A stretch of DNA of 64,000 bases. It comes from Okeania sp. SIO2C9 (lineage in GTDB: Bacteria > Cyanobacteriota > Cyanobacteriia > Cyanobacteriales > Microcoleaceae). Of the stretch, positions 1 through 64,000 are shown one piece after another. The stretch's first letter is position 1, and every line of letters starts with the position of its first letter. The notes below the pieces were generated by a model. The model was not told the DNA's origin. It did not search any database and saw nothing but the letters and a program-made list of their open reading frames with translations. Position numbers and translations under genes: made by a program. The stretch covers positions 1-64,000 of the forward strand of contig NZ_JAAHGO010000030.1 of assembly GCF_010672455.1 (NCBI RefSeq), in the 5' to 3' direction.

Positions 1-83
<83 letters not shown>

Positions 84-163
84 GAAGATGTGGGGAGAAA
101 TAATACAAAAAATTCAACACTCCTTTTCAGATTTTGGCGTTGCTGATTAGTAATGATCTATGC

Positions 164-352
164 TTATGTAGGAAGAGTTTGAAATTTTAGATAGTGCAGC
201 AGAAGACGAAGTTCTTTCATCCGTGGTGAATAGGGTTGACTCTTAGGGGATTCAACGAATTGACGACCACATATTCGACATTGGAAACACTGTTGGCCAC
301 GTCTTTGGCCATTTTTCCTGGTGTGGGTGGAGTTACATTTTGGACATATCAT
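164..352 (-). pseudogene. IS1-family transposase, N-terminal fragment
   Basis: The translation from the methionine at 352 starts MICPKCNSTH and carries a CxxC...CxxC zinc ribbon (CPKC, then CRIC), the DNA-binding N-terminal domain of IS1 InsA-type transposases. After QFVESPKSQPYSPRMKE the family sequence stops, and the frame ends about 12 residues later. The helix-turn-helix and catalytic parts are missing, so this is a remnant. An unlinked C-terminal remnant of the same family lies at 37232-37349. The zinc ribbon is directly visible; the family assignment is from recognised motifs. Confidence 0.7.
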
Positions 353-574
353 GTTTTGAATTCTACAACATTTATCATTACATTTCAGCAACGCCCAGAT
401 TTTTCCTCACTCATTGATGCGCGAAAAGACTTGGCTACCATAATTATATAGATCTCAAATTATATAGATCTCAAATGGGTTCTATACTTTTTTCGGGTAT
501 TCACAAGAAGTACAAACTTTCACTCTCAAGGCAAAGACTCCCATACTTTTTAGTGGAGACTTCGAGAGGTGAAA

Positions 575-1192
575 TTAGAATTGACGTTCTAAAAATTCCA
601 CTGTGTTTTCATTAATTAGTACCCAACCACTCTTTGATAATAGACTGACCTTTACCCACCAGGCCGTTTTATAGGATGCACCGTAACATGGTTGGCACCC
701 TCCTGCATAAATATTACCTTGGTATTCAAAGAACATCTCACCCTCGGCTCGGTTTTGTAATACATTAATTTGGTTTCCTTTTTCAAGAGTGAGGTTGGTC
801 TGCTTTCCCGATGAATAATAAGCATCTTTGGAAAGGTATTTAATATTTCCATAGTTAGTTACTATCAATTTCTGGGTTTGTTCGATGGTGACAGAGTCTG
901 ACGCGATCGTTTGGTATTGAGTTTCGGTGAAATTGAAGATAGTTCCCTCTTTTATTTCCAGTCCTGTTACAGGTTGAGAGTTTGAGTTAGGTTTCTGCAA
1001 TGGTTGGAGATTAACTTTTGATTTAAAACGTGGGAGACCTTCCCCTGGCCATAAACCAGTTGAAAATAAAACATCTGACTCATGAGAATTTGAAACTGTT
1101 TCCGATAGCTCATTAGAACTTGAAACTGTTCCCGATAAAGGCAAACAAGAGTATAAAAAAACAAACAATGCTAAACATATTAAACGAACCAT
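575..1192 (-). CDS. Secreted protein or lipoprotein of unknown function
   Basis: A 205-residue protein with a hydrophobic N-terminus (LICLALFVFLYSC). The LYSC tetrapeptide could be a lipobox, although tyrosine at -2 is unusual. Otherwise it would be an ordinary signal peptide. A short serine-rich duplication follows (SSSNELSETVSNSHES). The C-terminal 100 residues are beta-rich, with a CQPC pair and a tryptophan-rich stretch (TAWWVKVSLLSKSGWV) resembling an SH3-like barrel. The start is supported by AAGGAG eight bases upstream of the ATG. No family recognised. The protein most likely acts outside the cytoplasmic membrane. Confidence 0.65.
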   Translation of the reverse strand: MVRLICLALFVFLYSCLPLSGTVSSSNELSETVSNSHESDVLFSTGLWPGEGLPRFKSKVNLQPLQKPNSNSQPVTGLEIKEGTIFNFTETQYQTIASDSVTIEQTQKLIVTNYGNIKYLSKDAYYSSGKQTNLTLEKGNQINVLQNRAEGEMFFEYQGNIYAGGCQPCYGASYKTAWWVKVSLLSKSGWVLINENTVEFLERQF

Positions 1193-1252
1193 TTTTTTCT
1201 CCTTTCAAACTGGTATTATACCCTCAAATAATTAAAATTACTCAAGTTATAA

Positions 1253-1930
1253 TTAAACTGAAAAACTTTCACTAATTTGTTGCCTAAACTCTAAAACAAC
1301 ATCAAAAGTTTCATCATATTCAACATAACTTGCTAACAATTCTATATCTAACAAAAGTAATAAATTACTCCTAATTGCCTGCTCATATTTTCCATTATTT
1401 AAGTAATGGATAGAAAAACTTTCATTTTGCCAAAACCACACTTCAGAAACTCCTAAACCTTGATAAACTTCTAAAGCATTAATACCACCACTGGTAATTA
1501 CAACTTCAATAGCTAAATCGGGAATATCTTTATTACTAAAAAGACAGTAACATTCATCTGGCTCAATACCCCTAACTGTTGCCTGAGACCGAAAAGTAGT
1601 GGAACCTCAACCATAAAAACGGATGCAACTTTCCTCAAAATAAGCTTCTAATAATCGACCAATATTGCTCTTAATAAATTCATGGCGACGACTAGGCTAC
1701 ATAATTTCTAAGTACCCCTCTAAAAAAGTAACACGCCAACAATAATTATCTTGCAAGTTATCCAATAACTGTTCATAAATCTGCCAACTAATATCACCCA
1801 TAACAAAAATTTTGTCGGCATCAACAGAGCCTAATTTATCTTCACTTATCAATTTCTCTAACTGTTGTAAACCTTCTACAAAATTCAACATATAATGTAT
1901 TTTATAGCTAATAAATAAATTTAATATCAA
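1253..1930 (-). pseudogene. Uma2-family (DUF820) protein with two nonsense codons
   Basis: Read as one continuous frame on the minus strand, this matches Uma2-family restriction-endonuclease-fold proteins. An N-terminal half ends TFLEGYLEIM, followed by SRRHEFIKSNIGRLLE, then IEPDECY, DIPDLAIEVV and EVWFWQNESF. Two in-frame stops interrupt it: TAG at 1697-1699, where the family has serine in LEIMSP, and TGA at 1607-1609, just before GSTTF. No frameshift is needed, because both halves are in the same phase. The catalytic elements (D in PDECY, D and E in DLAIEVV) are still recognisable. The real start may be the methionine at 1891. Decay appears recent. Confidence 0.75.
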
Positions 1931-1943
1931 TAATAATTCAATT

Positions 1944-4436
1944 TTAATAAATTGACTTACGATTAATCAAATATAAAAATATATAAATCCAAAATGTTAG
2001 AGTTGGTAACAACCAAGGCAATAAAATTGCTGCTGAAATATAAATTTGTAGGCTAGCTAGTGCATAAATTAGAGTCAATAAAAACCATAAAAAAATAATT
2101 TCTTGTTTTTGAGTTTTAGTACTATTTCCTAATACTAATACTGTTCCTTTTCCTAATAAAGCAGCTAATAAAATTAACCATAAATTAGGAATAGGTATAA
2201 CTAATCTTTGATTGAGCAAATGATGAACCATATAAGCATGAATTTCCCCTCCAGTAAATACTGTACTTGGGTTTGCAGGATGTTGAGAACGCCAGAAACC
2301 AACAGCAGCGGGTAAAGGAAAATTGTCTCCTCCTGGAACTAATCCTGCATCTTTATATCCAGCAGCAATAATCACTATTGATGGACGTTTATTTAGTATA
2401 GTTAGTGGTAATAGTGGGGAATCATTACTATCCAAAAGTTGCCAAGCAGGTAAACGTTGAAAAACTGCTTCTGGGGGAACAGAAAAATCTATAATTGGAT
2501 GCATCCACATTTGCCCTAATTTATAGGAAAATTTTGTTAAAGGTTGTAAGCGAGATGAATTGGAAAATAAATCCAAAAATTCATATTCACCTGTGGTCTG
2601 ATTAATATGATTTTTGACTTGAGATACCCAATTATCTGAGGAATTAATCTGAGGTTGAAGCAACTCCCCAGATTGTTCAAAGTTTAACCAGTGAGCAATT
2701 GCTAACCAATAAGCAAAGGGCAATGGTTTCTTTCTAGAATATTGCCTTGGCAGCAGTGTAAAATGGGTAACATAACTGTCATAACCGACAATAAAAGTAT
2801 CTCCCTGTAGTTGCCAATTTGGGGATGCTAACTCCGGCAAGGGTTCAAACCAACCACCAGCTTGGTTACGAGATGTCGCTAAAATAAACCAGGTGTTTTG
2901 TTTTTCTATGGATGAGCGCAGAGTACGGGCTAATTTTCGGTCGTTTCCTGGTTGATGGCGGTCGAATAGATAGTCAACACCGATGATTTTGGCGTTGATA
3001 GCTGTAAGTTGAGTAATGATTTTGGCTATATAGCTACGATCCATAGGTCTAGGATCGGATATTTTGGCTTTTTTGATGGACTCTTCGTCGATTTCAACTA
3101 ATAGCACGGGAGGCGAATTTTTGCTATCGGGTTGGTTGGTAAATTGCCGATACATGGCTTGCGCTAATACTCGCTTTTCAATTAAAAAGCTTTGAGTTGA
3201 TAATTGCCAACTGCATAAAATTAATGCACTGAGCGCCATCGCTTCTTTTCTGCTAGGAAACCACCGTTTGCATTTGTCTTTAATTCTAGATGCTTGAAGA
3301 CAAAATAGTGCGGCATCCGGGTGGCAAAACAAAGATGGTATTAAATATGTACTAGGATAGGTGAGATTTTTCTCTAGCTTTAAAAATTGACAAGCTGATA
3401 ATAATGATTCGTGAACATCTTTGTATTCGGCTAGACTTTGTAGAAAGCGCACTAAAAATTCTTGGGCGACTTGGTTATGAATAGGTTCTCGCATGACGGC
3501 AACTTGACTTAAACCCAAGTCGATCAGGGTGTTAGCGATGCTTAAACCACTACAGGAGTTGAAGATTGCAAATTGTAAACCTCTCTGTTTGGCTATAGTT
3601 AAGGATTGAGCAATTTCGATCATGGATAGAGATGTGCCTGGAGCGATCGCTAGTTCCCCTCCTGTATTTAGATTTTCATTACTGTGTCCTGCGAAAAATA
3701 AGATATCCCACCCACGTTCGTCTTTTATTGCTTTGACAATTTTGTCTTTTAGCTCTGCTTGACGCTCGTGAGGTTGCCAACCCACAAACTCTACTTCTGC
3801 TATTGGGGATAGTGATTTTACTGCTTCTCTGTCTACCTGGAAATTTAAACCTGTATCATCTCCCAGTATTGCTAATACCCTGGCTTTACCTCGACAGGGT
3901 TTGGATTGATAATTGACTGGTGTATCATGGATATTGATAGGTTGGCGGACTATTCTAATTTTACTGGATGCAGCAAATTCTGTAATTTCCCATACTTCCC
4001 AGGGTAAACGACATAATTCTTGGGAGTTACAAGTTAAAAATATGTCAATAGTAGGTACATGAGTGTTGTGCTGTGATGGTAGGAAATTTTCTGTTTTTTG
4101 TTTGGCTGCTTGAGCAATAATTGCTCTAATTTCAAACAGTTCTTCGTGTCGTAGCCAACGATGAAATTCACACAGAAGTTTTGCTTCTGCTTGGACCAAT
4201 TTTTGTTCCCAATCAACTTGTCTGATTATTGTTCCTGTACTTACTACCCTTCCTCGTAAAGCTCTATGATAAAAACTTAGATATTTTGTTTGCCAATCTT
4301 GATAAAATATGGTAAGGTTCTCAGGATAAGGAAGAGTGACACTTAATTGTTGCCCTCTACCCCAGGCAAGTTCAAATAGGCAGACTTTTTCAACTTGTTG
4401 GATCTTAAGGTAGAATCTATAAGCATTCTGAGTCAT
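1944..4436 (-). CDS. CHAT-CHASE2 membrane protein
   Basis: An 830-residue protein with three parts. Residues 1-130 are a family-specific N-terminus. Residues 130-390 are a CHAT (caspase-like) peptidase domain with histidine in FFAGHSNE (H251) and cysteine in FNSCSG (C295). A membrane segment near 395-415 leads into a CHASE2 extracellular sensor domain of about 300 residues (VLLVEIDEESI, IIGVDYLFD, FTGGEIHA). Two or three membrane helices near 740-825 end the protein. The expected topology is a cytoplasmic protease-like domain coupled to an external sensor. CHAT and CHASE2 are known to occur fused in cyanobacteria; ligand and substrate are unknown. The small inhibitor-like gene 189 bases upstream lies on the same strand. 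Confidence 0.88.
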   Translation of the reverse strand: MTQNAYRFYLKIQQVEKVCLFELAWGRGQQLSVTLPYPENLTIFYQDWQTKYLSFYHRALRGRVVSTGTIIRQVDWEQKLVQAEAKLLCEFHRWLRHEELFEIRAIIAQAAKQKTENFLPSQHNTHVPTIDIFLTCNSQELCRLPWEVWEITEFAASSKIRIVRQPINIHDTPVNYQSKPCRGKARVLAILGDDTGLNFQVDREAVKSLSPIAEVEFVGWQPHERQAELKDKIVKAIKDERGWDILFFAGHSNENLNTGGELAIAPGTSLSMIEIAQSLTIAKQRGLQFAIFNSCSGLSIANTLIDLGLSQVAVMREPIHNQVAQEFLVRFLQSLAEYKDVHESLLSACQFLKLEKNLTYPSTYLIPSLFCHPDAALFCLQASRIKDKCKRWFPSRKEAMALSALILCSWQLSTQSFLIEKRVLAQAMYRQFTNQPDSKNSPPVLLVEIDEESIKKAKISDPRPMDRSYIAKIITQLTAINAKIIGVDYLFDRHQPGNDRKLARTLRSSIEKQNTWFILATSRNQAGGWFEPLPELASPNWQLQGDTFIVGYDSYVTHFTLLPRQYSRKKPLPFAYWLAIAHWLNFEQSGELLQPQINSSDNWVSQVKNHINQTTGEYEFLDLFSNSSRLQPLTKFSYKLGQMWMHPIIDFSVPPEAVFQRLPAWQLLDSNDSPLLPLTILNKRPSIVIIAAGYKDAGLVPGGDNFPLPAAVGFWRSQHPANPSTVFTGGEIHAYMVHHLLNQRLVIPIPNLWLILLAALLGKGTVLVLGNSTKTQKQEIIFLWFLLTLIYALASLQIYISAAILLPWLLPTLTFWIYIFLYLINRKSIY

Positions 4437-4625
4437 TTTTCTTTGATTTTGATCGCATACCTCTTTACTTTAGCAATTCTCAATTAATTACAGAGAACGT
4501 TAGATATATATAAGGACAACTCTATTAAGCTATAAAAACAGCGGTCGCTATATCTTTTGTTCCGGAAAATAAGCGATCGCCAAAGTTTTAAATAGAAAAT
4601 GGTAATATTGAATATTTATATCAAC

Positions 4626-4904
4626 TCAAGCCGAACGCATTTTTCTTGCTAACTTAAGATTATGTATCCAAGGCTGATGAGATAATTCTGTAACTGCTTC
4701 TGCTGAAAGCTTGGCTGTAAAGGTACACCGCTGATGATTTAGCCCTCTGACCCCTAGTTCTTTTAAGAAACTCGCCTCTTTTTGATTTGGTACTTCCGTT
4801 GTACGAACAAACACTTCCACTGGCTGTTTGTGTGATGAAGGCATTTTATTCAGGACATTCACTAAGCCTGGATCTAACTTCCTATGTTCCATCATATTTT
4901 CCAT
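4626..4904 (-). CDS. Small protein resembling a protease propeptide/I9 inhibitor
   Basis: About 92 residues from ATG 4904. The frame also opens at a TTG at 4934, but the ATG has AAGGAG twelve bases upstream and is preferred. After a polar N-terminus comes a compact beta-alpha-beta pattern: PVEVFVRT, then FLKELGV, then TFTAKLSAEAV, LSHQPWIHNLKL. The ending (Ls-x-x-A-V-x-x-Ls-x-x-P-W-I) resembles subtilisin propeptide/I9 inhibitors, although no protease is fused. It lies just upstream of the CHAT-CHASE2 gene on the same strand, so a role in restraining or cleaving that protein is possible. Both the family and the partnership are inference. Confidence 0.5.
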   Translation of the reverse strand: MENMMEHRKLDPGLVNVLNKMPSSHKQPVEVFVRTTEVPNQKEASFLKELGVRGLNHQRCTFTAKLSAEAVTELSHQPWIHNLKLARKMRSA

Positions 4905-4946
4905 TTTTCCATAACACTCCTTGAGTTTTTTCAATTACTAATTAAC

Positions 4947-5035
4947 AGGACTTACGCAGAGACTCTATATATAGCGAAGGCTAATACCATTTGCCCCTAC
5001 AGATGGTGGTTTTAAAGTCAATTTGCGTAAGTTCT
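4947..5035. mobile_element. 89-bp MITE with TIR AGGACTTACGCA
   Basis: Inverted ends AGGACTTACGCA (4947-4958) and TGCGTAAGTTCT (5024-5035). Including the outer C and G, the ends are 13 bases. ATTAA sits on both sides, which fits a short target duplication. A second copy of exactly 89 bp is at 17922-18010 and a third with a worn left end is at 18909-18989. There is no coding capacity. Confidence 0.7.
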
Positions 5036-5368
5036 GATTAACTTTAACTACTTATCTTTTGGACATTAATGTATATTAAGACCTATTTTTTATGATATAT
5101 TTAAACTTTAGTCTGATTATTATATCCGTAGTTTAGCATTTTAATTTTGCTTGGTCAAGAATTTTAGACTGCTCTTAAAAAGAGTTAATCAATGTCAAGT
5201 TAGCCTTGACTAAGGTATATGGTACTGTGTTCTATACTTAGAAAAAGATACTTTAGTTGAAAGGGAAAACGCACGATGCAAGAGAATAGTTAAAACATCC
5301 GAACCTGTATTCACAGTTTTATACCTTCTTTTTATACTAATTTTCCCTCAATAATGCTATAACACTAG
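5036..5368. other. Intergenic, nothing recognised
   Basis: AT-rich sequence between the 89-bp MITE and the next MITE. I see no ORF, hairpin or repeat in it. Confidence 0.5.
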
Positions 5369-5612
5369 TTAGGTCTTGCTGATTAAATCTAAAAGCACTG
5401 ACAGGTAAAGGTTTTAGCTTTTTTACAGCGAAAAAAGTGCAACTTTTTAAGCTTGAGCGACTAAAAAGTTAGGATAAAAGGCAGAATAATTGCAGAAAAA
5501 TCAAGGGATAAAATATCCGACTCTCTCCTCTAAATTCCCCATTCCTCCTGGCTCGGTCTTCCTGAGGACTGACTCCTACCCCATACCAAAAGACTTATTC
5601 AGCAAACCCTAA
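5369..5612. mobile_element. MITE family 1 (TIR TTAGGGYTTGCTGA), copy A
   Basis: Left end TTAGGTCTTGCTGA, right end TTCAGCAAACCCTAA. The body shares the family order: AAAGCAnTGAC near the left, a run of T, AAAAAGTTAGGA, then CAGAAAAATCAAGGGA, and AAAGACTTnTTCAGCAA at the right. It is 244 bp and non-coding. Sister copies are at 12708, 14236, 14600 (partial), 15002 and 31210. The ends could be GGG...CCC flanked by TA, as in IS630/mariner-type insertions, but TTA/TAA belongs to the inverted ends too, so this is ambiguous. Confidence 0.8.
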
Positions 5613-5772
5613 GTTAGCGAAATATAGCAATTTGTAGAACACCTAGAAGACTTATTTGTAATATCTTACTTACCGAAAAATTGGGTCTAAAGCCTTGCCC
5701 TTCTAGGGCGACTTTTAAATTGGTTTTTCTTCAGTAAATATGTTATCATGTTGTTAGTTTAAAAGTCAGGTT

Positions 5773-6913
5773 ATGAAAGCTAGATTTAAGTATCGTATCT
5801 ATCCAACACCGGGACAAAAATACCGATTAGCCAAGCTATTTGGTTGTGTCCGTGTAGTTTGGAATGATAGTCTAGCTTGTTGTCAAGAAAAGTATCAATT
5901 AGGAGAGAAGAAACCCACTAACTCCGAGCTACAAAAACAGTTGATCACTCAATCGAAAAACACTGAAGACAGAGAATGGTTATCAGAAGTTTCTGCTATA
6001 CCATTGCAGCAATCTTTAAATGATTTAAATCAGGCTTATCAAAATTTTTTCAAATCAACTAAAGGTCAGAGAAAAGGTAGACCTATTAGACCTCCTAAAT
6101 TTAAAAGTAGAAAGTCAAAGCAAACTGCTAGGTTTACAAAGGGAGGATTTAAAGTTTGTCAACATAAAGTCTATTTAGCTAAGATTGGAAGGCTGAAAAT
6201 TGTTTCGCCTGTGAGATTTACCTGCTGCTCCATCATCAGTAACAGTAATCAAAGATTCCGCTCATAGATATTTCTTGAGTTTTGTAGTAGAAATACAACC
6301 AGAAGTATTACCTAAAACTGATAATTCAGTAGGCATAGATTTAGGTATTAAAACTTTTGCTACATTTAGCGATGGTACAAAGGTTGATGCTCCTAAGCCA
6401 CTGAAGAAACGAATTAAGAAATTAAGAAAGTTAAGTAAGTCATTATCTCATAAAACTAAAGGCTCTAAAAGGTATGAAAAAGCAAGGATTAGAGTTGCTA
6501 AGTTCCATGCAAAACTGAAAGATACAAGGACAGATTTTCTACATAAATTATCTACTAAAATAATTTGTGAAAACCAAACAGTTGTTTTAGAAGATTTAAA
6601 CGTTTCTGGTATGGTTAAAAACCGCAAATTATCCAGAGCTATATCTGATTTAGGTTGGAGAACTTTCAGAACATTTCTAGAAGGAAAAGCAGAAAAATAT
6701 GGTCGTTATTTTAAAGTAATTAGTCGTTGGGAACCCACATCTCAAACTTGCTCTAGCTGTGGATTCAAAGGTGGAAAGTTAGACCTTAAGGTGCGAGAAT
6801 GGGAGTGTCTAAACTGTGGCAGCAAACACGATAGAGACGAAAACGCAGCGATAAATATATTAGTCGCTCCTTGGGCATTCGGAGACGAGAAACGGACGTG
6901 GAGGCAAGTGTAA
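5773..6913 (+). pseudogene. tnpB: TnpB RNA-guided nuclease, single frameshift
   Basis: The two halves sit in adjacent frames. 5773-6267 gives the N-terminal helix-turn-helix and WED-like part (FKYRIYPTPGQK). 6275-6913 gives the RuvC core and zinc finger. The phase is lost near 6205-6215, in the stretch that should read KIV-WSRDLPAAP, so one base has been gained or two lost. Catalytic motifs survive in the second half: the first Asp in GIDLGIK, the Glu in VVLEDLNVSG and the last Asp in HDRDENAA, plus the CxxC pairs of the zinc finger (CSSCG, CLNCG). TnpB uses an omega RNA from the element's right end to cut DNA next to the target motif, here probably TTAC. The fragments probably make no active protein unless the frame is corrected. 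Confidence 0.85.
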
Positions 6914-7012
6914 GACTACTGCCAAAGTAGCAGCAGCCAAAGAAACGTCAACCCACCAAAGAGCTACGGCTCAGTAGGAATCCCCGCGCCTTTAGGCCGG
7001 GGAGGATGTCAA
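6870..7012 (+). ncRNA. Omega RNA (right-end guide RNA scaffold) of the tnpB element
   Basis: The last ~45 bases of tnpB and the ~100 non-coding bases after it form the scaffold that in this superfamily is transcribed as omega RNA. The final hairpin CCCCGCGCC-TTTA-GGCCGGGG and the GGATGTCAA end are the same in three places in the window. The guide would begin at 7013 (ATAACAAACAACTA). This is inferred from element architecture; no transcript evidence is available. Confidence 0.65.
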
Positions 7013-7023
7013 ATAACAAACAA

Positions 7024-8433
7024 CTATTGCTCTGAAGATTCAAGATATTGATAAGTTTTTTTGGATACATCGCGAATCAAGTCTACGGCAGTTTGTTCGT
7101 CATCTGGGCGTTTCACCAATACAGCCAATAGATAGCGCTTGCCATTGAGCAAATCAATCATACCCACATCTGCCAATACAGACTTCAGGTTACCTGTTTT
7201 GTGAGCAATAATAGTACCTCTACCTATACCCCGAGGTAACAATGAATCATTTTTAGTCCTCTCCATAATTCTAAACAGGCGATCGCGAGACTTTAGAGAT
7301 ACCAACCCACCTTGATTTACCTGTGAAATTAAATTTATCAAATCCTTGGGAGTTGTTGTATTAGTGCCAGATAGGTCTGGTAAGGAGTCATTAATAGTAG
7401 TATTCTTCAAACCCCAACTCTGAAACAACTGATTCAAAACTTCAGACCCACCAAGTGCTTCAATTAACATATTGGTTGCAGTATTATCGCTAATCACGAT
7501 CATCTTTGTCGCTGTTTGCAAAGCTGTATATTTAGTACCAGGTCTGCGAAACTGCATATCTCCCGAACCCTCAGCTATATGAGATTCCTCCATTGTCAAC
7601 ATATCATCTAGTTTGATGCGGCCTTGATCCACAGCTTGAAAAAAAGCTACTAATATTGGCACCTTAATGGTACTAGCTGCTGCAATAGCGACATTTCCAT
7701 TAATATCTAGATAAGCACCAGTATCAACATCAATCAGGAATATTCCTGGGGTGAGTTTTGGATATTCTGCGATGACTGTATCTAGCTCTGTTTTCAAAGC
7801 TGTAATTTCTCTAGTTTGTTGTACTGCTAAAGGTACAATGGAGGGAGATTTCCATTCTTGATTTGGTTCTACATCTGCTGCTTGAGAAAGGACACTAGAA
7901 CTATTTCCAGGTTTCAACATTGATAGCAATGTTCCACTAATTACCGCTATTCCCATACCCAAAATTAACATCCGAGTTACGTACAACACTACTGAAGAAG
8001 ACACAGAGCGTTTACGACTGAGTGGGGGCTTTTTTTGCAGTGGTGGCTGAGAAATAAAAGATTGGGCTTTTTCTAGCCGTTTTTGGGGTCGAGTAGATGT
8101 TTTGGGTTGTTGTTCTGCGATGGATCTTAATCTCGCCAATTCGTCTCTTCGACTACGTTTAGCTCTGTGAGATTGAAATCTAGGAATTTCTGTTTTTAAG
8201 GTTCTAGGTGCAACAACTTTCTTTTTTTGGGGGACTGGCCTTAGATAAGGTTCCTCAGAGGGTGGCAGAGGAAATTTAGCTACATTACGCTTTCTTTTGA
8301 GGGGTAGCTGCGGTTGCACGGGATGATTTTGCTGTCTACTACTAGATTGCTTCGATTGAGAATCTGGCCTAGTAGGGGATGATACTACTGAAAGAATTGA
8401 TGGACTAGGAAATCTCTGAACCACTCCAAACAC
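7024..8433 (-). CDS. Membrane-anchored class A beta-lactamase-like serine hydrolase
   Basis: 469 residues. Residues 1-145 are basic and proline-rich (PLKRKRN, PQKKKVV, RAKRSRR) and should be cytoplasmic. One membrane helix lies near 148-172 (VVLYVTRMLILGMG). The periplasmic domain at about 205-465 has the serine hydrolase motifs S254-T-I-K257, S315-D-N317 and K412-T-G414. The loop that should hold the Glu166 of true class A beta-lactamases (before TTTP) reads NDSLPDLSGTN and has no glutamate. Deacylation of beta-lactams is therefore doubtful, and a peptidoglycan or unknown peptide substrate is as likely. The stop codon lies just outside the tnpB element, whose presumed guide covers the gene's 3' end. 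Confidence 0.8.
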   Translation of the reverse strand: MFGVVQRFPSPSILSVVSSPTRPDSQSKQSSSRQQNHPVQPQLPLKRKRNVAKFPLPPSEEPYLRPVPQKKKVVAPRTLKTEIPRFQSHRAKRSRRDELARLRSIAEQQPKTSTRPQKRLEKAQSFISQPPLQKKPPLSRKRSVSSSVVLYVTRMLILGMGIAVISGTLLSMLKPGNSSSVLSQAADVEPNQEWKSPSIVPLAVQQTREITALKTELDTVIAEYPKLTPGIFLIDVDTGAYLDINGNVAIAAASTIKVPILVAFFQAVDQGRIKLDDMLTMEESHIAEGSGDMQFRRPGTKYTALQTATKMIVISDNTATNMLIEALGGSEVLNQLFQSWGLKNTTINDSLPDLSGTNTTTPKDLINLISQVNQGGLVSLKSRDRLFRIMERTKNDSLLPRGIGRGTIIAHKTGNLKSVLADVGMIDLLNGKRYLLAVLVKRPDDEQTAVDLIRDVSKKTYQYLESSEQ

Positions 8434-9061
8434 CTTAATTTACAACTATAATTTTGTTTATGGAACAGAAATGAATCAAAATCAAGAAAAATTGACTATT
8501 TCTGCATGAAAATTTATTGGACTTTCAGTTTTGCAAGAGGTATATTTATTTATTCCATTTCACAAAAGTTCAGAAGTCATATAAGCAACATATCTATCAA
8601 AAAAAACTTAATACCAAGAGAAAATACAGATAATTATTTTATTTCTCACAGGTTGTGACATTATTAATATTGAGTTAGATGGGTTAGTACTAGAGTAAGC
8701 ATTCAGCCGTCAGCTAGCCTCCTATGGTCGGAACTGCGAACTTCAGCCAGCCTCCTTGGTCGGAACTGCGAACTTCAGCTATTGCTTTTAGTTATTAGAT
8801 AAAAGCTTTACTAATTGAGTCAGAATTTATACTTACTACAGAAACTGGCTTTAAAGTCTATATTTATTTAAACCCCCTTCTTTTGCTGAGAGCATACAGC
8901 AAATAGCTGTTTGCGCAGCATTCCGTAGGAAATGCTTACGTACTAGAATACTAACTTAATCAAATATTAATTTTGCTTCATCACCTACGATTTAGGTAAA
9001 TATCTATTACTTTAGCGCAAGTAGTAACTATTTTTACGTATTCTAGACAAAAAAACACTTT
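8434..9061. other. Intergenic with a tandem short repeat
   Basis: At about 8720-8780, CAGC-CTCC-TnGGTCGGAACTGCGAA occurs twice in tandem. Near 8905-8935 there is a copy of the GC-rich palindromic word GCGCAGCATTCCGTAGGAA, which recurs through the window (for example 23675, 54757 and 54930). The rest is AT-rich and holds no gene that I can see. Confidence 0.5.
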
Positions 9062-9293
9062 ATATTATGTCCGGTTGAATAGTTATAAATAATGAGAGAG
9101 GAGTCAGGAGTCATATCGAATCCGGTTGAATAGTTATTGTATAGTTGTGAGTAGGGGAGTAGGGGAGATTAAAGGCTTGAAGTAATATAGAATTATCAAC
9201 ATATACTATATAATCGGATTCTATATCAGCAGGGAAAAACAGGGAAGAACAGGAGAAAGTTTTTTCATCACTAATTATCCGGACATGATATTA
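9062..9293. mobile_element. MITE family 2 (TIR ATATCATGTCCGG), with nested copy
   Basis: Outer ends ATATTATGTCCGGTTGAA and ATCCGGACATGATATTA are inverted repeats. Inside it, 9113-9228 is bounded by another inverted pair of the same family (TATCGAATCCGGTTGAA and AATCGGATTCTATAT), so one element sits within another. Other members: 12531-12706, 24611-24842, 51125-51282, 55811-56178 and 61957-62107, with lone ends at about 59478 and 37962. The interiors vary and carry heptamer-type repeats, so only the ends are conserved. Confidence 0.7.
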
Positions 9294-9519
9294 CAGATAA
9301 ATCCAGAAGATTTTTACAAGCTTCTATAACTTGGACTCAGATATTTCTATTCAGCCATTTATCAAAATGTTGGCAGAAGACCCGCGCTCTCCCGCAGGGG
9401 AGCGTCGGGATGAATGCCAATCAATCTTGCGGTTTTACAGATAATCTGTTAACTTACAAATATTGCTTAACTAAAAACCAAGGTTAAGACTACTGTAACT
9501 GTTCAATCAAGTCGCCGAG
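9294..9519. other. Intergenic with a worn IS605-like right-end fragment
   Basis: At about 9382-9415 the words CCCGCGCT and GCGTCGGGA enclose a hairpin (CTCCCGCAGGGGAG). This resembles the right-end hairpin at 9650-9689. The remainder shows nothing recognisable. Confidence 0.4.
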
Positions 9520-9689
9520 GGGCACTCGGAGACGATAAACGGACACGGAGGAAGCGTGATTACTGGTTTTGCCAGCATTTTCCAGTGAGGTGTCAACCCG
9601 CCCTGAGTCATTTGGTCAGCGAGCGTCTGTTTGAATGATGGATGGGAATCCCGCGCTGCAGGTGCAGGTCAGCGTCGGGAGGATGTCAA
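9520..9689 (+). ncRNA. Omega RNA-like relic without tnpB
   Basis: Begins GGGCACTCGGAGACGATAAA and contains CGGACACGGAGGAAGC, GTCAACCCGCC, a hairpin CCCGCGCT...AGCGTCGGG and the end GAGGATGTCAA. The order and wording match the tnpB right end at 6870-7012 and the element at 50279-50420. No tnpB and no recognisable left end precede it. It is either a decayed right end or a stand-alone guide scaffold. The following guide sequence starts at 9690, about 30 bases before the 3' end of trmJ. Confidence 0.6.
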
Positions 9690-9718
9690 ATATTAAAAGA
9701 ATACCCAGGAAGAATAGA

Positions 9719-10480
9719 TTAACTATCATTTTCGCAATGCTGAGAAAGTGCCCAATTCGTTTGCCTAATCATTCCGCGTAACATTGCCACTTCCTCAGTA
9801 GAGGGATAGGCGCGGTTGAATAGACGACGAATTTTTTCCATCCTGCTAGATGCTGTATGGGGATAAAGATAACCTATTTTCAGTAGCAGGGTTTCTAGAT
9901 CCAGATAATATGCCTCTATTAAATCTATTGAAGCTTCTAAGTTAGGAGCAGGGGTGGGTGGACTATCCTGATTTTGTTGGTCGCTCAGTGCTGTAGTTTG
10001 CAAATGATATAGCTCATAACAGCAGATAGCTACTGCTTGAGCCAGATTTAGTGAAGGATAGATATCATCCGATGGAATACGGACAAATCTTTGGGCATAG
10101 TTTAATTCTACATTAGTTAAGCCTCTGTCTTCTCTGCCAAATATTAAGGCTGCTGGATGTCCTAATAGCCAAGGTAGGGTATGTCGGGGGTTTTCTAGTT
10201 GGGTGGGTAATGAACGGTCTAGGGATGTTGTGGCGATCGCTCTTTGACATCCTTTTAGGGCTCCAGGTAATGTTTGAACTATGGTGGCTTTTTCTAAGAT
10301 TTCTGCTGCATGAACTGCCATTTTGCGGGCTTCTAGTCCATGGGGGTCGCATTGAGGATTAACTAAGACTAGGTGATGGAAACCCATATTTTTCATAATC
10401 CGGGCTACAGAACCAACATTTAGTGGTCCGGCTGGCTCTACTAATACTATTCTTATTTGTGTTGATTCTTGTTTCAGCAT
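9719..10480 (-). CDS. trmJ: tRNA (Nm32) methyltransferase TrmJ, SPOUT family
   Basis: About 254 residues from ATG 10480. An upstream start at 10534 would add 18 residues, but that stretch belongs to a tandem intergenic repeat, so the internal ATG is chosen. Family motifs are clear: VLVEPAGPLNVGSVAR at the N-terminus, NMGFHHLVLVNP, IFGREDRGL and the knot region IPSDDIYPSLNLAQAV. SPOUT proteins of this branch 2'-O-methylate position 32 of tRNA using S-adenosylmethionine and work as dimers in the cytoplasm. The C-terminal helical tail (about 190-254) is typical. Other TrmH-like RNA methyltransferases are the main alternative. Confidence 0.85.
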   Translation of the reverse strand: MLKQESTQIRIVLVEPAGPLNVGSVARIMKNMGFHHLVLVNPQCDPHGLEARKMAVHAAEILEKATIVQTLPGALKGCQRAIATTSLDRSLPTQLENPRHTLPWLLGHPAALIFGREDRGLTNVELNYAQRFVRIPSDDIYPSLNLAQAVAICCYELYHLQTTALSDQQNQDSPPTPAPNLEASIDLIEAYYLDLETLLLKIGYLYPHTASSRMEKIRRLFNRAYPSTEEVAMLRGMIRQTNWALSQHCENDS

Positions 10481-10507
10481 TAAGGGAAGAAGGAAAAGGG
10501 AAAAATA

Positions 10508-11074
10508 TTGCTTTGTCTGAGTTTTACAGCTCAATTCATTGATATTTGCTTTTTGCTCTGATTTTTAAGTTGAATAAAAAATCATTTTTGGGGGCGAACA
10601 CAGCCCAATATATAATTCTATTCTCAGATTATCACGATTTTTTCTGAGATACAAGCATAAATTATTGAGCTTCAGAAAATGAAGAAAAATCTGGCGTTAT
10701 CTGAGTTTGACAGCGCAATTAATTGATATTTGGTTTTTACTCTAAGTTCTTGGTTGAATAAAAAGTCATTTTTGGGGGCGAACACAGCCCAATATATAAT
10801 TCTATTCTCAGTTTATCACGATTTTTTCTGAGATACAAGCATAAATTATTGAGCTTCAGAAAATGAACCGGGAACGAAGAAGGGAAAAGGAAAATCTGGC
10901 GTTATCTGAGTTTGACAGCGCAATTGATTGATATTTAGTTTTTACTCTAAGTTTCTTGGTTGAATAAAAAGTCATGCTTAGGGACGAGCACAACCAACTA
11001 TATAATTCTATTCTCAGATTATCACGATTTTTTCCAAGACACAACCCTAATATTTTTTTGAGCTTCAGAAAATG
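10508..11074. repeat. Three tandem copies of a ~190-bp non-coding unit
   Basis: Copies begin at about 10508, 10691 and 10895. Each has GTCTGAGTTT- or ATCTGAGTTTGACAGC, AATTGATTGATATTT, GGTTGAATAAAAAGTCAT, GGGGGCGAACACAGCCCAA, TATATAATTCTATTCTCAG, TATCACGATTTTTTC and GAGCTTCAGAAAATGAA. The units are non-coding and lie upstream of trmJ and downstream of the ABC ATPase gene. The third copy is more diverged. An ORF at 10856-11110 is an artefact of the repeat. Confidence 0.8.
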
Positions 11075-11165
11075 AAATTGATGATTAAATCCATTCGATT
11101 TCTTCTGCATTTCTGAAAGGGAGAGTGCTAAAAGGCATATTTTCTCAATTCCAGCTTTTTGAAAC

Positions 11166-11942
11166 CTACAAAATCTGTGACAAAAATTGGCGCGTGCGTT
11201 CTTCCTTCGGGCTTTGAAAAAATTCTTCTGGGGTCGCCTCCTCTACCAATAACCCATCAGCCATTAATACGATCCGGTCTGCCACCTCCCTGGCAAATCC
11301 TACTTCGTGAGTCACAACCACCATAGTCATTCCCGAATCTGCCAAATTTCGCATTACATCCAAAACTTCTCGCACCATCTCTGGGTCTAATGCAGAAGTA
11401 GGTTCGTCAAACAACATAATTTTTGGCTGCATAGCTAAAGCACGAGCGATCGCCACCCTTTGCTGCTGACCGCCAGAAAGTTGACCGGGAAATTTTTTGG
11501 CTTGCTCCAAAATACCAACTCTTTCCAAAAGTTGCATTGCCACTTCTTCTGCTTTGACTTTTGGCCATCGGCGCACCCATATTGGCGCTAAGGTAACATT
11601 TTGCAAAACTGTGAGATGGGGAAATAAATTAAACTGCTGAAATACCATTCCCACTTCTTGCCTAATAGCTTCAATATTTTTCAAGTCGTGGGATAAACTG
11701 ATGTCATCAATAATAATGCTACCTTTTTGATATTCTTCTAAAGCATTAAAAGTACGGATAAAGGTGGATTTACCTGAGCCACTTGGCCCCATAATTACTA
11801 CTACTTCTCCACGTTTAACTGTGAGACTTACTCCACGGAGGACGTGAAAATTATTGCTGTACCACTTTTGAACATCTCTAGCAACTATTGCTAAATCAGA
11901 ATTTATTTGTGCTTCAGTTTGTTTGGTTTTTGTTTCTGTCAT
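11166..11942 (-). CDS. Polar amino acid ABC transporter, ATP-binding subunit
   Basis: 258 residues with Walker [11 protein letters not shown]-loop [16 protein letters not shown], signature [15 protein letters not shown], Walker [13 protein letters not shown] and the H-loop VVVTHEVGF. It has the GlnQ/AapP/BgtA type of sequence and normal length. It drives import of polar amino acids with the two permeases and two binding lipoproteins that lie upstream on the same strand (12953-21124). A gap of about 1 kb of repeats separates it from the nearest permease, so it may have its own promoter. The substrate cannot be read from the sequence. Confidence 0.92.
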
Positions 11943-11950
11943 TTTCAGCT

Positions 11951-12182
11951 ATAGCAAGGAATAGGGAATAGGGAATAGGGAACAGATTAAAAAATATTTC
12001 TCTGTCTAAAGAGGATTATCAGCATAAGTCCTCACCCTATCTGTCTATTGCTATCATATCTTTAGCAGGGAATAGGGAATAGGGAATAGGGAATAGGGAA
12101 CAGATTAAAAAATATTTCTCTGTCTAAAGAGGATTATCAGCATAAGTCCTCACCCTATCTGTCTATTGCTATCATATCTTTA
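11951..12182. repeat. Tandem duplication of a ~115-bp unit with GGGAATA runs
   Basis: GGGAATA heptamers, then AACAGATTAAAAAATATTTC, CTCTGTCTAAAGAGGATTAT, CAGCATAAGTCCTCACCC and TGCTATCATATCTTTA, occur twice in a row. A related copy lies at about 53252-53392 and a partial one at 21240-21290, so this is a dispersed family that has doubled here. Confidence 0.75.
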
Positions 12183-12199
12183 ATTTGTTGAATTTTATA

Positions 12200-12320
12200 T
12201 TAGACATCTCCAGAAAAGAGGGAACAAGGAACAGGGAATAGTGAATAGGGAATAAGAATACATAATTTATAATTTATGGATAATCATTGATTTTATTTTG
12301 TATTTTTGGAGATATCTATT
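12200..12320. mobile_element. MITE family 3 (TIR TTAGACATCTCC), copy 1
   Basis: Left end TTAGACATCTCCAG and right end TTGGAGATATCTA are inverted. The interior has heptamer runs plus TAATCATTGATTTTATTTTG. Related elements are at 31448-31599 and 53588-53719. Confidence 0.6.
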
Positions 12321-12530
12321 TGACTATTTAAATTATTTATCTATAACCAAGATTTTTAACTAATATACTGCTGGTCATTTCAGTTATCAGTTGTAATTAT
12401 TAATTATTTATGATCGATTATCAATTATTGAACAAGCTTTTGACATAGCTTTTGAGTAGGAAATGGAGAGGGGTTAATTACGGACTCGATGCATAACTTT
12501 TGACTACTTTGATTGTTGTTAGTTAGGGCT

Positions 12531-12706
12531 TATATGGTATCCGGATAATTAGTTATTGTATGATGAGAGGAGTCAGAAGTCAGCAGGAAGAAAGGATGAA
12601 AGGATGAAAGGATGAAAGTTGGAATTATCTGGGTATATTCTGGCATTTTATGTCTGAATTGAATGGAAGTAGAAAGTGCGATAACTGTATAACTGGATTT
12701 TATATT
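12531..12706. mobile_element. MITE family 2, diverged copy
   Basis: Left TATGGTATCCGGATAATTAG and right ATAACTGGATTTTATATTA are imperfect inverted ends of the ATATCATGTCCGG family. It directly abuts MITE family 1 copy B. Confidence 0.45.
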
Positions 12707-12707
12707 A

Positions 12708-12957
12708 CCGGTCTAATCTAAAAGTATTTACAAATAAAGATTTTAGCTGTTTTAGGTTGAAAAAAAGTGCCAGTTTTTCAGTTGCTCAAGGTCAAAAAGT
12801 TAGAATTTTGTGCAAGAGTGGGGCAGAAAAATCTAGGGATAATTCTTACTCCTACCTCCTCACTCATTCCCATTTCTCCTATCTCCTATCTCCTATCTCC
12901 TATCTCCTGTCTCCTTTCTCCTACCCCTACTAAAAGACTTTTTGAGCAAATCCTAAT
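12708..12957. mobile_element. MITE family 1, copy B, providing a stop codon
   Basis: The left end is worn. The body matches the family (GATTTTAGCTGTTTTAGG, AAAAAGTTAGAATTTTG, GGCAGAAAAATCTAGGG). The right end is GACTTTTTGAGCAAATCCTAA. The permease stop codon (TAG, 12953-12955 on the minus strand) lies inside this right inverted end, so the insertion reset the gene's 3' end. Confidence 0.7.
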
Positions 12958-14164
12958 TATCGGTATTCAATTTTTTTTCTAACTGCCGACTACCAATTGA
13001 CATGGCATAACAAATAATCCAAAAAAGTATGCCGTTAAATAAATAAACTTCTGCATAATCTCCTAAAAATTGTGGTTGAGCTAAGATTGAACGACTCATG
13101 CGTAACAATTCTGATAATCCGACAATTGATAATAAAGTTGTATCCTGAAATAGACTAATAAACTGACCTACAATTGAGGGAATAGCAACTTTTAATGCTT
13201 GAGGTAACACAATTAATCCTAATGCCAATGGAGTATTAAAACCTAATGCTTTTGCTGCTTCTGTTTGACCTCTAGGTATGGATTGTAAACCACCTCTAAT
13301 ATTTTCTGCTAGATAAGCTGAACTAAATAAAGTTAATCCTAATATTGCTCGTAAAATTCTATCTGGTCGCATTCCATCTGGCAGAAATAGGGGAATCATT
13401 ATTTGCCCCATAAATAAGATTGATATTAAAGGTAATCCTCGGATAATTTCTATATAACCAATAGAAAAGATTTTGATTACTGGTAATTTACTTTGTCTGC
13501 CTAAAGCTAATAAAATTCCTAGAGGGAAAGATAGAAAAATGCTAACTATAGCCATTAATATAGTTAACATTAAACCTCCCCAGTCGTTTGTAGGTACAGA
13601 TTTTAAACCTAATCCTCCTCCGATTAACCAGATAGTTAAGAGAAAGGCTATAAACCAAGGCAAAGATATGTATTTACCTATATTTGTAATTTTTATGCCT
13701 AATTTTTTTCCTGCCCAAGCAGTATTAATAACTAAAATAACTATTCCTATTAGTAAGAGTTTGAATGGGGTTGTTACTGGAATTAATAACAATATGGCAG
13801 GTATAACAGCTAGAAAAATTAATACTGGTTGGGAAAATAATGTGGCTGAGTTTCTGGCAATAATTCCCCAAGAAAAACCCGATAAGCTAGAAATTATGCT
13901 AACTATTAACCAGATGCGCCAATATTGGTCTTTAGGATATCTACCTACCATTAATAATGGCAAATTAACTTTGATGACTTCCCATTCTGCTTGAGTTATT
14001 GCCCAAGAAATAAAACCTGTTATTCCCTTGGTAATAATGCTGAGTAAGATAATAGTTAATAAGGTGTTGTACCAGGTACTAAAAAAATTTTGTCTGAGCC
14101 ATTCTATAGGATTATTTTCCTGAAATGGGGGTGCTGATGATTTATGAGTATTAATTGTTTTCAT
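12953..14164 (-). CDS. aapM: Polar amino acid ABC transporter permease (AapM-like)
   Basis: 403 residues. The N-terminus NPIEWLRQNFFSTWYNT and the extra N-terminal membrane helices are typical of AapM/NatH permeases. The C-terminal half is the HisM-type permease domain with the ATPase-coupling (EAA-like) loop IPRGQTEAAKALGF. About eight membrane helices are visible. It should pair with the AapQ-like permease encoded upstream on the same strand. The last codons before the stop (KLNTDN) run into a MITE inverted end, so the C-terminus may differ by a few residues from relatives. Confidence 0.88.
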   Translation of the reverse strand: MKTINTHKSSAPPFQENNPIEWLRQNFFSTWYNTLLTIILLSIITKGITGFISWAITQAEWEVIKVNLPLLMVGRYPKDQYWRIWLIVSIISSLSGFSWGIIARNSATLFSQPVLIFLAVIPAILLLIPVTTPFKLLLIGIVILVINTAWAGKKLGIKITNIGKYISLPWFIAFLLTIWLIGGGLGLKSVPTNDWGGLMLTILMAIVSIFLSFPLGILLALGRQSKLPVIKIFSIGYIEIIRGLPLISILFMGQIMIPLFLPDGMRPDRILRAILGLTLFSSAYLAENIRGGLQSIPRGQTEAAKALGFNTPLALGLIVLPQALKVAIPSIVGQFISLFQDTTLLSIVGLSELLRMSRSILAQPQFLGDYAEVYLFNGILFWIICYAMSIGSRQLEKKLNTDN

Positions 14165-14235
14165 ATAATTAGGGTTTGCTGAATAATTAATAATTAATAA
14201 TTAATAATTAATAATTAAGAGTTGATAGTTAATAA

Positions 14236-14471
14236 TTAGGGCTTGCTGATTAAATATGAAAGCTTTGACTGATATTGGTTTTAGCCTTTTTAGGTTATGA
14301 AAAAGTACCTGGGAGTCAGCTCTTTATGGTCAAAAAGTTAGGATTTTGGACAAGATAGGGGCAGAAAATCAAGGGATGATATTTTGACGACCTGTTCTAT
14401 AATTTCCATTCCTCCTGAATTATGAATTCTGGATTCTGCCCTCACCAAAAGACTTTTTCAGCAAGCCCTAA
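14236..14471. mobile_element. MITE family 1, copy C (intact ends)
   Basis: TTAGGGCTTGCTGA at the left and TTTCAGCAAGCCCTAA at the right are perfect inverted ends. 236 bp with the family body. Confidence 0.85.
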
Positions 14472-14599
14472 TTATTAATTCAACAATTCACGCCTTGAAG
14501 CTTACCCTTGGATAGGGGATAAAATAAAAAAAATCATTTTAGTCAATCCTATCCGTTTTAAGAAGAGGTAATTATTAATTATTAATTGTTAATTGTTAA

Positions 14600-14697
14600 T
14601 TGCTGAATTATCGAATATCAAAGCATTGACTGATATTGGCTAAAGCCTTTTTAGGGTTGAAAAAACTGCCTGGTTTTCAGTCCAAAACCCTCAAGGG
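14600..14697. mobile_element. MITE family 1, truncated copy D
   Basis: Starts inside the left end (TGCTGAATTATCG), continues AAAGCATTGACTGATATTGG and fades after TTTTCAGTCCAAAACCCTC. The right end is absent. Confidence 0.6.
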
Positions 14698-15001
14698 GAG
14701 TGGAGGAGTTAGGGAGATGGGAGGATTTTTCGGTAGTGGTGCATTGCCATTATTTTTGTGACGTAAGGAGAGTTCATTAATGGATAATGGATAATTGATA
14801 ATTACCTCTGGTTAAAACCGTTACGGAATTGAAAATAAGGAAATATTATTTATTCTCTTGATCGATTGGATATGGTTAGGAAACCCATCCATCCCACCCT
14901 TCGGGGAACTCAGAATATCGACCGCTTTTTTCCCCGATCAAGGGGAGGCTTTAAACCAAAATTATTTAATTAATAATTATTAATTATTCAGTAATTATTA
15001 A

Positions 15002-15369
15002 TTAGGGCTTGCTGATTTCAAGAATTTAGAATTTAGAATTTAGAATTTAGAATTACCTCTACTTGAAAAGAAGAGGATTGACTAAAAGGAAAATTTTTAT
15101 TTATTATCCCCTTAAAAGGGGAGGCTTTAAACTAAAATATTTCGGTAATATCAAAGCATTGACTGATATTGGTTGTAGCATTTTTTTGTCTAAAAAAGTA
15201 TGAGTTTTTCGGTGGAAAAAGCTGCATAAAGCTATTGTTTCGGGACGATTATGGCAGAAAAATTAAGGGAAAACTTTTCCGACTACCTACATTTATAATT
15301 CCTATTTTTCCTGATTTCTGACTCCTGACTTCTACCCCTAGCAAAAGACTTTATTCAGCAAACCCTAAT
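15002..15369. mobile_element. MITE family 1, copy E, split by another repeat
   Basis: Ends TTAGGGCTTGCTGA and TTCAGCAAACCCTAA. After the first ~18 bases a foreign segment (about 15020-15148) intervenes. It contains AATTTAG runs and a minus-strand TTAC-family element ending TTTCGGTAA. The family body then resumes at ATCAAAGCATTGACTGAT. Confidence 0.75.
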
Positions 15370-15439
15370 TAATAATTATTTATTATTCATTATTCATTAT
15401 TCATTATTCATTATTCATTATTCATTATTCATTGTTTTG

Positions 15440-16606
15440 TTATCTTTCTTTGAGTTGAACGCTTTTATTTAAGAAATTCATAGACAATGAAATTATCAAA
15501 TTTATCAAAAGATAAACTGCCATAATGAGGATAAATACTTCTACTGGACGACCTGTTTGATTATAAGTAGTATTAGCAACGGAATATAAATCTGGATAAC
15601 CAATAGCTATTGCTAAACTAGAGTTTTTTGCTAAGTTCATATATTGGCTATTTAATGGTGGAATCATTACCCTTAATGCTTGGGGAAAAATCACCAATCT
15701 CATTACTAAACTTGATTTTAATCCTAAAGACCTGGCTGCTTCCCATTGTCCTTTTGGTACTGCTTGAATGCCGGAACGAACAATTTCAGCAATAAATGCA
15801 CCTGTATAAAATACTAATCCTACTAGTAAAGCAGACAGTTCTAATGTTAAATTTAATCCCCCTTCTGTTCCACCTGTTTCTGTTGCTATAGGTGCTTGCC
15901 AACCAAGAGCAAATATAATAATTAATAATCCAATAATTCCAATACTAATTATAGCTATAAGTTGAGGTTGACCAGAAGTAGCTTTTTCCGTCATTAACTT
16001 ATTTCGCCACTGCCAAATAAATATAGTAGCGATCGCTCCCACAACTAATACTATTAACCATAACCAAACATTCTGAGTATTTTCCGGCCAAGGAATAGAT
16101 ATTCCTCGTTTGCTCATAAATATTGGTCCTGGTAATTCTAATTTTTCTTCTGGTTTGGGAAGAGTGAAAAAAACTGCAAAATACCAGAAAAATAACTGTA
16201 ATAGTAGAGGGGTATTTCTGACAACTTCTACATAAACTCGATTCAAATTTCGCAGTAACCAGTTTTCGGAAAAGCTAGTAATTCCTGCTAATATTCCGAC
16301 TATTGTTGTGAAGAAAATTCCCAAAATCATTACTCGTAGGGAATTAATAAAACCTGCTAATAATACTTGAGTATAGGGATCTTTTGCTTTGTAGGGAATG
16401 AGACTTTCACTAATACTAAATCCAGCTTCGTTACTTAGGAAACTAAATCCAAATTTTGTACCTTGTTGTACTAAATTACGGTTAAGATTGCTAATCATTA
16501 TAGCTACAACCGTAATAAAAATGACTATAGCGATGACTTGTAAGGCAATACGCCAAAATCTTTCATCTCGCCATAGCGGAATTTTTTGATTTTCCTGGTC
16601 AATCAT
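15440..16606 (-). CDS. aapQ: Polar amino acid ABC transporter permease (AapQ-like)
   Basis: 388 residues. The start IPLWRDERFWRIALQVIAI and the long periplasmic loop between early helices are typical of AapQ/NatG. The permease domain ends with IPKGQWEAARSLGL-like coupling sequence (VPKGQWEAARSLGLKSS) and a final helix, FILIMAVYLLINLIISLSMN. It forms the channel together with the AapM-like protein. It lies 190 bases after the binding-protein gene 16797-17843, the tightest spacing in the cluster, so those two are probably co-transcribed. Confidence 0.9.
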   Translation of the reverse strand: MIDQENQKIPLWRDERFWRIALQVIAIVIFITVVAIMISNLNRNLVQQGTKFGFSFLSNEAGFSISESLIPYKAKDPYTQVLLAGFINSLRVMILGIFFTTIVGILAGITSFSENWLLRNLNRVYVEVVRNTPLLLQLFFWYFAVFFTLPKPEEKLELPGPIFMSKRGISIPWPENTQNVWLWLIVLVVGAIATIFIWQWRNKLMTEKATSGQPQLIAIISIGIIGLLIIIFALGWQAPIATETGGTEGGLNLTLELSALLVGLVFYTGAFIAEIVRSGIQAVPKGQWEAARSLGLKSSLVMRLVIFPQALRVMIPPLNSQYMNLAKNSSLAIAIGYPDLYSVANTTYNQTGRPVEVFILIMAVYLLINLIISLSMNFLNKSVQLKER

Positions 16607-16796
16607 TTTTATACCAAATTCAAGAAAGATTGTTACAGTAAAATATAGATGCTTAACGGAATTGAAAAATCTTCACTGTTTATTTCTTATACCTACCACC
16701 TACCACCTAGCACCTAACACCTAACACCTAATACCTTGAATAGCCAATGTAGCAATATTTTTTGAAAATGGTATTATTGTTTAAAATTTAAAATTT

Positions 16797-17843
16797 TCAG
16801 CGAAAGGGTGGTGAATAAAGTAGACCGCCATTAGTCCACAAATTATTTTGACCGCGAGGTAGTTTAAATGGAGAATTTTTACCTAAGTTTCGGTCATAAA
16901 CTTCACCATAGTTTCCTACTTGTTTAATTACACGATAGGCAAAATCATTACTTAAACCTAGACCTTCACCAAGATTTCCTTCTACTCCTAAAAAACGTCT
17001 TATTGTTGGGTCATCAGAATTTTTATTCTCGTCTACATTTGCTTGAGTAATACCTAATTCTTCAGCTTCTATCAAAGCATAAATTACCCATTTAATTACA
17101 TCAAACCAAGCTGAATCATTATTTACTGTTACAGGACTCAAAGGTTCTTTTGAAAGGGTAGTATTTAAAATAATATGTTGTTCGGGATTAGGGAAAGTTT
17201 GACGACGACTCAACAACTGAGATTTATCGGAAGTCATCCCATCACAACGTCCTTCTGCATAAGCGGCATAAGCTGGATCTGCTTGTTGAAATGTTAATGT
17301 CTCAGCTTGAATATTTCTTTGACGGAGATTGTCTGTTAAATTTAGTTCTGTTGTTGTGCCTGCTTCGACACAAATTGATTTGTCTTGCAAGTCCTCTAAA
17401 GAATTAATCCCACTATTAGCACGGACCATTATGCTTTGAGCATCATAAAATGTTGTGGGGGCAAATTCTAGACCAACGGTGGTATCTCGACTTACTGTCC
17501 AAGCTGTGTTACGAGAAAGCATATCTACTTCTCCACCATTGAGAGCTGTGAAACGCTCAGTTGAATCTAGGTTGCGATATTCTACAGCATTTGGATCGTT
17601 AAATAAAGCTGCTGCTACTGCCTTGCAAATATCCACATCTATTCCGGAATAGTTGCCATTTTGGTCTACAAAGCTAAATCCTCCCATGTTGCCTTCTACA
17701 CCACAATGTAGTTTGCCACGATTTTTTACAACATCTAAACGACTTTTTCCTGGTGGGGTTGGTTCAGATTGGGAATTTTCACAACCTGTCAAGTATGTGG
17801 AAAATAGCAAAATTGTCAATAGCAAATATACCCATTTTTGCAT
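16797..17843 (-). CDS. aapJ: Amino acid-binding lipoprotein (AapJ-like), copy 1
   Basis: 348 residues. The lipobox LTGC near residue 21 makes it a lipoprotein facing the periplasm. The mature protein is a family 3 solute-binding protein: RLDVVKNRGKLHCGVEG, FVDQNGNYSGIDVDICKAVAAA, DMLSRNTAWTVSRDT, ICVEAGTTTELNL, YAEGRCDGMTSDKSQL and NLWTNGGLLYSPPFR. It captures polar amino acids for the permeases encoded next to it. AGGAG about 12 bases upstream of the ATG supports the start. It is closely similar to the protein at 20087-21124, so the two are tandem duplicates separated by a satellite region. Confidence 0.9.
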   Translation of the reverse strand: MQKWVYLLLTILLFSTYLTGCENSQSEPTPPGKSRLDVVKNRGKLHCGVEGNMGGFSFVDQNGNYSGIDVDICKAVAAALFNDPNAVEYRNLDSTERFTALNGGEVDMLSRNTAWTVSRDTTVGLEFAPTTFYDAQSIMVRANSGINSLEDLQDKSICVEAGTTTELNLTDNLRQRNIQAETLTFQQADPAYAAYAEGRCDGMTSDKSQLLSRRQTFPNPEQHIILNTTLSKEPLSPVTVNNDSAWFDVIKWVIYALIEAEELGITQANVDENKNSDDPTIRRFLGVEGNLGEGLGLSNDFAYRVIKQVGNYGEVYDRNLGKNSPFKLPRGQNNLWTNGGLLYSPPFR

Positions 17844-20086
17844 AATTTCTTTTCACTCTCCTGCTAAGAACTTTTCATTTACCGAATAATTAAGGTTTAA
17901 AGCCTCTCCTTTAAAGGATACAGGACTTACGCAAAGGCACTATTTATAGAGTCCAATAACTATTGGCCAATAGTTTTGAGCGCTATATATAGCGTATATG
18001 CGTAAGTCCTAAGGATAAAGGAGAAAAAAGAAAAAATTTTCCTTTTAGTCAATCAATTCCGTTTTCTTTTGAGAGGTAATTATTAATTATTATAGTTGTT
18101 TAACTTAAAAATGAGACGTTCTTTCGTCTGAAACTTCCTCAGAGCAAGAAAGCTTTGTCTCAATCTAAAGTTAAATGACTATAATTATTAATTATTGAAT
18201 GTATCGGATATATTGGAGCGATCACTAATTAATTTATACAGAATTTCAGTTTTTTTTGAGCGTTCAATACTGCAAGGGAATTTCCTGAAAAAGTCTTTTT
18301 GTCGGTTTTTTTTCTTTTTTTTCTATCCTAGGAATATATCCCGTGGCATATTCCTAGATAAACTTTAAATATTAATTATTTGCTCAAGACTTTCTGTGGA
18401 AAATCCCTAAATTCCTTCTTCCTTCTTCCTTGTTCCTTCTTCCTTCTGCTATATGATTTCTTGGAGCGATCGCTAATTAATCTATACAGTATTTCAGTAT
18501 TTCAGTTTTTTTTTGAGCGTTCAATACTGCAAGCTAGTTGGCGAAAAAAGTCTTTTTGTCGTTTTTTTTTCTTTTTTTTCCTCCTAGGAATATATCCCGT
18601 GGCATATTCCTAGATAAACTTTAAATATTAATTATTTGCTCAAGACTTTCTGTAGAAAATCCCTAAATTCCTTCTTCATTTTTCCTTGTTCATTTTTCCT
18701 TCTGCTATATGATGTCTTGGAGCGATCGCTAATTAATTTATACAGAATTTCAGCTTTTTTTGGGTTTTCAATACTGCAAGCGAGTTTGCTAAAAAAGTCT
18801 TTTTGTCGGAGTACGATCGCTAATTATCTGGATGCTATATATAGCAGTCGAAGGAAAAGTTAAGACATATCAAAAGCTTAAAACTCAGACAAAGCAAAGT
18901 CCTTCCTTCGCAAAGGCACTATTTATAGAGTCCAGTAACTATTGGCCAATAGTTTTGAGCGCTATATATAGCGTAGATGCGTAAGTCCTAAGGATAAAGG
19001 AGAAAAAAGCGGTCGTTTGCGGAGCATTCCGTAGGATGGGATGGCGAGGTCTCCTCGCCATATCCAATCGACTCCTGTGAAGAAAAAATTTTCCTTTTAG
19101 TCAATCAATTCCGTTTTCTTTTGAGAGGTAATTATTAATTATTATAGTTGTTGAACTTAAAAATGAGACGTTCTTTCGTCTGAAACTTCCTCAGAGCAAG
19201 AAAGCTTTGTCTCAATCTAAAGTTAAATGACTATAATTATTAATTATTGAATGTATCGAATGTATTGGAGTGATCGCTAATTAATTTATACAGAATTTCA
19301 GTTTTTTTTGAGCGTTCAATACTGCAAGGGAATTTCCTGAAAAAGTCTTTTTGTCGGTTTTTTTTCTTTTTTTTCTATCCTAGGAGGACATCCCGTGGCA
19401 TATTCCTAGATAAACTTTAAATATTAATTATTTGCTCAAGACTTTCTGTGGAAAATCCCTAAATTCCTTCTTCCTTCTTCCTTGTTCCTTCTTCCTTCTG
19501 CTATATGATTTCTTGGAGCGATCGCTAATTAATTTATACAGTATTTCAGTATTTCAGTTTTTTTTTGAGCGTTCAATACTGCAAGGGAATTTCGTGAAAA
19601 AGTCTTTTTGTCAGTTTTTTTTCTTTTTTTTCTATCCTAGGAGGACATCCCGTGGCATATTCCTAGATAAACTTTAAATATTAATTATTTGCTCAAGACT
19701 TTCTGTGGAAAATCCCTAAATTCCTTCTTCCTTATTCCTTGTTCCTTCTTCCTTCTGCTATATGATTTCTTGGAGCGATTGCTAATTAATTTATACTCAG
19801 AATTTCAGTTTTTTTTTGAGCGTTCAATACTGCAAGCTAGTTGGCGAAAAAAGTCTTTTTGTCGTTTTTTTTTCTTTTTTTTCCTCCTAGGAATATATCC
19901 CGTGGCATATTCCTAGATCAGCTTTAAATATTAATTATTTGCTCAAGACTTTCTGTGGAAAATCCCTAAATTCCTTCTTCCTTTTTCCTTCTTCCTTCTT
20001 CCTTCTTTCTTCTTTCTTCTTTCTTCTACTATAAAGATTTGGGAAAAGGTGTAGATTAATTCCCAAATCTATAAAGCTGTTAATTT
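17844..20086. repeat. 2.2-kb satellite region between the two binding-protein genes
   Basis: Six copies of a ~250-256-bp unit start (at TTGGAGCGATC) near 18212, 18461, 18717, 19264, 19513 and 19770. Each has CAGTTTTTTTTGAGCGTTC, AATACTGCAAG, AAAGTCTTTTTGTCG, a poly-T tract, the hairpin CTAGGAATAT-ATCCCGTGGC-ATATTCCTAG, then TTGCTCAAGACTTTCTG and CTTCC runs. A larger block (89-bp MITE + AATTTTCCTTTTAGTC + units) is present twice, 17922-18800 and 18909-20030. The second copy carries an extra ~72-bp palindromic insert at 19010-19082. ORFs of 75-81 codons here are repeat artefacts. Confidence 0.85.
17922..18010. mobile_element. 89-bp MITE, second copy
   Basis: Perfect 12-base inverted ends AGGACTTACGCA and TGCGTAAGTCCT. 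The interior has the palindromes CTATTGGCCAATAG and GCGCTATATATAGCG. AGGATA occurs on both sides, one base out from the ends. The copy at 18909-18989 is its duplicate within the larger block. Confidence 0.8.
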
Positions 20087-21124
20087 TTAACGGAATGGCG
20101 GAGAATAAAGTAACCCACCATTTGTCCATAAATTATTTTGACCGCGAGGTAACTTAAATTGAGATTGTGTTCCTAAGTTACGGTCATAAACTTCACCATA
20201 GTTGCCTACTTGCTTAATTACTCTATAAGCAAAATCATTACTCAAACCCAAACCTTCGCCCAGGTCTCCCTCTACTCCTAAAAAGCGTTTGATTGTAGGG
20301 TCCTCAGAATTTTGCTTTAGGTCATCTACATTTGCTTGGGTAATACCTAACTCTTCTGCTTCAATTAAAGCGTAAGTTACCCACTTAACCACGTCAAACC
20401 AAGCTGAATCATTATTTTTCGTCACAGGACCTAAAGGTTCCTTGGACATAGTAACAGCTAGGATAGTATGAGTATCTGGATTAGGTAAAGTACTACGACG
20501 ACCCAATAACTGAGATTTATCGGAAGTCATCCCATCACAACGTCCTTCTGCATAAGCAGCATAAGCTGGGTCTGCTTGTTGAAATGTTAATGTCTCAGCT
20601 TCGATGTTTCGTTTACGGAGATTATCTGTTAAGTTTAGTTCTGTTGTTGTACCTGCTTCAACACAAATTGATTTGCCTTGCAAACCCTCTAAAGATGTAA
20701 TCCCACTATCAGCACGGACCATCATCCCTTGACCATCATAAAATGTTGTGGGGGCAAACTCTAGACCTACGGTGGTATCCCGACTTACTGTCCAAGTAGT
20801 GTTTCGAGAAAGCATATCTACTTCTCCACCATTAAGAGCTGTGAAACGCTCAGTTGAATCTAGGTTACGATATTCTACAGCATTTGGATCATTAAATAAA
20901 GCTGCTGCTACTGCCTTGCAGATATCCACATCTATTCCCGAGTAATTGCCATTTTGGTCTACAAAGCTAAATCCTGGTATAGCTCCTTCTACCCCACAGT
21001 TTAATTTACCACGCTCTTTTACTATATCCAGACGACTGGTGGCTTGTTGACTTTCTTCTTCACAGGCTGTTAATGGTAGTACCATCAACACAGTTGCTAT
21101 TAGCAGAGATAAGCACTTTTTCAT
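20087..21124 (-). CDS. aapJ: Amino acid-binding lipoprotein (AapJ-like), copy 2
   Basis: 345 residues, lipobox LTAC near residue 20. It is nearly the same as copy 1 over the central 200 residues and has the same C-terminus (NLWTNGGLLYSPPFR). Differences cluster at the N-terminus and in surface segments (RRSTLPNPDTHTILAVTM against RRQTFPNPEQHIILNTTL), which may tune the ligand. It is the most upstream gene of the transporter group. No clear ribosome site precedes the ATG, and any promoter must lie in 21125-21510. Confidence 0.9.
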   Translation of the reverse strand: MKKCLSLLIATVLMVLPLTACEEESQQATSRLDIVKERGKLNCGVEGAIPGFSFVDQNGNYSGIDVDICKAVAAALFNDPNAVEYRNLDSTERFTALNGGEVDMLSRNTTWTVSRDTTVGLEFAPTTFYDGQGMMVRADSGITSLEGLQGKSICVEAGTTTELNLTDNLRKRNIEAETLTFQQADPAYAAYAEGRCDGMTSDKSQLLGRRSTLPNPDTHTILAVTMSKEPLGPVTKNNDSAWFDVVKWVTYALIEAEELGITQANVDDLKQNSEDPTIKRFLGVEGDLGEGLGLSNDFAYRVIKQVGNYGEVYDRNLGTQSQFKLPRGQNNLWTNGGLLYSPPFR

Positions 21125-21510
21125 AGTTAATTATGATTTTTTTGATCTGGGAAAAATAACCTATTCAAAACTACCATAACGTTTAACTTGGCGATCGCTT
21201 CTGAAGGACTTCAAATAAATATTTTCGACATTTTTTTCTATAACAGGGAGCAAGGAATAGGGAATAGGGAACAGTTGAAAAAATACTTTCTGAGCTGATT
21301 TATCAAGTCAATATTAAGAGGCTAAATTCCTTACAAGACAAGGCTTTTGGGAGTTATAGTCCAATAATCCTAAATCCCTGAGAGTTAGATTAAATAAGGG
21401 TTTTAGTTAAGTTTACAAATCAGCTCTCTAGTCTAAGATTCGTCATTAGTCTATGTCCTAAGCAATTCTTTTTTAGCTATATCTATATCTATATTTATGT
21501 ACAACATTTA
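21125..21510. other. Intergenic, partial repeat only
   Basis: Holds a HIP1 site (21192), a GGGAATA run with AACAGTTGAAAAAATAC (a partial copy of the 11951 repeat) and ATATCT runs near 21477. No gene is seen. The transporter promoter would be expected here. Confidence 0.5.
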
Positions 21511-21747
21511 TTATACTGATGGTGAAGGTTCGCTGCCCAAACGTTCTTCAGCTAAATCTCTAATTAAAGACAACCGAGACTGGATATATTCGTTAATTAA
21601 ATCTGCTTCCCTGCCATTTAGGGAATTTCTAGTTTTCAACTGTTTGATTAACCACTGAACTAGGGTAGCATCATCTAGGGATATTAAGGTTGTAGCTTGG
21701 GAGTTTTCGATTAAAGACCAAACCTGACGCAACATTGTGGGAGTCAT
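21511..21747 (-). CDS. Small conserved-looking helical protein, function unknown
   Basis: 78 residues, all helical in character (MLRQVWSLIENSQ, ATLVQWLIKQLK, DLINEYIQSRLSLIRDLAEE). No signal, cysteine or membrane segment. The balanced amino acid use and lack of repeats suggest a real gene. It lies on the same strand as the transporter genes but is separated by nearly 400 bases. I do not recognise the family. Confidence 0.6.
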   Translation of the reverse strand: MTPTMLRQVWSLIENSQATTLISLDDATLVQWLIKQLKTRNSLNGREADLINEYIQSRLSLIRDLAEERLGSEPSPSV

Positions 21748-22723
21748 AGAATCTCCATATAAGTATAAATAATCATCTTTTTGGCAGATTGGTACAGGCT
21801 AGTTAGTAACCAGGACGTAGCCTAGAGCACATATATTCCCAATCTTATGCTTTCTTAACTATTATTTTATATTTAGTTAATAGTAACTGAAATTTACTAA
21901 TATCAGAAGCAGTTAAACACAATAAGTTACAATTATTACCAATATCTTTACAAACCGATGTTGTTCTTTACTTCTTTTTGATGGGACTCAAAAGGTTTCA
22001 TGGCTATTTTATCGGAACAAAAATTAAAGTTACAGCAGTTTCTTAGTTGATTAAGTACATATATTGATGGTTTTAGAGAGTAGGAAGTAGAGAAGATGGG
22101 GAGGCCGGATAGGGAACAAACAAAAAAATATTTACCAAAAAATTAAGGTATAAAGCCTCTCCATTCATGGAGAAAAAAGCGGTCTAGGGATGGCGAGGTC
22201 TCGGAGGCATATCCAATCGACTCCTGTGAAGAAAAAAATTCCTTTTAACCCAATCCTCTCCTTGAAAAGAAGAGGTAATTCTAAATTCGCGCATTCTAAA
22301 TTCGCGCATTCTTGAACTCGTCAGTTCTACTACATTAATCACCTAATCTATTGCAAGTTGATTTACATATTTTTAGCGATTTAAATTATACTTTCTTTCG
22401 TATAAAAAACAGTATTCTTATATACAAATATCTAATAGACATAGGAGTGGAAATTACACATATAGATCATTTTTTGTGTTTTTTTTCAGAAATTTTATTC
22501 CCTATTGCCTCTGTTGGTCGGCATTCCCATGGCAAGGAGACCTCGCCCCCGTCCGACCGCTTGCGTCTGTCGCACCCCGCGGGGTCTGACCACTTGTCGC
22601 GAGCCTCTTCCAGAGGAGCCAAAACTAAGGTAGTCACGGGGTCGCACCGCTGTTCCCTGTTGGCTGTTCCCTACTTCTGCAAAAAGTCTATTCTTTATTC
22701 GCAGATGTCTAATATACAAATAT
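21748..22723. other. Intergenic, repeats only
   Basis: A TTAC-family repeat lies at about 22136-22276 and includes the GGCGAGGTCTC...CATATCCAATCGACTCC word also seen at 19030 and 33825. A tandem CTAAATTCGCGCATT follows (22278-22310). At 22510-22655 there is a GC-rich patch (CCCATGGCAAGGAGACC, CACCCCGCGGGGTCTGACC) made of palindromic words. ORFs called across it on both strands look non-coding. Confidence 0.55.
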
Positions 22724-23431
22724 CTAAGAATTAATTTGTTGATAAACTTTTTGTATTCTGTCCAATTCAAGGTCTGATAGATAATCTACACACCAGTTGG
22801 CCAAACGCTGGAGCATATGAAAAGGATAAGTATGAGCGACACCAACTACAGAAATTCCTGCGAGTTTAGCTGCTTCAATTCCGGCAAAAGTATCCTCTAT
22901 TGCTAAACATTCTGAAGGCTGTAGATCCATGTCTGGATATTGTTGATTTAGAATATTTACAGCCAACAAATAAGCATCGGGTTTTGGCTTACTAGCTTTT
23001 ACATCATCTCCAGCAATAATTGTCTTAAAAAAATCAATTAAATTAGTTTTATTTAAGACTAATTCTACTTCGGATCGAAGAGCGCCACTAACTACAGCCA
23101 TTTTGAGATTAGCTTGAGCGACCTGAGAAATAAAATCTATCGTATCTGAATAAATTGGTAACTCTTCAAGACTTTCTAATTGTTGTTGATAAGCTATAGC
23201 TTTACGTTTAATTAACTGGTCTAAGTACCCCTCATTAATATATCTACCTCTTTCTGTAAGTATTCCTTCTAAACAAGCACGATCGCTTCTTCCTAAACAG
23301 AATTGGTTGTACTCCCCTGGTCTAAGTAGCAAATTTTCATCAATTAATACTTGTTCTATTAATTTTTCATGGAGAAATTCATCATTAATAATTACACCAT
23401 TAAAATCGAACAAAATAGCTTTGAGAGTCAT
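22724..23431 (-). CDS. HAD-superfamily hydrolase (phosphatase/phosphomutase-like)
   Basis: 235 residues. Motif I is DFNGVI (nucleophile D9, with N11 where most HAD phosphatases have the second Asp). A helical cap follows at 18-80, then motif II (VVSGA), motif III lysine in KASKPKPDAY and motif IV ECLAIEDTFAGIEAA. This is the beta-phosphoglucomutase-like subfamily fold. The Asp-to-Asn change at the acid/base position may lower or alter phosphatase activity, though DFNG is also seen in cyanobacterial relatives from memory. The substrate is unknown and the gene stands alone. Confidence 0.85.
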   Translation of the reverse strand: MTLKAILFDFNGVIINDEFLHEKLIEQVLIDENLLLRPGEYNQFCLGRSDRACLEGILTERGRYINEGYLDQLIKRKAIAYQQQLESLEELPIYSDTIDFISQVAQANLKMAVVSGALRSEVELVLNKTNLIDFFKTIIAGDDVKASKPKPDAYLLAVNILNQQYPDMDLQPSECLAIEDTFAGIEAAKLAGISVVGVAHTYPFHMLQRLANWCVDYLSDLELDRIQKVYQQINS

Positions 23432-23711
23432 AAATTATAGCCATTTATAATTCAACTAATTACAATGAAAAAAGTGGTCAGCACTCATGTTTTTAGTGGT
23501 ATATAGTAACAATTATATTGACTGCTCCCCGGACTCAAGTCACGGGGATTCTAAGCAGATACTACGCAACACGGATTTATCGGTGTTGCTCCGTTTCTTC
23601 GAGCGCTGACCAAAGATATACTCTTTGGGGACAATTTCCGCGGTGCCCCTACACAGTTGGCTTAAGTAGGGGCGATTTCCTACGGAATGCTCCGCAAACG
23701 CGAATCGCCCC

Positions 23712-25357
23712 TACTTAGCTTTCTGCTTACTTTTGTGATGATATTTGCAGCTCCATTACAGTCTGCATTAATTAACCAATTATTACTACTTCTATACAAA
23801 CCACGCTGTCTTGATGCAGTCGCTCATGAGGGAAACCCCCTTTGGCGGCGCTGCATCGCTTTATTCTTTTTCCTGACGGTTTCCAATCATTGGCCCGTAG
23901 GGTCGGTGCTTCCTTGCTCGGAACCTGAGTCCGAGCACCAGCACCGAGTTTCTCACCATAATTAGGTAGATTGTCACCATCTAAAAATGTAGGGGCGAAT
24001 GGCCATTCGCCCCTACAAGTATAACTTTCTTCGGTTTCTATAAATATTATTCCATATTCATCGCACAACTGAGCTATTCTTTCTTTGAGTCTCGCTGTAG
24101 GAATTGGTACAAACTCAGAATTACTTTTTTTTCCTAATTCTATTTGATTTTTCTGACCTTTATTCCAACCAAATACAATTGTACCAATAGAATTTTTGTG
24201 CGCAATGATTAATGACTATTTTGGCTGCTTTATTTATACCCAAATCGGATTTGGTGGTTACGCTTTTCTGTAATTGCAGCTAGTTTATTTGACCAAAATT
24301 CAGTCGGTTGATCTTCTTTAATAGTTGATACTTGTTTGTTGTACCAACGATTCATTGATTTTATCTGTTTCCCATCTACAACCCGCGCTTGTACCTACAT
24401 TTGATACACAGGTCAACCAATTATTTATACCATGGTCTATTCCTAATACATTTTCTTGATTTAATTGAGGTTTAACTACTACTTCTTTTGCATAGATAAA
24501 TTCTTGGGTAAAACATCTATTTATCGGTAATATTCTCAGTTCTTTGAGAGTAGAAAATGCTCTTATACTAGGCATTGGAATTAAAAAGCTATCTACTCCA
24601 AACCAGCGTTTATATAGAATCCGGTTATATAGTATATGTTCATTATTCAATCACCCCATCATATAAAATCAGGTTATACAGTAATCGCCAAATTACTTTC
24701 TCAACTAAAATATGTTAAGCATGAATACGAATTTAAAAATTTATGCATTTTCATTTCCTTTCTTACTCCTTACTCCTTACTCCTTACTCATTACTCATTA
24801 CTCCTCAGTAATACGATAACTAATTACCCGGATTCTATATTACAGGTATTCTAAGCGTGGTACTCTAAGAAGATTATCTTTAAGTTTTAATGCTTGCTTG
24901 GGGTAATTTACTGTAGCTATTCCCCCTTTTTTTCTGTAGTTAGGAATCCTTGGTCTTTCTGATATTTTTTCTTCATTATAGGCAATAATGAGACCATCCT
25001 GAAGACCTAAATGATTCAGCTATAGTTCTCAATATTTGTTGTGCTGAAGAGCGAATATAAAACTTTGTAATGATAGTTCTTTTTGTAAAGCTTTTCCAAG
25101 TCATACTTGCCCAGAGTTTTGTGAGACTTAAAAAATAATTGCCGACCATAATATATTCCCATGTTAGTTAGCTTGTGAGACTGTTCACATAAGAATGTTA
25201 AGATAGCAATTAATTCAGAATTTTGAGCAACTAAAACTTGCTGACAAGAGTACATTTGAAACGGGCGGAACGAAAACTTATTGTTGCTCATAGTAACAGA
25301 GGAAAACTTTAGTTGTCTAGTCCAAACGACTACCTTGTTTTCATCCCCTCGGTTCAA
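23712..25357 (-). pseudogene. tnpB: TnpB, multiply broken
   Basis: Family segments occur in the right order but different frames. N-terminal CEQSHKLTNMGIYYGRQLFF at about 25160; RuvC start NVLGIDHGINNWLTCVSN in 24318-24650; the C-terminal YGIIFIETEESYT near 24050; FLDGDNLPNYGEK; WKPSGKRIKR; and NADCNGAANIITKVSRKLS ending near 23715. Frameshifts, a MITE (24611-24842) and GC-rich repeat words inside the C-terminal part destroy it. It is a different TnpB subtype from the one at 5773 (no C-terminal zinc finger visible). Confidence 0.8.
24611..24842. mobile_element. MITE family 2 inside the dead tnpB
   Basis: TATATAGAATCCGGTTATAT at the left and TAACTAATTACCCGGATTCTATATTA at the right (positions 24817-24842) are inverted. 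The interior includes CCTTACT runs. It separates the N-terminal and central parts of the tnpB remnant. Confidence 0.65.
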
Positions 25358-25620
25358 ACACGGGGGCCTTCAACGTGGCTTTTCGGTCAAATAAAATACA
25401 TCGGATTAAAATCCGACTCCTCGCTTTTCATCCATCGCTTAAAAGACGATGGCTTTCATGCTCCCGTGTTATTTAGGTAAATTAAAAAGTTGCTGACCAA
25501 TGGCGCTAGAAATTTTTTGTATTTTGTATTTTTCTTAACGGCCATCAAATTTTTCCTGTCTTAATTTCCTAAATGTCAGTATAAGGTGAGTTTTTCTTGC
25601 TTGCACTATGGAGCAAAAAA

Positions 25621-26346
25621 TTAGGAAATTTTCTTTTGTAGAGCTTTTCTAGCAATTTTTGTCACATAAACGGTTACAGCAACTGTAGCTATTAGACCTA
25701 TTCCATAAAGAATCCATTCTGCTGTGGTACGCGTCCCTCCTTCTGTGCCCAAAGTTGCCAAACTGCCAGCTAGGGAACCAAGATATACATACATTACTGT
25801 TCCTGGCATCATCCCAATCCAAGAAGCGAAAAAATAGTCTCGTAAAGATACTTGAGTTACGCCAAAAGCATAGTTTAGTAGGTTAAAAGGAAAAATAGGA
25901 GATAAGCGAGTTAGTCCAACAATTTTCCATCCTTCGTCAGCTACTGCTTCATCAATGGCCTTAAAGTTTTCATTTCCTTCTATCTGTTTAGAAACCCAAC
26001 CTCGTGCTAGATAACGACCAACTAGGAAGGCACAAGTTGCACCTATAGTTGAACTGATGGAAACGTAGATGGAACCAAAAATAGGGCCAAATAATAGACC
26101 TGCACCTAGAGTAAGTAGTGAGCCTGGAAGAAAGAAAACTGTGGCCAGGATATAAATAATGATAAAAGCTATGGGACCCCAAGGGCCAATAGTTTTGATC
26201 CAATCTAGGGAATTTATCAAGAGTTGTTGAGCGTTAAATTTATGAGCAATAACTAGGAGAGTTGCAACTACAAAAACGATTAAGAGTGGTTTGAGTAGTT
26301 TGTTTGATTTTTGCTTTTTTTCTGTTTCTTGTTCTAGGTGATTCAT
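25621..26346 (-). CDS. TVP38/TMEM64-family membrane protein
   Basis: 241 residues with five to six membrane helices. The signature region of the family is present: FFLPGSLLTLGAGLLFG, the re-entrant-loop GATCAFLVGRYLAR, TRLSPIFPFNLLNYAFG and IGMMPGTVMYVYLG. TVP38/DedA-like proteins sit in the cytoplasmic membrane and are implicated in lipid or ion handling and membrane homeostasis; the precise substrate here is unknown. The N-terminus is charged (EQETEKKQKSNK). It stands alone, with intergenic stretches on both sides. Confidence 0.88.
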   Translation of the reverse strand: MNHLEQETEKKQKSNKLLKPLLIVFVVATLLVIAHKFNAQQLLINSLDWIKTIGPWGPIAFIIIYILATVFFLPGSLLTLGAGLLFGPIFGSIYVSISSTIGATCAFLVGRYLARGWVSKQIEGNENFKAIDEAVADEGWKIVGLTRLSPIFPFNLLNYAFGVTQVSLRDYFFASWIGMMPGTVMYVYLGSLAGSLATLGTEGGTRTTAEWILYGIGLIATVAVTVYVTKIARKALQKKIS

Positions 26347-26878
26347 CTATTAGTATATACGACATTTACAATAATCTTAGTATTAATGTATATGATACTC
26401 GTATATAGAGGTACAAACCTTTATTTTCATCGTAGTCTTATCAGATTTTTATCTAATTTTCATTTAACATTGATTCTGACTATGGGGTATTTTGGGATAA
26501 TTTTTTTGAGGGTTTCTGAGATATATCTAATACTCATTTTTAACTGAGCTGCTTGATCAATAGAGATGTTTGGTAAACATTTAAAATTGAATGACTCCGA
26601 GAAAGAGGATTTAATTCAAGTTTAGATGTTATGCCTACTTTTCTAACAGATATAGCAATTAGAAATCATTTGTAAAAAATCTAAGGATATATAAAAACTC
26701 TGAAACTTTTACCTCTATTCCCAGCTCCGGTGTTCTCTAAATCAAAAGATATTTTTACCCGCAACTGAAACAGGATTGCTACATTTTTCTAGTCATTCTA
26801 AAATAGTTATTTTTATCCATACCTTATTTGTTAAGTAGTGTAGGTGATATGACTAATTCGAGTCTTCAAATTAACTTG
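26347..26878. other. Intergenic, nothing recognised
   Basis: AT-rich sequence with a loose GTATATnnnAC motif repeated near 26350-26410, upstream of the TVP38 gene. Nothing else that I can support. Confidence 0.45.
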
Positions 26879-27685
26879 CTAATTAGTTGAAGTTAATGGC
26901 TCTGTAGCTACATCATTTAAACCTACTGAATTAAGCAGATTTTGCCATTCTGATTTAAGTTTGTTATCGTTCGGATTCAAACTAATTTTTTCTGCTAAGG
27001 CATCCAGTTTTTCGTGCCATATACCTGTGTCAGAATAAATTAACCAGCGGTCGCTCTCTGATGTTTGCTGTAGTTCTTGTGTCAAATTTGGGTTGGGATT
27101 AACTCTTTTAATTGAGCTTTGGACAACAGTTCCATGACCACTTCCTTCGCAGCTCAAAGAGAATGTCCAGTTATAATTTTCACCTACTTTTAATTCTGGT
27201 TGATTGTTGGGAATTTTAATACGTATAATGCCCTGACTATTTGACACTGGTAGTAGCTTTTCATAAACTATTTTTTGACTAGAATCTTTCAATATAAATT
27301 CTCCAGCTATAGCTGTATTTTCTGGCACATACATATAAATTGTTGGATGTGAGGCTAAGGTTACTAGGGTTAATTCTTGTTTTTGATTTATCTTGGGAAT
27401 TAGAGGAGTTAGAGGTTTTTGACCTTCATCTATACAATTATTTGCACCTCGCGATCCTCCACCATAAGTACCTGTTGAACCACCTTGTACTCTAGGAGTA
27501 GCAGAATTTGCTAAGGTATTTTGAGAAATACCTAGAGTAGTATTTGCTTTACCATTAGTTGAACTAAGAGAATTAGTAGATTTTGCCGATGTACTATGGG
27601 GAAAAGAAGTAGTAAACAATCCTAAAAATAATGTCAAAATCATAGTTTTGAGAGTAATAGAAAAACGTAAACTTTGTAGATACAT
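26879..27685 (-). CDS. DUF928-family secreted protein
   Basis: 268 residues. A signal peptide (LKTMILTLFLGLFTTSFP, cut near SAKS) is followed by a low-complexity Ser/Asn/Thr-rich stretch and a GSTGTYGGGSRGANNC motif. The DUF928 domain spans about 95-240: LTPLIPK, LTLVTLASHPTIYMYVPE, a beta-sandwich with the NYNWTFSLSCEG core, and WLIYSDTGIWHEKLDALA. This family is essentially cyanobacterial, often found near CHASE2 proteins, and has no established function. A CHASE2 cyclase is encoded 580 bases away on the same strand, which fits that pattern. Confidence 0.85.
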   Translation of the reverse strand: MYLQSLRFSITLKTMILTLFLGLFTTSFPHSTSAKSTNSLSSTNGKANTTLGISQNTLANSATPRVQGGSTGTYGGGSRGANNCIDEGQKPLTPLIPKINQKQELTLVTLASHPTIYMYVPENTAIAGEFILKDSSQKIVYEKLLPVSNSQGIIRIKIPNNQPELKVGENYNWTFSLSCEGSGHGTVVQSSIKRVNPNPNLTQELQQTSESDRWLIYSDTGIWHEKLDALAEKISLNPNDNKLKSEWQNLLNSVGLNDVATEPLTSTN

Positions 27686-28264
27686 ATTCTAAATTCCTTT
27701 TTTGGGTAACTGTTTTAATTACTTATTACTATTATAGGTTATCCATTTATGAATTGTGTAACTAGTTAGTGGAAGAAGGAATAAGGCAGGAAGAAGAAGG
27801 TAAGAAAGCTTGTACAATCAGCTTTTTAAGCTGATTTTAAGTGGTTATACGAATTCCCATGCATTAATGCTATACTCGCTATACTTAGGTAAAGTTCAGT
27901 TATTAAGTAATTAACACAGGCCGAATCACCTTTTTACTAATTTGAGTCAAGTTAATGTTAATTATTCTTATGTTTACTTATCTGTAAGGATGTTGCATGC
28001 AACGTCCTGTACGAGTGTTAACCATAGTTATGCGAAGCAAACGGCCGTTAGCTTGCGCATACTTCGCAGGTGCCCCTACTCCCTTACTCCCCAGCTAAAG
28101 AAAATGTAGAAAAGTTTTTGATAAATGGTATAATTAAAGATTAGTTATTTCCATCATCCTGCACTAGAGTGTGGAAAAATAGTTTAATATTTTTTGTGGT
28201 TGTAGAAAAATAGCAAAATTGATCAGGAGTCAAAGTTTCAAATTATTTGTTGTTTATGGTGAAT
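27686..28264. other. Intergenic with a palindromic word
   Basis: Contains the palindrome GTTGCATGCAAC (about 27992-28003) in the context GGATGTTGCATGCAACGTCC, a word repeated at about 53664. At about 28040 there is a GCGCATACTTCGCAGGTGCCCC word of the GC-rich dispersed kind. No gene. Confidence 0.5.
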
Positions 28265-30208
28265 TTAAAAATAGTTTTTCCCAGTAACTAAGTATACATT
28301 TACTGGTATTTTTTTCCCTTTTAAATTTAAATCGCCCCAGGGTTCTACTGAAAATCTTTTATCTAAATATTCCAAAGTTTCCTGAGCAATCAAAACTCGA
28401 CAAATTCCTGGATGACGTTCTTTATCAAAACTTTCTAAGCGAGAAGCAATATTGACACTATCGCCAATTACTCCATATTCTAAGCGATTTTTTCCACCTA
28501 AACTACCAACTGTTACAGTTCCGGTATAAATTCCTACACGCATTTTTAATTCTGGAGAATTTTGTTCTTGCCATTTTTGATTTAATTGTGATAGATGTTG
28601 ACCCATTGCTAAAGCACAATTAACTGCATTTTGCGCATCTATAGCAATCTCTTCAACACTGGTACGAGGTACTGGTATTCCAAACACTGCTATAACTCCA
28701 TCTCCAGTAAATTTGTTGACTATTCCGTGATGATTTATGACAATATCTGTCATGGCACTCAGATATTCATTCAACCAATTAATTAAAGCTTCTGAAGTTT
28801 TTTTTTCGGAGATAGTGCTAAAGTTTTTTAGGTCAGTAAATAAAATTGTTGCTGTAACTGTTTTTGGAGGTAAAATTCCACTATTAATCAGATATGAACG
28901 TTCCTGCCAAAGAGCTTGAGCAATCTCTGGAGAAGTTTGTTGACCTAATAACTTCATCACCATATTTTGTTGTTGCCATGATTCCTGAATTTTGTAGACT
29001 ATTACTACCCCACTTGTCATAAATATTCCTAATATTGGTGCTGCTACAGGTATCCATCCCATTTTGATAAAAATGCCATAACTAATAGCTATTAAAACTC
29101 CTAAAGCTAAAAAAATAATTAGCAGCAAAATTAAAGGTCGTCTGATATGCCAAGCAATACCACCACTGACTATTGACCAACTGAAAATCCATAGTATTTC
29201 CGTTGATTCATCCCAGTACCAAAATAGCTTTTGATCGTTAAGAACTGCACTAATAATTTGACTGGTAGCTTGGGCATGAATCTCTACCCCTGACATCTTT
29301 GACTTTAACAAGTTTAACTGAGCAAAACTGTAAGGAGTAAAAGAAAAGTCGTTGCTACTAGCAGCCGTATTACCAATCAAAACAATTTTATTTTTAACTA
29401 ATTCGGGGTCAAAATCACCTAATAAAACATCTTTGATCGTAATTTTTGGAGCTATAGATTGAGAATTACGATAATTAATTAAAATTGGATATCCCTGAGC
29501 ATCGATGTGTTGATATCCTCCCGAGTTAGGTTGTAATTTTTTAAATAATGCGTCACCTAATTGATATTCATTATTTTCAGTTATCTGAGGAAATATTTCA
29601 TATTCTTGGAGATAAGCAAGAGCTAAATGTAAGGCAAACGCCACCATTGTTTCTTGATCATTACTAATAAAGAATGAATAGCGACGAACTACACCATCTG
29701 GGTCAAAAGGAATATTATTAAAGCCAATTCTTTCCTTTGGGATACTAGGAGGTGGCAATATTGTACTGACATTTTTATTGCCAATAAAAGTAATACCAAA
29801 AACATTTGGTTTCTGTAGTTGTTCTACTAATTCTGCATAACCGGGATATTTAGGGACATCTCGGTATATATCTATACCTATTGCTTTGGGTTGATGCTTT
29901 TGTAGGGAAGCTAAAACATCTGCTAAATTTTTGTCAGATATTGGCCACTGTCCCAAATACTGTATATCTTCTTCAGTAAGCTCTACTATTAATAGTCTGG
30001 GGTCAGAGATGTTATCAGGCCCCATACGGACCATCCCATCAAATACAAATAGCTCTAGTAGCTGCAATCCTCCTAAGTACCTGAAAAATAATAAACTCAG
30101 AATTGCTGCACCAGAAGCTAAAATTGCTGGTATTGGTATTCGGTAAGAATGGACTTTTTTATCCATCCACTTAACAAAATATATAGGACGCATAATTTTA
30201 ATGGCCAT
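28265..30208 (-). CDS. CHASE2-domain class III adenylate cyclase
   Basis: 647 residues. One membrane helix near 28-47, an external CHASE2 sensor at about 50-330 (LLIVELTEEDI, AIGIDIYRD, VVRRYSFF, GVEIHAQATSQI), two or three helices at 335-410 and a class III cyclase domain at about 450-640. Catalytic residues: metal-binding D459 (LFTDLKNF) and D503 (FTGDG), purine-contact K499, transition-state N586 and R590 (NIASR). The residue after Tyr in EYGVIGD is Gly, where adenylate cyclases usually have Asp or Thr, so base selectivity is less certain. Probably makes cAMP in response to an outside signal. Confidence 0.88.
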   Translation of the reverse strand: MAIKIMRPIYFVKWMDKKVHSYRIPIPAILASGAAILSLLFFRYLGGLQLLELFVFDGMVRMGPDNISDPRLLIVELTEEDIQYLGQWPISDKNLADVLASLQKHQPKAIGIDIYRDVPKYPGYAELVEQLQKPNVFGITFIGNKNVSTILPPPSIPKERIGFNNIPFDPDGVVRRYSFFISNDQETMVAFALHLALAYLQEYEIFPQITENNEYQLGDALFKKLQPNSGGYQHIDAQGYPILINYRNSQSIAPKITIKDVLLGDFDPELVKNKIVLIGNTAASSNDFSFTPYSFAQLNLLKSKMSGVEIHAQATSQIISAVLNDQKLFWYWDESTEILWIFSWSIVSGGIAWHIRRPLILLLIIFLALGVLIAISYGIFIKMGWIPVAAPILGIFMTSGVVIVYKIQESWQQQNMVMKLLGQQTSPEIAQALWQERSYLINSGILPPKTVTATILFTDLKNFSTISEKKTSEALINWLNEYLSAMTDIVINHHGIVNKFTGDGVIAVFGIPVPRTSVEEIAIDAQNAVNCALAMGQHLSQLNQKWQEQNSPELKMRVGIYTGTVTVGSLGGKNRLEYGVIGDSVNIASRLESFDKERHPGICRVLIAQETLEYLDKRFSVEPWGDLNLKGKKIPVNVYLVTGKNYF

Positions 30209-30308
30209 TCATCCTGAATCTAATTAGGATGAAGCAAGTATTCTCCACACTCTTGGTCAACTTAAACAGAAAAAAGCATGGGAATTACTCAACTTCACCT
30301 AATTGCAC

Positions 30309-30749
30309 TTACTCATGTCTTCCGCCATCTGGCATAATTGCACCGCTGAGGAGCGCCCCTTCTATACTAGCTCCTTCGAGGTTTGCTCCTCCTAAATTTG
30401 CTCCTTCTAGATTTGCCCCTGCTAAATTTGCACCTTCCAAATAAGCTCCTCCTAAGTTAGCTCCTGCTAGATAAGCTCCTTCTAAATTTGCACCTTCCAA
30501 GTAAGCTCCTCCTAAGTTAGCCCCTCCAAGATAAGCTCCTCCTAAGTAAGCTCCTCCAAGGTTAGCTCCTCCGAGATTAGCTCCTCCTAACTTTGCTCCT
30601 GCTAGGTTAGCTACTGGTAATTTTGCTTCTCCAAGATTAGCTCCTCCTAGATTTACACCTCCGAGTCTGGCTCCTTCTAGGTAACAGTTTGGACATTCGC
30701 GAGTTTCGAGCAACAGTCTAATGTTTCGTTCTATTTGTTGGTTAGTCAT
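30309..30749 (-). CDS. Pentapeptide-repeat protein
   Basis: 146 residues. A short helical N-terminus (NQQIERNIRLLLETRECPNC) leads into about 22 consecutive A(N/Y)L-x-x repeats (GANLGGANLGGAYLEGANL). These should fold as a right-handed quadrilateral beta helix. The C-terminus ends MPDGG, which is common in cyanobacterial members. No signal peptide, so probably cytoplasmic. The CPNC-to-repeat opening is typical of small cyanobacterial members; the function is unknown. The near-identical repeats at DNA level suggest recent expansion. Confidence 0.85.
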   Translation of the reverse strand: MTNQQIERNIRLLLETRECPNCYLEGARLGGVNLGGANLGEAKLPVANLAGAKLGGANLGGANLGGAYLGGAYLGGANLGGAYLEGANLEGAYLAGANLGGAYLEGANLAGANLEGANLGGANLEGASIEGALLSGAIMPDGGRHE

Positions 30750-31209
30750 TATTTGGAATAATAAAATATAGTCTAGATATCTATTTTATAAACTATAGTG
30801 CTATAGAGTGGATTAAATATTTTTACGACTGCTGATTAAGATAAGATATGATGTTAGTTAAATTATGAGATTAGTTAAAGCACCTATTTGTTGAGGATTA
30901 ATTTAGAGGGTATTATTTTATATGTATTATCTATAATGTTTATTTTTATTATAACTGGAGTCATATTATATCAGCTTAGATATTTGTAATACTAAATTTG
31001 ATTTACTTAAGATTGTTGATGAAAGGAGGAATTAGAACAAAATCATCAATTTTTTTTTCATGTATGATACTTAGTATGAATCATGGGAAATAAGGAAAAA
31101 AGAGAAGACAAAATGAGGAGAAGATAGAATTTTTTGGATTTTTAATTAAGTGGAGATGATATTAGTATTACCATGATTTTCAGATTAGCTGCCAAATTTT
31201 ACTGAAAAA
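30750..31209. other. Intergenic, nothing recognised
   Basis: AT-rich sequence upstream of the pentapeptide gene. No ORF, hairpin or family repeat that I can support. Confidence 0.45.
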
Positions 31210-31447
31210 TTAGGGTTTGCTGATTAAATATCAAAGCATTGACTGATAGTGGTTTCAGCTTTTTTTGGCCTTTAAAAAGTGCAAGCTTTTCGGTCGCTCA
31301 AGCTCAAAAAGCAAGTATTTCGGAATGATTATGGCATAACAATCTTGGGACGATTCTTCTGACTACCTCCTCTATAATTCCCATTCCTCCTAACTCCTGT
31401 CTCCTGTCTCCTACAAAGAGCAAAAAGACTTTTTCAGCAAACCCTAA
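31210..31447. mobile_element. MITE family 1, copy F (intact ends)
   Basis: TTAGGGTTTGCTGA at the left and TTTCAGCAAACCCTAA at the right are perfect inverted ends over 238 bp, with the family body. Its right end is directly followed by family 3 copy 2. Confidence 0.85.
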
Positions 31448-31599
31448 TTAGACATCTCCTCCACCCATAGGGAGTAGGGAGTAGGCAGTAGGCAGTAGGC
31501 AGTAGGGAACCCACCCCAACGCCCCTCCCAGGAGGGGAAATAATTGATGTATCTATTGGGATAATTGATTTGATTTTTTATTCTTGGAGATGTCTATTA
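31448..31599. mobile_element. MITE family 3 (TIR TTAGACATCTCC), copy 2
   Basis: TTAGACATCTCCTCC and CTTGGAGATGTCTATTA are inverted ends. The interior holds GGGAGTAGGCAGTAG runs and a CCCTCCCAGGAGGGG hairpin. Confidence 0.7.
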
Positions 31600-31916
31600 G
31601 CTGAAGGTAAAATTGAAAAACTTATGTTTTGCGCCCAAAGTTAATCTCAAAATCATTACCACGACTCAACGCCAAAAATTGTGGTCTAAAGTATCCCATT
31701 TTCAGGAAAAAAAAAGAGAATATTTCTGATGTCAAGCATCCTTATTGCAGAGGTACTGTTTTGCTAGCGCACAACTCCGTTAATGCTGCGCGACATGTTT
31801 GCGGAGCATGACTATAGAAAAAAGCGTAGCTCCTCCGGAGGAGGCTAATTGTTAACGCAGTTCCGACCATAGGAGGCTAACTGATAACTGATAACTGAAA
31901 TAATCAGGCATTTCAG
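31600..31916. other. Intergenic with GC-rich palindromic words
   Basis: At about 31757-31800, the word GCTAGCGCACAACTCCGTTA then CTGCGCGACATGTTTGCGG recurs inverted at 34765-34800. At 31825-31850 there is CTCCTCCGGAGGAGGCTAA. A TAACTGATAACTGA run ends near the arsR stop. Confidence 0.5.
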
Positions 31917-32246
31917 TTAATCATTATTGAGACAAAGGTGAGCTGGTAAGGGGCTAATTTTTTGATATTCTGATAGGTACTTTTCTAAACTTTCAAGTTG
32001 AGATAAATTAAGACTGTAATATATCCAACGACCATCCTGGCGACTTTTAACTAAAGCAGCTTCTTTGAGATTTTTGAGATGAAAAGATAGTTTGGACTGA
32101 GAAACTTGAAGGCGATCGCATATATCACACACACATAGTTCTTGTGTACGCAAAAGTTCTAATATTTTAATTCGTAATGGGTCAGAAAGTGCCTGAAAGC
32201 TTGCTGCCATAGAAGTAGGGGATAAGTTTAGTGATGTTTCGAGCAT
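31917..32246 (-). CDS. arsR: ArsR-family arsenic-responsive repressor
   Basis: 109 residues with a winged-helix fold: ALSDPLRIKILELL, the sensor loop ELCVCDICDRL (C38, C40, C43), recognition helix SQSKLSFHLKNLKEA and wing SRQDGRWIYYSL. The CxC-xx-C motif on the DNA-binding helix is the classic trivalent-arsenic site. Metal binding releases the operator. The radical SAM gene arsS lies upstream on the same strand (gap 166 bases) and the two may share control. A weak inverted repeat at 32276-32304 could be the operator. Confidence 0.9.
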   Translation of the reverse strand: MLETSLNLSPTSMAASFQALSDPLRIKILELLRTQELCVCDICDRLQVSQSKLSFHLKNLKEAALVKSRQDGRWIYYSLNLSQLESLEKYLSEYQKISPLPAHLCLNND

Positions 32247-32275
32247 TTTTTTGTGATAATTTGCTGGCTTTGTAT

Positions 32276-32304
32276 ATTAGTTAGTAATATATAGTATTGC
32301 TAAT
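32276..32304. promoter_or_regulatory. Possible ArsR operator (weak inverted repeat)
   Basis: ATTAG...CTAAT arms enclose AT-rich sequence 30 bases upstream of arsR, in the position expected for autoregulation. Only the outer five bases pair well, so this is tentative. Confidence 0.3.
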
Positions 32305-32412
32305 TTAGATATTATCATAGATTTGGGAATTCAGGAAATTAAACATCTCTAAATTAATCCTTTAGTAGTAGCTTGGGAATTAATTTAAACTATATTTTTT
32401 ACTTGCTCTAAA

Positions 32413-33399
32413 TTATATTAATGACCCACTGCAACTAGAGCCACAACCTGCTGTACAACCGTAACAATAATTTGCTGTCTGCACTTGTTCAATTATGTCT
32501 AAACTATTAGTTTCTAATAACTTAGCTACTGTAATGTTTTCAATTTTGTTAGTTTTAGCTGGGATATTTTCCATCTGATTAAAGTCACAGTCGTAGACAT
32601 TACCTAAATAATCAATTGATAATTCATTTCGACACATTAAATTTTCTACAGTCTCAGAATTAAAATTTGACTCCAAAAAATCTAGATAAGGCTGATATAT
32701 TTTTCTATTTTGCAGATATAGCTTAGTTCTACCTATGGGTAAATTGGTAATTGTAAAAAGTTGGTTAAAGTTGATGTTAAAATTTTCTTTTAAATATTTT
32801 TGATAATCTTCCTCTAGATTTTTTTGATTAGGAGGAAGGGTAAATTTATTTTTATTGGGAACGGGAGGATTATAAACTAAATCTAAGATAAGATGTTGAT
32901 CTGTTCCATATCCTAATTTGTTTAACCATTGCAATGCCTGAATTGATTCACTATAAACGCCATAACCGCGCATTTTATCGACATTATCTTCTAAATAACA
33001 AGGCAATGATGCCACAATTCTCAGTTGATTTTCAGCACAATATTCTGGAATATCTGCAAATCCTTTAACAAAATAAATTGTTAGATTAGAACGAACAATC
33101 ACTTCTTTTTTATTTGTTCTAGCAGCTTTAACTAATTGTTTAAAACCATAATTCATTTCCGGTGCACCGCCAGTCAAGTCAACTGTTTGAATTTGAGGAA
33201 ATCTATTAATTAGTTCAATTAATTGTTCACAGATTTCTGGGGAAAGTTCTTCTGTTCGTTTCGGACTCGCTTCGACATGACAATGGGTACAGGCAAGATT
33301 ACAACGTTTGCCAAGATTAATTTGTAAAACAGTAATTTTTTTCTTAGTTAAGGTTGTATCAAGTTTGGTTTTGAAAGGTGTAAAAGCTGTCTGAATCAT
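32413..33399 (-). CDS. arsS: Radical SAM arsenosugar biosynthesis protein ArsS
   Basis: 328 residues. Radical SAM motif CNLACTHC (C33, C37, C40) near the N-terminus, followed by VDLTGGAPEMN, VRSNLTIYF and LVYNPP. The C-terminal half has LMCRNELSIDYLGNVYDCDFNQM and a cysteine-rich end CYGCTAGCGSSC, which fits auxiliary iron-sulfur ligation. This is the ArsS (DUF3641) family. ArsS adds a 5'-deoxyadenosyl group to methylated arsenic on the way to arsenosugars, downstream of ArsM. The usual arsM neighbour is 4.6 kb away here. Confidence 0.9.
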   Translation of the reverse strand: MIQTAFTPFKTKLDTTLTKKKITVLQINLGKRCNLACTHCHVEASPKRTEELSPEICEQLIELINRFPQIQTVDLTGGAPEMNYGFKQLVKAARTNKKEVIVRSNLTIYFVKGFADIPEYCAENQLRIVASLPCYLEDNVDKMRGYGVYSESIQALQWLNKLGYGTDQHLILDLVYNPPVPNKNKFTLPPNQKNLEEDYQKYLKENFNINFNQLFTITNLPIGRTKLYLQNRKIYQPYLDFLESNFNSETVENLMCRNELSIDYLGNVYDCDFNQMENIPAKTNKIENITVAKLLETNSLDIIEQVQTANYCYGCTAGCGSSCSGSLI

Positions 33400-35613
33400 T
33401 GTTATTATTTAATAATAAGGATTTGAAAAATTTGTGATATATTGTTTTTAACAGGTAAGTATTGATTGAAGTGAATTTTATATTTACATTTTCCTGAATT
33501 TTTTCATCATTATATTTTGATGTAATGATATTAATTTTAATGATTAATTACCACTTTTGTAAAATAGCTACGTCTCTATTTTTTTTATAAATTTTGTACT
33601 CATTTACTATAGTTTAAATAAAGTTTTTCATCAACAATTGTATTTACTGCTTCCTCGCACTAATTAACTTTGACTAAAGTAGGTTATGAGGTCAGTGCCA
33701 TAGATAGCTATTCTATTTTTTTGTAGATGTTTGTTTAAGAATTTTTACCGAAAAATTGTGGGTATGCGCCTCCCCTTGGATAGGGGATAATAAGCGGTCG
33801 TTTGCGCAGCATGACCTAGGATGGGATGGCGAGGTCTCGGAGCCATATCCAATCGACTCCTGTGAAGAAAAATTTTCATGAATTTGTCAATCCTCTTCAA
33901 TTCATAGAGAGGTAATTATTCATTATTCATTATTCATTATTAATTGTTGAACAGTACAGAGATTTTTTCTAGGGTCAGAGTTTTGGGCGATCGCTCCACT
34001 TGTATTAGTATTTGATTCAATAGTTGGTTTAGAGTTAGGAAAACAATCATTAGTTATTCCTACACTCAAGTATAACAGTAATAGCAAATGTCATAAAATA
34101 GTGATGTTTGATAAAATTCAATTTATAGATTTTTGAATTTAATTATTAATTACAGACATTTATAATTAAATCTAGATAAACTGAGTCTAACCTGAGAAAT
34201 AATTAAGAAATAGGCGAGTATCTATAAGTATCTATGCTTGAAGTTAGAGAGTTAGGAGTCGGCATCAAAGCAAATTATTGAATAGTTTGGCAGGTAATTT
34301 TGTCAATAATTCAAGGTTTAAAACTTCCCTTTGACTTTGCCATGAGCTGTCGCTCTACAATATAAAATAAAAAAATTATTTTAGTAAATCTTCTTCCTTT
34401 CAAAATAGATAATTATTAATGGTTTATTTTTGAATATTAGCACCTTTTTTTAATTTTGTATTACTGTCCTCATAATCCTAAATTTTATACAATGTTATCC
34501 GCCAAATTTTTGGAGAGTGAGAGTAAGTTTTTTAATATTCAATCTGGGATAGATAAAAAATAAAAATGTAATTGTTCTATCCAGATTTTTAACATTTGTT
34601 TTAATACTAAATTCAAAAAATGTAGTTGCGTCCCTCTTGGTCGATTGGATATGGCGAGGAGACCATTCCCTACGGGACGCAGACGCGTTAACGTAGTTGT
34701 GCGCTATCAAAGCCATCCTACCCTTGGGGAAGCTCCGCTTTTTCCTAGGTCATGCTCCGCAAATATGTCGCGCAGCGTTAACGGAGTTGTGCGCCAGCAA
34801 AACAACCGCTTAATCTATATTTTTGGCCTTAAGTCTAAAATTTTCTCACTCGCAGATATAGCAATTCTCATATTGGTGAGGTACAAAATTCTTTTGTTGC
34901 GCGGGAGTAGGGAGTAGGCAGTAGGCAGTAGTAATTCGAGAAACAGGGGATAGAAAAAAAAGAAAAACAACTGTATCTAACTAATTTGAGAAACGCTATA
35001 TTGTAAATATTGAAATAAGTAGTTGATCGGATTGGAGAAGTTATTTTTAAGCATGATTTTCAGCTTTTTTTTTGTAGCATTCTTTTTTCAAATTGGTATA
35101 AGACCTCTACGCTTATTTAAAGAAATTAGTAGTGCGCCTTTATGGCAGGTCTGAGACCCGCATTATACAACTGTTAACACAGTTCCTCCGTAGGAGGCTA
35201 ACTGAGTCAAAATCTCAAAAATTATTTTATGGAAAGTATAGTTGTTGTGATTAGCAGGATTTTGTTTTGATCGAGTATAAGATTAAATTTAATCCTTGTA
35301 TTTACTATGATTAAAAATCAGGAATAAGGATGAAAGCTAGAAAGAAGTTAATTAAAATTATCAGCAAATCTTTGCGACCTGAAGATTATTATATATAGCT
35401 GCCCTAAATAGATTTTGAACAAATTTTAGTGCTCTAAATACTGAGGCTTAATTCTCTTGATATATAGCTAATGTTCATATTCTATCTAGGATAGCTATAG
35501 CAGTGCTGAAAATCAAAAAAAATCTTTTCTATTCCTTCTTTATTCCTCCTTTCCTAAAAAATGCTGCACTAACAAACCTAGTGATTTTAAAGAGTGGAAA
35601 AAATATTAATCTC
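33400..35613. other. 2.2-kb gene-free stretch with dispersed repeats
   Basis: 33400-33740: nothing seen. 33749-33915: TTAC-family repeat starting CGAAAAATTGTGG directly after TTAC, carrying GCAGCATGACCTAGGATGGG and ending GAGAGGTAATTATT. 33918-33945: TTCATTA tandem run. HIP1 at about 33988. 34640-34800: a cluster of GC-rich palindromic words (GGTCGATTGGATATGGCGAG, GCGTTAACGGAGTTGTGCGC). 34905-34930: GTAGGCA run. 35150-35200: TCCTCCGTAGGAGGCTAACTG. No credible gene. Confidence 0.6.
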
Positions 35614-36075
35614 CTAAGCTTCGTTCCACATAACCTTAACTTTATCTGGCATAAAATTAGCTATTTCTTGAATTCTTTCTGGAGAAAGTTCTTCCTTTGT
35701 CGCAGAAAAAACAGCTTTAATTACAGTTTCCGGTGCTATTCCTTTAGGAACACCTGATTCTTGATTAACTCGGAAAATAAAAGTATCACCATCAAATGTA
35801 AGTGGTGGTCGAATTTTACTCAGAAAAGCAACAAGTGGATTATTATCTTTCCAGAGTTCTGCTATTTCATCTGGGTCTGGTTTTTCACTACTGGAACTTA
35901 AATCTGAAGCTACCTGATTAGATGCTTCTGTTGTCATTAAATCGCGCATTGTACGAAAGACAATAACACTAATATCTCTGGCATCGTAAATATCTGGTAA
36001 TCCTGCCTGAGTTTGAACTTTCTGAAGAAAAGGCACAAATTTTTCATCTACAGGGACTTGTTGAGAATCTGTCAT
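35614..36075 (-). CDS. DUF2267-family protein
   Basis: About 153 residues from ATG 36075. An upstream start at 36117 would add 14 residues without family support. DUF2267 features: KFVPFLQKVQTQAGL, DARDISVIVFRTMRDLMT, EIAELWKDNNPLVAFLSKI, FDGDTFIFRV, VIKAVFSATKEELSPERIQEI and LPDKVKVMW-like ending (FMPDKVKVMWNEA). Relatives are helical cytoplasmic proteins of unknown function, often encoded near stress or redox genes. It lies between arsS and arsM on the same strand, which may be chance because the gaps are large. Confidence 0.8.
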   Translation of the reverse strand: MTDSQQVPVDEKFVPFLQKVQTQAGLPDIYDARDISVIVFRTMRDLMTTEASNQVASDLSSSSEKPDPDEIAELWKDNNPLVAFLSKIRPPLTFDGDTFIFRVNQESGVPKGIAPETVIKAVFSATKEELSPERIQEIANFMPDKVKVMWNEA

Positions 36076-36218
36076 AATTAAATCCTTAAATATTATTAGG
36101 TGATTAGATTTTATCACATAGGTAAGTACAAAAAAAATGACTACTCAGGTAGTTTTTATCTACTCACTAATATGTTTGCCATCTAGATAGATAATAATTG
36201 AGATAGAGCAGTCGCTTT

Positions 36219-36476
36219 TTAATTTCCTAAATCTATTGGTTGTTGACTAGGGGGAGTTGTAAATCCAGTTTTATCAAGAATATAAACAACTCCAACCGAT
36301 AAGATTGCTCCTACAATTAATCCAATTGCTATTAATACTAAAATAAACCGCTCCAGCATTACCCTAGTTTCAGGATTATAAGATTCTATGACTTCCATTT
36401 GGTCATTTTTATTTTCTTCTGACTCAACTGAATAATTATCTAAAGGTTGAAAATTTGAATTAGGCATTTTATTCAT
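36219..36476 (-). CDS. Small single-pass membrane protein
   Basis: 85 residues. An acidic cytoplasmic N-terminus (SVESEENKNDQMEVIE) is followed by one strong membrane helix (FILVLIAIGLIVGAILSVGVVYIL, about residues 44-67) and a short Pro/Gln tail. It precedes the DUF2267 gene by about 140 bases on the same strand. No recognised family. The clear helix and normal composition support a real gene. Confidence 0.6.
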   Translation of the reverse strand: MNKMPNSNFQPLDNYSVESEENKNDQMEVIESYNPETRVMLERFILVLIAIGLIVGAILSVGVVYILDKTGFTTPPSQQPIDLGN

Positions 36477-38015
36477 TCATTGGGTAATGGGTAATTGGTA
36501 ATAGCTCAAACAGCCTCAAAATCTATGAAATTGCAGATTTGTAGAGCTAGGATTATAGCTATGACATCTTATCATAACTGATTAGAAGAAGTAAGAAGGA
36601 AGAGGGAATAAGGAAGAAGGAAAAAGGAAAAATATTACTTTGTCTGAATTTTAAGCTTTTGATAAGCCTTAACCTTTCTTTCGACTGCTATGTATCAAAA
36701 GTTTTGGTAGTCCGAAAGTGGTTAAATATCAAGAAGATTAGAACTATTCCCAACGTGGTAATTTCAGTTATCAGTTAACAGTTATCAGTTATCAGTACCT
36801 CTGCAATCAGGAGGCTTGACATAAGAAATATTTTGGAGGCGCATACCCACAATTTCTCGGTAAATATGTAGCAATATTCTAAAATTGGGGCGACCATTGC
36901 ATCAGAATAATACCATTTTTCACGCATTATTGTTAAATATCCTTGAGAGTAGGGAGTAGGTTCAACAATTAATAATGAATAATGAATAATGAATAATTAC
37001 CTCTCCTTGAAAGGAAGAGGATTGACTAATAATGAAAATTTTTTTTTATTATCCCCTTAAAAGGGGAGGCTTTAAACCACAATTTTTCGGTAAAAAGAAA
37101 TAAGATATTTTGGTTTAATACCGATAATCGCATGCAAACATTACTGAAGCATTATTATCACTTAATAACTGAAGTCGCATCTAAACTATAGCATTATTTT
37201 TGGTAATTTGTATAATGTATTAAATTTCATATAGATATTAAATGATTTTCCAATTTTTTTTTAAAGGATAAAGTCTTCCTAACAAGATGGGAAATTCACT
37301 GACGAAGAGTATGATTAAAGCGTTCAATATAAGGGTGCTTGAATAAAGCCAAAAATTTATCGCTTTTAGGCAACAGCTCATCTGGCCACAGGCAACAGGG
37401 AATATATAGGAAAAAAGTATTTTTGCAAATATGAGATGCACCCCAATATAACTTGTTGTACCTATTTATTTTTCTACTATTTTATGTCTGATTGATAGAG
37501 AAACTTGATTATAAACTGACCAAAAATATGTACAGAACTAATTTGGCATCTATATCGATCGACTTTATATTATGAGAACCTCAATTCTGCCAAATTAAAC
37601 AATGATTTTTAGAGAGCGATCGCTCGCCATAAATATTTCTTTTACCCGGTGGTATGCCTAAACTATAAAAATTTAAAAAAAATCAAAAATTAAGTATTTT
37701 AAAATTGAACAATTTTTATGACCGCTACATATCTACCACTTCCCCTAAAAGCTGAAAACTCACACAACGCCAGATTTTTGCTTCTTCCTTCTGTTATACA
37801 AAAAAATACAGTAGAAATTAGTCTCTCGTTTCTACTGTATTTAAAGTCAGATCATTAATAGAATATCCCTTTAATTAGTGATAAAAAAATCATCTTCTTT
37901 CTCACTTCAACGGCAAATCTATCCCTGCTCTGCTACTCAATGATTTATAAGTATTAAACCAGACATGATATTAGAATTATCCCAGTCTGTAATTTAAGAT
38001 TATTTTTGATTTAAT
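36477..38015. other. Gene-poor stretch with repeat and IS remnants
   Basis: 36597-36650: GGAAGAAGGAA run. 36765-36800: CAGTTATCAGTTATCAG run. 36970-37089: minus-strand TTAC-family repeat ending AATTTTTCGGTAA. 37232-37349: IS1 remnant. 37600-37640: HIP1 within a short palindrome (GAGAGCGATCGCTCGCC). 37962: lone family 2 MITE end (CCAGACATGATATTA). Nothing else recognised. Confidence 0.55.
37232..37349 (-). pseudogene. IS1-family transposase, C-terminal fragment
   Basis: The minus strand reads ALFKHPYIERFNHTLRQ, then a TGA stop, then ISHLVRKTLSFKKKLENH. This is the conserved end of IS1-type transposases (HPYIERFN-x-TLRQ, LVRKTLSFSK). The rest of the gene is gone and the frame is broken. Confidence 0.7.
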
Positions 38016-39212
38016 TCAACCACAATCTGAAGGACTGCAACAGTCAGTATTATCATTAATACTTGTAATTCGATAATCTAAACCTTTAGTTTCCTTAGGA
38101 TGCCTATCTTTAGAGCGTCGGCAATTAAATTGTTTTGCTAAATTTAATGGAATATCTGTATAAGGCTCAACAGGCAAAAAATCCTGATGATAAGGACTAT
38201 TTTTGTCTGTATAAATTTTGAAAGTTTTATCACAAACAGCCATTCTTTGACCTCTGTACAAAGTATGACCATCATCATCAACTACCTTTTTCCAAGGACC
38301 TTTGTAGATTACAGCCTGATTCCTTTCTAAACATTCTCCTTCTTTTCCTTTAAAAGCACGAACTGTCACAGAATTAAATTCAATTCCATCTATTACTTGC
38401 CATGGTTTTTCTTGACGTTTGAGAATTTCAACTCCGTAAAAACCAGCTTTTTCAAACATTTTTAGAAAAACATCTTCTCGAAATGCTCCAGCAATACAAC
38501 CACTCCATAATTCCGGGTCATTAATAATATCTGGAGTTGGGTCTTCATCGCAGACAATATCAGAAATAACTGCTCTACCACCTCGCTTTAAGACTCTATA
38601 AATTTCACTAAATAGTTTTTCTTTATCTTGGGGACGAACTAAATTCAACACACAATTAGAAATTACTACATCAACACTATTATCTGGAATTAAAGGTTGT
38701 TCTTTGCGGAGTGCATTACATTCTGATTCAAAAGCTGCTAGAGCATCAATAGAAGTAATTGGATTTGCGGTAAGCCACTGTTCAACTATATCTAAGTCAA
38801 GGGCTAAATCTTGAATTTTTCCTTTGACAAATTTGGTATTTTTGAATCCAATTTTAGTAGCTATTTCATCTTGATATTTTCGAGCTAATCCTAACATATC
38901 ATCATTAAAATCTACTCCTATTACTTGCCCTTCGGCACCAACCTTTTGAGCAATAATATAGCAATTTTTTCCAGCACCCGAACCTAAATCTACAACTGTT
39001 TCTCCAGATTTAATATAAAGAGTAGGGTCGCCACAACCATAATCTTTTTGAATAATTTCTTGAGGTAAAATATCTAGATAATTTTCCTCATATTCAGTCG
39101 GACAACATAGAGCTGGTTGTACTTGTTGAGCCCCTGCTTGATAACGTTCTAAAACTGCATTTTCAATATTATAGTTAGCAGTCAATTGTTCATTTGTAGT
39201 TGTATCGGTCAT
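38016..39212 (-). CDS. arsM: Arsenite S-adenosylmethyltransferase ArsM
   Basis: 398 residues. SAM-binding motif VVDLGSGAGKNCYI (about 73-86) and VIGVDFNDDML. Cysteines at ALCCPTEYE (36, 37), DYGCGDP (60), ISNCVLNL (187) and LWSGCIAGAF (239) match the conserved arsenic-binding set. The C-terminus ends with a cysteine-rich tail, DNTDCCSPSDCG. ArsM methylates As(III) stepwise in the cytoplasm, giving volatile or less toxic forms and the substrate for ArsS. It is the upstream member of the dispersed arsenic group. Confidence 0.92.
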   Translation of the reverse strand: MTDTTTNEQLTANYNIENAVLERYQAGAQQVQPALCCPTEYEENYLDILPQEIIQKDYGCGDPTLYIKSGETVVDLGSGAGKNCYIIAQKVGAEGQVIGVDFNDDMLGLARKYQDEIATKIGFKNTKFVKGKIQDLALDLDIVEQWLTANPITSIDALAAFESECNALRKEQPLIPDNSVDVVISNCVLNLVRPQDKEKLFSEIYRVLKRGGRAVISDIVCDEDPTPDIINDPELWSGCIAGAFREDVFLKMFEKAGFYGVEILKRQEKPWQVIDGIEFNSVTVRAFKGKEGECLERNQAVIYKGPWKKVVDDDGHTLYRGQRMAVCDKTFKIYTDKNSPYHQDFLPVEPYTDIPLNLAKQFNCRRSKDRHPKETKGLDYRITSINDNTDCCSPSDCG

Positions 39213-39865
39213 TTCAGTTATCAGTTATCAGTTATCAGTACCTCTAGTTAAAGTCAGAGGCTTGAAATATTGAACTTTATTTTCTCTTGGTCGATTAGAT
39301 ATGGCGAGGAAACCTCGCCATCTCTCGACCGCTTTTTCATCCCCTTGAAAGGGGAGGCTTCAGACCTTATTTTTTGGTCATAGATAAATCTTGTTCAAAT
39401 TTTTCCCAATTCATTATATCTACCAAATAATTAAGCTGAAGATGACACACATTAAGGAAATTTTCACAAAGTATGATTTATATCTTGTGAAAATTTATCT
39501 AGTTATATATTTTTATTTAAAACACTTTTAAATGAGTATTTGCTGAGAAGAAGTAAAGAATAAGAGAATAAATAAGTAGACGTCTTTACATCAAAAATTG
39601 TTGAAGTAATAAATTTTCCATACTACTGGAACTTCTGTAGTAGTAATCATGGGTTCAGGTCATTTCAGTTATCAGTTAGCCTCCTCCGGAGGAACTGCGT
39701 TAACAGTTATCAGTACCTCTAGTTAAAGTCAGAGCCTTGAAATATTGAACTTTATTTTCTCTTGGTCGATTAGATATGGCGAGGAAACCTCGCCATCTCT
39801 CGACCGCTTTTTCATCCCCTTGAAAGAGGAGGCTTAAAACCTTATTATTTTTTGGTCAAATTAAT
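39213..39865. repeat. Pair of ~150-180-bp direct repeats upstream of arsM
   Basis: The segment CATTTCAGTTATCAG...GTACCTCTAGTTAAAGTCAG, then CTTGAAATATTGAACTTTA, CTTGGTCGATTAGATATGGC, CGAGGAAACCTCGCCATCTC and CCTTGAAAGGGGAGGCTT occurs at 39209-39383 and again at 39660-39858. Both are minus-strand members of the TTAC-family repeat, almost the same in sequence. The second carries an extra GCCTCCTCCGGAGGAACTGC. 39384-39659 between them shows nothing. Confidence 0.8.
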
Positions 39866-41254
39866 TTACGATCGCTTTAATATATATTTTCTGAAAAACA
39901 AAACAAATATACTGGCAGCTACAATTATGATTAATTTGACTATCAATGTATTTGTATTTTCACAGAAATTCTTAGAGAGAATTAATTCACATTGTTGTTT
40001 GACACTGACATCTTTCTCGATATAATTAAAAACAGCTGCTCCTGTACCTACCACAGTAATTAATTCTTGAAAGTTCCGATCGTTCTTAGCTTTTTCTATT
40101 TCTACTTGGCTGCGGATAGGGTTAATATTACCTTCTAATAATTTCAATCCCTGGTCAAAATTTTGTAAATCTCTTGTAATTTGCAAAAGATATTTTTCGT
40201 TGACTAATTGACTAAATTCTTCAAAAAAGTCGATTGTGGTTTTATTTATAGTGACTTTTTCTATGGCTTTTTTATAGAGAGTTTGTAATCTTTTATCGTA
40301 ATTACTTAAATTTATTTCTATTGTGCCTTGTTGAAATTTTAAATTGTTTAGATTCTGCGTATATTTATAGATGGCAACTTGGAATTGACTCAGAACATCA
40401 CTAATTTCTTCCAACTTATTAACTTGCTTCTTTCCTGCAGTAATATTTGCTTCTATAGATTCAATTTTTGTCTGAATTTGACTAAATGTATTTTTAATTA
40501 GATTACTTAAAGTCCGAGTTTGGCCGTAAGCCCAAATAATTTTATGGTGATAATAAAATAACCCTATCCAGTCTCGATAAAATTTACTTAATTTGTAGAA
40601 TGTTTCTTGGTCTGGATAGATAGCAATAATAATATGTTGATTTTGAACAATAGCAGTAATTTTTTTGTCTGTTAATTTTACAGTTTGTTGTTTTAACCTA
40701 TTGTCAGAATATTCAAAAATTTTTGCTCCAATAAATTCACCTTTGCCCTTAAATTCTATTTCTTGTCCGTTGGGAAAAATTGCTTTGCAACATTTTTTGG
40801 CTATTTCTTCTATTTCTTCTGGGGTTGTTTCTGAGGAATTGGGTAGGTAGGTGGATAGCATCCAAGTCTGACCTAATGTGGCTGTATTTTCTCCTAATTT
40901 TTGTTCAACTTTTGTTCTTAATTCGCCAAAATATTCTGGTGTTTTTTTTTCGGGTGCAGCAACTTCTAATAATAGTCCATAACTATCTCCTAATCTTACT
41001 GGATAGTAATAACCATCTTCTCCAGAACTATTAGGATCTAAAGGAGCATAATTAGATTTGAGCAGGGGAACATATTCTACTTCTATATCTTGGTCGTTGT
41101 CTTGTCCGTCTTGTTTTAATTTTTCCTGAACAGTTGGGTGGAATTTCTGATAAAAATATTGGCGTTTTTGTTCTATGTCTTTTTCATCATCACCGAGACC
41201 GTTTCTCAGGTCGTAGAGAAATAAGTCAATGGTGGGATTAATAATATCGGTCAT
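39866..41254 (-). CDS. Coiled-coil membrane protein, function unknown
   Basis: 462 residues. Residues 1-250 form an alpha/beta domain (YVPLLKSNYAPLDPNSSG, YGLLLEVAAPE, ITAIVQNQHIIIAIYPD). Residues 255-390 are long amphipathic helices, probably coiled coil (TFSQIQTKIESIEANI). The C-terminus has NFQELITVVGTGAAVFNY and a last membrane helix, LIVKLIIIVAASIFVLFF. The broad plan, helical stalk plus C-terminal helices, is CorA-like, but no GMN motif is seen. I recall similar cyanobacterial proteins of unknown role. It is followed by nothing on its strand for 650 bases, and an acidic small-protein gene lies upstream. Confidence 0.7.
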   Translation of the reverse strand: MTDIINPTIDLFLYDLRNGLGDDEKDIEQKRQYFYQKFHPTVQEKLKQDGQDNDQDIEVEYVPLLKSNYAPLDPNSSGEDGYYYPVRLGDSYGLLLEVAAPEKKTPEYFGELRTKVEQKLGENTATLGQTWMLSTYLPNSSETTPEEIEEIAKKCCKAIFPNGQEIEFKGKGEFIGAKIFEYSDNRLKQQTVKLTDKKITAIVQNQHIIIAIYPDQETFYKLSKFYRDWIGLFYYHHKIIWAYGQTRTLSNLIKNTFSQIQTKIESIEANITAGKKQVNKLEEISDVLSQFQVAIYKYTQNLNNLKFQQGTIEINLSNYDKRLQTLYKKAIEKVTINKTTIDFFEEFSQLVNEKYLLQITRDLQNFDQGLKLLEGNINPIRSQVEIEKAKNDRNFQELITVVGTGAAVFNYIEKDVSVKQQCELILSKNFCENTNTLIVKLIIIVAASIFVLFFRKYILKRS

Positions 41255-41613
41255 ATTTTTAGTTATTAATATAGTTGTAGGTTAGGTTACTTATAATTTC
41301 ATTGCGAGGGGGGTTGAGAAAGTAATTATTTTGGTTTACTTAGTTATTACCAAAAAACAAGGTCTAAAGCCTCCCCTTTTAAGGGGATGAAAAAAGTAAG
41401 TTTCCGTATTTCAAGCCTCTGGGTTTCCTAGGTCATGCTGCGCAAACAGCCAGAGGTACTGATAACAGAAATGACCTCTCTTGGTAATCTTTTCTAAAAA
41501 AATTAATTTGGAGATTACGTCTATTGAAAATATACTTTCCTCGAAAGGTTAATTTGTTTCATTTTCGCCTCGTAATGACATTAGATAAACCTGCCCCATC
41601 CCAACTACAAAAA
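41255..41613. other. Intergenic with a TTAC-family repeat
   Basis: A plus-strand TTAC-family member starts at 41351 right after TTAC (CAAAAAACAAGGTCTAAAGC, CTCCCCTTTTAAGGGGATG) and runs to about 41462. It includes the word CCTAGGTCATGCTGCGCAAAC. Nothing else seen. Confidence 0.6.
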
Positions 41614-42090
41614 TTATTTATTGTCTGAATACTTCTGACTAATTAAATTCAATAATTTATCAAACTTACTAATTTTTTTTACTGTTTCTGATGGCTCTGG
41701 TGATGAGATAATTTGGATGGCTGCATTGGTAATTTCATTGCTTTGAAAATCTGACATATCAATATCAGGAATAGGACGCTCTAGGGGTTGATTTTCCTCG
41801 GTAGGAATAAGTGCTGTTATTTCTTCGGTATTAGGGATTAAATTTTGAGGAATCTCATCAATTTTTTCTAGCTTGGAGTTAATATTTTGAAAGACTGTAT
41901 TGAGGGATGGGTTATTGTTAATTATTTCCATTAGGGTTGGTTCAATATCTGTTTCCCAAGCTGTAGGGTCAAGGGATAATTGTTGACCAGCAATATAAAG
42001 ATTCTCGTTTTCCTCTGCATTTAGGGGACTATCTAACTCTTTGATTGCTAATAACATAGATAATAAGAATTTGTTCGCTGAATCGTTCAT
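41614..42090 (-). CDS. Acidic helical protein, function unknown
   Basis: 158 residues. Residues 1-75 are a compact helical domain (NKFLLSMLLAIKELDSPLN, ENENLYIAGQQLSLDPTAW, PTLMEIINNNPSLN). Residues 76-125 are acidic and Pro-rich (TEENQPLERPIPDID). A C-terminal helix (KISKFDKLLNLISQKYS) closes it. No membrane segment or cysteine. It is co-oriented with, and upstream of, the coiled-coil membrane protein, so the two may form an operon across a repeat-filled gap. Small helical adaptors of this sort occur near STAND/caspase genes, but I cannot assign it to a known adaptor family. Confidence 0.65.
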   Translation of the reverse strand: MNDSANKFLLSMLLAIKELDSPLNAEENENLYIAGQQLSLDPTAWETDIEPTLMEIINNNPSLNTVFQNINSKLEKIDEIPQNLIPNTEEITALIPTEENQPLERPIPDIDMSDFQSNEITNAAIQIISSPEPSETVKKISKFDKLLNLISQKYSDNK

Positions 42091-42147
42091 TTTGTGCTTC
42101 CTTGATTTGTCGTTTATTTTTTCTGTAGTTTTAGATGAATTTAGTTA

Positions 42148-42645
42148 TTAGTCTTGATTAGATTCTTGTGCCAACTTTAATACATATAGATACAATCTCT
42201 GATTAATACGAAAACCTGCTTCAGTAATTAAATCATCCATTAATGGCTGAATATTAGTAATTAGTCTTCTTTGTTTAGCAATTAACAAGATACCTAAAAC
42301 ACCAATCACATTCAACCCTAAACTAATAGCTTTTTTTCGACCTGGGTTTTCATCTATGATTACTCGTTCAGCATCTAAAGAAACTGCTAAAGCTATTGTT
42401 TCTGATTCTCCTCGATGTAATTCATTCTCTAACCTTTCCAATAATAACCGATTCTTTAACTCACGTTTTTCTATCCAAGGTAAAGTTTGAACTTCAATCG
42501 TACCTGGTACATTATAACCTAATCCTGTCATTTCTTCATAAACAGCTACCGGAATAATAATTGTGCCATAAATATCATGGAGTAGGTTAAGATAGCCAAT
42601 GGCTGACAAACTGGTAATGGGTGATGTATTACTAACAATGATCAC
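42148..42645 (-). CDS. PIN-like toxin, DUF3368 family
   Basis: 165 residues starting with GTG at 42645. The PIN fold is recognisable from IIVSNTSPITSLSAIG, RGESETIALAVSLDAERVIIDENPGRKKA and LGVLGILLIAK-like (VIGVLGILLIAKQ). The first acidic position reads VSN, as is common in this subfamily, and the Glu and second Asp are in place. PIN toxins cleave RNA. The upstream antitoxin gene overlaps by four bases (GTGA), indicating translational coupling. Most probably a type II toxin-antitoxin pair. Confidence 0.85.
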   Translation of the reverse strand: MIIVSNTSPITSLSAIGYLNLLHDIYGTIIIPVAVYEEMTGLGYNVPGTIEVQTLPWIEKRELKNRLLLERLENELHRGESETIALAVSLDAERVIIDENPGRKKAISLGLNVIGVLGILLIAKQRRLITNIQPLMDDLITEAGFRINQRLYLYVLKLAQESNQD

Positions 42646-42887
42646 AATTCACCCAAGGTTTTTAATGTTTGTAATTCTTGTTGAAAATCTGAACTATCAT
42701 AATTGACACAAATATTTCTTTGGGCTAGTTCTTGACGAAATTCAATTAATGATAAATTAGCAAAATTAGCCGCTTTTGCACTGCTAATTTGATAGTCTCT
42801 AAACATGATAATTGCTATTTCTAGTTGCAATATTTTTTCGCTTTTTCCCGTTGCTTGGATAATCTCATTGGGGATTACAATACTCAT
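42642..42887 (-). CDS. UPF0175-family antitoxin
   Basis: 81 residues: EIIQATGKSEKILQLEIAI, MFRDYQISSAKAANFANLS, EFRQELAQRNICVNYD, all typical of UPF0175 proteins, which accompany DUF3368 toxins in cyanobacteria and archaea. The helix-turn-helix-like part (SSAKAANFANLSLIEFRQEL) probably binds its own promoter. It ends in TGA inside the toxin's GTG start. Confidence 0.88.
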   Translation of the reverse strand: MSIVIPNEIIQATGKSEKILQLEIAIIMFRDYQISSAKAANFANLSLIEFRQELAQRNICVNYDSSDFQQELQTLKTLGEL

Positions 42888-43212
42888 GGAAGATTAAAAT
42901 CTTTAAGATAGGGCTATAATAATTATAGCATAAAAAAATTCTCCTTTGTCTAAGTCCCGTTAAGCATCTACACAAGATAATTTATACAAACAATGGCTAT
43001 AAAGCAAGGTTTTTACCTTCTAAAATGTGTGATTTATTTTGTTTCCCTGCTTAATAATAACTGATAACTGATAACTGAAATGACCTGCTATTACTTTTGT
43101 TTCAGCAGATAATGAACTAAATGTAGCTGTTTTAAGGGAAGGATTATTGATAGAAAATCCTCAGAATTATCCAGATTAATTTGTTGAAAACTTTACCAAA
43201 TAATCAATCATT
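42888..43212. promoter_or_regulatory. Divergent intergenic region between toxin-antitoxin and caspase genes
   Basis: 325 bases that must hold the promoters for the antitoxin gene (left) and the caspase-STAND-WD40 gene (right). I see TAACTGATAACTGATAACTGA-type repeats near 43060 but no clear operator or terminator. Confidence 0.4.
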
Positions 43213-46200
43213 ATGAATAGAGAAGCATTAGTAGTAGGAATTAATTCTTATCCATTTCTCAAAAAAAAGAAACTGGGAGACTTAAACCTCAAAGCACCCG
43301 TAAAAGACGCAGAAGCCATAGCCGAAATGTTAGAAAAATACGGCAAATTTCATGTACAACGTTTACCTAAAACTTACAACCAAGAAGGTAAACCTAGATT
43401 TCTTCCCAAGGGTCTTGTCAAAATTAATGACCTGGAAAAAAAGATTATTAACTTATTTAATCCTCCATCCAAAAATGAAATTCCAGATGTAGCTTTACTC
43501 TTCTTTGCCGGACATGGTTATTTGAAAGAAACAGGAGGAATTCAAGAAGGATTTTTAGTCACCAGTGATGCTCAACTTAAAAATGAGAAATATGGTATTT
43601 CTTTAAATTGGTTAAAAGAATTATTAAAAAATAGTCCAGTCCCAACACAAATAGTTTGGTTAGACTGTTGTTTTAGTGGAGAATTTTTAAACTTTCAAGA
43701 AGCAGACCCTGGTACAGGAAAAAAAGTAAGTCGCTGTTTTATTACTGCTGCTCGTTCCTTTGAAACAAGTGTAGAACAAATAGATGGAGAACAAGGTGTT
43801 TTTACAGCAAGATTACTCAAAGGTTTAAATCCAGAAAATTCTGTAGATGGTTGGGTAACTAACTATATATTGGCAGATTCTATCAAAAAGAATATGGTTG
43901 ATACTGCTCAAGCTCCTGTATTTCATAATTCAGGAGATGCAATAATTCTAACTACTAATACTGAGACTGAACCCTTAGATGAAAGTTGGAAAAATACTCC
44001 TCCTTATCGTGCTTTATCTTATTTTACAGAACAGGAAAAAGATGCAGTATTTTTTCATGGCAGAACTAGATTAACAGATGAATTAATAGACCGAGTCAGA
44101 ACAAATAATTTTATCGCTGTATTAGGAGCATCCGGTAGTGGAAAATCATCCTTATTAAGAGCAGGTTTATTATATCAATTGAAGCGGGGGCAGAAAATAT
44201 CGGGCAGCGATAGATGGCAATATATTAAACCATTTACTCCCACTGCAACACCTCTAGAAAATCTGGAAAATGCAATTATAGCAAACATTTACGATCCCCC
44301 TAAATCCCCCTTAGAAAGGGGGACTTTGAAGGCTTCCCCCTTAGAAAAGGCGACAGCAGAGGACTTTGAAGACTCAACCCGGAAACAGGAGAGGGTCGGG
44401 GAAATTGAAGACTCCCCCCTAACAAAGGGAGAAATTCAAAGCTCTCCCCTGAAAAATGGAGAAATTCAAAGCTCCCCCCTTAAAAAGGGGGGCTGGGGGG
44501 GATCTAAAACTGTACCTCAGCGATATAACCAGGAAAGGGTCGGGGACTTTGAAGACTCAACCCTGAAACAGGAGAGGGTCGGGGAAATTGAAGAGTCCCC
44601 CCTGACAAAGGGAGAAATTGAAAACTCCCCCCTTAAAAAGGGGGGCTGGGGGGGATCTAAAACTGTACCTCATAAATTAAAGAATCCCGATCATATAGAA
44701 GCAGAAAAACCAGAGAACTTAACAGAAAAATTAATCGAATTTATTCAGTCAGTAGAAGCAGAAAGAGTCATCATAGTAATCGACCAATTTGAAGAATCTT
44801 TTACTCTGTGTGAAACTCACGAAAAACGACAAGAATTCTTTAATTGCTTCTTATCAGTTTTAGCAAATGAAACAATTCAAAAGAAACTTTGTTTAATCTT
44901 AGGAATGCGGGCAGACTTTCTCGACCAATGTTCAAAATATCCAGGATTAGCAACTCAAATTAAAGAACATCAACTATTAGTAACGCCTCTGGAAAAAGAT
45001 GAAATAGAAGAGGCAATAAAAAAACCAGCCGAATTAGTAGGGATGGGAGTAGAACCAGGATTAGTTGCTCAAATGACACAAGATTTTTTGCGTAATCCAG
45101 GTAGTTTACCTCTCTTGCAATATACTCTGGATGTACTGTGGAAATCTGCGAATCAAGGAGAAGAGAAAAGTAAATATTTAACTCTGACAACTTATAGAAA
45201 GTTGGGTGGAATAAAAGGAACTTTGACTAAACGAGCTAATCAAGTATTTGAGAGTTTGAGTAAAGAGGAAAAATCGGTTGCTAAGAGGATATTTTTAGAA
45301 TTAGTACAGCCTGGAGAACAACAAATAAATTCAGGAAAAATAACAGATACTCGGAGGCGAGTAATATTAGAATATTTGCCCAATGAACAACATAGTTTAG
45401 AGCTGTTGTTAGAAGTAAGTGATAAATTGGCAGACCAAAATAATCGACTAATTACCAAAGATAAGTCAGAAAAAGGAACATTATTAGATGTTATTCACGA
45501 AGAATTAATTAGAAGTTGGGAAAAGCTGAGAAATTGGGTAGAAGAATATCAAGAAGCTTTGCCGTTGGAGAGGAAAATAGAAGCAGATGCTGCTGAGTGG
45601 AAAAAACACGATAAACAAGATGATTGGTTATGGCGAGAAGGACAGTTAATAAAAGCAGAAGAATATGTGACAAAATATGGGAATATGGGTTTGTTAAATG
45701 GATTTGCTTATGAATTTGTGAGAGCAAGTCAGGAGTTGAGAAAGCGTTGGGAAGTTGAAGAGAAAGAACGGAAAAAAAGGGAATTTGAACAAGAGCAAAA
45801 AGCTAGGAGGTTAGCTCAAAGACGGAATCAAATTTTGGGTGTTTCTTTGCTGTTTATGAGTGGGTTATTTGCCTATAGTTGGATACAACAAAGGATAGCT
45901 AAACATAATAGTGAAGTATCATTGACGAGTAAGATGGCAGGAAAAGCAGAGATTATCAGAAATAATAACCTTTATGATACAAGTGTTTTGTTAGGACTTC
46001 AGTCCATGGAAAAAGTTCAAAAATTTAAGCAATGGCGAGAGTCCGGATGGAGGAAAGTTTTCAAGACATTTTTAGACGGTCAATTTTTAGATATTCCTCA
46101 GAATGAGGCAGATGGAGCTATCCGCAATGGACTAACGAAACTACCAGATCATCTGCATACTCTCAACCACAAGTCCAGGGTAAATGCAGTAGCATTTAGC

Positions 46201-48255
46201 TCCGACGGTAAAACCATGGCTACTGCTAGTTGGGACAATACCGCCCGCCTCTGGGATGCCGATACTGGCAAAGAATTAGCTACTCTCAACCACAAGTCCA
46301 GGGTAAATGCAGTAGCATTTAGCTCCGACGGTAAAACCATTGCTACAGGAAGTTCTGACAATACCGCCCGCCTCTGGGATGCTGAGACTGGCAAAGAATT
46401 AGCTACTCTCAACCACAAGTCCAGGGTAAATGCAGTAGCATTTAGCTCCGACGGTAAAATCATTGCTACTGCTAGTTGGGACAATACCGCCCGCCTCTGG
46501 GATGCTGAGACTGGCAATGAATTAGCTACTCTTAACCACGAGGGTGCGGTAATAGCAGTAGCATTTAGCTCCGACGGTAAAACCATTGCTACTGCAAGTG
46601 ATGACAATACCGCCCGCCTCTGGGATGCTGAGACTGGCAAAGAATTAGCTACTCTCAACCACGAGGGTTTGGTAATAGCAGTAGCTTTTAGCTCCGACGG
46701 TAAAACCATTGCTACTGCTAGTTTTGACAAAACCGCCCGCCTCTGGGATGCTTCTACTGGCAAAGAATTAGCTACTCTCAACCACGAGGACTGGGTATTT
46801 GCAGTAGCATTTAGCTCCGATGGTAAAACCATTGCTACTGCAAGTGGTGACTATACCGCCCGCCTCTGGGATGCTACTACTGGCAATGTATTAGCTACTC
46901 TCAACCACGAGGGTGCGGTAATAGCAGTAGCTTTTAGCTCCGACGGTAAAACCATGGCTACTGCAAGTCATGACAAAACCTCCCGCCTCTGGGATGCTTC
47001 TACTGGCAATGAATTAGCTACTCTCAACCACGAGGGTTTGGTAATAGCAGTAGCTTTTAGCTCCGACGGTAAAACCATTGCTACTGCTAGTTTTGACAAA
47101 ACCGCCCGCCTCTGGGATGCTGATACTGGCAATAAATTAGCTACTCTCAACCACGAGGGCAAGGTATGGGAAGTAGCATTTAGCTCCGACGCTAAAACCA
47201 TTGCTACAGGAAGTTCTGACAAAACCGCCCGCCTCTGGGATGCTGATACTGGCAATAAATTAGCTACTCTCAACCACGAGGGCAGGGTATCGGAAGTAGC
47301 ATTTAGCTCCGACGGTAAAACCATTGCTACTGCTAGTTGGGACAAAACCGCCCGCCTCTGGGATGCTGATACTGGCAATGAATTAGCTACTCTCAACCAC
47401 GAGGGTTTGGTAAATGCAGTAGCATTTAGCTCCGACGGTAAAACCATTGCTACTGCAAGTGATGACAAAACCGCCCGCCTCTGGGATGCTTCTACTGGCA
47501 ATGAATTAGCTACTCTCAACCACGAGGGCAGGGTATCGGAAGTAGCATTTAGCTCCGACGGTAAAACCATTGCTACTGCTAGTTGGGACAAAACCGCCCG
47601 CCTCTGGAATGCTGAGACTGGCAAAGAATTAGTTACTCTCAACCACGAGGGTGAGGTAAGAGCAGTAGCATTTAGCTCCGACGGTAAAACCATTGCTACA
47701 GGAAGTTTTGACAAAACCGCCCGCCTCTGGGATGCTTCTACTGGCAAAGAATTAGCTACTCTCAACCACGAGGGTGAGGTAAGAGCAGTAGCATTTAGCT
47801 CCGACGGTAAAACCATTGCTACTGCTAGTGCTGACAAAACCGCCCGCCTCTGGAATGCTGAGACTGGCAAAGAATTAGTTACTCTCAACCACGAGGGTGA
47901 GGTAAGAGCAGTAGCATTTAGCTCCGACGGTAAAACCATTGCTACAGGAAGTTTTGACAAAACCGCCCGCCTCTGGGATGCTTCTACTGGCAAAGAATTA
48001 GCTACTCTCAACCACGAGGACACGGTATGGGCAGTAGCATTTAGCTCCGACGGCAAAACCATTGCTTCAGCAAGTGCTGACAAAACTGCCCGCCTCCATC
48101 AGATAATGACAGAAGATTTAATGACAGAAGCTTGTCGCCGCCTCAGTCGGAATTTAACAGCAGAGGAGTGGCAGCGCTATATGAATAGTGGGTTGGATAA
48201 ATATGAGAGAACTTGCGAAAATCTTCCCGTTCATCCTAGTGTAATTAAGAAGTGA
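43213..48255 (+). CDS. Caspase-STAND NTPase-WD40 repeat protein
   Basis: 1680 residues. A C14 caspase domain at 1-250 has catalytic H101 (FFAGHGY) and C153 (LDCCFSGE). A STAND NTPase at about 270-800 has Walker A GASGSGKSS (305-313) and Walker B VIIVIDQFEE (519-528). A 127-residue repetitive insert (361-487) sits between the two Walker motifs. One possible membrane helix lies near 873-892 (LGVSLLFMSGLFAYSWI), then a helical linker, 16 WD40 repeats of 41 residues (about 983-1638) and a short conserved tail (ACRRLSRNLTAEEWQRY). The expected mechanism is ligand sensing by the WD40 propeller, NTP-driven oligomerisation and caspase activation, as in prokaryotic NLR-like proteins. The repeats are nearly identical in DNA. 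The gene is divergent from a toxin-antitoxin pair. Confidence 0.93.
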   Translation: MNREALVVGINSYPFLKKKKLGDLNLKAPVKDAEAIAEMLEKYGKFHVQRLPKTYNQEGKPRFLPKGLVKINDLEKKIINLFNPPSKNEIPDVALLFFAGHGYLKETGGIQEGFLVTSDAQLKNEKYGISLNWLKELLKNSPVPTQIVWLDCCFSGEFLNFQEADPGTGKKVSRCFITAARSFETSVEQIDGEQGVFTARLLKGLNPENSVDGWVTNYILADSIKKNMVDTAQAPVFHNSGDAIILTTNTETEPLDESWKNTPPYRALSYFTEQEKDAVFFHGRTRLTDELIDRVRTNNFIAVLGASGSGKSSLLRAGLLYQLKRGQKISGSDRWQYIKPFTPTATPLENLENAIIANIYDPPKSPLERGTLKASPLEKATAEDFEDSTRKQERVGEIEDSPLTKGEIQSSPLKNGEIQSSPLKKGGWGGSKTVPQRYNQERVGDFEDSTLKQERVGEIEESPLTKGEIENSPLKKGGWGGSKTVPHKLKNPDHIEAEKPENLTEKLIEFIQSVEAERVIIVIDQFEESFTLCETHEKRQEFFNCFLSVLANETIQKKLCLILGMRADFLDQCSKYPGLATQIKEHQLLVTPLEKDEIEEAIKKPAELVGMGVEPGLVAQMTQDFLRNPGSLPLLQYTLDVLWKSANQGEEKSKYLTLTTYRKLGGIKGTLTKRANQVFESLSKEEKSVAKRIFLELVQPGEQQINSGKITDTRRRVILEYLPNEQHSLELLLEVSDKLADQNNRLITKDKSEKGTLLDVIHEELIRSWEKLRNWVEEYQEALPLERKIEADAAEWKKHDKQDDWLWREGQLIKAEEYVTKYGNMGLLNGFAYEFVRASQELRKRWEVEEKERKKREFEQEQKARRLAQRRNQILGVSLLFMSGLFAYSWIQQRIAKHNSEVSLTSKMAGKAEIIRNNNLYDTSVLLGLQSMEKVQKFKQWRESGWRKVFKTFLDGQFLDIPQNEADGAIRNGLTKLPDHLHTLNHKSRVNAVAFSSDGKTMATASWDNTARLWDADTGKELATLNHKSRVNAVAFSSDGKTIATGSSDNTARLWDAETGKELATLNHKSRVNAVAFSSDGKIIATASWDNTARLWDAETGNELATLNHEGAVIAVAFSSDGKTIATASDDNTARLWDAETGKELATLNHEGLVIAVAFSSDGKTIATASFDKTARLWDASTGKELATLNHEDWVFAVAFSSDGKTIATASGDYTARLWDATTGNVLATLNHEGAVIAVAFSSDGKTMATASHDKTSRLWDASTGNELATLNHEGLVIAVAFSSDGKTIATASFDKTARLWDADTGNKLATLNHEGKVWEVAFSSDAKTIATGSSDKTARLWDADTGNKLATLNHEGRVSEVAFSSDGKTIATASWDKTARLWDADTGNELATLNHEGLVNAVAFSSDGKTIATASDDKTARLWDASTGNELATLNHEGRVSEVAFSSDGKTIATASWDKTARLWNAETGKELVTLNHEGEVRAVAFSSDGKTIATGSFDKTARLWDASTGKELATLNHEGEVRAVAFSSDGKTIATASADKTARLWNAETGKELVTLNHEGEVRAVAFSSDGKTIATGSFDKTARLWDASTGKELATLNHEDTVWAVAFSSDGKTIASASADKTARLHQIMTEDLMTEACRRLSRNLTAEEWQRYMNSGLDKYERTCENLPVHPSVIKK
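44293..44673 (+). repeat. In-frame repeat insertion inside the STAND NTPase coding region
   Basis: The DNA consists of variations on TCCCCCTTAAAAAGGGG, GGCTGGGGGGGATCTAAA and GAGAGGGTCGGGGA, a palindromic kind of word often found between genes in cyanobacteria. It is translated as SPLKKGG and KQERVGEIE motifs, for 127 residues. The two flanks read as normal STAND sequence (LENAIIANIYD before, HIEAEKPENLTEKLIEF after). The length (381 bases) keeps the frame. GC content is visibly higher than the flanks. Confidence 0.85.
46159..48126 (+). repeat. Sixteen 123-bp tandem repeats encoding WD40 units
   Basis: The unit spacing is exactly 123 bases from 46159 to the last unit at 48004. Constant parts (GTAGCATTTAGCTCCGACGG, ACCGCCCGCCTCTGGGATGC) are identical or differ by one base among units. 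Changes are confined to a few codons: after CTCAACCACGAG, around GTAnnnGCAGTA, and the codon before GAC in GCTAGTnnnGACAAA. Units 13 and 15 encode the same 41 residues. Confidence 0.95.
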
Positions 48256-48332
48256 AAAATCTAGCAAAAATAGAGGAAAAACAGAAACAAAAGAAGGCAA
48301 TTTATATCTTTAAATGTGCCAAAAAATTAAGC

Positions 48333-48803
48333 TTGTAGTAGTGCTTCAAGCCAAAAAATAGAGGGGGCTAAAGCCCTACTACGAACTCAATTTTCGACTT
48401 TTTAAATTTTGTTTCTCTCCGAAAAATAGAGGGGGCTAAAGCCCTACTACGAACACAATGCTCGACTTTTAAATTTTGTTTCTCTCCGAAAAATAGAGGG
48501 GGCTAAAGCCCTACTACGAACTCAATGCTCGACTTTTACAATTTTGTTTTACTCCGAAAAATAGAGGGGGCTAAAGCCCTACTACGAACTCAATTTTCGA
48601 CTTTTTAAATTTTGTTTCTCTCCGAAAAATAGAGGGGCTAAAGCCCTACTACGAACTCAATTTTCGACTTTTTAAATTTTGTTTCTCTCCGAAAAATAGA
48701 GGGGGCTAAAGCCCTACTACGAACACAATGCTCGACTTTTTAAATTTTGTTTCTCTCTGAAAAATAGAGGGGGATAAAGCCCTACTACGAACTCAACTAC
48801 GAG
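48333..48803. repeat. REP array, seven ~68-bp units
   Basis: Units carry GGGCTAAAGCCCTACTACGAA at 67-68-base spacing (GAGGGGG at 48361, 48429, 48496, 48564, 48632, 48699, 48767), joined by CAATTTTCGACTTTTTAAAT and TTTGTTTCTCTCCGAAAAAT. Read on the minus strand each unit is GTAG-TA-GGGCTTTAGCCC: the tetranucleotide GTAG at the foot of a hairpin, as in classical REP sequences. A first diverged, inverted word (GTAGTAGTGCTTCAAGCC) is at 48335. The array lies directly downstream of the RAYT gene. Confidence 0.88.
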
Positions 48804-49397
48804 CTAAATACTATCCCATCCTTTCCCATAATCTCTCAATGGATACTCTACCCAACAACTTCTTAACCAATCTCTTCCCTCATATTTTAAATACCAATGA
48901 ACGCTACTTTCCTGCCAATCATAAGGAGAGTTGACATAACCATGTTTGACAGGATTATAGTGAATATAATTTATTGTTGCATAATAATGATTTTCCGAAC
49001 GAATTCCTCGGTCAGAATAAGAATGCCAAACTTTGCCAGTCAAGTTATCTTCTAAATTCCACTGACGAGCTAATTTACCATGAATTAATCTCAGAGTTTT
49101 AGTTACTTTTTTAAAGTCAACATTTTTAACTAATAAATGATAATGATTTGGTAAAACTACCCAAGCTAAAATTGTAATATCAATATCGATAAAATTTTCC
49201 CAAAGTAAATTTAAAATTTGTTGACGGCGAGGTTCAGAATTTAAACGGCACTTATGTTCAAAACAAGTTGCTGTTAATAAATAAAATTCATAATTGGTCA
49301 AATGATGAGGAGGTGAATGAGGAGGATAACCATTAGCCAATCTTTGCCGAACTATTTCCGCTTTCTGTTGAGCTGTAAGTTTACGATATTCGTACAT
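48804..49397 (-). CDS. REP-associated tyrosine transposase (RAYT)
   Basis: 197 residues. Y1 HUH transposase fold with the metal-binding HUH motif as HYH (LPNHYHLLV, residues 85-87) and the catalytic tyrosine in NYIHYNPVKHG (Y144). The N-terminus has the MYEYRKLTAQQKAEIVRQR lead found in cyanobacterial members. RAYTs cut single-stranded REP DNA at the GTAG/hairpin boundary and are single-copy domesticated relatives of IS200 TnpA. It is flanked on both sides by REPs in opposite orientations (48333-48803 and 49410-49605), so both gene and substrate seem intact. Confidence 0.92.
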   Translation of the reverse strand: MYEYRKLTAQQKAEIVRQRLANGYPPHSPPHHLTNYEFYLLTATCFEHKCRLNSEPRRQQILNLLWENFIDIDITILAWVVLPNHYHLLVKNVDFKKVTKTLRLIHGKLARQWNLEDNLTGKVWHSYSDRGIRSENHYYATINYIHYNPVKHGYVNSPYDWQESSVHWYLKYEGRDWLRSCWVEYPLRDYGKGWDSI

Positions 49398-49409
49398 TTC
49401 ACTTATTCG

Positions 49410-49605
49410 TTCGTAGTAGGGCTTCAGCCCGAAAAACAGAGAACTGAAGCTTACCCTTTATTTTTCATGTTTCTATATTATCACGATATAGTTCGTAGTA
49501 GGGCTTCAGCCCGAAAAACAGAGAACTGAAGCTTACCCTTTATTTTTCATGTTTCTATATTATCACGATATAGTTCGTAGTAGGGCTTCAGCCCGAAAAA
49601 CAGAA
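49410..49605. repeat. REP array upstream of the RAYT gene, three copies of an 82-bp unit
   Basis: TCGTAGTAGGGCTTCAGCCC begins units at about 49410, 49492 and 49574. The spacer GAACTGAAGCTTACCCTTTA, then TTTTTCATGTTTCTATATTA is the same in the first two. The orientation of GTAG-hairpin is opposite to that of the downstream array. The third unit ends abruptly at a partial copy of the ribbon-helix-helix gene. Confidence 0.85.
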
Positions 49606-49786
49606 TTAGTCAGAAATCAAAAAGGCCAAGTAATGACCGTATTGGGTGAAGGTGAAAAGCCAAAAGCTGAAAAGCCTTTATCTGTAAAAGTTACACAGGA
49701 TATTGATGAGTATTTGCGATCGCTATAGAAGTCAGTGGTTAGAGGAAGCAATAACAGAAAAGGCTGGAAAAGAAATGCAGGAATAA
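49606..49786 (+). pseudogene. Truncated copy of the ribbon-helix-helix gene
   Basis: Closely matches the gene at 52270-52476 from its codon 4 (TTAGTCAGAAAT...) to its stop. The first ~10 bases, including the start codon, are replaced by the REP end, and the operator region is absent. Five bases are missing after GCGATCGCT, giving a frameshift. It is a duplicated fragment captured beside the REP. Confidence 0.8.
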
Positions 49787-50184
49787 AGGCTGAAGGGATA
49801 AGTCTGGTTTATTTTTTTCCATCAAGTTATGGTATGTTATTCATCAACCTGACTTGTTTTCTACTTGAACTAATATAGTTTATAGTTGTGATAAAACTCA
49901 GGTAATCATAATCACCAAAGGTAGAATTTTTAATGGCAGAGACAAAAATAAAAATAGACCTACCACCACCTTTTCCCGATCATACTCAATTACCAGATGA
50001 AGACGACACCTTTGTGAAAAATTTCCAGGAACATCCCCAAAGCATCCTTTTAACTGATTCCATCGCACCAATTTTACAACAACGACACCCAGATGGAAAT
50101 TATGTGATCGGGCAAGATAGTGGTATCTATTGGCGAGAAACAGAACCCCCCGAAAGAGGAGCAGAAGCACCAGATTGGTTTTAC

Positions 50185-50420
50185 CGAAAAATTGGGTTTA
50201 AAGCCTCGCCCTTGTAGGGCGACTTTTTATTTCATTTGCAAGTGAATTGGATATATGCTAAACTGTTATTAGTTGCCGGGGGGCACTCGGAAACTCTAAA
50301 CGGACGTGGAGGGAAGCATCAGACTACCGCCAAGGAAGCAGCACCCTGTGAAGCGTCAACCCGCCGAAGAGCTACGGCTCAGTAGGAATCCCCGCGCCTT
50401 TAGGCCGGGGAGGATGTCAA
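50185..50420 (+). mobile_element. Non-autonomous IS200/IS605-type element (236 bp, no tnpB)
   Basis: It lies exactly after TTAC (50181-50184). The left end CGAAAAATTGGGTTTAAAGC with hairpin TCGCCCT-TGT-AGGGCGA, and the right end with CCCCGCGCC-TTTA-GGCCGGGG and GAGGATGTCAA, match the tnpB element at 5674-7012. The middle, where tnpB should be, is deleted. There is no target duplication, as expected for this superfamily. Removal of these 236 bases rejoins the host reading frame without a scar. Confidence 0.9.
50279..50420 (+). ncRNA. Omega RNA-like scaffold in the tnpB-less element
   Basis: GGGCACTCGGAAACTCTAAA, CGGACGTGGAGGGAAGC, GCGTCAACCCGCC, GAGCTACGGCTCAGTAGGAA and the terminal hairpin are nearly identical to the tnpB element's right end. 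The guide would begin at 50421 (ATTCCCAATGTACC), that is, host Uma2 sequence. Expression is not known. Confidence 0.6.
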
Positions 50421-51124
50421 ATTCCCAATGTACCACCACTATTAAACGGTGAAATTCGTTGTTTCTATTGTCTGTGGCTAGAATATATAGCACCTTTAAT
50501 TGCTCTAGAATTTGCCAGTAGAGACGGAACAGAAGAATTAGACAAAACACTTTTGTCAGTTTCCGAAGATGGTGAAACAACAAAACCAGGAAAATTTTGG
50601 GTATACGAGCAGATTATTAAAATAGATTACTACGGAATATATGTCATCAAAACTGGCAGTTTAGAAATGTATCATTTAGAGGATAAGTCTTATCGCCAGA
50701 TGTCTCCGAATGAGCGGGGTCACTACTTTATTAGACCCCTGGGGATAGAATTGGGAAAATGGGAAGGTTACTATCAAAATCAAACTCTATCATGGTTACG
50801 GTGGTGGGACTCTGAAGGTAATTTATTGTTAACAGGAGCAGAAAGAGCAGAAGTAGAAAAAGCGCGTAGCGATCGCTTTGCCAATCAAGCAGAACAAGAA
50901 CGCCAACGGGCTGAACAAGCAGACCAACGTGCAGAACAGGAACGCCAAGCACGAAGAAATGCTATTCCTCAATTATTAGCAACGGGAATGAGTGTGGAAC
51001 AAGTCGCACAAATTCTTAGTTTAACTGTTGAGGAAGTGAGGAAAATTTCTGATAGTTAACTAATACAGCAGATTTCAAGTATATGAAGTACAGATATTAA
51101 CAATTAAATCTTCTCAGAGCATCT

Positions 51125-51282
51125 TATATCATGTTCGGATAATTACTTATAATAAAATTTTTGTTTGTAGTTGGGCTTTAGCCCTTACAATACTTACTAT
51201 TAGGGCTAAAGCCCTACTACGAGCCTAATTATAACTATTCTACCGTTAGCGTAGCTCCCCCGGAGGGGGAACATGATATTAC
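51125..51282. mobile_element. MITE family 2 containing an inverted REP pair
   Basis: Outer ends TATATCATGTTCGGATAATTA and AACATGATATTA are of family 2. Inside, 51166-51225 has GTAGTTGGGCTTTAGCCC and, inverted, GGGCTAAAGCCCTACTACGAG, a REP doublet (REPIN-like). A CTCCCCCGGAGGGGGA hairpin lies at 51256-51271. Confidence 0.65.
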
Positions 51283-51342
51283 CCGCTATGAGTGTACCTC
51301 AATAATGTGGAATCTGCTGTATTATTTAGTCTATAAATTTTA

Positions 51343-51801
51343 TCAAGTTCCATTTGATTTCAACCACTCTTGATAACGGTGTTCATTACCGCCAAAAGAT
51401 TCAACTGAAACTTGACCTTCTCGTTCATAAACTAAAGATTTATATTCCTCAAGAGTCATTGGTTTTTTCTCACAATATGCAATAATAACCTCACGGAATA
51501 ATGGCATATTTTGCAAGTCTGGTTCATAACGTTCTACATGAGAAACTATCCATTCTGTAGGAATTGCCCTAGAAGAACGAAGAGTAGCACCAGAACCAGT
51601 AGAATAGAGTCGCCGACCAATTTCTTGCTCATACTGTCTTTTTTCTACTGGTTGCCAATCATAACTAGCACGAATAAGACGGGTAGTTTCATCTTTTTCA
51701 ATTAACCCTCCTGAATGTCGAACCCATTGCTCGCCTTGTTTTACCATGTAAATAATTAGAGTTGCTTGATCGTCTAATAATTGTTCAATATTTTCAGTCA
51801 T
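51343..51801 (-). CDS. Uncharacterised protein, translationally coupled to its neighbour
   Basis: 152 residues from ATG 51801. The frame opens upstream, but this ATG overlaps the end of the preceding gene (ATGACTGA), which argues for coupling. It begins MTENIEQLLDDQATLIIYMV and has WVRHSGGLIEKDETTRLIRA, GSGATLRSSRAIPTEWIVSH and MTLEEYKSLVYEREGQVSVE. No signal peptide or membrane helix. I do not recognise the family. Mixed alpha/beta, probably cytoplasmic. Confidence 0.65.
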   Translation of the reverse strand: MTENIEQLLDDQATLIIYMVKQGEQWVRHSGGLIEKDETTRLIRASYDWQPVEKRQYEQEIGRRLYSTGSGATLRSSRAIPTEWIVSHVERYEPDLQNMPLFREVIIAYCEKKPMTLEEYKSLVYEREGQVSVESFGGNEHRYQEWLKSNGT

Positions 51802-51997
51802 TGTCTTTCTCTGTGTGGTCTGCAAATGATGTTTCTCCCTCAAAAATACATTCTGTATCAAGAATAGATTTACTATCGTCTTTCCTAGTTTCTAATAATT
51901 TCCATTGATTTCTTTCTGCCATATTTTCACAATCTTCTTCTGAAACTGCCCAATGGCTAGATGTGTTGTTTTTATCACTATTATTCGGCTCTGACAT
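51794..51997 (-). CDS. Small acidic uncharacterised protein
   Basis: 67 residues, strongly acidic (SEEDCENMAERNQWKLLETR, TEKDND), no hydrophobic segment. Its TGA stop overlaps the next gene's ATG by eight bases. The tight overlap is the main reason to accept it as real. Family not recognised. Confidence 0.55.
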   Translation of the reverse strand: MSEPNNSDKNNTSSHWAVSEEDCENMAERNQWKLLETRKDDSKSILDTECIFEGETSFADHTEKDND

Positions 51998-52133
51998 TTG
52001 CTAAGATTAGAGTGTATATTTTGTTTGTTACTTGGGCTGAAGCTATGACTTCAAAGCCCAAGTTTTTTTGTACTAAGTCCCTAGTTAACTTCCAGGGATG
52101 CTTACTTTTTATTTTTCATGTTTGAATATTAGC

Positions 52134-52228
52134 AGATGTATACGTCTGTATATAGCTTTTGTTGATCAATATTACTGATGTATACGTCAGAATAGAAGAA
52201 TAAAAAATTATGACCGATGTATACATAG
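52134..52228. promoter_or_regulatory. Three operator-like palindromes GATGTATACRTC
   Basis: AGATGTATACGTCT (52134-52147), TGATGTATACGTCA (52176-52189) and CGATGTATACATAG (52215-52228), centred on GTATAC and spaced about 40 bases. They precede the ribbon-helix-helix gene, with a TATAATAG-type -10 (TAGTATAATAGTATAATAG at 52226-52244) after the last one. Such proteins bind short palindromes, so this is probably its autoregulatory site. Confidence 0.65.
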
Positions 52229-52269
52229 TATAATAGTATAATAGATGGAAAAATCATCAGCAAAAAATT

Positions 52270-52476
52270 ATGTCCAAGTTAGTCAGAAATAAAAAAGGCC
52301 AAATAATGACCGTATTAGGTGAAGGTGAAAAGCCAAAAGCTGACAAACCTTTATCTGTAAGAGTTCCACAGGATATTGATCAGTATGTGCGATCGCTCCC
52401 TAATAGAAGTCAGTGGTTAGAGGAAGCTATAACAGAAAAGGCGAGAAAAGAAATGCACGAATATAGTAAGGAATAG
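52270..52476 (+). CDS. Ribbon-helix-helix (CopG/Arc-like) small protein
   Basis: 68 residues: a short leader (LVRNKKGQIMTVLGEGEK), then PLSVRVPQDIDQYVRSLPNR and SQWLEEAITEKARKE, the strand-helix-helix pattern of RHH DNA-binding proteins. It is probably an antitoxin-type or free-standing regulator acting as a dimer. No toxin gene follows on the same strand; the next gene is a convergent response regulator. A decayed copy lies at 49606-49786. Confidence 0.8.
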   Translation: MSKLVRNKKGQIMTVLGEGEKPKADKPLSVRVPQDIDQYVRSLPNRSQWLEEAITEKARKEMHEYSKE

Positions 52477-52542
52477 TTTAACCATTAATAATTAATAGTG
52501 GGAAAAACATTTATCCAGATAATATTTTTCCTTATTTATAAA

Positions 52543-53217
52543 TTATTCCCGCAATACATAACCGACTCCTCGGACAGTTTGAATTAACCTTTTTTCTTCA
52601 TTAGATTCTAACTTCAAACGTAAGTAACGAATATAAACTTCAATAATATTTGAATCGCCCATAAAATCGTAACCCCAAACAGTTTCTAATATTCTATCTC
52701 TTGTCAAAACTTGTCGAGGATGAGCCATTAAATATTCCAATAAATCAAATTCTTTTGCTGTTAATTCAATTGCTCTATTATCCCGATAAACTTCCCTCGT
52801 ACTTCTATTTAAACTCAGGTCTTCAAACATTAATAAATCGGGATTAGGTTCTTGAGTACGTCTGAGATGTGCCCTAACTCTAGCTAATAATTCTTCCACA
52901 CTAAAAGGCTTTAATACATAATCATCCGCCCCTGCATCTAAACCAGCTACGCGATCGCTCACATCATCCTTAGCTGTTAATAGAATAATTGGTACTTTAT
53001 CGCCAGTAGTTCGCAAACGACGACATAATTCTAACCCCGATAAACCAGGTAACATCCAGTCAAGAATTATCAAATCAGGCTTAATTTCTCGTGCCATTGT
53101 TATGCCAGCGAACCCATCATTAGCCACCGTTACTTGATAACCTTCATATTTAAGTTCTAGCTCGATAAATTGAGCTAGTTTTGCCTCATCTTCAACTACC
53201 AGAATGTTAGATGACAT
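52543..53217 (-). CDS. OmpR/PhoB-family response regulator
   Basis: 224 residues. The receiver domain (1-120) has the acidic pocket EDE (10-11), phospho-acceptor D53 (IILDWMLPG), T81 and K103 (LKPFS). The winged-helix DNA-binding domain (about 130-222) has ELTAKEFDLLEYLM, VLTRDRILETVWG and IEVYIRYLRLKL, ending VRGVGYVLRE. It would be phosphorylated by a sensor kinase that is not encoded in this window. Length and motifs are normal. The cyanobacterial RppA/ManR type is a possible subgroup, but I do not assign a name. Confidence 0.92.
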   Translation of the reverse strand: MSSNILVVEDEAKLAQFIELELKYEGYQVTVANDGFAGITMAREIKPDLIILDWMLPGLSGLELCRRLRTTGDKVPIILLTAKDDVSDRVAGLDAGADDYVLKPFSVEELLARVRAHLRRTQEPNPDLLMFEDLSLNRSTREVYRDNRAIELTAKEFDLLEYLMAHPRQVLTRDRILETVWGYDFMGDSNIIEVYIRYLRLKLESNEEKRLIQTVRGVGYVLRE

Positions 53218-53738
53218 TTGTTTTTTTATCTAAACACTTCTATTTATTCTATAGCAGGGAATAGGTAACAGGGAATGGGGAATGGGGAATAGGCAACAGG
53301 CAAAAGGCAACAGGCAACAGTCAGAAAAACATTTCCCTGTCTTAGGGTTCATTATCAACATAAGTCCTCAGCAACTCCTTCCTTGCTATACTATTATTTT
53401 AGATAGTTAAGAAAGAAGAATTTACCAAATAATTAAGGTTTAAAAACTCTACGCATCAAAGAAAAAAAGAAATTTTTTTTTATTCAATCCTCTTATTCAA
53501 ACACAAGTCCTAACAAGGAAATATTTGTAGTGCGGGCATCTTGCCCGCCATAGGTGCATCTTGTCCTGATGAAATTTCCTGTAATTATTAGACTTCTCCA
53601 ATAATAAAAAATAAAATCAATTATCGCACAGAAATTATCAATTATTACTCCCTACTCTGTACGGACGTTGCATGCAACGTCCCTACGACCTACTCCCTCT
53701 TCTCTGAAGATATCTATTAATTATACAAATAAATAATT
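53218..53738. other. Intergenic with repeats
   Basis: 53252-53392: GGGAATA/GGCAACA runs and a copy of the 11951-12182 repeat (ATTTCCCTGTCTTAGGGTTC, CATAAGTCCTCAGCAACTCC). 53430-53510: worn TTAC-family repeat. 53588-53719: MITE family 3 (TTAGACTTCTCC...GAAGATATCTATTAA), which includes the 20-base palindrome GGACGTTGCATGCAACGTCC. No gene. Confidence 0.6.
53588..53719. mobile_element. MITE family 3, copy 3
   Basis: Ends TTAGACTTCTCC and the inverted GAAGATATCTATTAA, more diverged than the other two copies. It carries TCCCTACTC runs and the GGACGTTGCATGCAACGTCC palindrome. Confidence 0.5.
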
Positions 53739-54554
53739 CTACTCAACTTCTTCTACCGGAATGGGAAATTTTTCTCCTTTCAAATAAGCATCAAAATTTT
53801 GCCTAAAATAAATCCAAGAAGTCACGTCATCCTTATCTAAAAGAGATTTAGCTGCATTTTTAAACAACGGAACGCGAGTATTCATTTCATCCTGAATTAA
53901 CTGGGGTAATTCTGCAACACCAGCCACCTTCCCACCCCAAGCACTATAAATTAGATTACCAGAGCGATCGCCCATTTTCATCCATGGCACCCAAGGACCT
54001 ATTCTATCCCATGCCAACATTACCTTAGATACAGAAGTTGTGTCAGGATTTTGTAAATCTGCCGTGGGTACTGTCAACTTAAACAATTCGCTAGCTTGAT
54101 AAAGAGGTTGAGGACTATATTCAGCAAACTTTGGATCGTCGGCGAGGGGGTTGGGATAACTAGAAAATAGGTCAAACTTATAAGTAGTCAACTCCTCATC
54201 AACTAATGCAGGCATTGGTCTTTTAAATAACCCCTGCACTGGATTATTGGCCACATGAACTACAGGCAAAACTTCATCCGTCCAGGGATTTTTCCAAGTA
54301 TCCAACTTTTCCCCTGTTTCGGGGTCAAGATAAAATGTTAGTTCCCTAGAAGTAAAATCCCAACCTCCCTCCGGCCTCGGAATGCATCTGGCCACACTCA
54401 TCCCTACTATTTGGAACAAATGCTGTTTTGGTTCCCCAGGAATAAAGGCATAAACCGAACCCTGCCAAGTCAGAAAAGATTGTTGAGCGTCGGTACTAGC
54501 ACGCACTTTCACCCAGTCTTTTGCTTCAAGGAGTTTTTTGGTGAGATTGACCAT
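53739..54554 (-). CDS. DUF1838-family protein A
   Basis: 271 residues. DUF1838 hallmarks: WQGSVYAFIPGEPKQHLFQI, GMSVARCIP, LTFYLDPETGEKLDTWKNPW, PVVHVANNPVQG, DRIGPWVPWMKMGDRSGNLI and YFRQNFDAYLKGEKFPIP. No signal peptide here. The family is uncharacterised and often sits near oxidoreductases and ring-cleaving or steroid genes in other bacteria (from memory). A second member is encoded divergently 450 bases away and a Rieske oxygenase follows it, which suggests a shared small-molecule pathway. Confidence 0.85.
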   Translation of the reverse strand: MVNLTKKLLEAKDWVKVRASTDAQQSFLTWQGSVYAFIPGEPKQHLFQIVGMSVARCIPRPEGGWDFTSRELTFYLDPETGEKLDTWKNPWTDEVLPVVHVANNPVQGLFKRPMPALVDEELTTYKFDLFSSYPNPLADDPKFAEYSPQPLYQASELFKLTVPTADLQNPDTTSVSKVMLAWDRIGPWVPWMKMGDRSGNLIYSAWGGKVAGVAELPQLIQDEMNTRVPLFKNAAKSLLDKDDVTSWIYFRQNFDAYLKGEKFPIPVEEVE

Positions 54555-55007
54555 TCGTTTGCTGATATAATTTTTTGTCTATAATAATATAGCAATTAGC
54601 AGTCAGTTATCAGTTATCAGCTTGATTTTTTTGTTTTTTTGTCTAACTTTTTAGACATACTTTATATGTGAAAGAGAAAATTATAATTCAGAGCTAATTT
54701 TAATTACTAAATAGTCAATCAGCAATTATGTAAGCATTCAGCTATTCCTGCGGAATGCTACGCAAACAGCTTTTGAACCTAATAACTTACTCAAGTTAGC
54801 TAATGACCTTTTTATTTCCTGCGGAATGCTACGCAAACATAAATTTTAATTCTCTTTGGAGACTAATTCCTCCTTCGGTATAATAGTAAGTTCATAACTC
54901 ATAGCTGATAGCTGATAGCTGACAGCTGTTTGCCGAGCATTCCGTAGGAAATGCTTACGTAATTATCAATTAATACAAAAATAAATTATAGAAAGCTGGA
55001 GTTAATA
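54555..55007. other. Divergent intergenic region between two DUF1838 genes
   Basis: Contains two copies of CCTGCGGAATGCTACGCAAAC (54753-54773 and 54820-54839) and, inverted, GTTTGCCGAGCATTCCGTAGGA at about 54927, with AGCTGATAGCTGATAGCTGA just before it. Promoters for both flanking genes must lie here, but I cannot place them. Confidence 0.5.
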
Positions 55008-55808
55008 ATGGGTGAATATTTTCATGACTATGAATTTGATAATTTAAATTTTTATAGAGAGAATCATGGTAAACAACTTTACTATAATTGGGGTGGAGAA
55101 GTTTGGTGGATAGAATCACCTGGAAAACCTCAAGAAAAGTTGTTTTCTATTATTGGGATGAATGCCACAAAAGTATTTCTTAAACCACATCCAGAATATG
55201 GGGAAGCCGGACATAGAATTAATCGGGAAATATGTTTATTTTGCGACTCATCTACTCAAGAAGTATTACACTATTGGCGACCTAGAGAAGGAGTAAAAGA
55301 AGTTCCTGTCATACATATTGCTAACCGGATGGTACAGGGTTTTGTCTCACCAAAAAAAATTGTAATTCCTCAGAATTCTGGATATGTGAAAAAAGTTATA
55401 GAAATTCCTTTAGAATATCCTCATCCTTTGGCAAAAGAAAGTAAATATCGAGATTATTGCCCTGGAGAAAAATTTAAAGGAGTAGAATATTTTACCTCTA
55501 GTGTGGCTCGACCAGGGGTAACAGAAATACCTCCTTCTGAGTGGGCGAGAGATTGTCCGTGGATGCCTTGGATGAAATTAGGTTATGGTCATCCAGCTCG
55601 ATTAAGATTTGAAACTACTATTTCTAGGGTAGAATCTTTTGAAGAACTTCATCCTAATTTAGTGAAGTTGGTGAGAGAAACATTGCCAATTTATGAGTTT
55701 GCTCCTGATGAAAGTGATGAACCAAATGTGACAAGTATTTTGTATTTTAAGAAGTATTTTGATGCTTATTTAAGAGGGGAAAAATTTCCAATTCCAGAGA
55801 CTACTTAA
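55008..55808 (+). CDS. DUF1838-family protein B
   Basis: 266 residues with the same core as protein A (GGEVWWIESPGKPQEKLFSI, GMNATKVF, LFCDSSTQEVLHYW, PVIHIANRMVQGF, RDCPWMPWMKLGYGHPARLR, YFKKYFDAYLRGEKFPIP) but clearly diverged, so it is an old paralogue. GGAG eight bases before the ATG supports the start. It is followed at 400 bases by the Rieske oxygenase on the same strand. Function unknown. Confidence 0.85.
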   Translation: MGEYFHDYEFDNLNFYRENHGKQLYYNWGGEVWWIESPGKPQEKLFSIIGMNATKVFLKPHPEYGEAGHRINREICLFCDSSTQEVLHYWRPREGVKEVPVIHIANRMVQGFVSPKKIVIPQNSGYVKKVIEIPLEYPHPLAKESKYRDYCPGEKFKGVEYFTSSVARPGVTEIPPSEWARDCPWMPWMKLGYGHPARLRFETTISRVESFEELHPNLVKLVRETLPIYEFAPDESDEPNVTSILYFKKYFDAYLRGEKFPIPETT

Positions 55809-55810
55809 GT

Positions 55811-56178
55811 TATATCATTTTCGGTTGAATACTTATAAATAACTGTTGTGAGGAGTCAGGATTCAACCCACCCCTAACCCCCAGGGCTAATTCATTGTCA
55901 CGAGAGAAAAAATAAGTAGGGGAGTGGGGGAGTGGGGGAGTAGGGGAGTAAAGTCAATTCATCGTCAACAGAGAAAAATTGTATCCTTTGAAATTTTGAA
56001 ATTTCGTACATCTTAACTAGAATTAGTTAACCAAAAATATAGGGTTGTAAATATTCTCGCTACGACAATGAATTAGCCCTGCCCCTCGCCCCTCCCCCTC
56101 CCAGGAGGGGAACTCAGGAGTCAGAAGGAAATATTGGAGGAAAGTAAAGATAATTTCAGTTTAACCGGACATGATATA
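55811..56178. mobile_element. MITE family 2 copy with internal repeats
   Basis: Left TATATCATTTTCGGTTGAATA and right TTTAACCGGACATGATATAA are inverted ends. The interior has AGTGGGGGAGTGGGGG runs, a CCCCTCCCAGGAGGGG hairpin and a loosely inverted GCTAATTCATTGTCACGAGA / CGACAATGAATTAGC pair (55885 and 56063). Confidence 0.6.
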
Positions 56179-56221
56179 AGATATATCTGCAATTTACCTA
56201 GTCAATAAAAAGGTGCAAAAG

Positions 56222-57565
56222 ATGAGGAAAAATTTCAGTAGAGACGAGATGGAAACAGTGCAGGAAATATTGCAAACTGATACCCGACCTGTGCCGCCTG
56301 TACTCAAACAAGAATCAATCAAAAATCTGGGAACTGCCGATATTCCCAGAGAAATATTTTTTTCTCCTGAATATCATAACTTAGAGGTAGAAAAATTGTG
56401 GAAAAAAGTCTGGCAGTGGGCTTGTCGAGAAGAAAATATCCCCAATGTGGGCGATTATGTGGTGTATGATGTAGCTGACCTGTCGGTAATTGTTGTTAGG
56501 AGTAAGACTGATAAAATTCAAGCATTCTACAACTCTTGTTTGCACCGTGGAACCCAATTATGTGTTAACGAGGGAAATACTTTAGCTCTACAATGTCCCT
56601 TTCATGGTTGGACATGGAAATTGGATGGTACTCTAGCTCATATTCCTTGTCGTTGGGATTTTGAACAAGTAGAAAATGAAGCTTTCCGGTTGCCTGAAAT
56701 TAAGGTGGCAACATGGCAGGGTTTTGTCTTTATTAATTTTGACCCAGACTGTGAGTCTCTGGAGAGTTACTTAGAAAATCTACCCGAACATTTTCAACAG
56801 TTTGCTTTACAAGAAAGGTTTACAGCAGCTCACGTTGCCAAAGTGATGCCTGCTAACTGGAAAGTGGCACTAGAGGCTTTTTTAGAAGTTTATCATCTAA
56901 ATGCAACACATCCACAAATTATCAAATTTACTGGAGATATTAACGCCCAAACTGACATTTATGGTAGTCATAATCGGGCAATTATACCGTTTGGGGTGCC
57001 AAGTCCCCATCTAGGTAAGCTACAAGACCCACAAGCTGCTGCTATAGGTCTAATAGAATTTATCGGAATTGATCCAGAAAAATTACAGATATCTAAGGAA
57101 ATGAAGCCCCGTGCTTATGCAGCAGAAGCAACTCGGCAATACTTCAACCAGAATTTAGAGCTAGACTGCTCTGCTGTTTCTGATACAGAGATGCTGGATC
57201 TAATTTCTTACTTAATTTTCCCTAACTTTATAACCTTTACTAGTGTCACTCAACCGTTCGAGTTTCGGTTTAGACCTTATGGTAACGACCCTGATTGTTG
57301 TATTATGGAAGTGCTAATCTTGCAACCTTGTACATCGGAAATTAAGCCACCAGCAGCTAAAATTCATTGGCTGACATCTGAGGAAAACTGGAGTGATGCA
57401 CCAGAATTGAGACAATCAGGGCCAGTACTAGATCAAGATGCTTCCAACTTACTCCTGCTGCAAAAAGGTTTGAAGGCATCCGCCAAACCTGGTATTACTC
57501 TGGGTAACTATCAAGAATCTCGCATCCGTCACTTTCATCAGGTTTTGGATGAATATTTGAGCTAA
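56222..57565 (+). CDS. Rieske non-heme iron ring-hydroxylating oxygenase, large subunit
   Basis: About 447 residues from ATG 56222, with AAAAAGG eight bases upstream; a GTG at 56213 is also possible. The Rieske [2Fe-2S] ligands are CLH (SCLHRGTQLC) and CPFH (QCPFHGWTWKLDG). The catalytic domain has the mononuclear iron site EVYHLNATHP, with two His, and a later Asp probably in the DQDASNLLLLQKG region. Such enzymes hydroxylate aromatic or related substrates using O2 and electrons from a ferredoxin/reductase, which are not encoded nearby. The context with two DUF1838 proteins suggests catabolism or modification of a hydrophobic compound. The substrate is unknown. Confidence 0.9.
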   Translation: MRKNFSRDEMETVQEILQTDTRPVPPVLKQESIKNLGTADIPREIFFSPEYHNLEVEKLWKKVWQWACREENIPNVGDYVVYDVADLSVIVVRSKTDKIQAFYNSCLHRGTQLCVNEGNTLALQCPFHGWTWKLDGTLAHIPCRWDFEQVENEAFRLPEIKVATWQGFVFINFDPDCESLESYLENLPEHFQQFALQERFTAAHVAKVMPANWKVALEAFLEVYHLNATHPQIIKFTGDINAQTDIYGSHNRAIIPFGVPSPHLGKLQDPQAAAIGLIEFIGIDPEKLQISKEMKPRAYAAEATRQYFNQNLELDCSAVSDTEMLDLISYLIFPNFITFTSVTQPFEFRFRPYGNDPDCCIMEVLILQPCTSEIKPPAAKIHWLTSEENWSDAPELRQSGPVLDQDASNLLLLQKGLKASAKPGITLGNYQESRIRHFHQVLDEYLS

Positions 57566-57905
57566 TATTGTACTAAGCGCAATTGAGAATTTAGAAGTAA
57601 TTCCTGACTGAACTTAATCAAGTCAATGTCAGTCCAGTAGGGTGCCTTAGTGGAACGAAGTGGAGCGTAACGCACCAGCAATATCAAAAATGGTGCGTTA
57701 CGCTATCGCGCTTCAGCACCCTACTAGACTGACACACCTTAAATGGTGCATTAGATGGGGGGTGTGGGGAGTGTGGGGAGTGTGGGGAGTGTGGGGAGTA
57801 TGGGGAGTATGGGGAGTGTGGGGAGTGTGGGGAGATCAAGACACCTAGAAACAAAAATCTATTACACAGTTTTAGGCGTGTCACGCCACTACTTTATGAT
57901 AACTG
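57566..57905. other. Intergenic with a 9-base tandem repeat
   Basis: 57640-57700: inverted words GTGGAACGAAGTGGAGCGTA and GTGCGTTACGC. 57762-57834: eight copies of the 9-base unit TGTGGGGAG. A glycine/valine/tryptophan ORF across it is an artefact. Nothing else. Confidence 0.6.
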
Positions 57906-59437
57906 TTAACTGCTAACTGTTTTCCCATAAGGTCGCTTCAAATATTTTCCTTGGGGCGACCCTAAAACTTCTCCTTTGTCATAAATCAAGTTTCCCCGCA
58001 AAAATGTACTCTTGACTTTTCCAGTTAACTCCATTCCTTCAAACGGTGTATAACCCTGCTGCGACTCCGACTCACTCGCACGCACCACAAAAGTTTCATT
58101 GGGGTCGAAAAGTACTAAGTCTGCATCATAACCAACAGCAACATCACCTTTTTCCAACAAACCATAACGTTGTGCGGGGTTCCATGACAACAACTCGGCG
58201 ATCTTATTTTCAGACATTCCTCTTTTTTTGCCTTCGCTGAAAACACCAGACAATAAATATTCCGTACCACCAAAACCCGATTTCTCTAACCAAATATTCT
58301 CCGGGTCTTGACTACTCGCTTTTTTCTCCGCCGAACAACAGGCATGATCGCTGACTATCCAATCAATTTGTCGATTTAACACTGCCTGCCATAAATATTC
58401 TACATCTTCACGGGAACGAATAGGTGGATTTACTTTCGCCCATTTGCCTGTAGGTGCATCCACATCTAATAATAAATGCCCCACTGTCACTTCTCGGCGA
58501 AAATTAATATGAGGGAATGTTGTTTGCATCATTAATACTGCTTCCACAGCTTTCTGGGAACTCAGATGTAATAAATTAATATTGACACAATTGGTTTCAT
58601 AAGCTAAATAGGAAGCAATAACAATTGCTAGTGCTTCCGAATGGGGAGGACGAGCAGCACTATACAGCGGTTTTCATGATTAGTAGACCACAGTAGGGAC
58701 GTTCCATGGAACGTCCCTACAAAGTTTTGCTTGTGAAGATGTGGTTCATCAAGAGCGAAAATCACTGTAAGCTTTGAGACCAGTGAGAGAGCTGTCATTT
58801 TCTACGATTTTAGTATAAGCATTGAGAATATCAGCTACTTCACAATGCAAACTCAAACTAATATAATCCTGCATTTATGGATAACTTTCCCGTAATTTAG
58901 TTAACCCCCGCATAATAAATTCAAAATGAGCAAAATCATATCTTTCTGATTTATCAATCATCAAAAATAGGTTTTGTTGGTCTGACATTCCGTGCAAACC
59001 ATAGCCACCATAAAACATAAATATTTTGAATGATGGCACCCCATATTCCTCAAATAAAAATTGTAATTCATCAATATGACTGCTGCTAATGGGGGCGAGA
59101 TGGTAACCGTAGTCTACATAAAAATTACCTTCTGAAAGTTTCAATGCTTGAGGAAAAAAATCTTTGTAAGTACCGCCTCGGTTGAGATAATATTGCCCGG
59201 TACGAATATAAGTTAAACCTGTTGTCACCCTGGAAAACCTAATAATTCTTTGGCATCGAAGACCTCCTTACCTAATTCTGGGTTAATTTCTGGGGCGATG
59301 TGAGCAAACTTGCCATTTTTAATTCCGAGGTCGAGATGAGCGATCAAATTCTGATTTGGGCGCACTACCCGGACATTTTTAATAACTAAATCGAAATCTA
59401 ATACTTCTGACATTATGTATCCCCAACAATTTAGCAA
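57906..59437 (-). pseudogene. Dihydropyrimidinase/hydantoinase-like amidohydrolase, broken
   Basis: Family order on the minus strand: N-terminus DFDLVIKNVRVVRPNQNL...FDAKELLGFPG (59437-59228); VTTGLTYIRTGQYYLNRGG...FKIFMFYGGYG (59228-58875); QDYISLSLHCEVADILNAY; then ARPPHSEALAIVIASYL...HLLLDVDAPTGKWAKVNPPIR...IVSDHACCS...LFDPNETFVVRA (to 57906). Lesions: a deletion and frame change right after FPG, which removes the VDAHMHTG-type metal site; an in-frame TAA near 58874; and a 103-bp MITE at 58665-58767. The HxH metal motif is lost, so even a read-through product would be inactive. Confidence 0.88.
58665..58767. mobile_element. 103-bp MITE with TA target duplication
   Basis: Ends CAGCGGTTTTCAT and (inverted) CAGTGATTTTCGC are flanked by TA on both sides (58663-58664 and 58768-58769). 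Removing the element and one TA restores GCT-TAT-AGT-GCT (AYSA) of the host gene. TA duplication points to IS630/mariner-type mobilisation. The middle has a perfect hairpin, GTAGGGACGTTCCATGGAAC plus GTCCCTAC. Confidence 0.88.
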
Positions 59438-60072
59438 TAACTTTGTCTATATTTTATGCTAATGGAGTAGGGGAGTAATATCATGTCCGGTAACATCGGT
59501 GTAATTGGATAAAGAGGGTGGGGAGTGTGGGGACTGTGGGGACTGTGGGGAGATGGGGAGATGGGGACACACCCCTAACCAGTCCCAGGAGTGGAATATC
59601 GAGAAAGATTTGGTAATTGTTGAAGATGGAACATTCTGCACTAGAGGCGATCGCTCAATAATATCCAGACCATCCCCAAACTTTCCCACTATGACAAGAG
59701 AGAGCCAAAAATTACCCAGATCAAAAACTACGGGAGTGGGCAAAAAAGAAATTGGGCGTTGGTGATTGGAGGTATGAAATCAGTAATTTAGGTAAATAAT
59801 GTCAGACTTCCCATTTGTTTCAAAGAAGCATCGTATTCAGACCAGTTACTTACTCTGTATTGGGATTTGGACTTACTCATATCCAGTAGGTACAGATTTT
59901 TTGTACTGTAACCGTATTTATACTCTATTTTCATCTTTTCTTTTGTGCAACAAAGCCTTAAACTTCGTGAAATATAAAGAAAAGCTAAATAATAGTCAAT
60001 CCAATCAAGTTTGTTATACTTTTTCATTAGGAGAAAATGTTCACACAAAAAGTGACTTACGGAGTAATAAAA
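59438..60072. other. Intergenic with a lone MITE end
   Basis: 59478-59492: a single family 2 MITE end (ATATCATGTCCGGTAAC). 59515-59560: GTGGGGACTGTGGGG runs. HIP1-like GGCGATCGCTC at 59646. The 59560-59765 stretch is open in both directions but matches nothing I recognise. The start of the next gene's conserved leader is at about 60035. Confidence 0.5.
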
Positions 60073-60465
60073 ATGAAAAAAGCATTAGGCAAAGTAATCC
60101 TTGCATTTTTTGTCTGTTTACTATCTTTTGCAGTAGTTTCCTCCCGCCCTGCAATGGCAGCTAGTAGATATGATTGTGATTTAGCACAACAGCCACAATG
60201 TGTAGAAGACTTGCAGGAATCTGGAGACTTGTTATTTGTAGATATACCTCCATCTGGAGTTAACGCTATAGATGTTACTGTCAGCAATTACTCACAAGAG
60301 TATTATGCTATATTTAACACCGATCTTGGCAACCCAATAGAACTACCCCCATATAAAACTAGTGAAGTAATAACTTATCCAGTCCAACCATCGAGTTCAG
60401 CTACATTCTCAAATGCGAGTCGTGTTACAAATACACCAATACGGATCACAGTAGTTGCAAAATAG
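60073..60465 (+). CDS. Small secreted protein, tandem paralogue 1
   Basis: 130 residues from ATG 60073, chosen because GGAG lies nine bases upstream and the same context precedes all three paralogues. A signal peptide (KKALGKVILAFFVCLLSFAVV) ends at AMAA. The mature ~97 residues have two cysteines nine apart (CDLAQQPQC), the core GDLLFVDIPPSGVNAIDVTV and a beta-rich end SATFSNASRVTNTPIRITVV. Probably a disulfide-bonded, beta-sandwich-like extracellular protein. Family unknown. It is the most diverged of the three. Confidence 0.75.
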   Translation: MKKALGKVILAFFVCLLSFAVVSSRPAMAASRYDCDLAQQPQCVEDLQESGDLLFVDIPPSGVNAIDVTVSNYSQEYYAIFNTDLGNPIELPPYKTSEVITYPVQPSSSATFSNASRVTNTPIRITVVAK

Positions 60466-60477
60466 TGGTTAATTAAG

Positions 60478-60560
60478 ATAATTTTTTGTAGGGGTGGGCT
60501 AATATAGTGATTGATATTCGCAGTTAATAGACTTGATGTTTGCCCACCCTACTCATCATG
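60478..60560. repeat. Inverted repeat between the secreted-protein genes
   Basis: GTAGGGGTGGGC (60487-60500 area) and GCCCACCCTAC (about 60543) form a long-armed hairpin enclosing AGTGATTGATATTCGCAGTT. A second copy lies at about 61048-61116 after paralogue 2. It could act as a bidirectional terminator or be a small palindromic repeat. Only its first part follows paralogue 3. Confidence 0.5.
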
Positions 60561-60645
60561 AAACAATTGTAATAATAGAGGAAGAAACTCCTCTGGAGAT
60601 TTGGAAAAAACGTTCACACACAAAGTGACTTACGGAGTAATAAAA

Positions 60646-61035
60646 ATGAAAAAAGCATTAGGCAAAGTCATCGTTGCATTTCTTATCTGTTTACTATCTT
60701 TTGCAGTAGTTTCCCCCCGTCCTGCAATGGCAGATCAATATTATTGTATGTTAGGACAAGAACCAGATTGTTTAAGACAATTACCGTTGTCTGGAGACGT
60801 GTTATTTGTAGATATACCTCCATCTGGAGTTAACTTCATAGATGTTAATTTCAGCAATTTCTCAGATAACCAAGCTGTAGTTAACAGTGATATTGACAGC
60901 CCAATAGTAATGCCCCCATTTGGTGGTGCAGACAGAAATTATCCAGTCGTACCAGCAAGCTCTGTTACATTCTCAAATGCGAGTCCTGTTCGAGATACAA
61001 CAGTACAAATCAGAGTATTTGGGTATAGTCGTTAA
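60646..61035 (+). CDS. Small secreted protein, tandem paralogue 2
   Basis: 129 residues. Same signal peptide and plan: CMLGQEPDC, SGDVLFVDIPPSGVNFIDVN, VVNSDIDSPIVMPP, SVTFSNASPVRDTTVQIRVF. The ~135-base leader before it (from CACCCTACTCATCA to TACGGAGTAATAAAA) is almost the same as the one before paralogue 3, showing that gene and leader duplicated together. No partner gene seen. Confidence 0.75.
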   Translation: MKKALGKVIVAFLICLLSFAVVSPRPAMADQYYCMLGQEPDCLRQLPLSGDVLFVDIPPSGVNFIDVNFSNFSDNQAVVNSDIDSPIVMPPFGGADRNYPVVPASSVTFSNASPVRDTTVQIRVFGYSR

Positions 61036-61208
61036 TTAAGATAATTTTTTTTAGGGGTGGGCTAACGTAGTGATTGATATTAGCAGTTAATAGACTTGAT
61101 GTTTGCCCACCCTACTCATCACGAAACAATTGTAATAATAGAGGAAGAAACTCTTCTGGAGATTTAGAAAAAACGTTCACACACAAAGTGACTTACGGAG
61201 TAATAAAA

Positions 61209-61601
61209 ATGAAAAAAGCATTAGGCAAAGTCATCGTTGCATTTTTTGTCTGTTTACTATCTTTTGGAGTAGTTTCCCCCAGTAATGCAATGGCAGCTGA
61301 ATATTGTTTTTTAGGACAAGAGCCACAATGTTTTCGAGAATTGCCGTTCTCTGGAGACTTGTTATATGTAGATATACCTGAATTTGGAGTTAGCTCCATA
61401 GATGTTATTTTAACCAATTTCTCAAATGGCAATGAAGCTGTAGTTAACAGTGATATTGACTATCCAATAGTAATAGGCCCAGATGACCGTCCAGTCCAAA
61501 GAAATTATCCAGTCGTACCACGAAGCTCAGTTACATTCTCAAATGAAAGTCCTGTTCCAGATACACTAGTAAGAATCAGAGTATTTGGGAATAGTCGTTA
61601 A
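61209..61601 (+). CDS. Small secreted protein, tandem paralogue 3
   Basis: 130 residues with signal peptide cut after NAMA. Core: CFLGQEPQC, SGDLLYVDIPEFGVSSIDVI, VVNSDIDYPIVIGPDDRP, SVTFSNESPVPDTLVRIRVF. Closest to paralogue 2. Differences lie in the middle loop (YPIVIGPDDRPVQ), as if the frame is kept and loops vary. A longer frame opening at 61074 lies in the conserved leader and is not used. Function unknown. Confidence 0.75.
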   Translation: MKKALGKVIVAFFVCLLSFGVVSPSNAMAAEYCFLGQEPQCFRELPFSGDLLYVDIPEFGVSSIDVILTNFSNGNEAVVNSDIDYPIVIGPDDRPVQRNYPVVPRSSVTFSNESPVPDTLVRIRVFGNSR

Positions 61602-61811
61602 TTAAGATAATTTTTTGTAGGAGTTGGCAAATAGTGTAAGACTAACGTCAAGTTAGCAGCAACCTGTGTTAACGGAGCTTTGCGCTAGCAAGCCGTCGCG
61701 CGATTTGGTCATCGTTTTCTTCTCGAACGAAGGCACGCACCAAATTCAGAAATATTTACGACCTCTTGTGACTTCAGGGTTGTTTGAGGATTGACGCTAA
61801 AAGTTTGGTAG

Positions 61812-61838
61812 GGTGCGTTCAAATGAACGCACCTTTTT
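61812..61838 (+). terminator. Hairpin followed by T-run
   Basis: GGTGCGTTCA-AA-TGAACGCACC is a perfect 10-bp stem with TTTTT after it, which has the form of an intrinsic terminator. It is 210 bases beyond paralogue 3, so it could also be a copy of a dispersed palindrome (compare GTGCGTTACGC at 57690). Confidence 0.45.
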
Positions 61839-61956
61839 AGGCAAGGCAGATGGGGAGGCGAACGCGCGATCGCTCCTCTCTCTGCCCATCCCAAGATCAT
61901 CTAGCTCGCGTTTTGGGATAGGACCTGAATTCTGTTAACTCTTTTGATGAGGTTTT

Positions 61957-62107
61957 ATATCATGTCCGGTTGAACAGTGATAAATAAATAACTACGGAGT
62001 CCTCAGGAGTCAGGAGTCAGGAGTCAGGAGTAAAGAGGGAAGAAAGAAGAAGAACTGGAGTTGAAGGAGAAAGTTTTTTGATAACTAATTATCCGGACAT
62101 GATATTA
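61957..62107. mobile_element. MITE family 2 copy (well-kept ends)
   Basis: ATATCATGTCCGGTTGAACAG and TAATTATCCGGACATGATAT are clear inverted ends. The interior has CAGGAGT heptamers (four) and GAAAGTTTTTTGATAAC, as in the copy at 9062. Confidence 0.75.
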
Positions 62108-62318
62108 CTCTATAATTCTACACGCTTAGTGAGAATGAAACAGCCCGGCCCTTTGAAAGGGGGAACTTATGCTGTTTGCGTAGCATGACCTAGGAAAGGG
62201 TTTCTTTCAATTGAAACTTAATTCTATACACGCTCCGATGCTACCAGACATGATATCACCCCATCACCCCATCACCCCATCACCCCATCACCCCATCACC
62301 CCATCACCCCACACTCCC

Positions 62319-64000
62319 CTACCAAGGACTACCCACCATGGTAAACCCTGCCCAATAATAAGGATGAGATAATTTTCGATTCCTCATTTCCCCAAGTACC
62401 AATGGTAACTCTACTGACCCACGCTCTCCAACCCTCGCGATCTGATTTTCCCTAATCACCACATCCCCACGCAACATTGCTAACTGCGCCTGTCTTACTG
62501 CCTCTGCCTTAATCTTGGTCTGATTCAAATGACTATAAAACTCAGTCATTAATGCCAAGGTAGCTCGGTCGTTGACATACCAAATACTAGCTAAAGCTGA
62601 CTTTACTCCTGCTGCTATTGCTAACCCCGCAAATCCTAATTCGGCATTTTTATCCCCAAAGGCGGTGCGACAAGCTGATAATACTAACAATTCTACAGAA
62701 CTCTCATTCCAACCCAACTCCCTAATTTGGTCTAATTTTATTTGTTCTTCACCCCACAACTGAATGTAAGAATTACTAATTTTTCCCGGTCTAAAATCAG
62801 CATGAGTAGCTAAATGAATAATAGGATAAGGATAACTTTCTCTTTGAGTAATTAAATTATTCAGAGTAAAATCTTCATTGAGGAACATATTACCCTGCCA
62901 CAGTTTTTGGGAAACAACTTCTAGCTCAATAGGTACCCCTGGTAAGGAGTTGTGAGCAATAAACTCACTTGCTCCCATTGCTAATACCCTAGTATCTTGA
63001 AGCGGTCGGTAGTTGGTATCCATTAAACTGACACTGGGAATTAAACTCAGGCTATATTTTTCGATCAGAAATTGTTCGCCATCGTGTAATGCTGCTACGG
63101 CTAAAGTGCGCAAACCTTCATCCATACTGAATAGTAAGGTATCAATATTGGCTGCTTCTAGTTCCGATGCTATGGGTGCTATGAGCCAATTGTATAATTT
63201 TTGTGCTGGTGATAGATAACTATCATTATCTTGGTTGGCCGGAGTTGTAACTTTTATTCGTAATTCTAGGGCAACTTTCATGATTTGTTCGCGGTTGACT
63301 TCGGGAATGGTTTTGATGATTGGTTGACCTTCTTTGGTATATAAGATTATTTGTAATTGTTCTGGATAGACATTAATATAAACAATGGCAGATTCTTTTC
63401 CGGTTTGATTTGCCATGTCGCTTAAGATTTCTCGGACGCTTTGTGTAGAAATTAATTTTTCCTCAAGATTTGCTCCCAGGAAATCTGAATATTCCTGGAG
63501 ACTGTTTCGTTCTAACATTGTTACTACTTGGTCTGAAGCTGTGGCTGTTATTAGAGATTTGGTATTAACAGGATTAATTGTTTTTAAGATTTGTTGGGTG
63601 TCAGTTGTATGGTTGATAGATGTTTCTGTTTGTTCTTGAGCAGTGCCTGCATTGGTTGTTTGGTTATAGTTAGTGGGAGAGGTCAGGGTGAAAAAACTGC
63701 TATTGTTTGATATTTGCTGTAATATTGACTGGGATTGATTATTATCTGTCTGGGTAGCAGTGGTGTCAGTTGAGGTGGTTACTGGAATCTCTGTTGAATC
63801 ATTGAGATTTTCTACTTGGATGGGGTTAGTTTCTACTGGAAGAATCTGGTTGTCAGTGGTATCTTCTGGTATAACAGTGTCGGCACTATCAATATTAGTA
63901 ATTGTTTCTATTTCTTCTGGGGCGATCGCTATTGGTTCTGGGGTATTGGTATTATCTGGAGTATTATTAATCGTTGCATTCCCGCCTTCAGAAATAGCTG
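62319..64000 (-). CDS. CHAT-domain protein, 5' end beyond the window
   Basis: The frame is open from the stop at 62319 to base 64000 with no start required inside. The methionine at 63518 is internal, because the upstream sequence stays in frame for 482 bases. Upstream part: Thr/Asn/Gln-rich low-complexity linker (NTNTPEPIAIAPEEIET, TQTDNNQSQSILQQ). Then a ~370-residue CHAT domain: AIVYINVYPEQLQIILYT, LAVAALHDGEQFLIEKY, catalytic His in IIHLATHADF and Cys in LVLSACRTAFG, then GFAGLAIAAGVKSALASIWYVND and HPYYWAGFTMVGSPW at the end. CHAT is a caspase-like peptidase. The missing N-terminus may hold TPR or hemagglutinin-type repeats as in relatives. Its DNA-level neighbours downstream are only repeats. 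Confidence 0.88.
   Translation of the reverse strand, partial: AISEGGNATINNTPDNTNTPEPIAIAPEEIETITNIDSADTVIPEDTTDNQILPVETNPIQVENLNDSTEIPVTTSTDTTATQTDNNQSQSILQQISNNSSFFTLTSPTNYNQTTNAGTAQEQTETSINHTTDTQQILKTINPVNTKSLITATASDQVVTMLERNSLQEYSDFLGANLEEKLISTQSVREILSDMANQTGKESAIVYINVYPEQLQIILYTKEGQPIIKTIPEVNREQIMKVALELRIKVTTPANQDNDSYLSPAQKLYNWLIAPIASELEAANIDTLLFSMDEGLRTLAVAALHDGEQFLIEKYSLSLIPSVSLMDTNYRPLQDTRVLAMGASEFIAHNSLPGVPIELEVVSQKLWQGNMFLNEDFTLNNLITQRESYPYPIIHLATHADFRPGKISNSYIQLWGEEQIKLDQIRELGWNESSVELLVLSACRTAFGDKNAELGFAGLAIAAGVKSALASIWYVNDRATLALMTEFYSHLNQTKIKAEAVRQAQLAMLRGDVVIRENQIARVGERGSVELPLVLGEMRNRKLSHPYYWAGFTMVGSPW

Follow-up and report, generated by a model that had tools for sequence, protein, structure and literature searches.

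A tnpB-less IS605-type mini element in an Okeania Uma2 gene that retains an omega-RNA scaffold and probably relies on a borrowed TnpB

According to current thinking, TnpB keeps a transposon from being lost: it cuts empty sites, and the transposon itself makes the guide for this. Can such a guide RNA still serve an element that has lost tnpB? This question is raised by a 236-bp insert in a Uma2 gene of Okeania, a marine filamentous cyanobacterium of the order Oscillatoriales. The window, i.e. the whole stretch of 64,000 nucleotides that was analysed, is taken from a 10.9-Mb draft Okeania genome. An initial annotation, made from the letters of the window, had described the insert as a tnpB-less IS605-type element with its guide-RNA scaffold intact and had proposed that it might be a guide-only selfish element.

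The insert, its ends and its sites

The mini element lies at 50185–50420 (+ strand; all features below are on this strand unless noted). It directly follows the tetranucleotide TTAC (50181–50184), which is identical to the left cleavage site CL of IS608 (PMC5934647) and is the presumed TAM. The insertion is precise and without target duplication. The interrupted Uma2 gene spans 49933–51059 (49933–50184 and 50421–51059) and reads through once the insert is removed. In-silico removal joins 84 codons to 213 (stop included) with DWFY-IPNVPP at the join and gives an uninterrupted protein of 296 aa that matches PF05685 with an E-value of 6e-13, so that the claimed restoration of the host frame held. 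The 236 bp contain no ORF and leave no room for tnpB. Both ends are shared with a related tnpB-only element of the window at 5674–7012, in which tnpB is frameshifted (ORFs 5773–6267 and 6275–6913). The left 43 bp of the mini are 93% identical to 5674–5716, and its last ~154 bp are 84% identical to 6858–7012 with identical terminal 52 bp. This alignment confirmed that an insert with both ends of the tnpB element, and without tnpB, follows TTAC.

The mini has all four tetranucleotides of IS608, namely the cleavage sites TTAC and TCAA and the guide tetranucleotides AAAG and GAAT (PMC5934647), and they are nearly invariant across the Okeania minis. AAAG (GL, 50200–50203) adjoins the left hairpin and is invariant in 64 unique Okeania minis, while GAAT (GR, 50386–50389) and TCAA (CR, 50417–50420) are each found in 62 of the 64. 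The left-end hairpin TCGCCC-TTGTA-GGGCGA (50206–50222), which is followed by a T run and is also terminator-like, keeps its stem through loop swaps (CCCTTGTAGGG / CCCATAAGCGGG). The right-end hairpin CCCCG-C-GCC-TTTA-GGC-CGGGG lies at 50390–50410. With a fixed tetranucleotide 5' of the insertion, no duplication and subterminal hairpins with guide and cleavage tetranucleotides, the mini belongs to the IS608-like IS200/IS605 elements. It is also a PATE, having no transposase gene, near-terminal palindromes, neither terminal inverted repeats nor duplication, and many copies. It is not a strict MITE, as its left and right ends differ and the empty sites show no target-site duplication.

The initial annotation had proposed a search for the same element with other flanks and for an uninterrupted Uma2 allele, and both were found. 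At least 40 near-identical full-length copies with 83–100% identity and differing flanks occur in this genome, including a 100% identical one on another contig (L001), and the mini is thus not a chance match. An 18-base right-end pattern occurred 94 times in the genome (≤1 mismatch) compared to 0 for the control; all copy counts in this genome are lower bounds. The minis fall into two main length classes of 236–238 bp and 257–260 bp. Where tnpB is present and the left end was recognised (about 20 copies), the length is 1336–1549 bp. In a scan of named genomes, a mini-specific 25-mer matched Okeania records only. Over 118 mapped copies from several species, the left flank was TTAC in 99, TGAC in 15, TCAC in three and TCAG in one. 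At L256 and L245, minis adjoin one another a few bases apart, one being inserted after TTAC just downstream of the other.

Empty sites, whose absence from related strains had been named as a refutation of the guide-only proposal, were present in sister genomes. A joined-flank search returned Uma2 homologues without the insert in the sister genome G041 (94% identical) and in a second genus (G058, 94%). The homologue in the sister genome G044 is 92% identical and uninterrupted. The 16 nt after the insert (50421–50436, ATTCCCAATGTACCAC), the presumed guide, are the host gene's own downstream sequence as had been claimed, and TTAC plus guide is uninterrupted and exact in one sister species, that of G044 (L168/L200). 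Since Uma2 genes are multicopy, orthology of these homologues to the interrupted gene is likely rather than proven. The site of another mini copy (L010) is empty in the sister species G042, where the corresponding 220 bp match with 100% identity. For a tnpA gene that is interrupted by a mini, the same genome encodes an intact paralogue. The empty alleles restore the flank exactly and have no duplication. The genome was also inspected for second targets of two guides. For a mini in a multicopy repeat, no second site matched perfectly, the nearest intact TTAC sites having three mismatches. For the mini in the tnpA gene, the near-identical empty paralogue differs at guide position 1.

The omega-RNA scaffold and its promoter

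ISDra2 TnpB binds an RNA of ~150 nt that consists of the tnpB 3' end and the right end of the element and uses ~16 nt of the flank as guide (PMC8612924). The mini retains exactly the equivalent stretch as a scaffold of ~150 nt at 50271–50420, in the same place as the ISDra2 reRNA. It resembles an omega-RNA locus in its structured scaffold at the right end, in the guide in its flank and in a target motif that equals its insertion site, and deviates from it in that tnpB is not part of the same element.

The scaffold was compared in an alignment of 104 distinct sequences, comprising 61 Okeania minis, 20 minis of the second genus and 23 tnpB-linked copies. Stem 1 (CCGGG/CTCGG, 50276–50290) changes from C-G to G-C and between G-C, T-A and C-G across minis and tnpB copies. 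Stem 2 pairs GACGT (50303–50307) with GCGTC (50353–50357) and was also observed as GACGT/ACGTC, as GACAT/ATGTC in another genus and as GGCAT/ATGCC in one tnpB copy. Stem 3 pairs GGG (50311–50313) with CCC (50344–50346); the tnpB copies have GGC/GCC instead of the GGG/CCC of most Okeania minis, so that both sides have changed. Stem 4 is a hairpin (CTACC/GGAAG, 50324–50338) with a founder A.A mismatch. The mismatch is found in 53 of the 61 Okeania minis, compared to A-T in the tnpB copies and in the minis of the other genus, and counts against perfect function. A further hairpin, GAGC-TACG-GCTC, lies at 50369–50380.

Stem positions were canonical in 96.2% of cells for the Okeania minis, 90.3% for the second-genus minis and 96.9% for the tnpB copies, compared to 22–48% with slid partners, a control that favours the structure because the latter was partly derived from the same sequences. 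Double-sided changes are the stronger measure of structure. They numbered 23, 19 and 28 in the three groups, respectively, versus 0–6 in the slid controls; some may reflect descent from different tnpB ancestors. Single-sequence folding was uninformative, with z-scores against shuffled sequences of -0.28 for the mini RNA, i.e. no gain in stability, and -1.09 in a second fold. It is covariation, and not folding energy, that supports the structure. Searches against Rfam gave no match for the window or for the longer minis. The initial annotation was thus right that the scaffold is retained in the tnpB-less mini: the ~150-nt omega-RNA is complete, its stems carry compensatory changes and hairpin pairing is not lost in other copies.

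Several variants of the scaffold were observed. In L092, L117, L127, L133, L260 and L375, the same ~40-nt hairpin (CCCACCCCCATCCCCTCCCGGGAGGGGAGCAAGAGGGGTGGGT) replaces stem 4 in minis as well as in tnpB copies, as if scaffold hairpins were swappable. L009, L015, L018 and L021–L030, which form a class of 258–260 bp, have a 23-nt scaffold insertion (TTAGCGGCAGCTATGCGAAGC) in mosaic with other variants, which suggests recombination among copies. A divergent third omega-RNA-like scaffold, for which no left end was recognised, is located at 9505–9688 of the window; it ends in GGATGTCAA and has GACAC/GTGTC as stem 2.

Directly before the scaffold, TGCTAAACT (50256–50264) contains the extended -10 promoter motif TGNTANNNT, assigned by sequence conservation and inherited from the tnpB left end. 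In 64 unique Okeania minis, element positions 72, 73, 75, 76 and 80 are invariant and positions 74 and 77–79 are variable. Within a variable spacer, precisely those positions that define an extended -10 (TG-N-TA-NNN-T) are therefore invariant. At the same place, TGTTATCAT or a close variant is found in most tnpB copies, and the internal deletion has thus brought the tnpB promoter directly before the omega-RNA. A plain sigma-70 consensus scan returned no -35 box.

Origin of the mini and retention of its guide RNA

The joint of the Okeania minis connects the left-end sequence ...GTTGTTAGTT with the tnpB 3' end ...ATATTAGTCGC, and TTAGT is common to both. For IS605 elements, loss of the core by repeat-mediated deletion is already known (PMC3119063). 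The minis of the second genus (G059–G061) retain ...TTTTTAGTTCACAAGAAATATATTAGTCGC and hence have a different deletion joint; judged by this sequence, they were formed independently of the Okeania minis.

The mini is probably a guide-only element, i.e. a PATE that has kept its omega-RNA and whose retention would depend on a borrowed TnpB. A tnpB-only element would have lost tnpB by internal deletion, probably at the TTAGT microhomology, leaving the tnpB promoter directly before a complete omega-RNA. A Y1 transposase would move the mini in trans, as the mini retains the hairpins and the guide and cleavage tetranucleotides that such a transposase requires. From the extended -10 promoter, transcription would run through the scaffold into the flank, so that the host sequence after the insertion becomes the guide. 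An intact TnpB encoded elsewhere would then load the mini omega-RNA and cut the empty site (TTAC plus guide), and repair from the filled copy would restore the mini there.

The TnpB required for this could be supplied by the same genome. It encodes at least ten intact TnpBs of the same family with 389–417 aa, the RuvC D/E/D motifs and zinc-ribbon cysteines, and their closest solved wild-type structure is ISDra2 TnpB (8bf8, E 4e-70). ISDra2 TnpB and reRNA from separate plasmids form an active complex (PMC8612924), and the intact Okeania TnpBs could likewise act in trans on the mini RNA. The supply of TnpA is less clear. The tnpB-bearing copies examined appear to be without tnpA as well, and hence the whole family seems dependent on TnpA in trans. 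Y1 genes occur in the Okeania genome, none of them with mini-family ends nearby, and no Y1 transposase with these ends was found among the Y1 genes of five Okeania genomes in scans of the own genome, the genus and the family. L035 was considered as the cognate TnpA and rejected, being an IS605-type tnpA/tnpB pair that carries an unrelated inserted ends-only PATE. Over the whole genome G000, very many TnpB genes (150 of 453 candidates scored) and few intact Y1 TnpA genes were observed. The proposal of a guide-only selfish element was therefore borne out in part: the element is of the IS605 type and precisely inserted, it has empty sites and a conserved scaffold and intact TnpBs are encoded in its genome, but no Y1 transposase with its ends was found in five Okeania genomes.

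The main alternative is that of an ordinary PATE, in which the omega-RNA is a passenger of recurrent microhomology deletion that is too young to have decayed; only the ends would matter and TnpA in trans would suffice. We regard this as possible, though clearly less probable than the borrowing of a TnpB. The TTAGT microhomology at the joint fits it, as recurrent microhomology could fix the position of the joint by mechanism alone, and so do the ≥90% identity among most mini copies and the founder damage in stem 4. The site-by-site diversity of the 64 unique Okeania minis speaks against a passenger. It is lowest in the left tip (0.007) and highest in the spacer (0.144), with values of 0.032 for the left hairpin, 0.060 for the omega-RNA body and 0.070 for the right end. 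The omega-RNA body is thus less than half as diverse as the adjacent spacer (permutation p ~0.009 with sites treated as independent). The invariant promoter motif and the covariation of the stems in minis of two genera point in the same direction, and the second genus has kept the whole RNA in spite of its different joint.

An omega-RNA is not needed for spread, as ends-only PATEs have spread without it in haloarchaea (52 bp; PMC3119063) and apparently also within the window. Here, ends-only PATE-like copies of other families apparently lie at 36750–36862 and from 37093 downwards (- strand), after TTTAC and without omega-RNA. They are a natural control for the minis. Within the mini family itself, a right-end-anchored scan of the genome found no short ends-only member and no two-ended copy below 230 bp without omega-RNA. 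The scan returned 44 two-ended copies below 450 bp, of which 43 scored above random for family-1 omega-RNA sequence, two of these weakly. A sister genome had two copies that seemed to lack the omega-RNA, but neither was an ends-only mini: one is a fragment truncated on the left, the other a tnpB copy in decay.

The remaining short copy, L136, belongs to a second multicopy family of 383–460 bp that occurs in all five Okeania genomes. In this family, the tail can be aligned to the omega-RNA region of another TnpB group with a score of 102 compared to a shuffled maximum of 21, the shared right-end hairpin included. A second mini family retaining a different omega-RNA speaks against a passenger. 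Taken as a sequence pattern, the retention of omega-RNAs appears to be explained better by selection on a functional guide RNA than by passive carriage. The members of the second family (L136:1515-1918, i.e. G000:C267:59172-59575, and L379–L397) are tnpB-less with related ends, and ~200 nt of conserved and apparently structured sequence precede their omega-RNA-like tail. A third short type of 365–413 bp (L120, L132 and L133) has the same ends and omega-RNA as the minis and ~140 nt of extra conserved sequence (TTCAGTTGAGAGC...), for which no Rfam match was found.

A second alternative treats the mini omega-RNAs as decoys or regulators, which would titrate TnpB or guide repression or interference against tnpB-bearing relatives instead of securing their own site. 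Many intact scaffolds would indeed compete for TnpB, and decay is common among the full-length tnpB copies. However, every guide comes from the flank of the copy itself, and TTAC plus guide recreates the empty site as homing predicts; no guide matching a tnpB element was seen in an unsystematic look. Decoys are thus improbable. That the conserved region is a peptide, the C-terminal tail of TnpB, whose frame the scaffold overlaps to ~35 nt from the right end in most intact copies, is ruled out for practical purposes by a frame-breaking +1-nt replacement (TAAA to GTGCG) in about half of the minis, by the 23-nt insertions and by the compensatory changes in the stems.

A guide-only, nuclease-borrowing element is therefore the best-supported reading of the mini; its transcription, loading, cutting and retention, and the identity of the mobilising TnpA, we infer from sequence. 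Minis that retain an omega-RNA number in the dozens and comprise at least two unrelated families of guide RNA, which suggests a class of parasites that have no genes and may borrow the nuclease of another element. Whether guide-only elements are a recurring class of gene-free IS605 derivatives parasitising both TnpA and TnpB, with at least two origins in Okeania from different TnpB groups and another in a second genus of the family, is evenly balanced in our judgement. If the reading is true, guide-only elements are cheaters of the TnpB retention system, TnpB acts in trans in nature and can be selected as a shared resource. It would also show how a guide RNA and its nuclease gene can come apart, which CRISPR-type systems required as well. 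The mapped empty alleles in sister species make the Okeania minis testable by simple assays.

Comparison with known systems

The minis have the tetranucleotides of IS608 and, like ISDra2, a ~150-nt reRNA overlapping the tnpB 3' end, and the TnpB of their family is closest to ISDra2 TnpB among solved wild-type structures (PMC8612924, PMC5934647). ISDra2 and IS608 elements carry tnpA and tnpB, whereas the minis carry neither. The proposed logic corresponds to the TnpB-driven retention or gene drive of insertion sequences, in which the cutting of empty sites favours the filled copy (PMC11870625). This is shown for elements that encode their own TnpB, whereas the Okeania minis would need TnpB in trans.

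The PATEs of Haloquadratum walsbyi (PMC3119063) are likewise IS605 derivatives without tnpA and tnpB that have near-terminal palindromes, no target duplication, a core lost by repeat-mediated deletion and many copies. They were described as fused ends, and one of 52 bp is too short for an omega-RNA, whereas the Okeania minis keep promoter and complete omega-RNA. The closest published element is a single PATE-like copy of 271 nt in Halanaerobium hydrogeniformans with the same parts, namely the left-end hairpin, the last 58 nt of tnpB and the entire right end (PMC7290912). It was described before reRNAs were known and without RNA analysis. The Okeania minis differ from it in being multicopy, in occurring in several species and in their covariation. 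New relative to this published copy are thus their success in many copies, the covariation, a second type of omega-RNA and the occurrence in a second genus.
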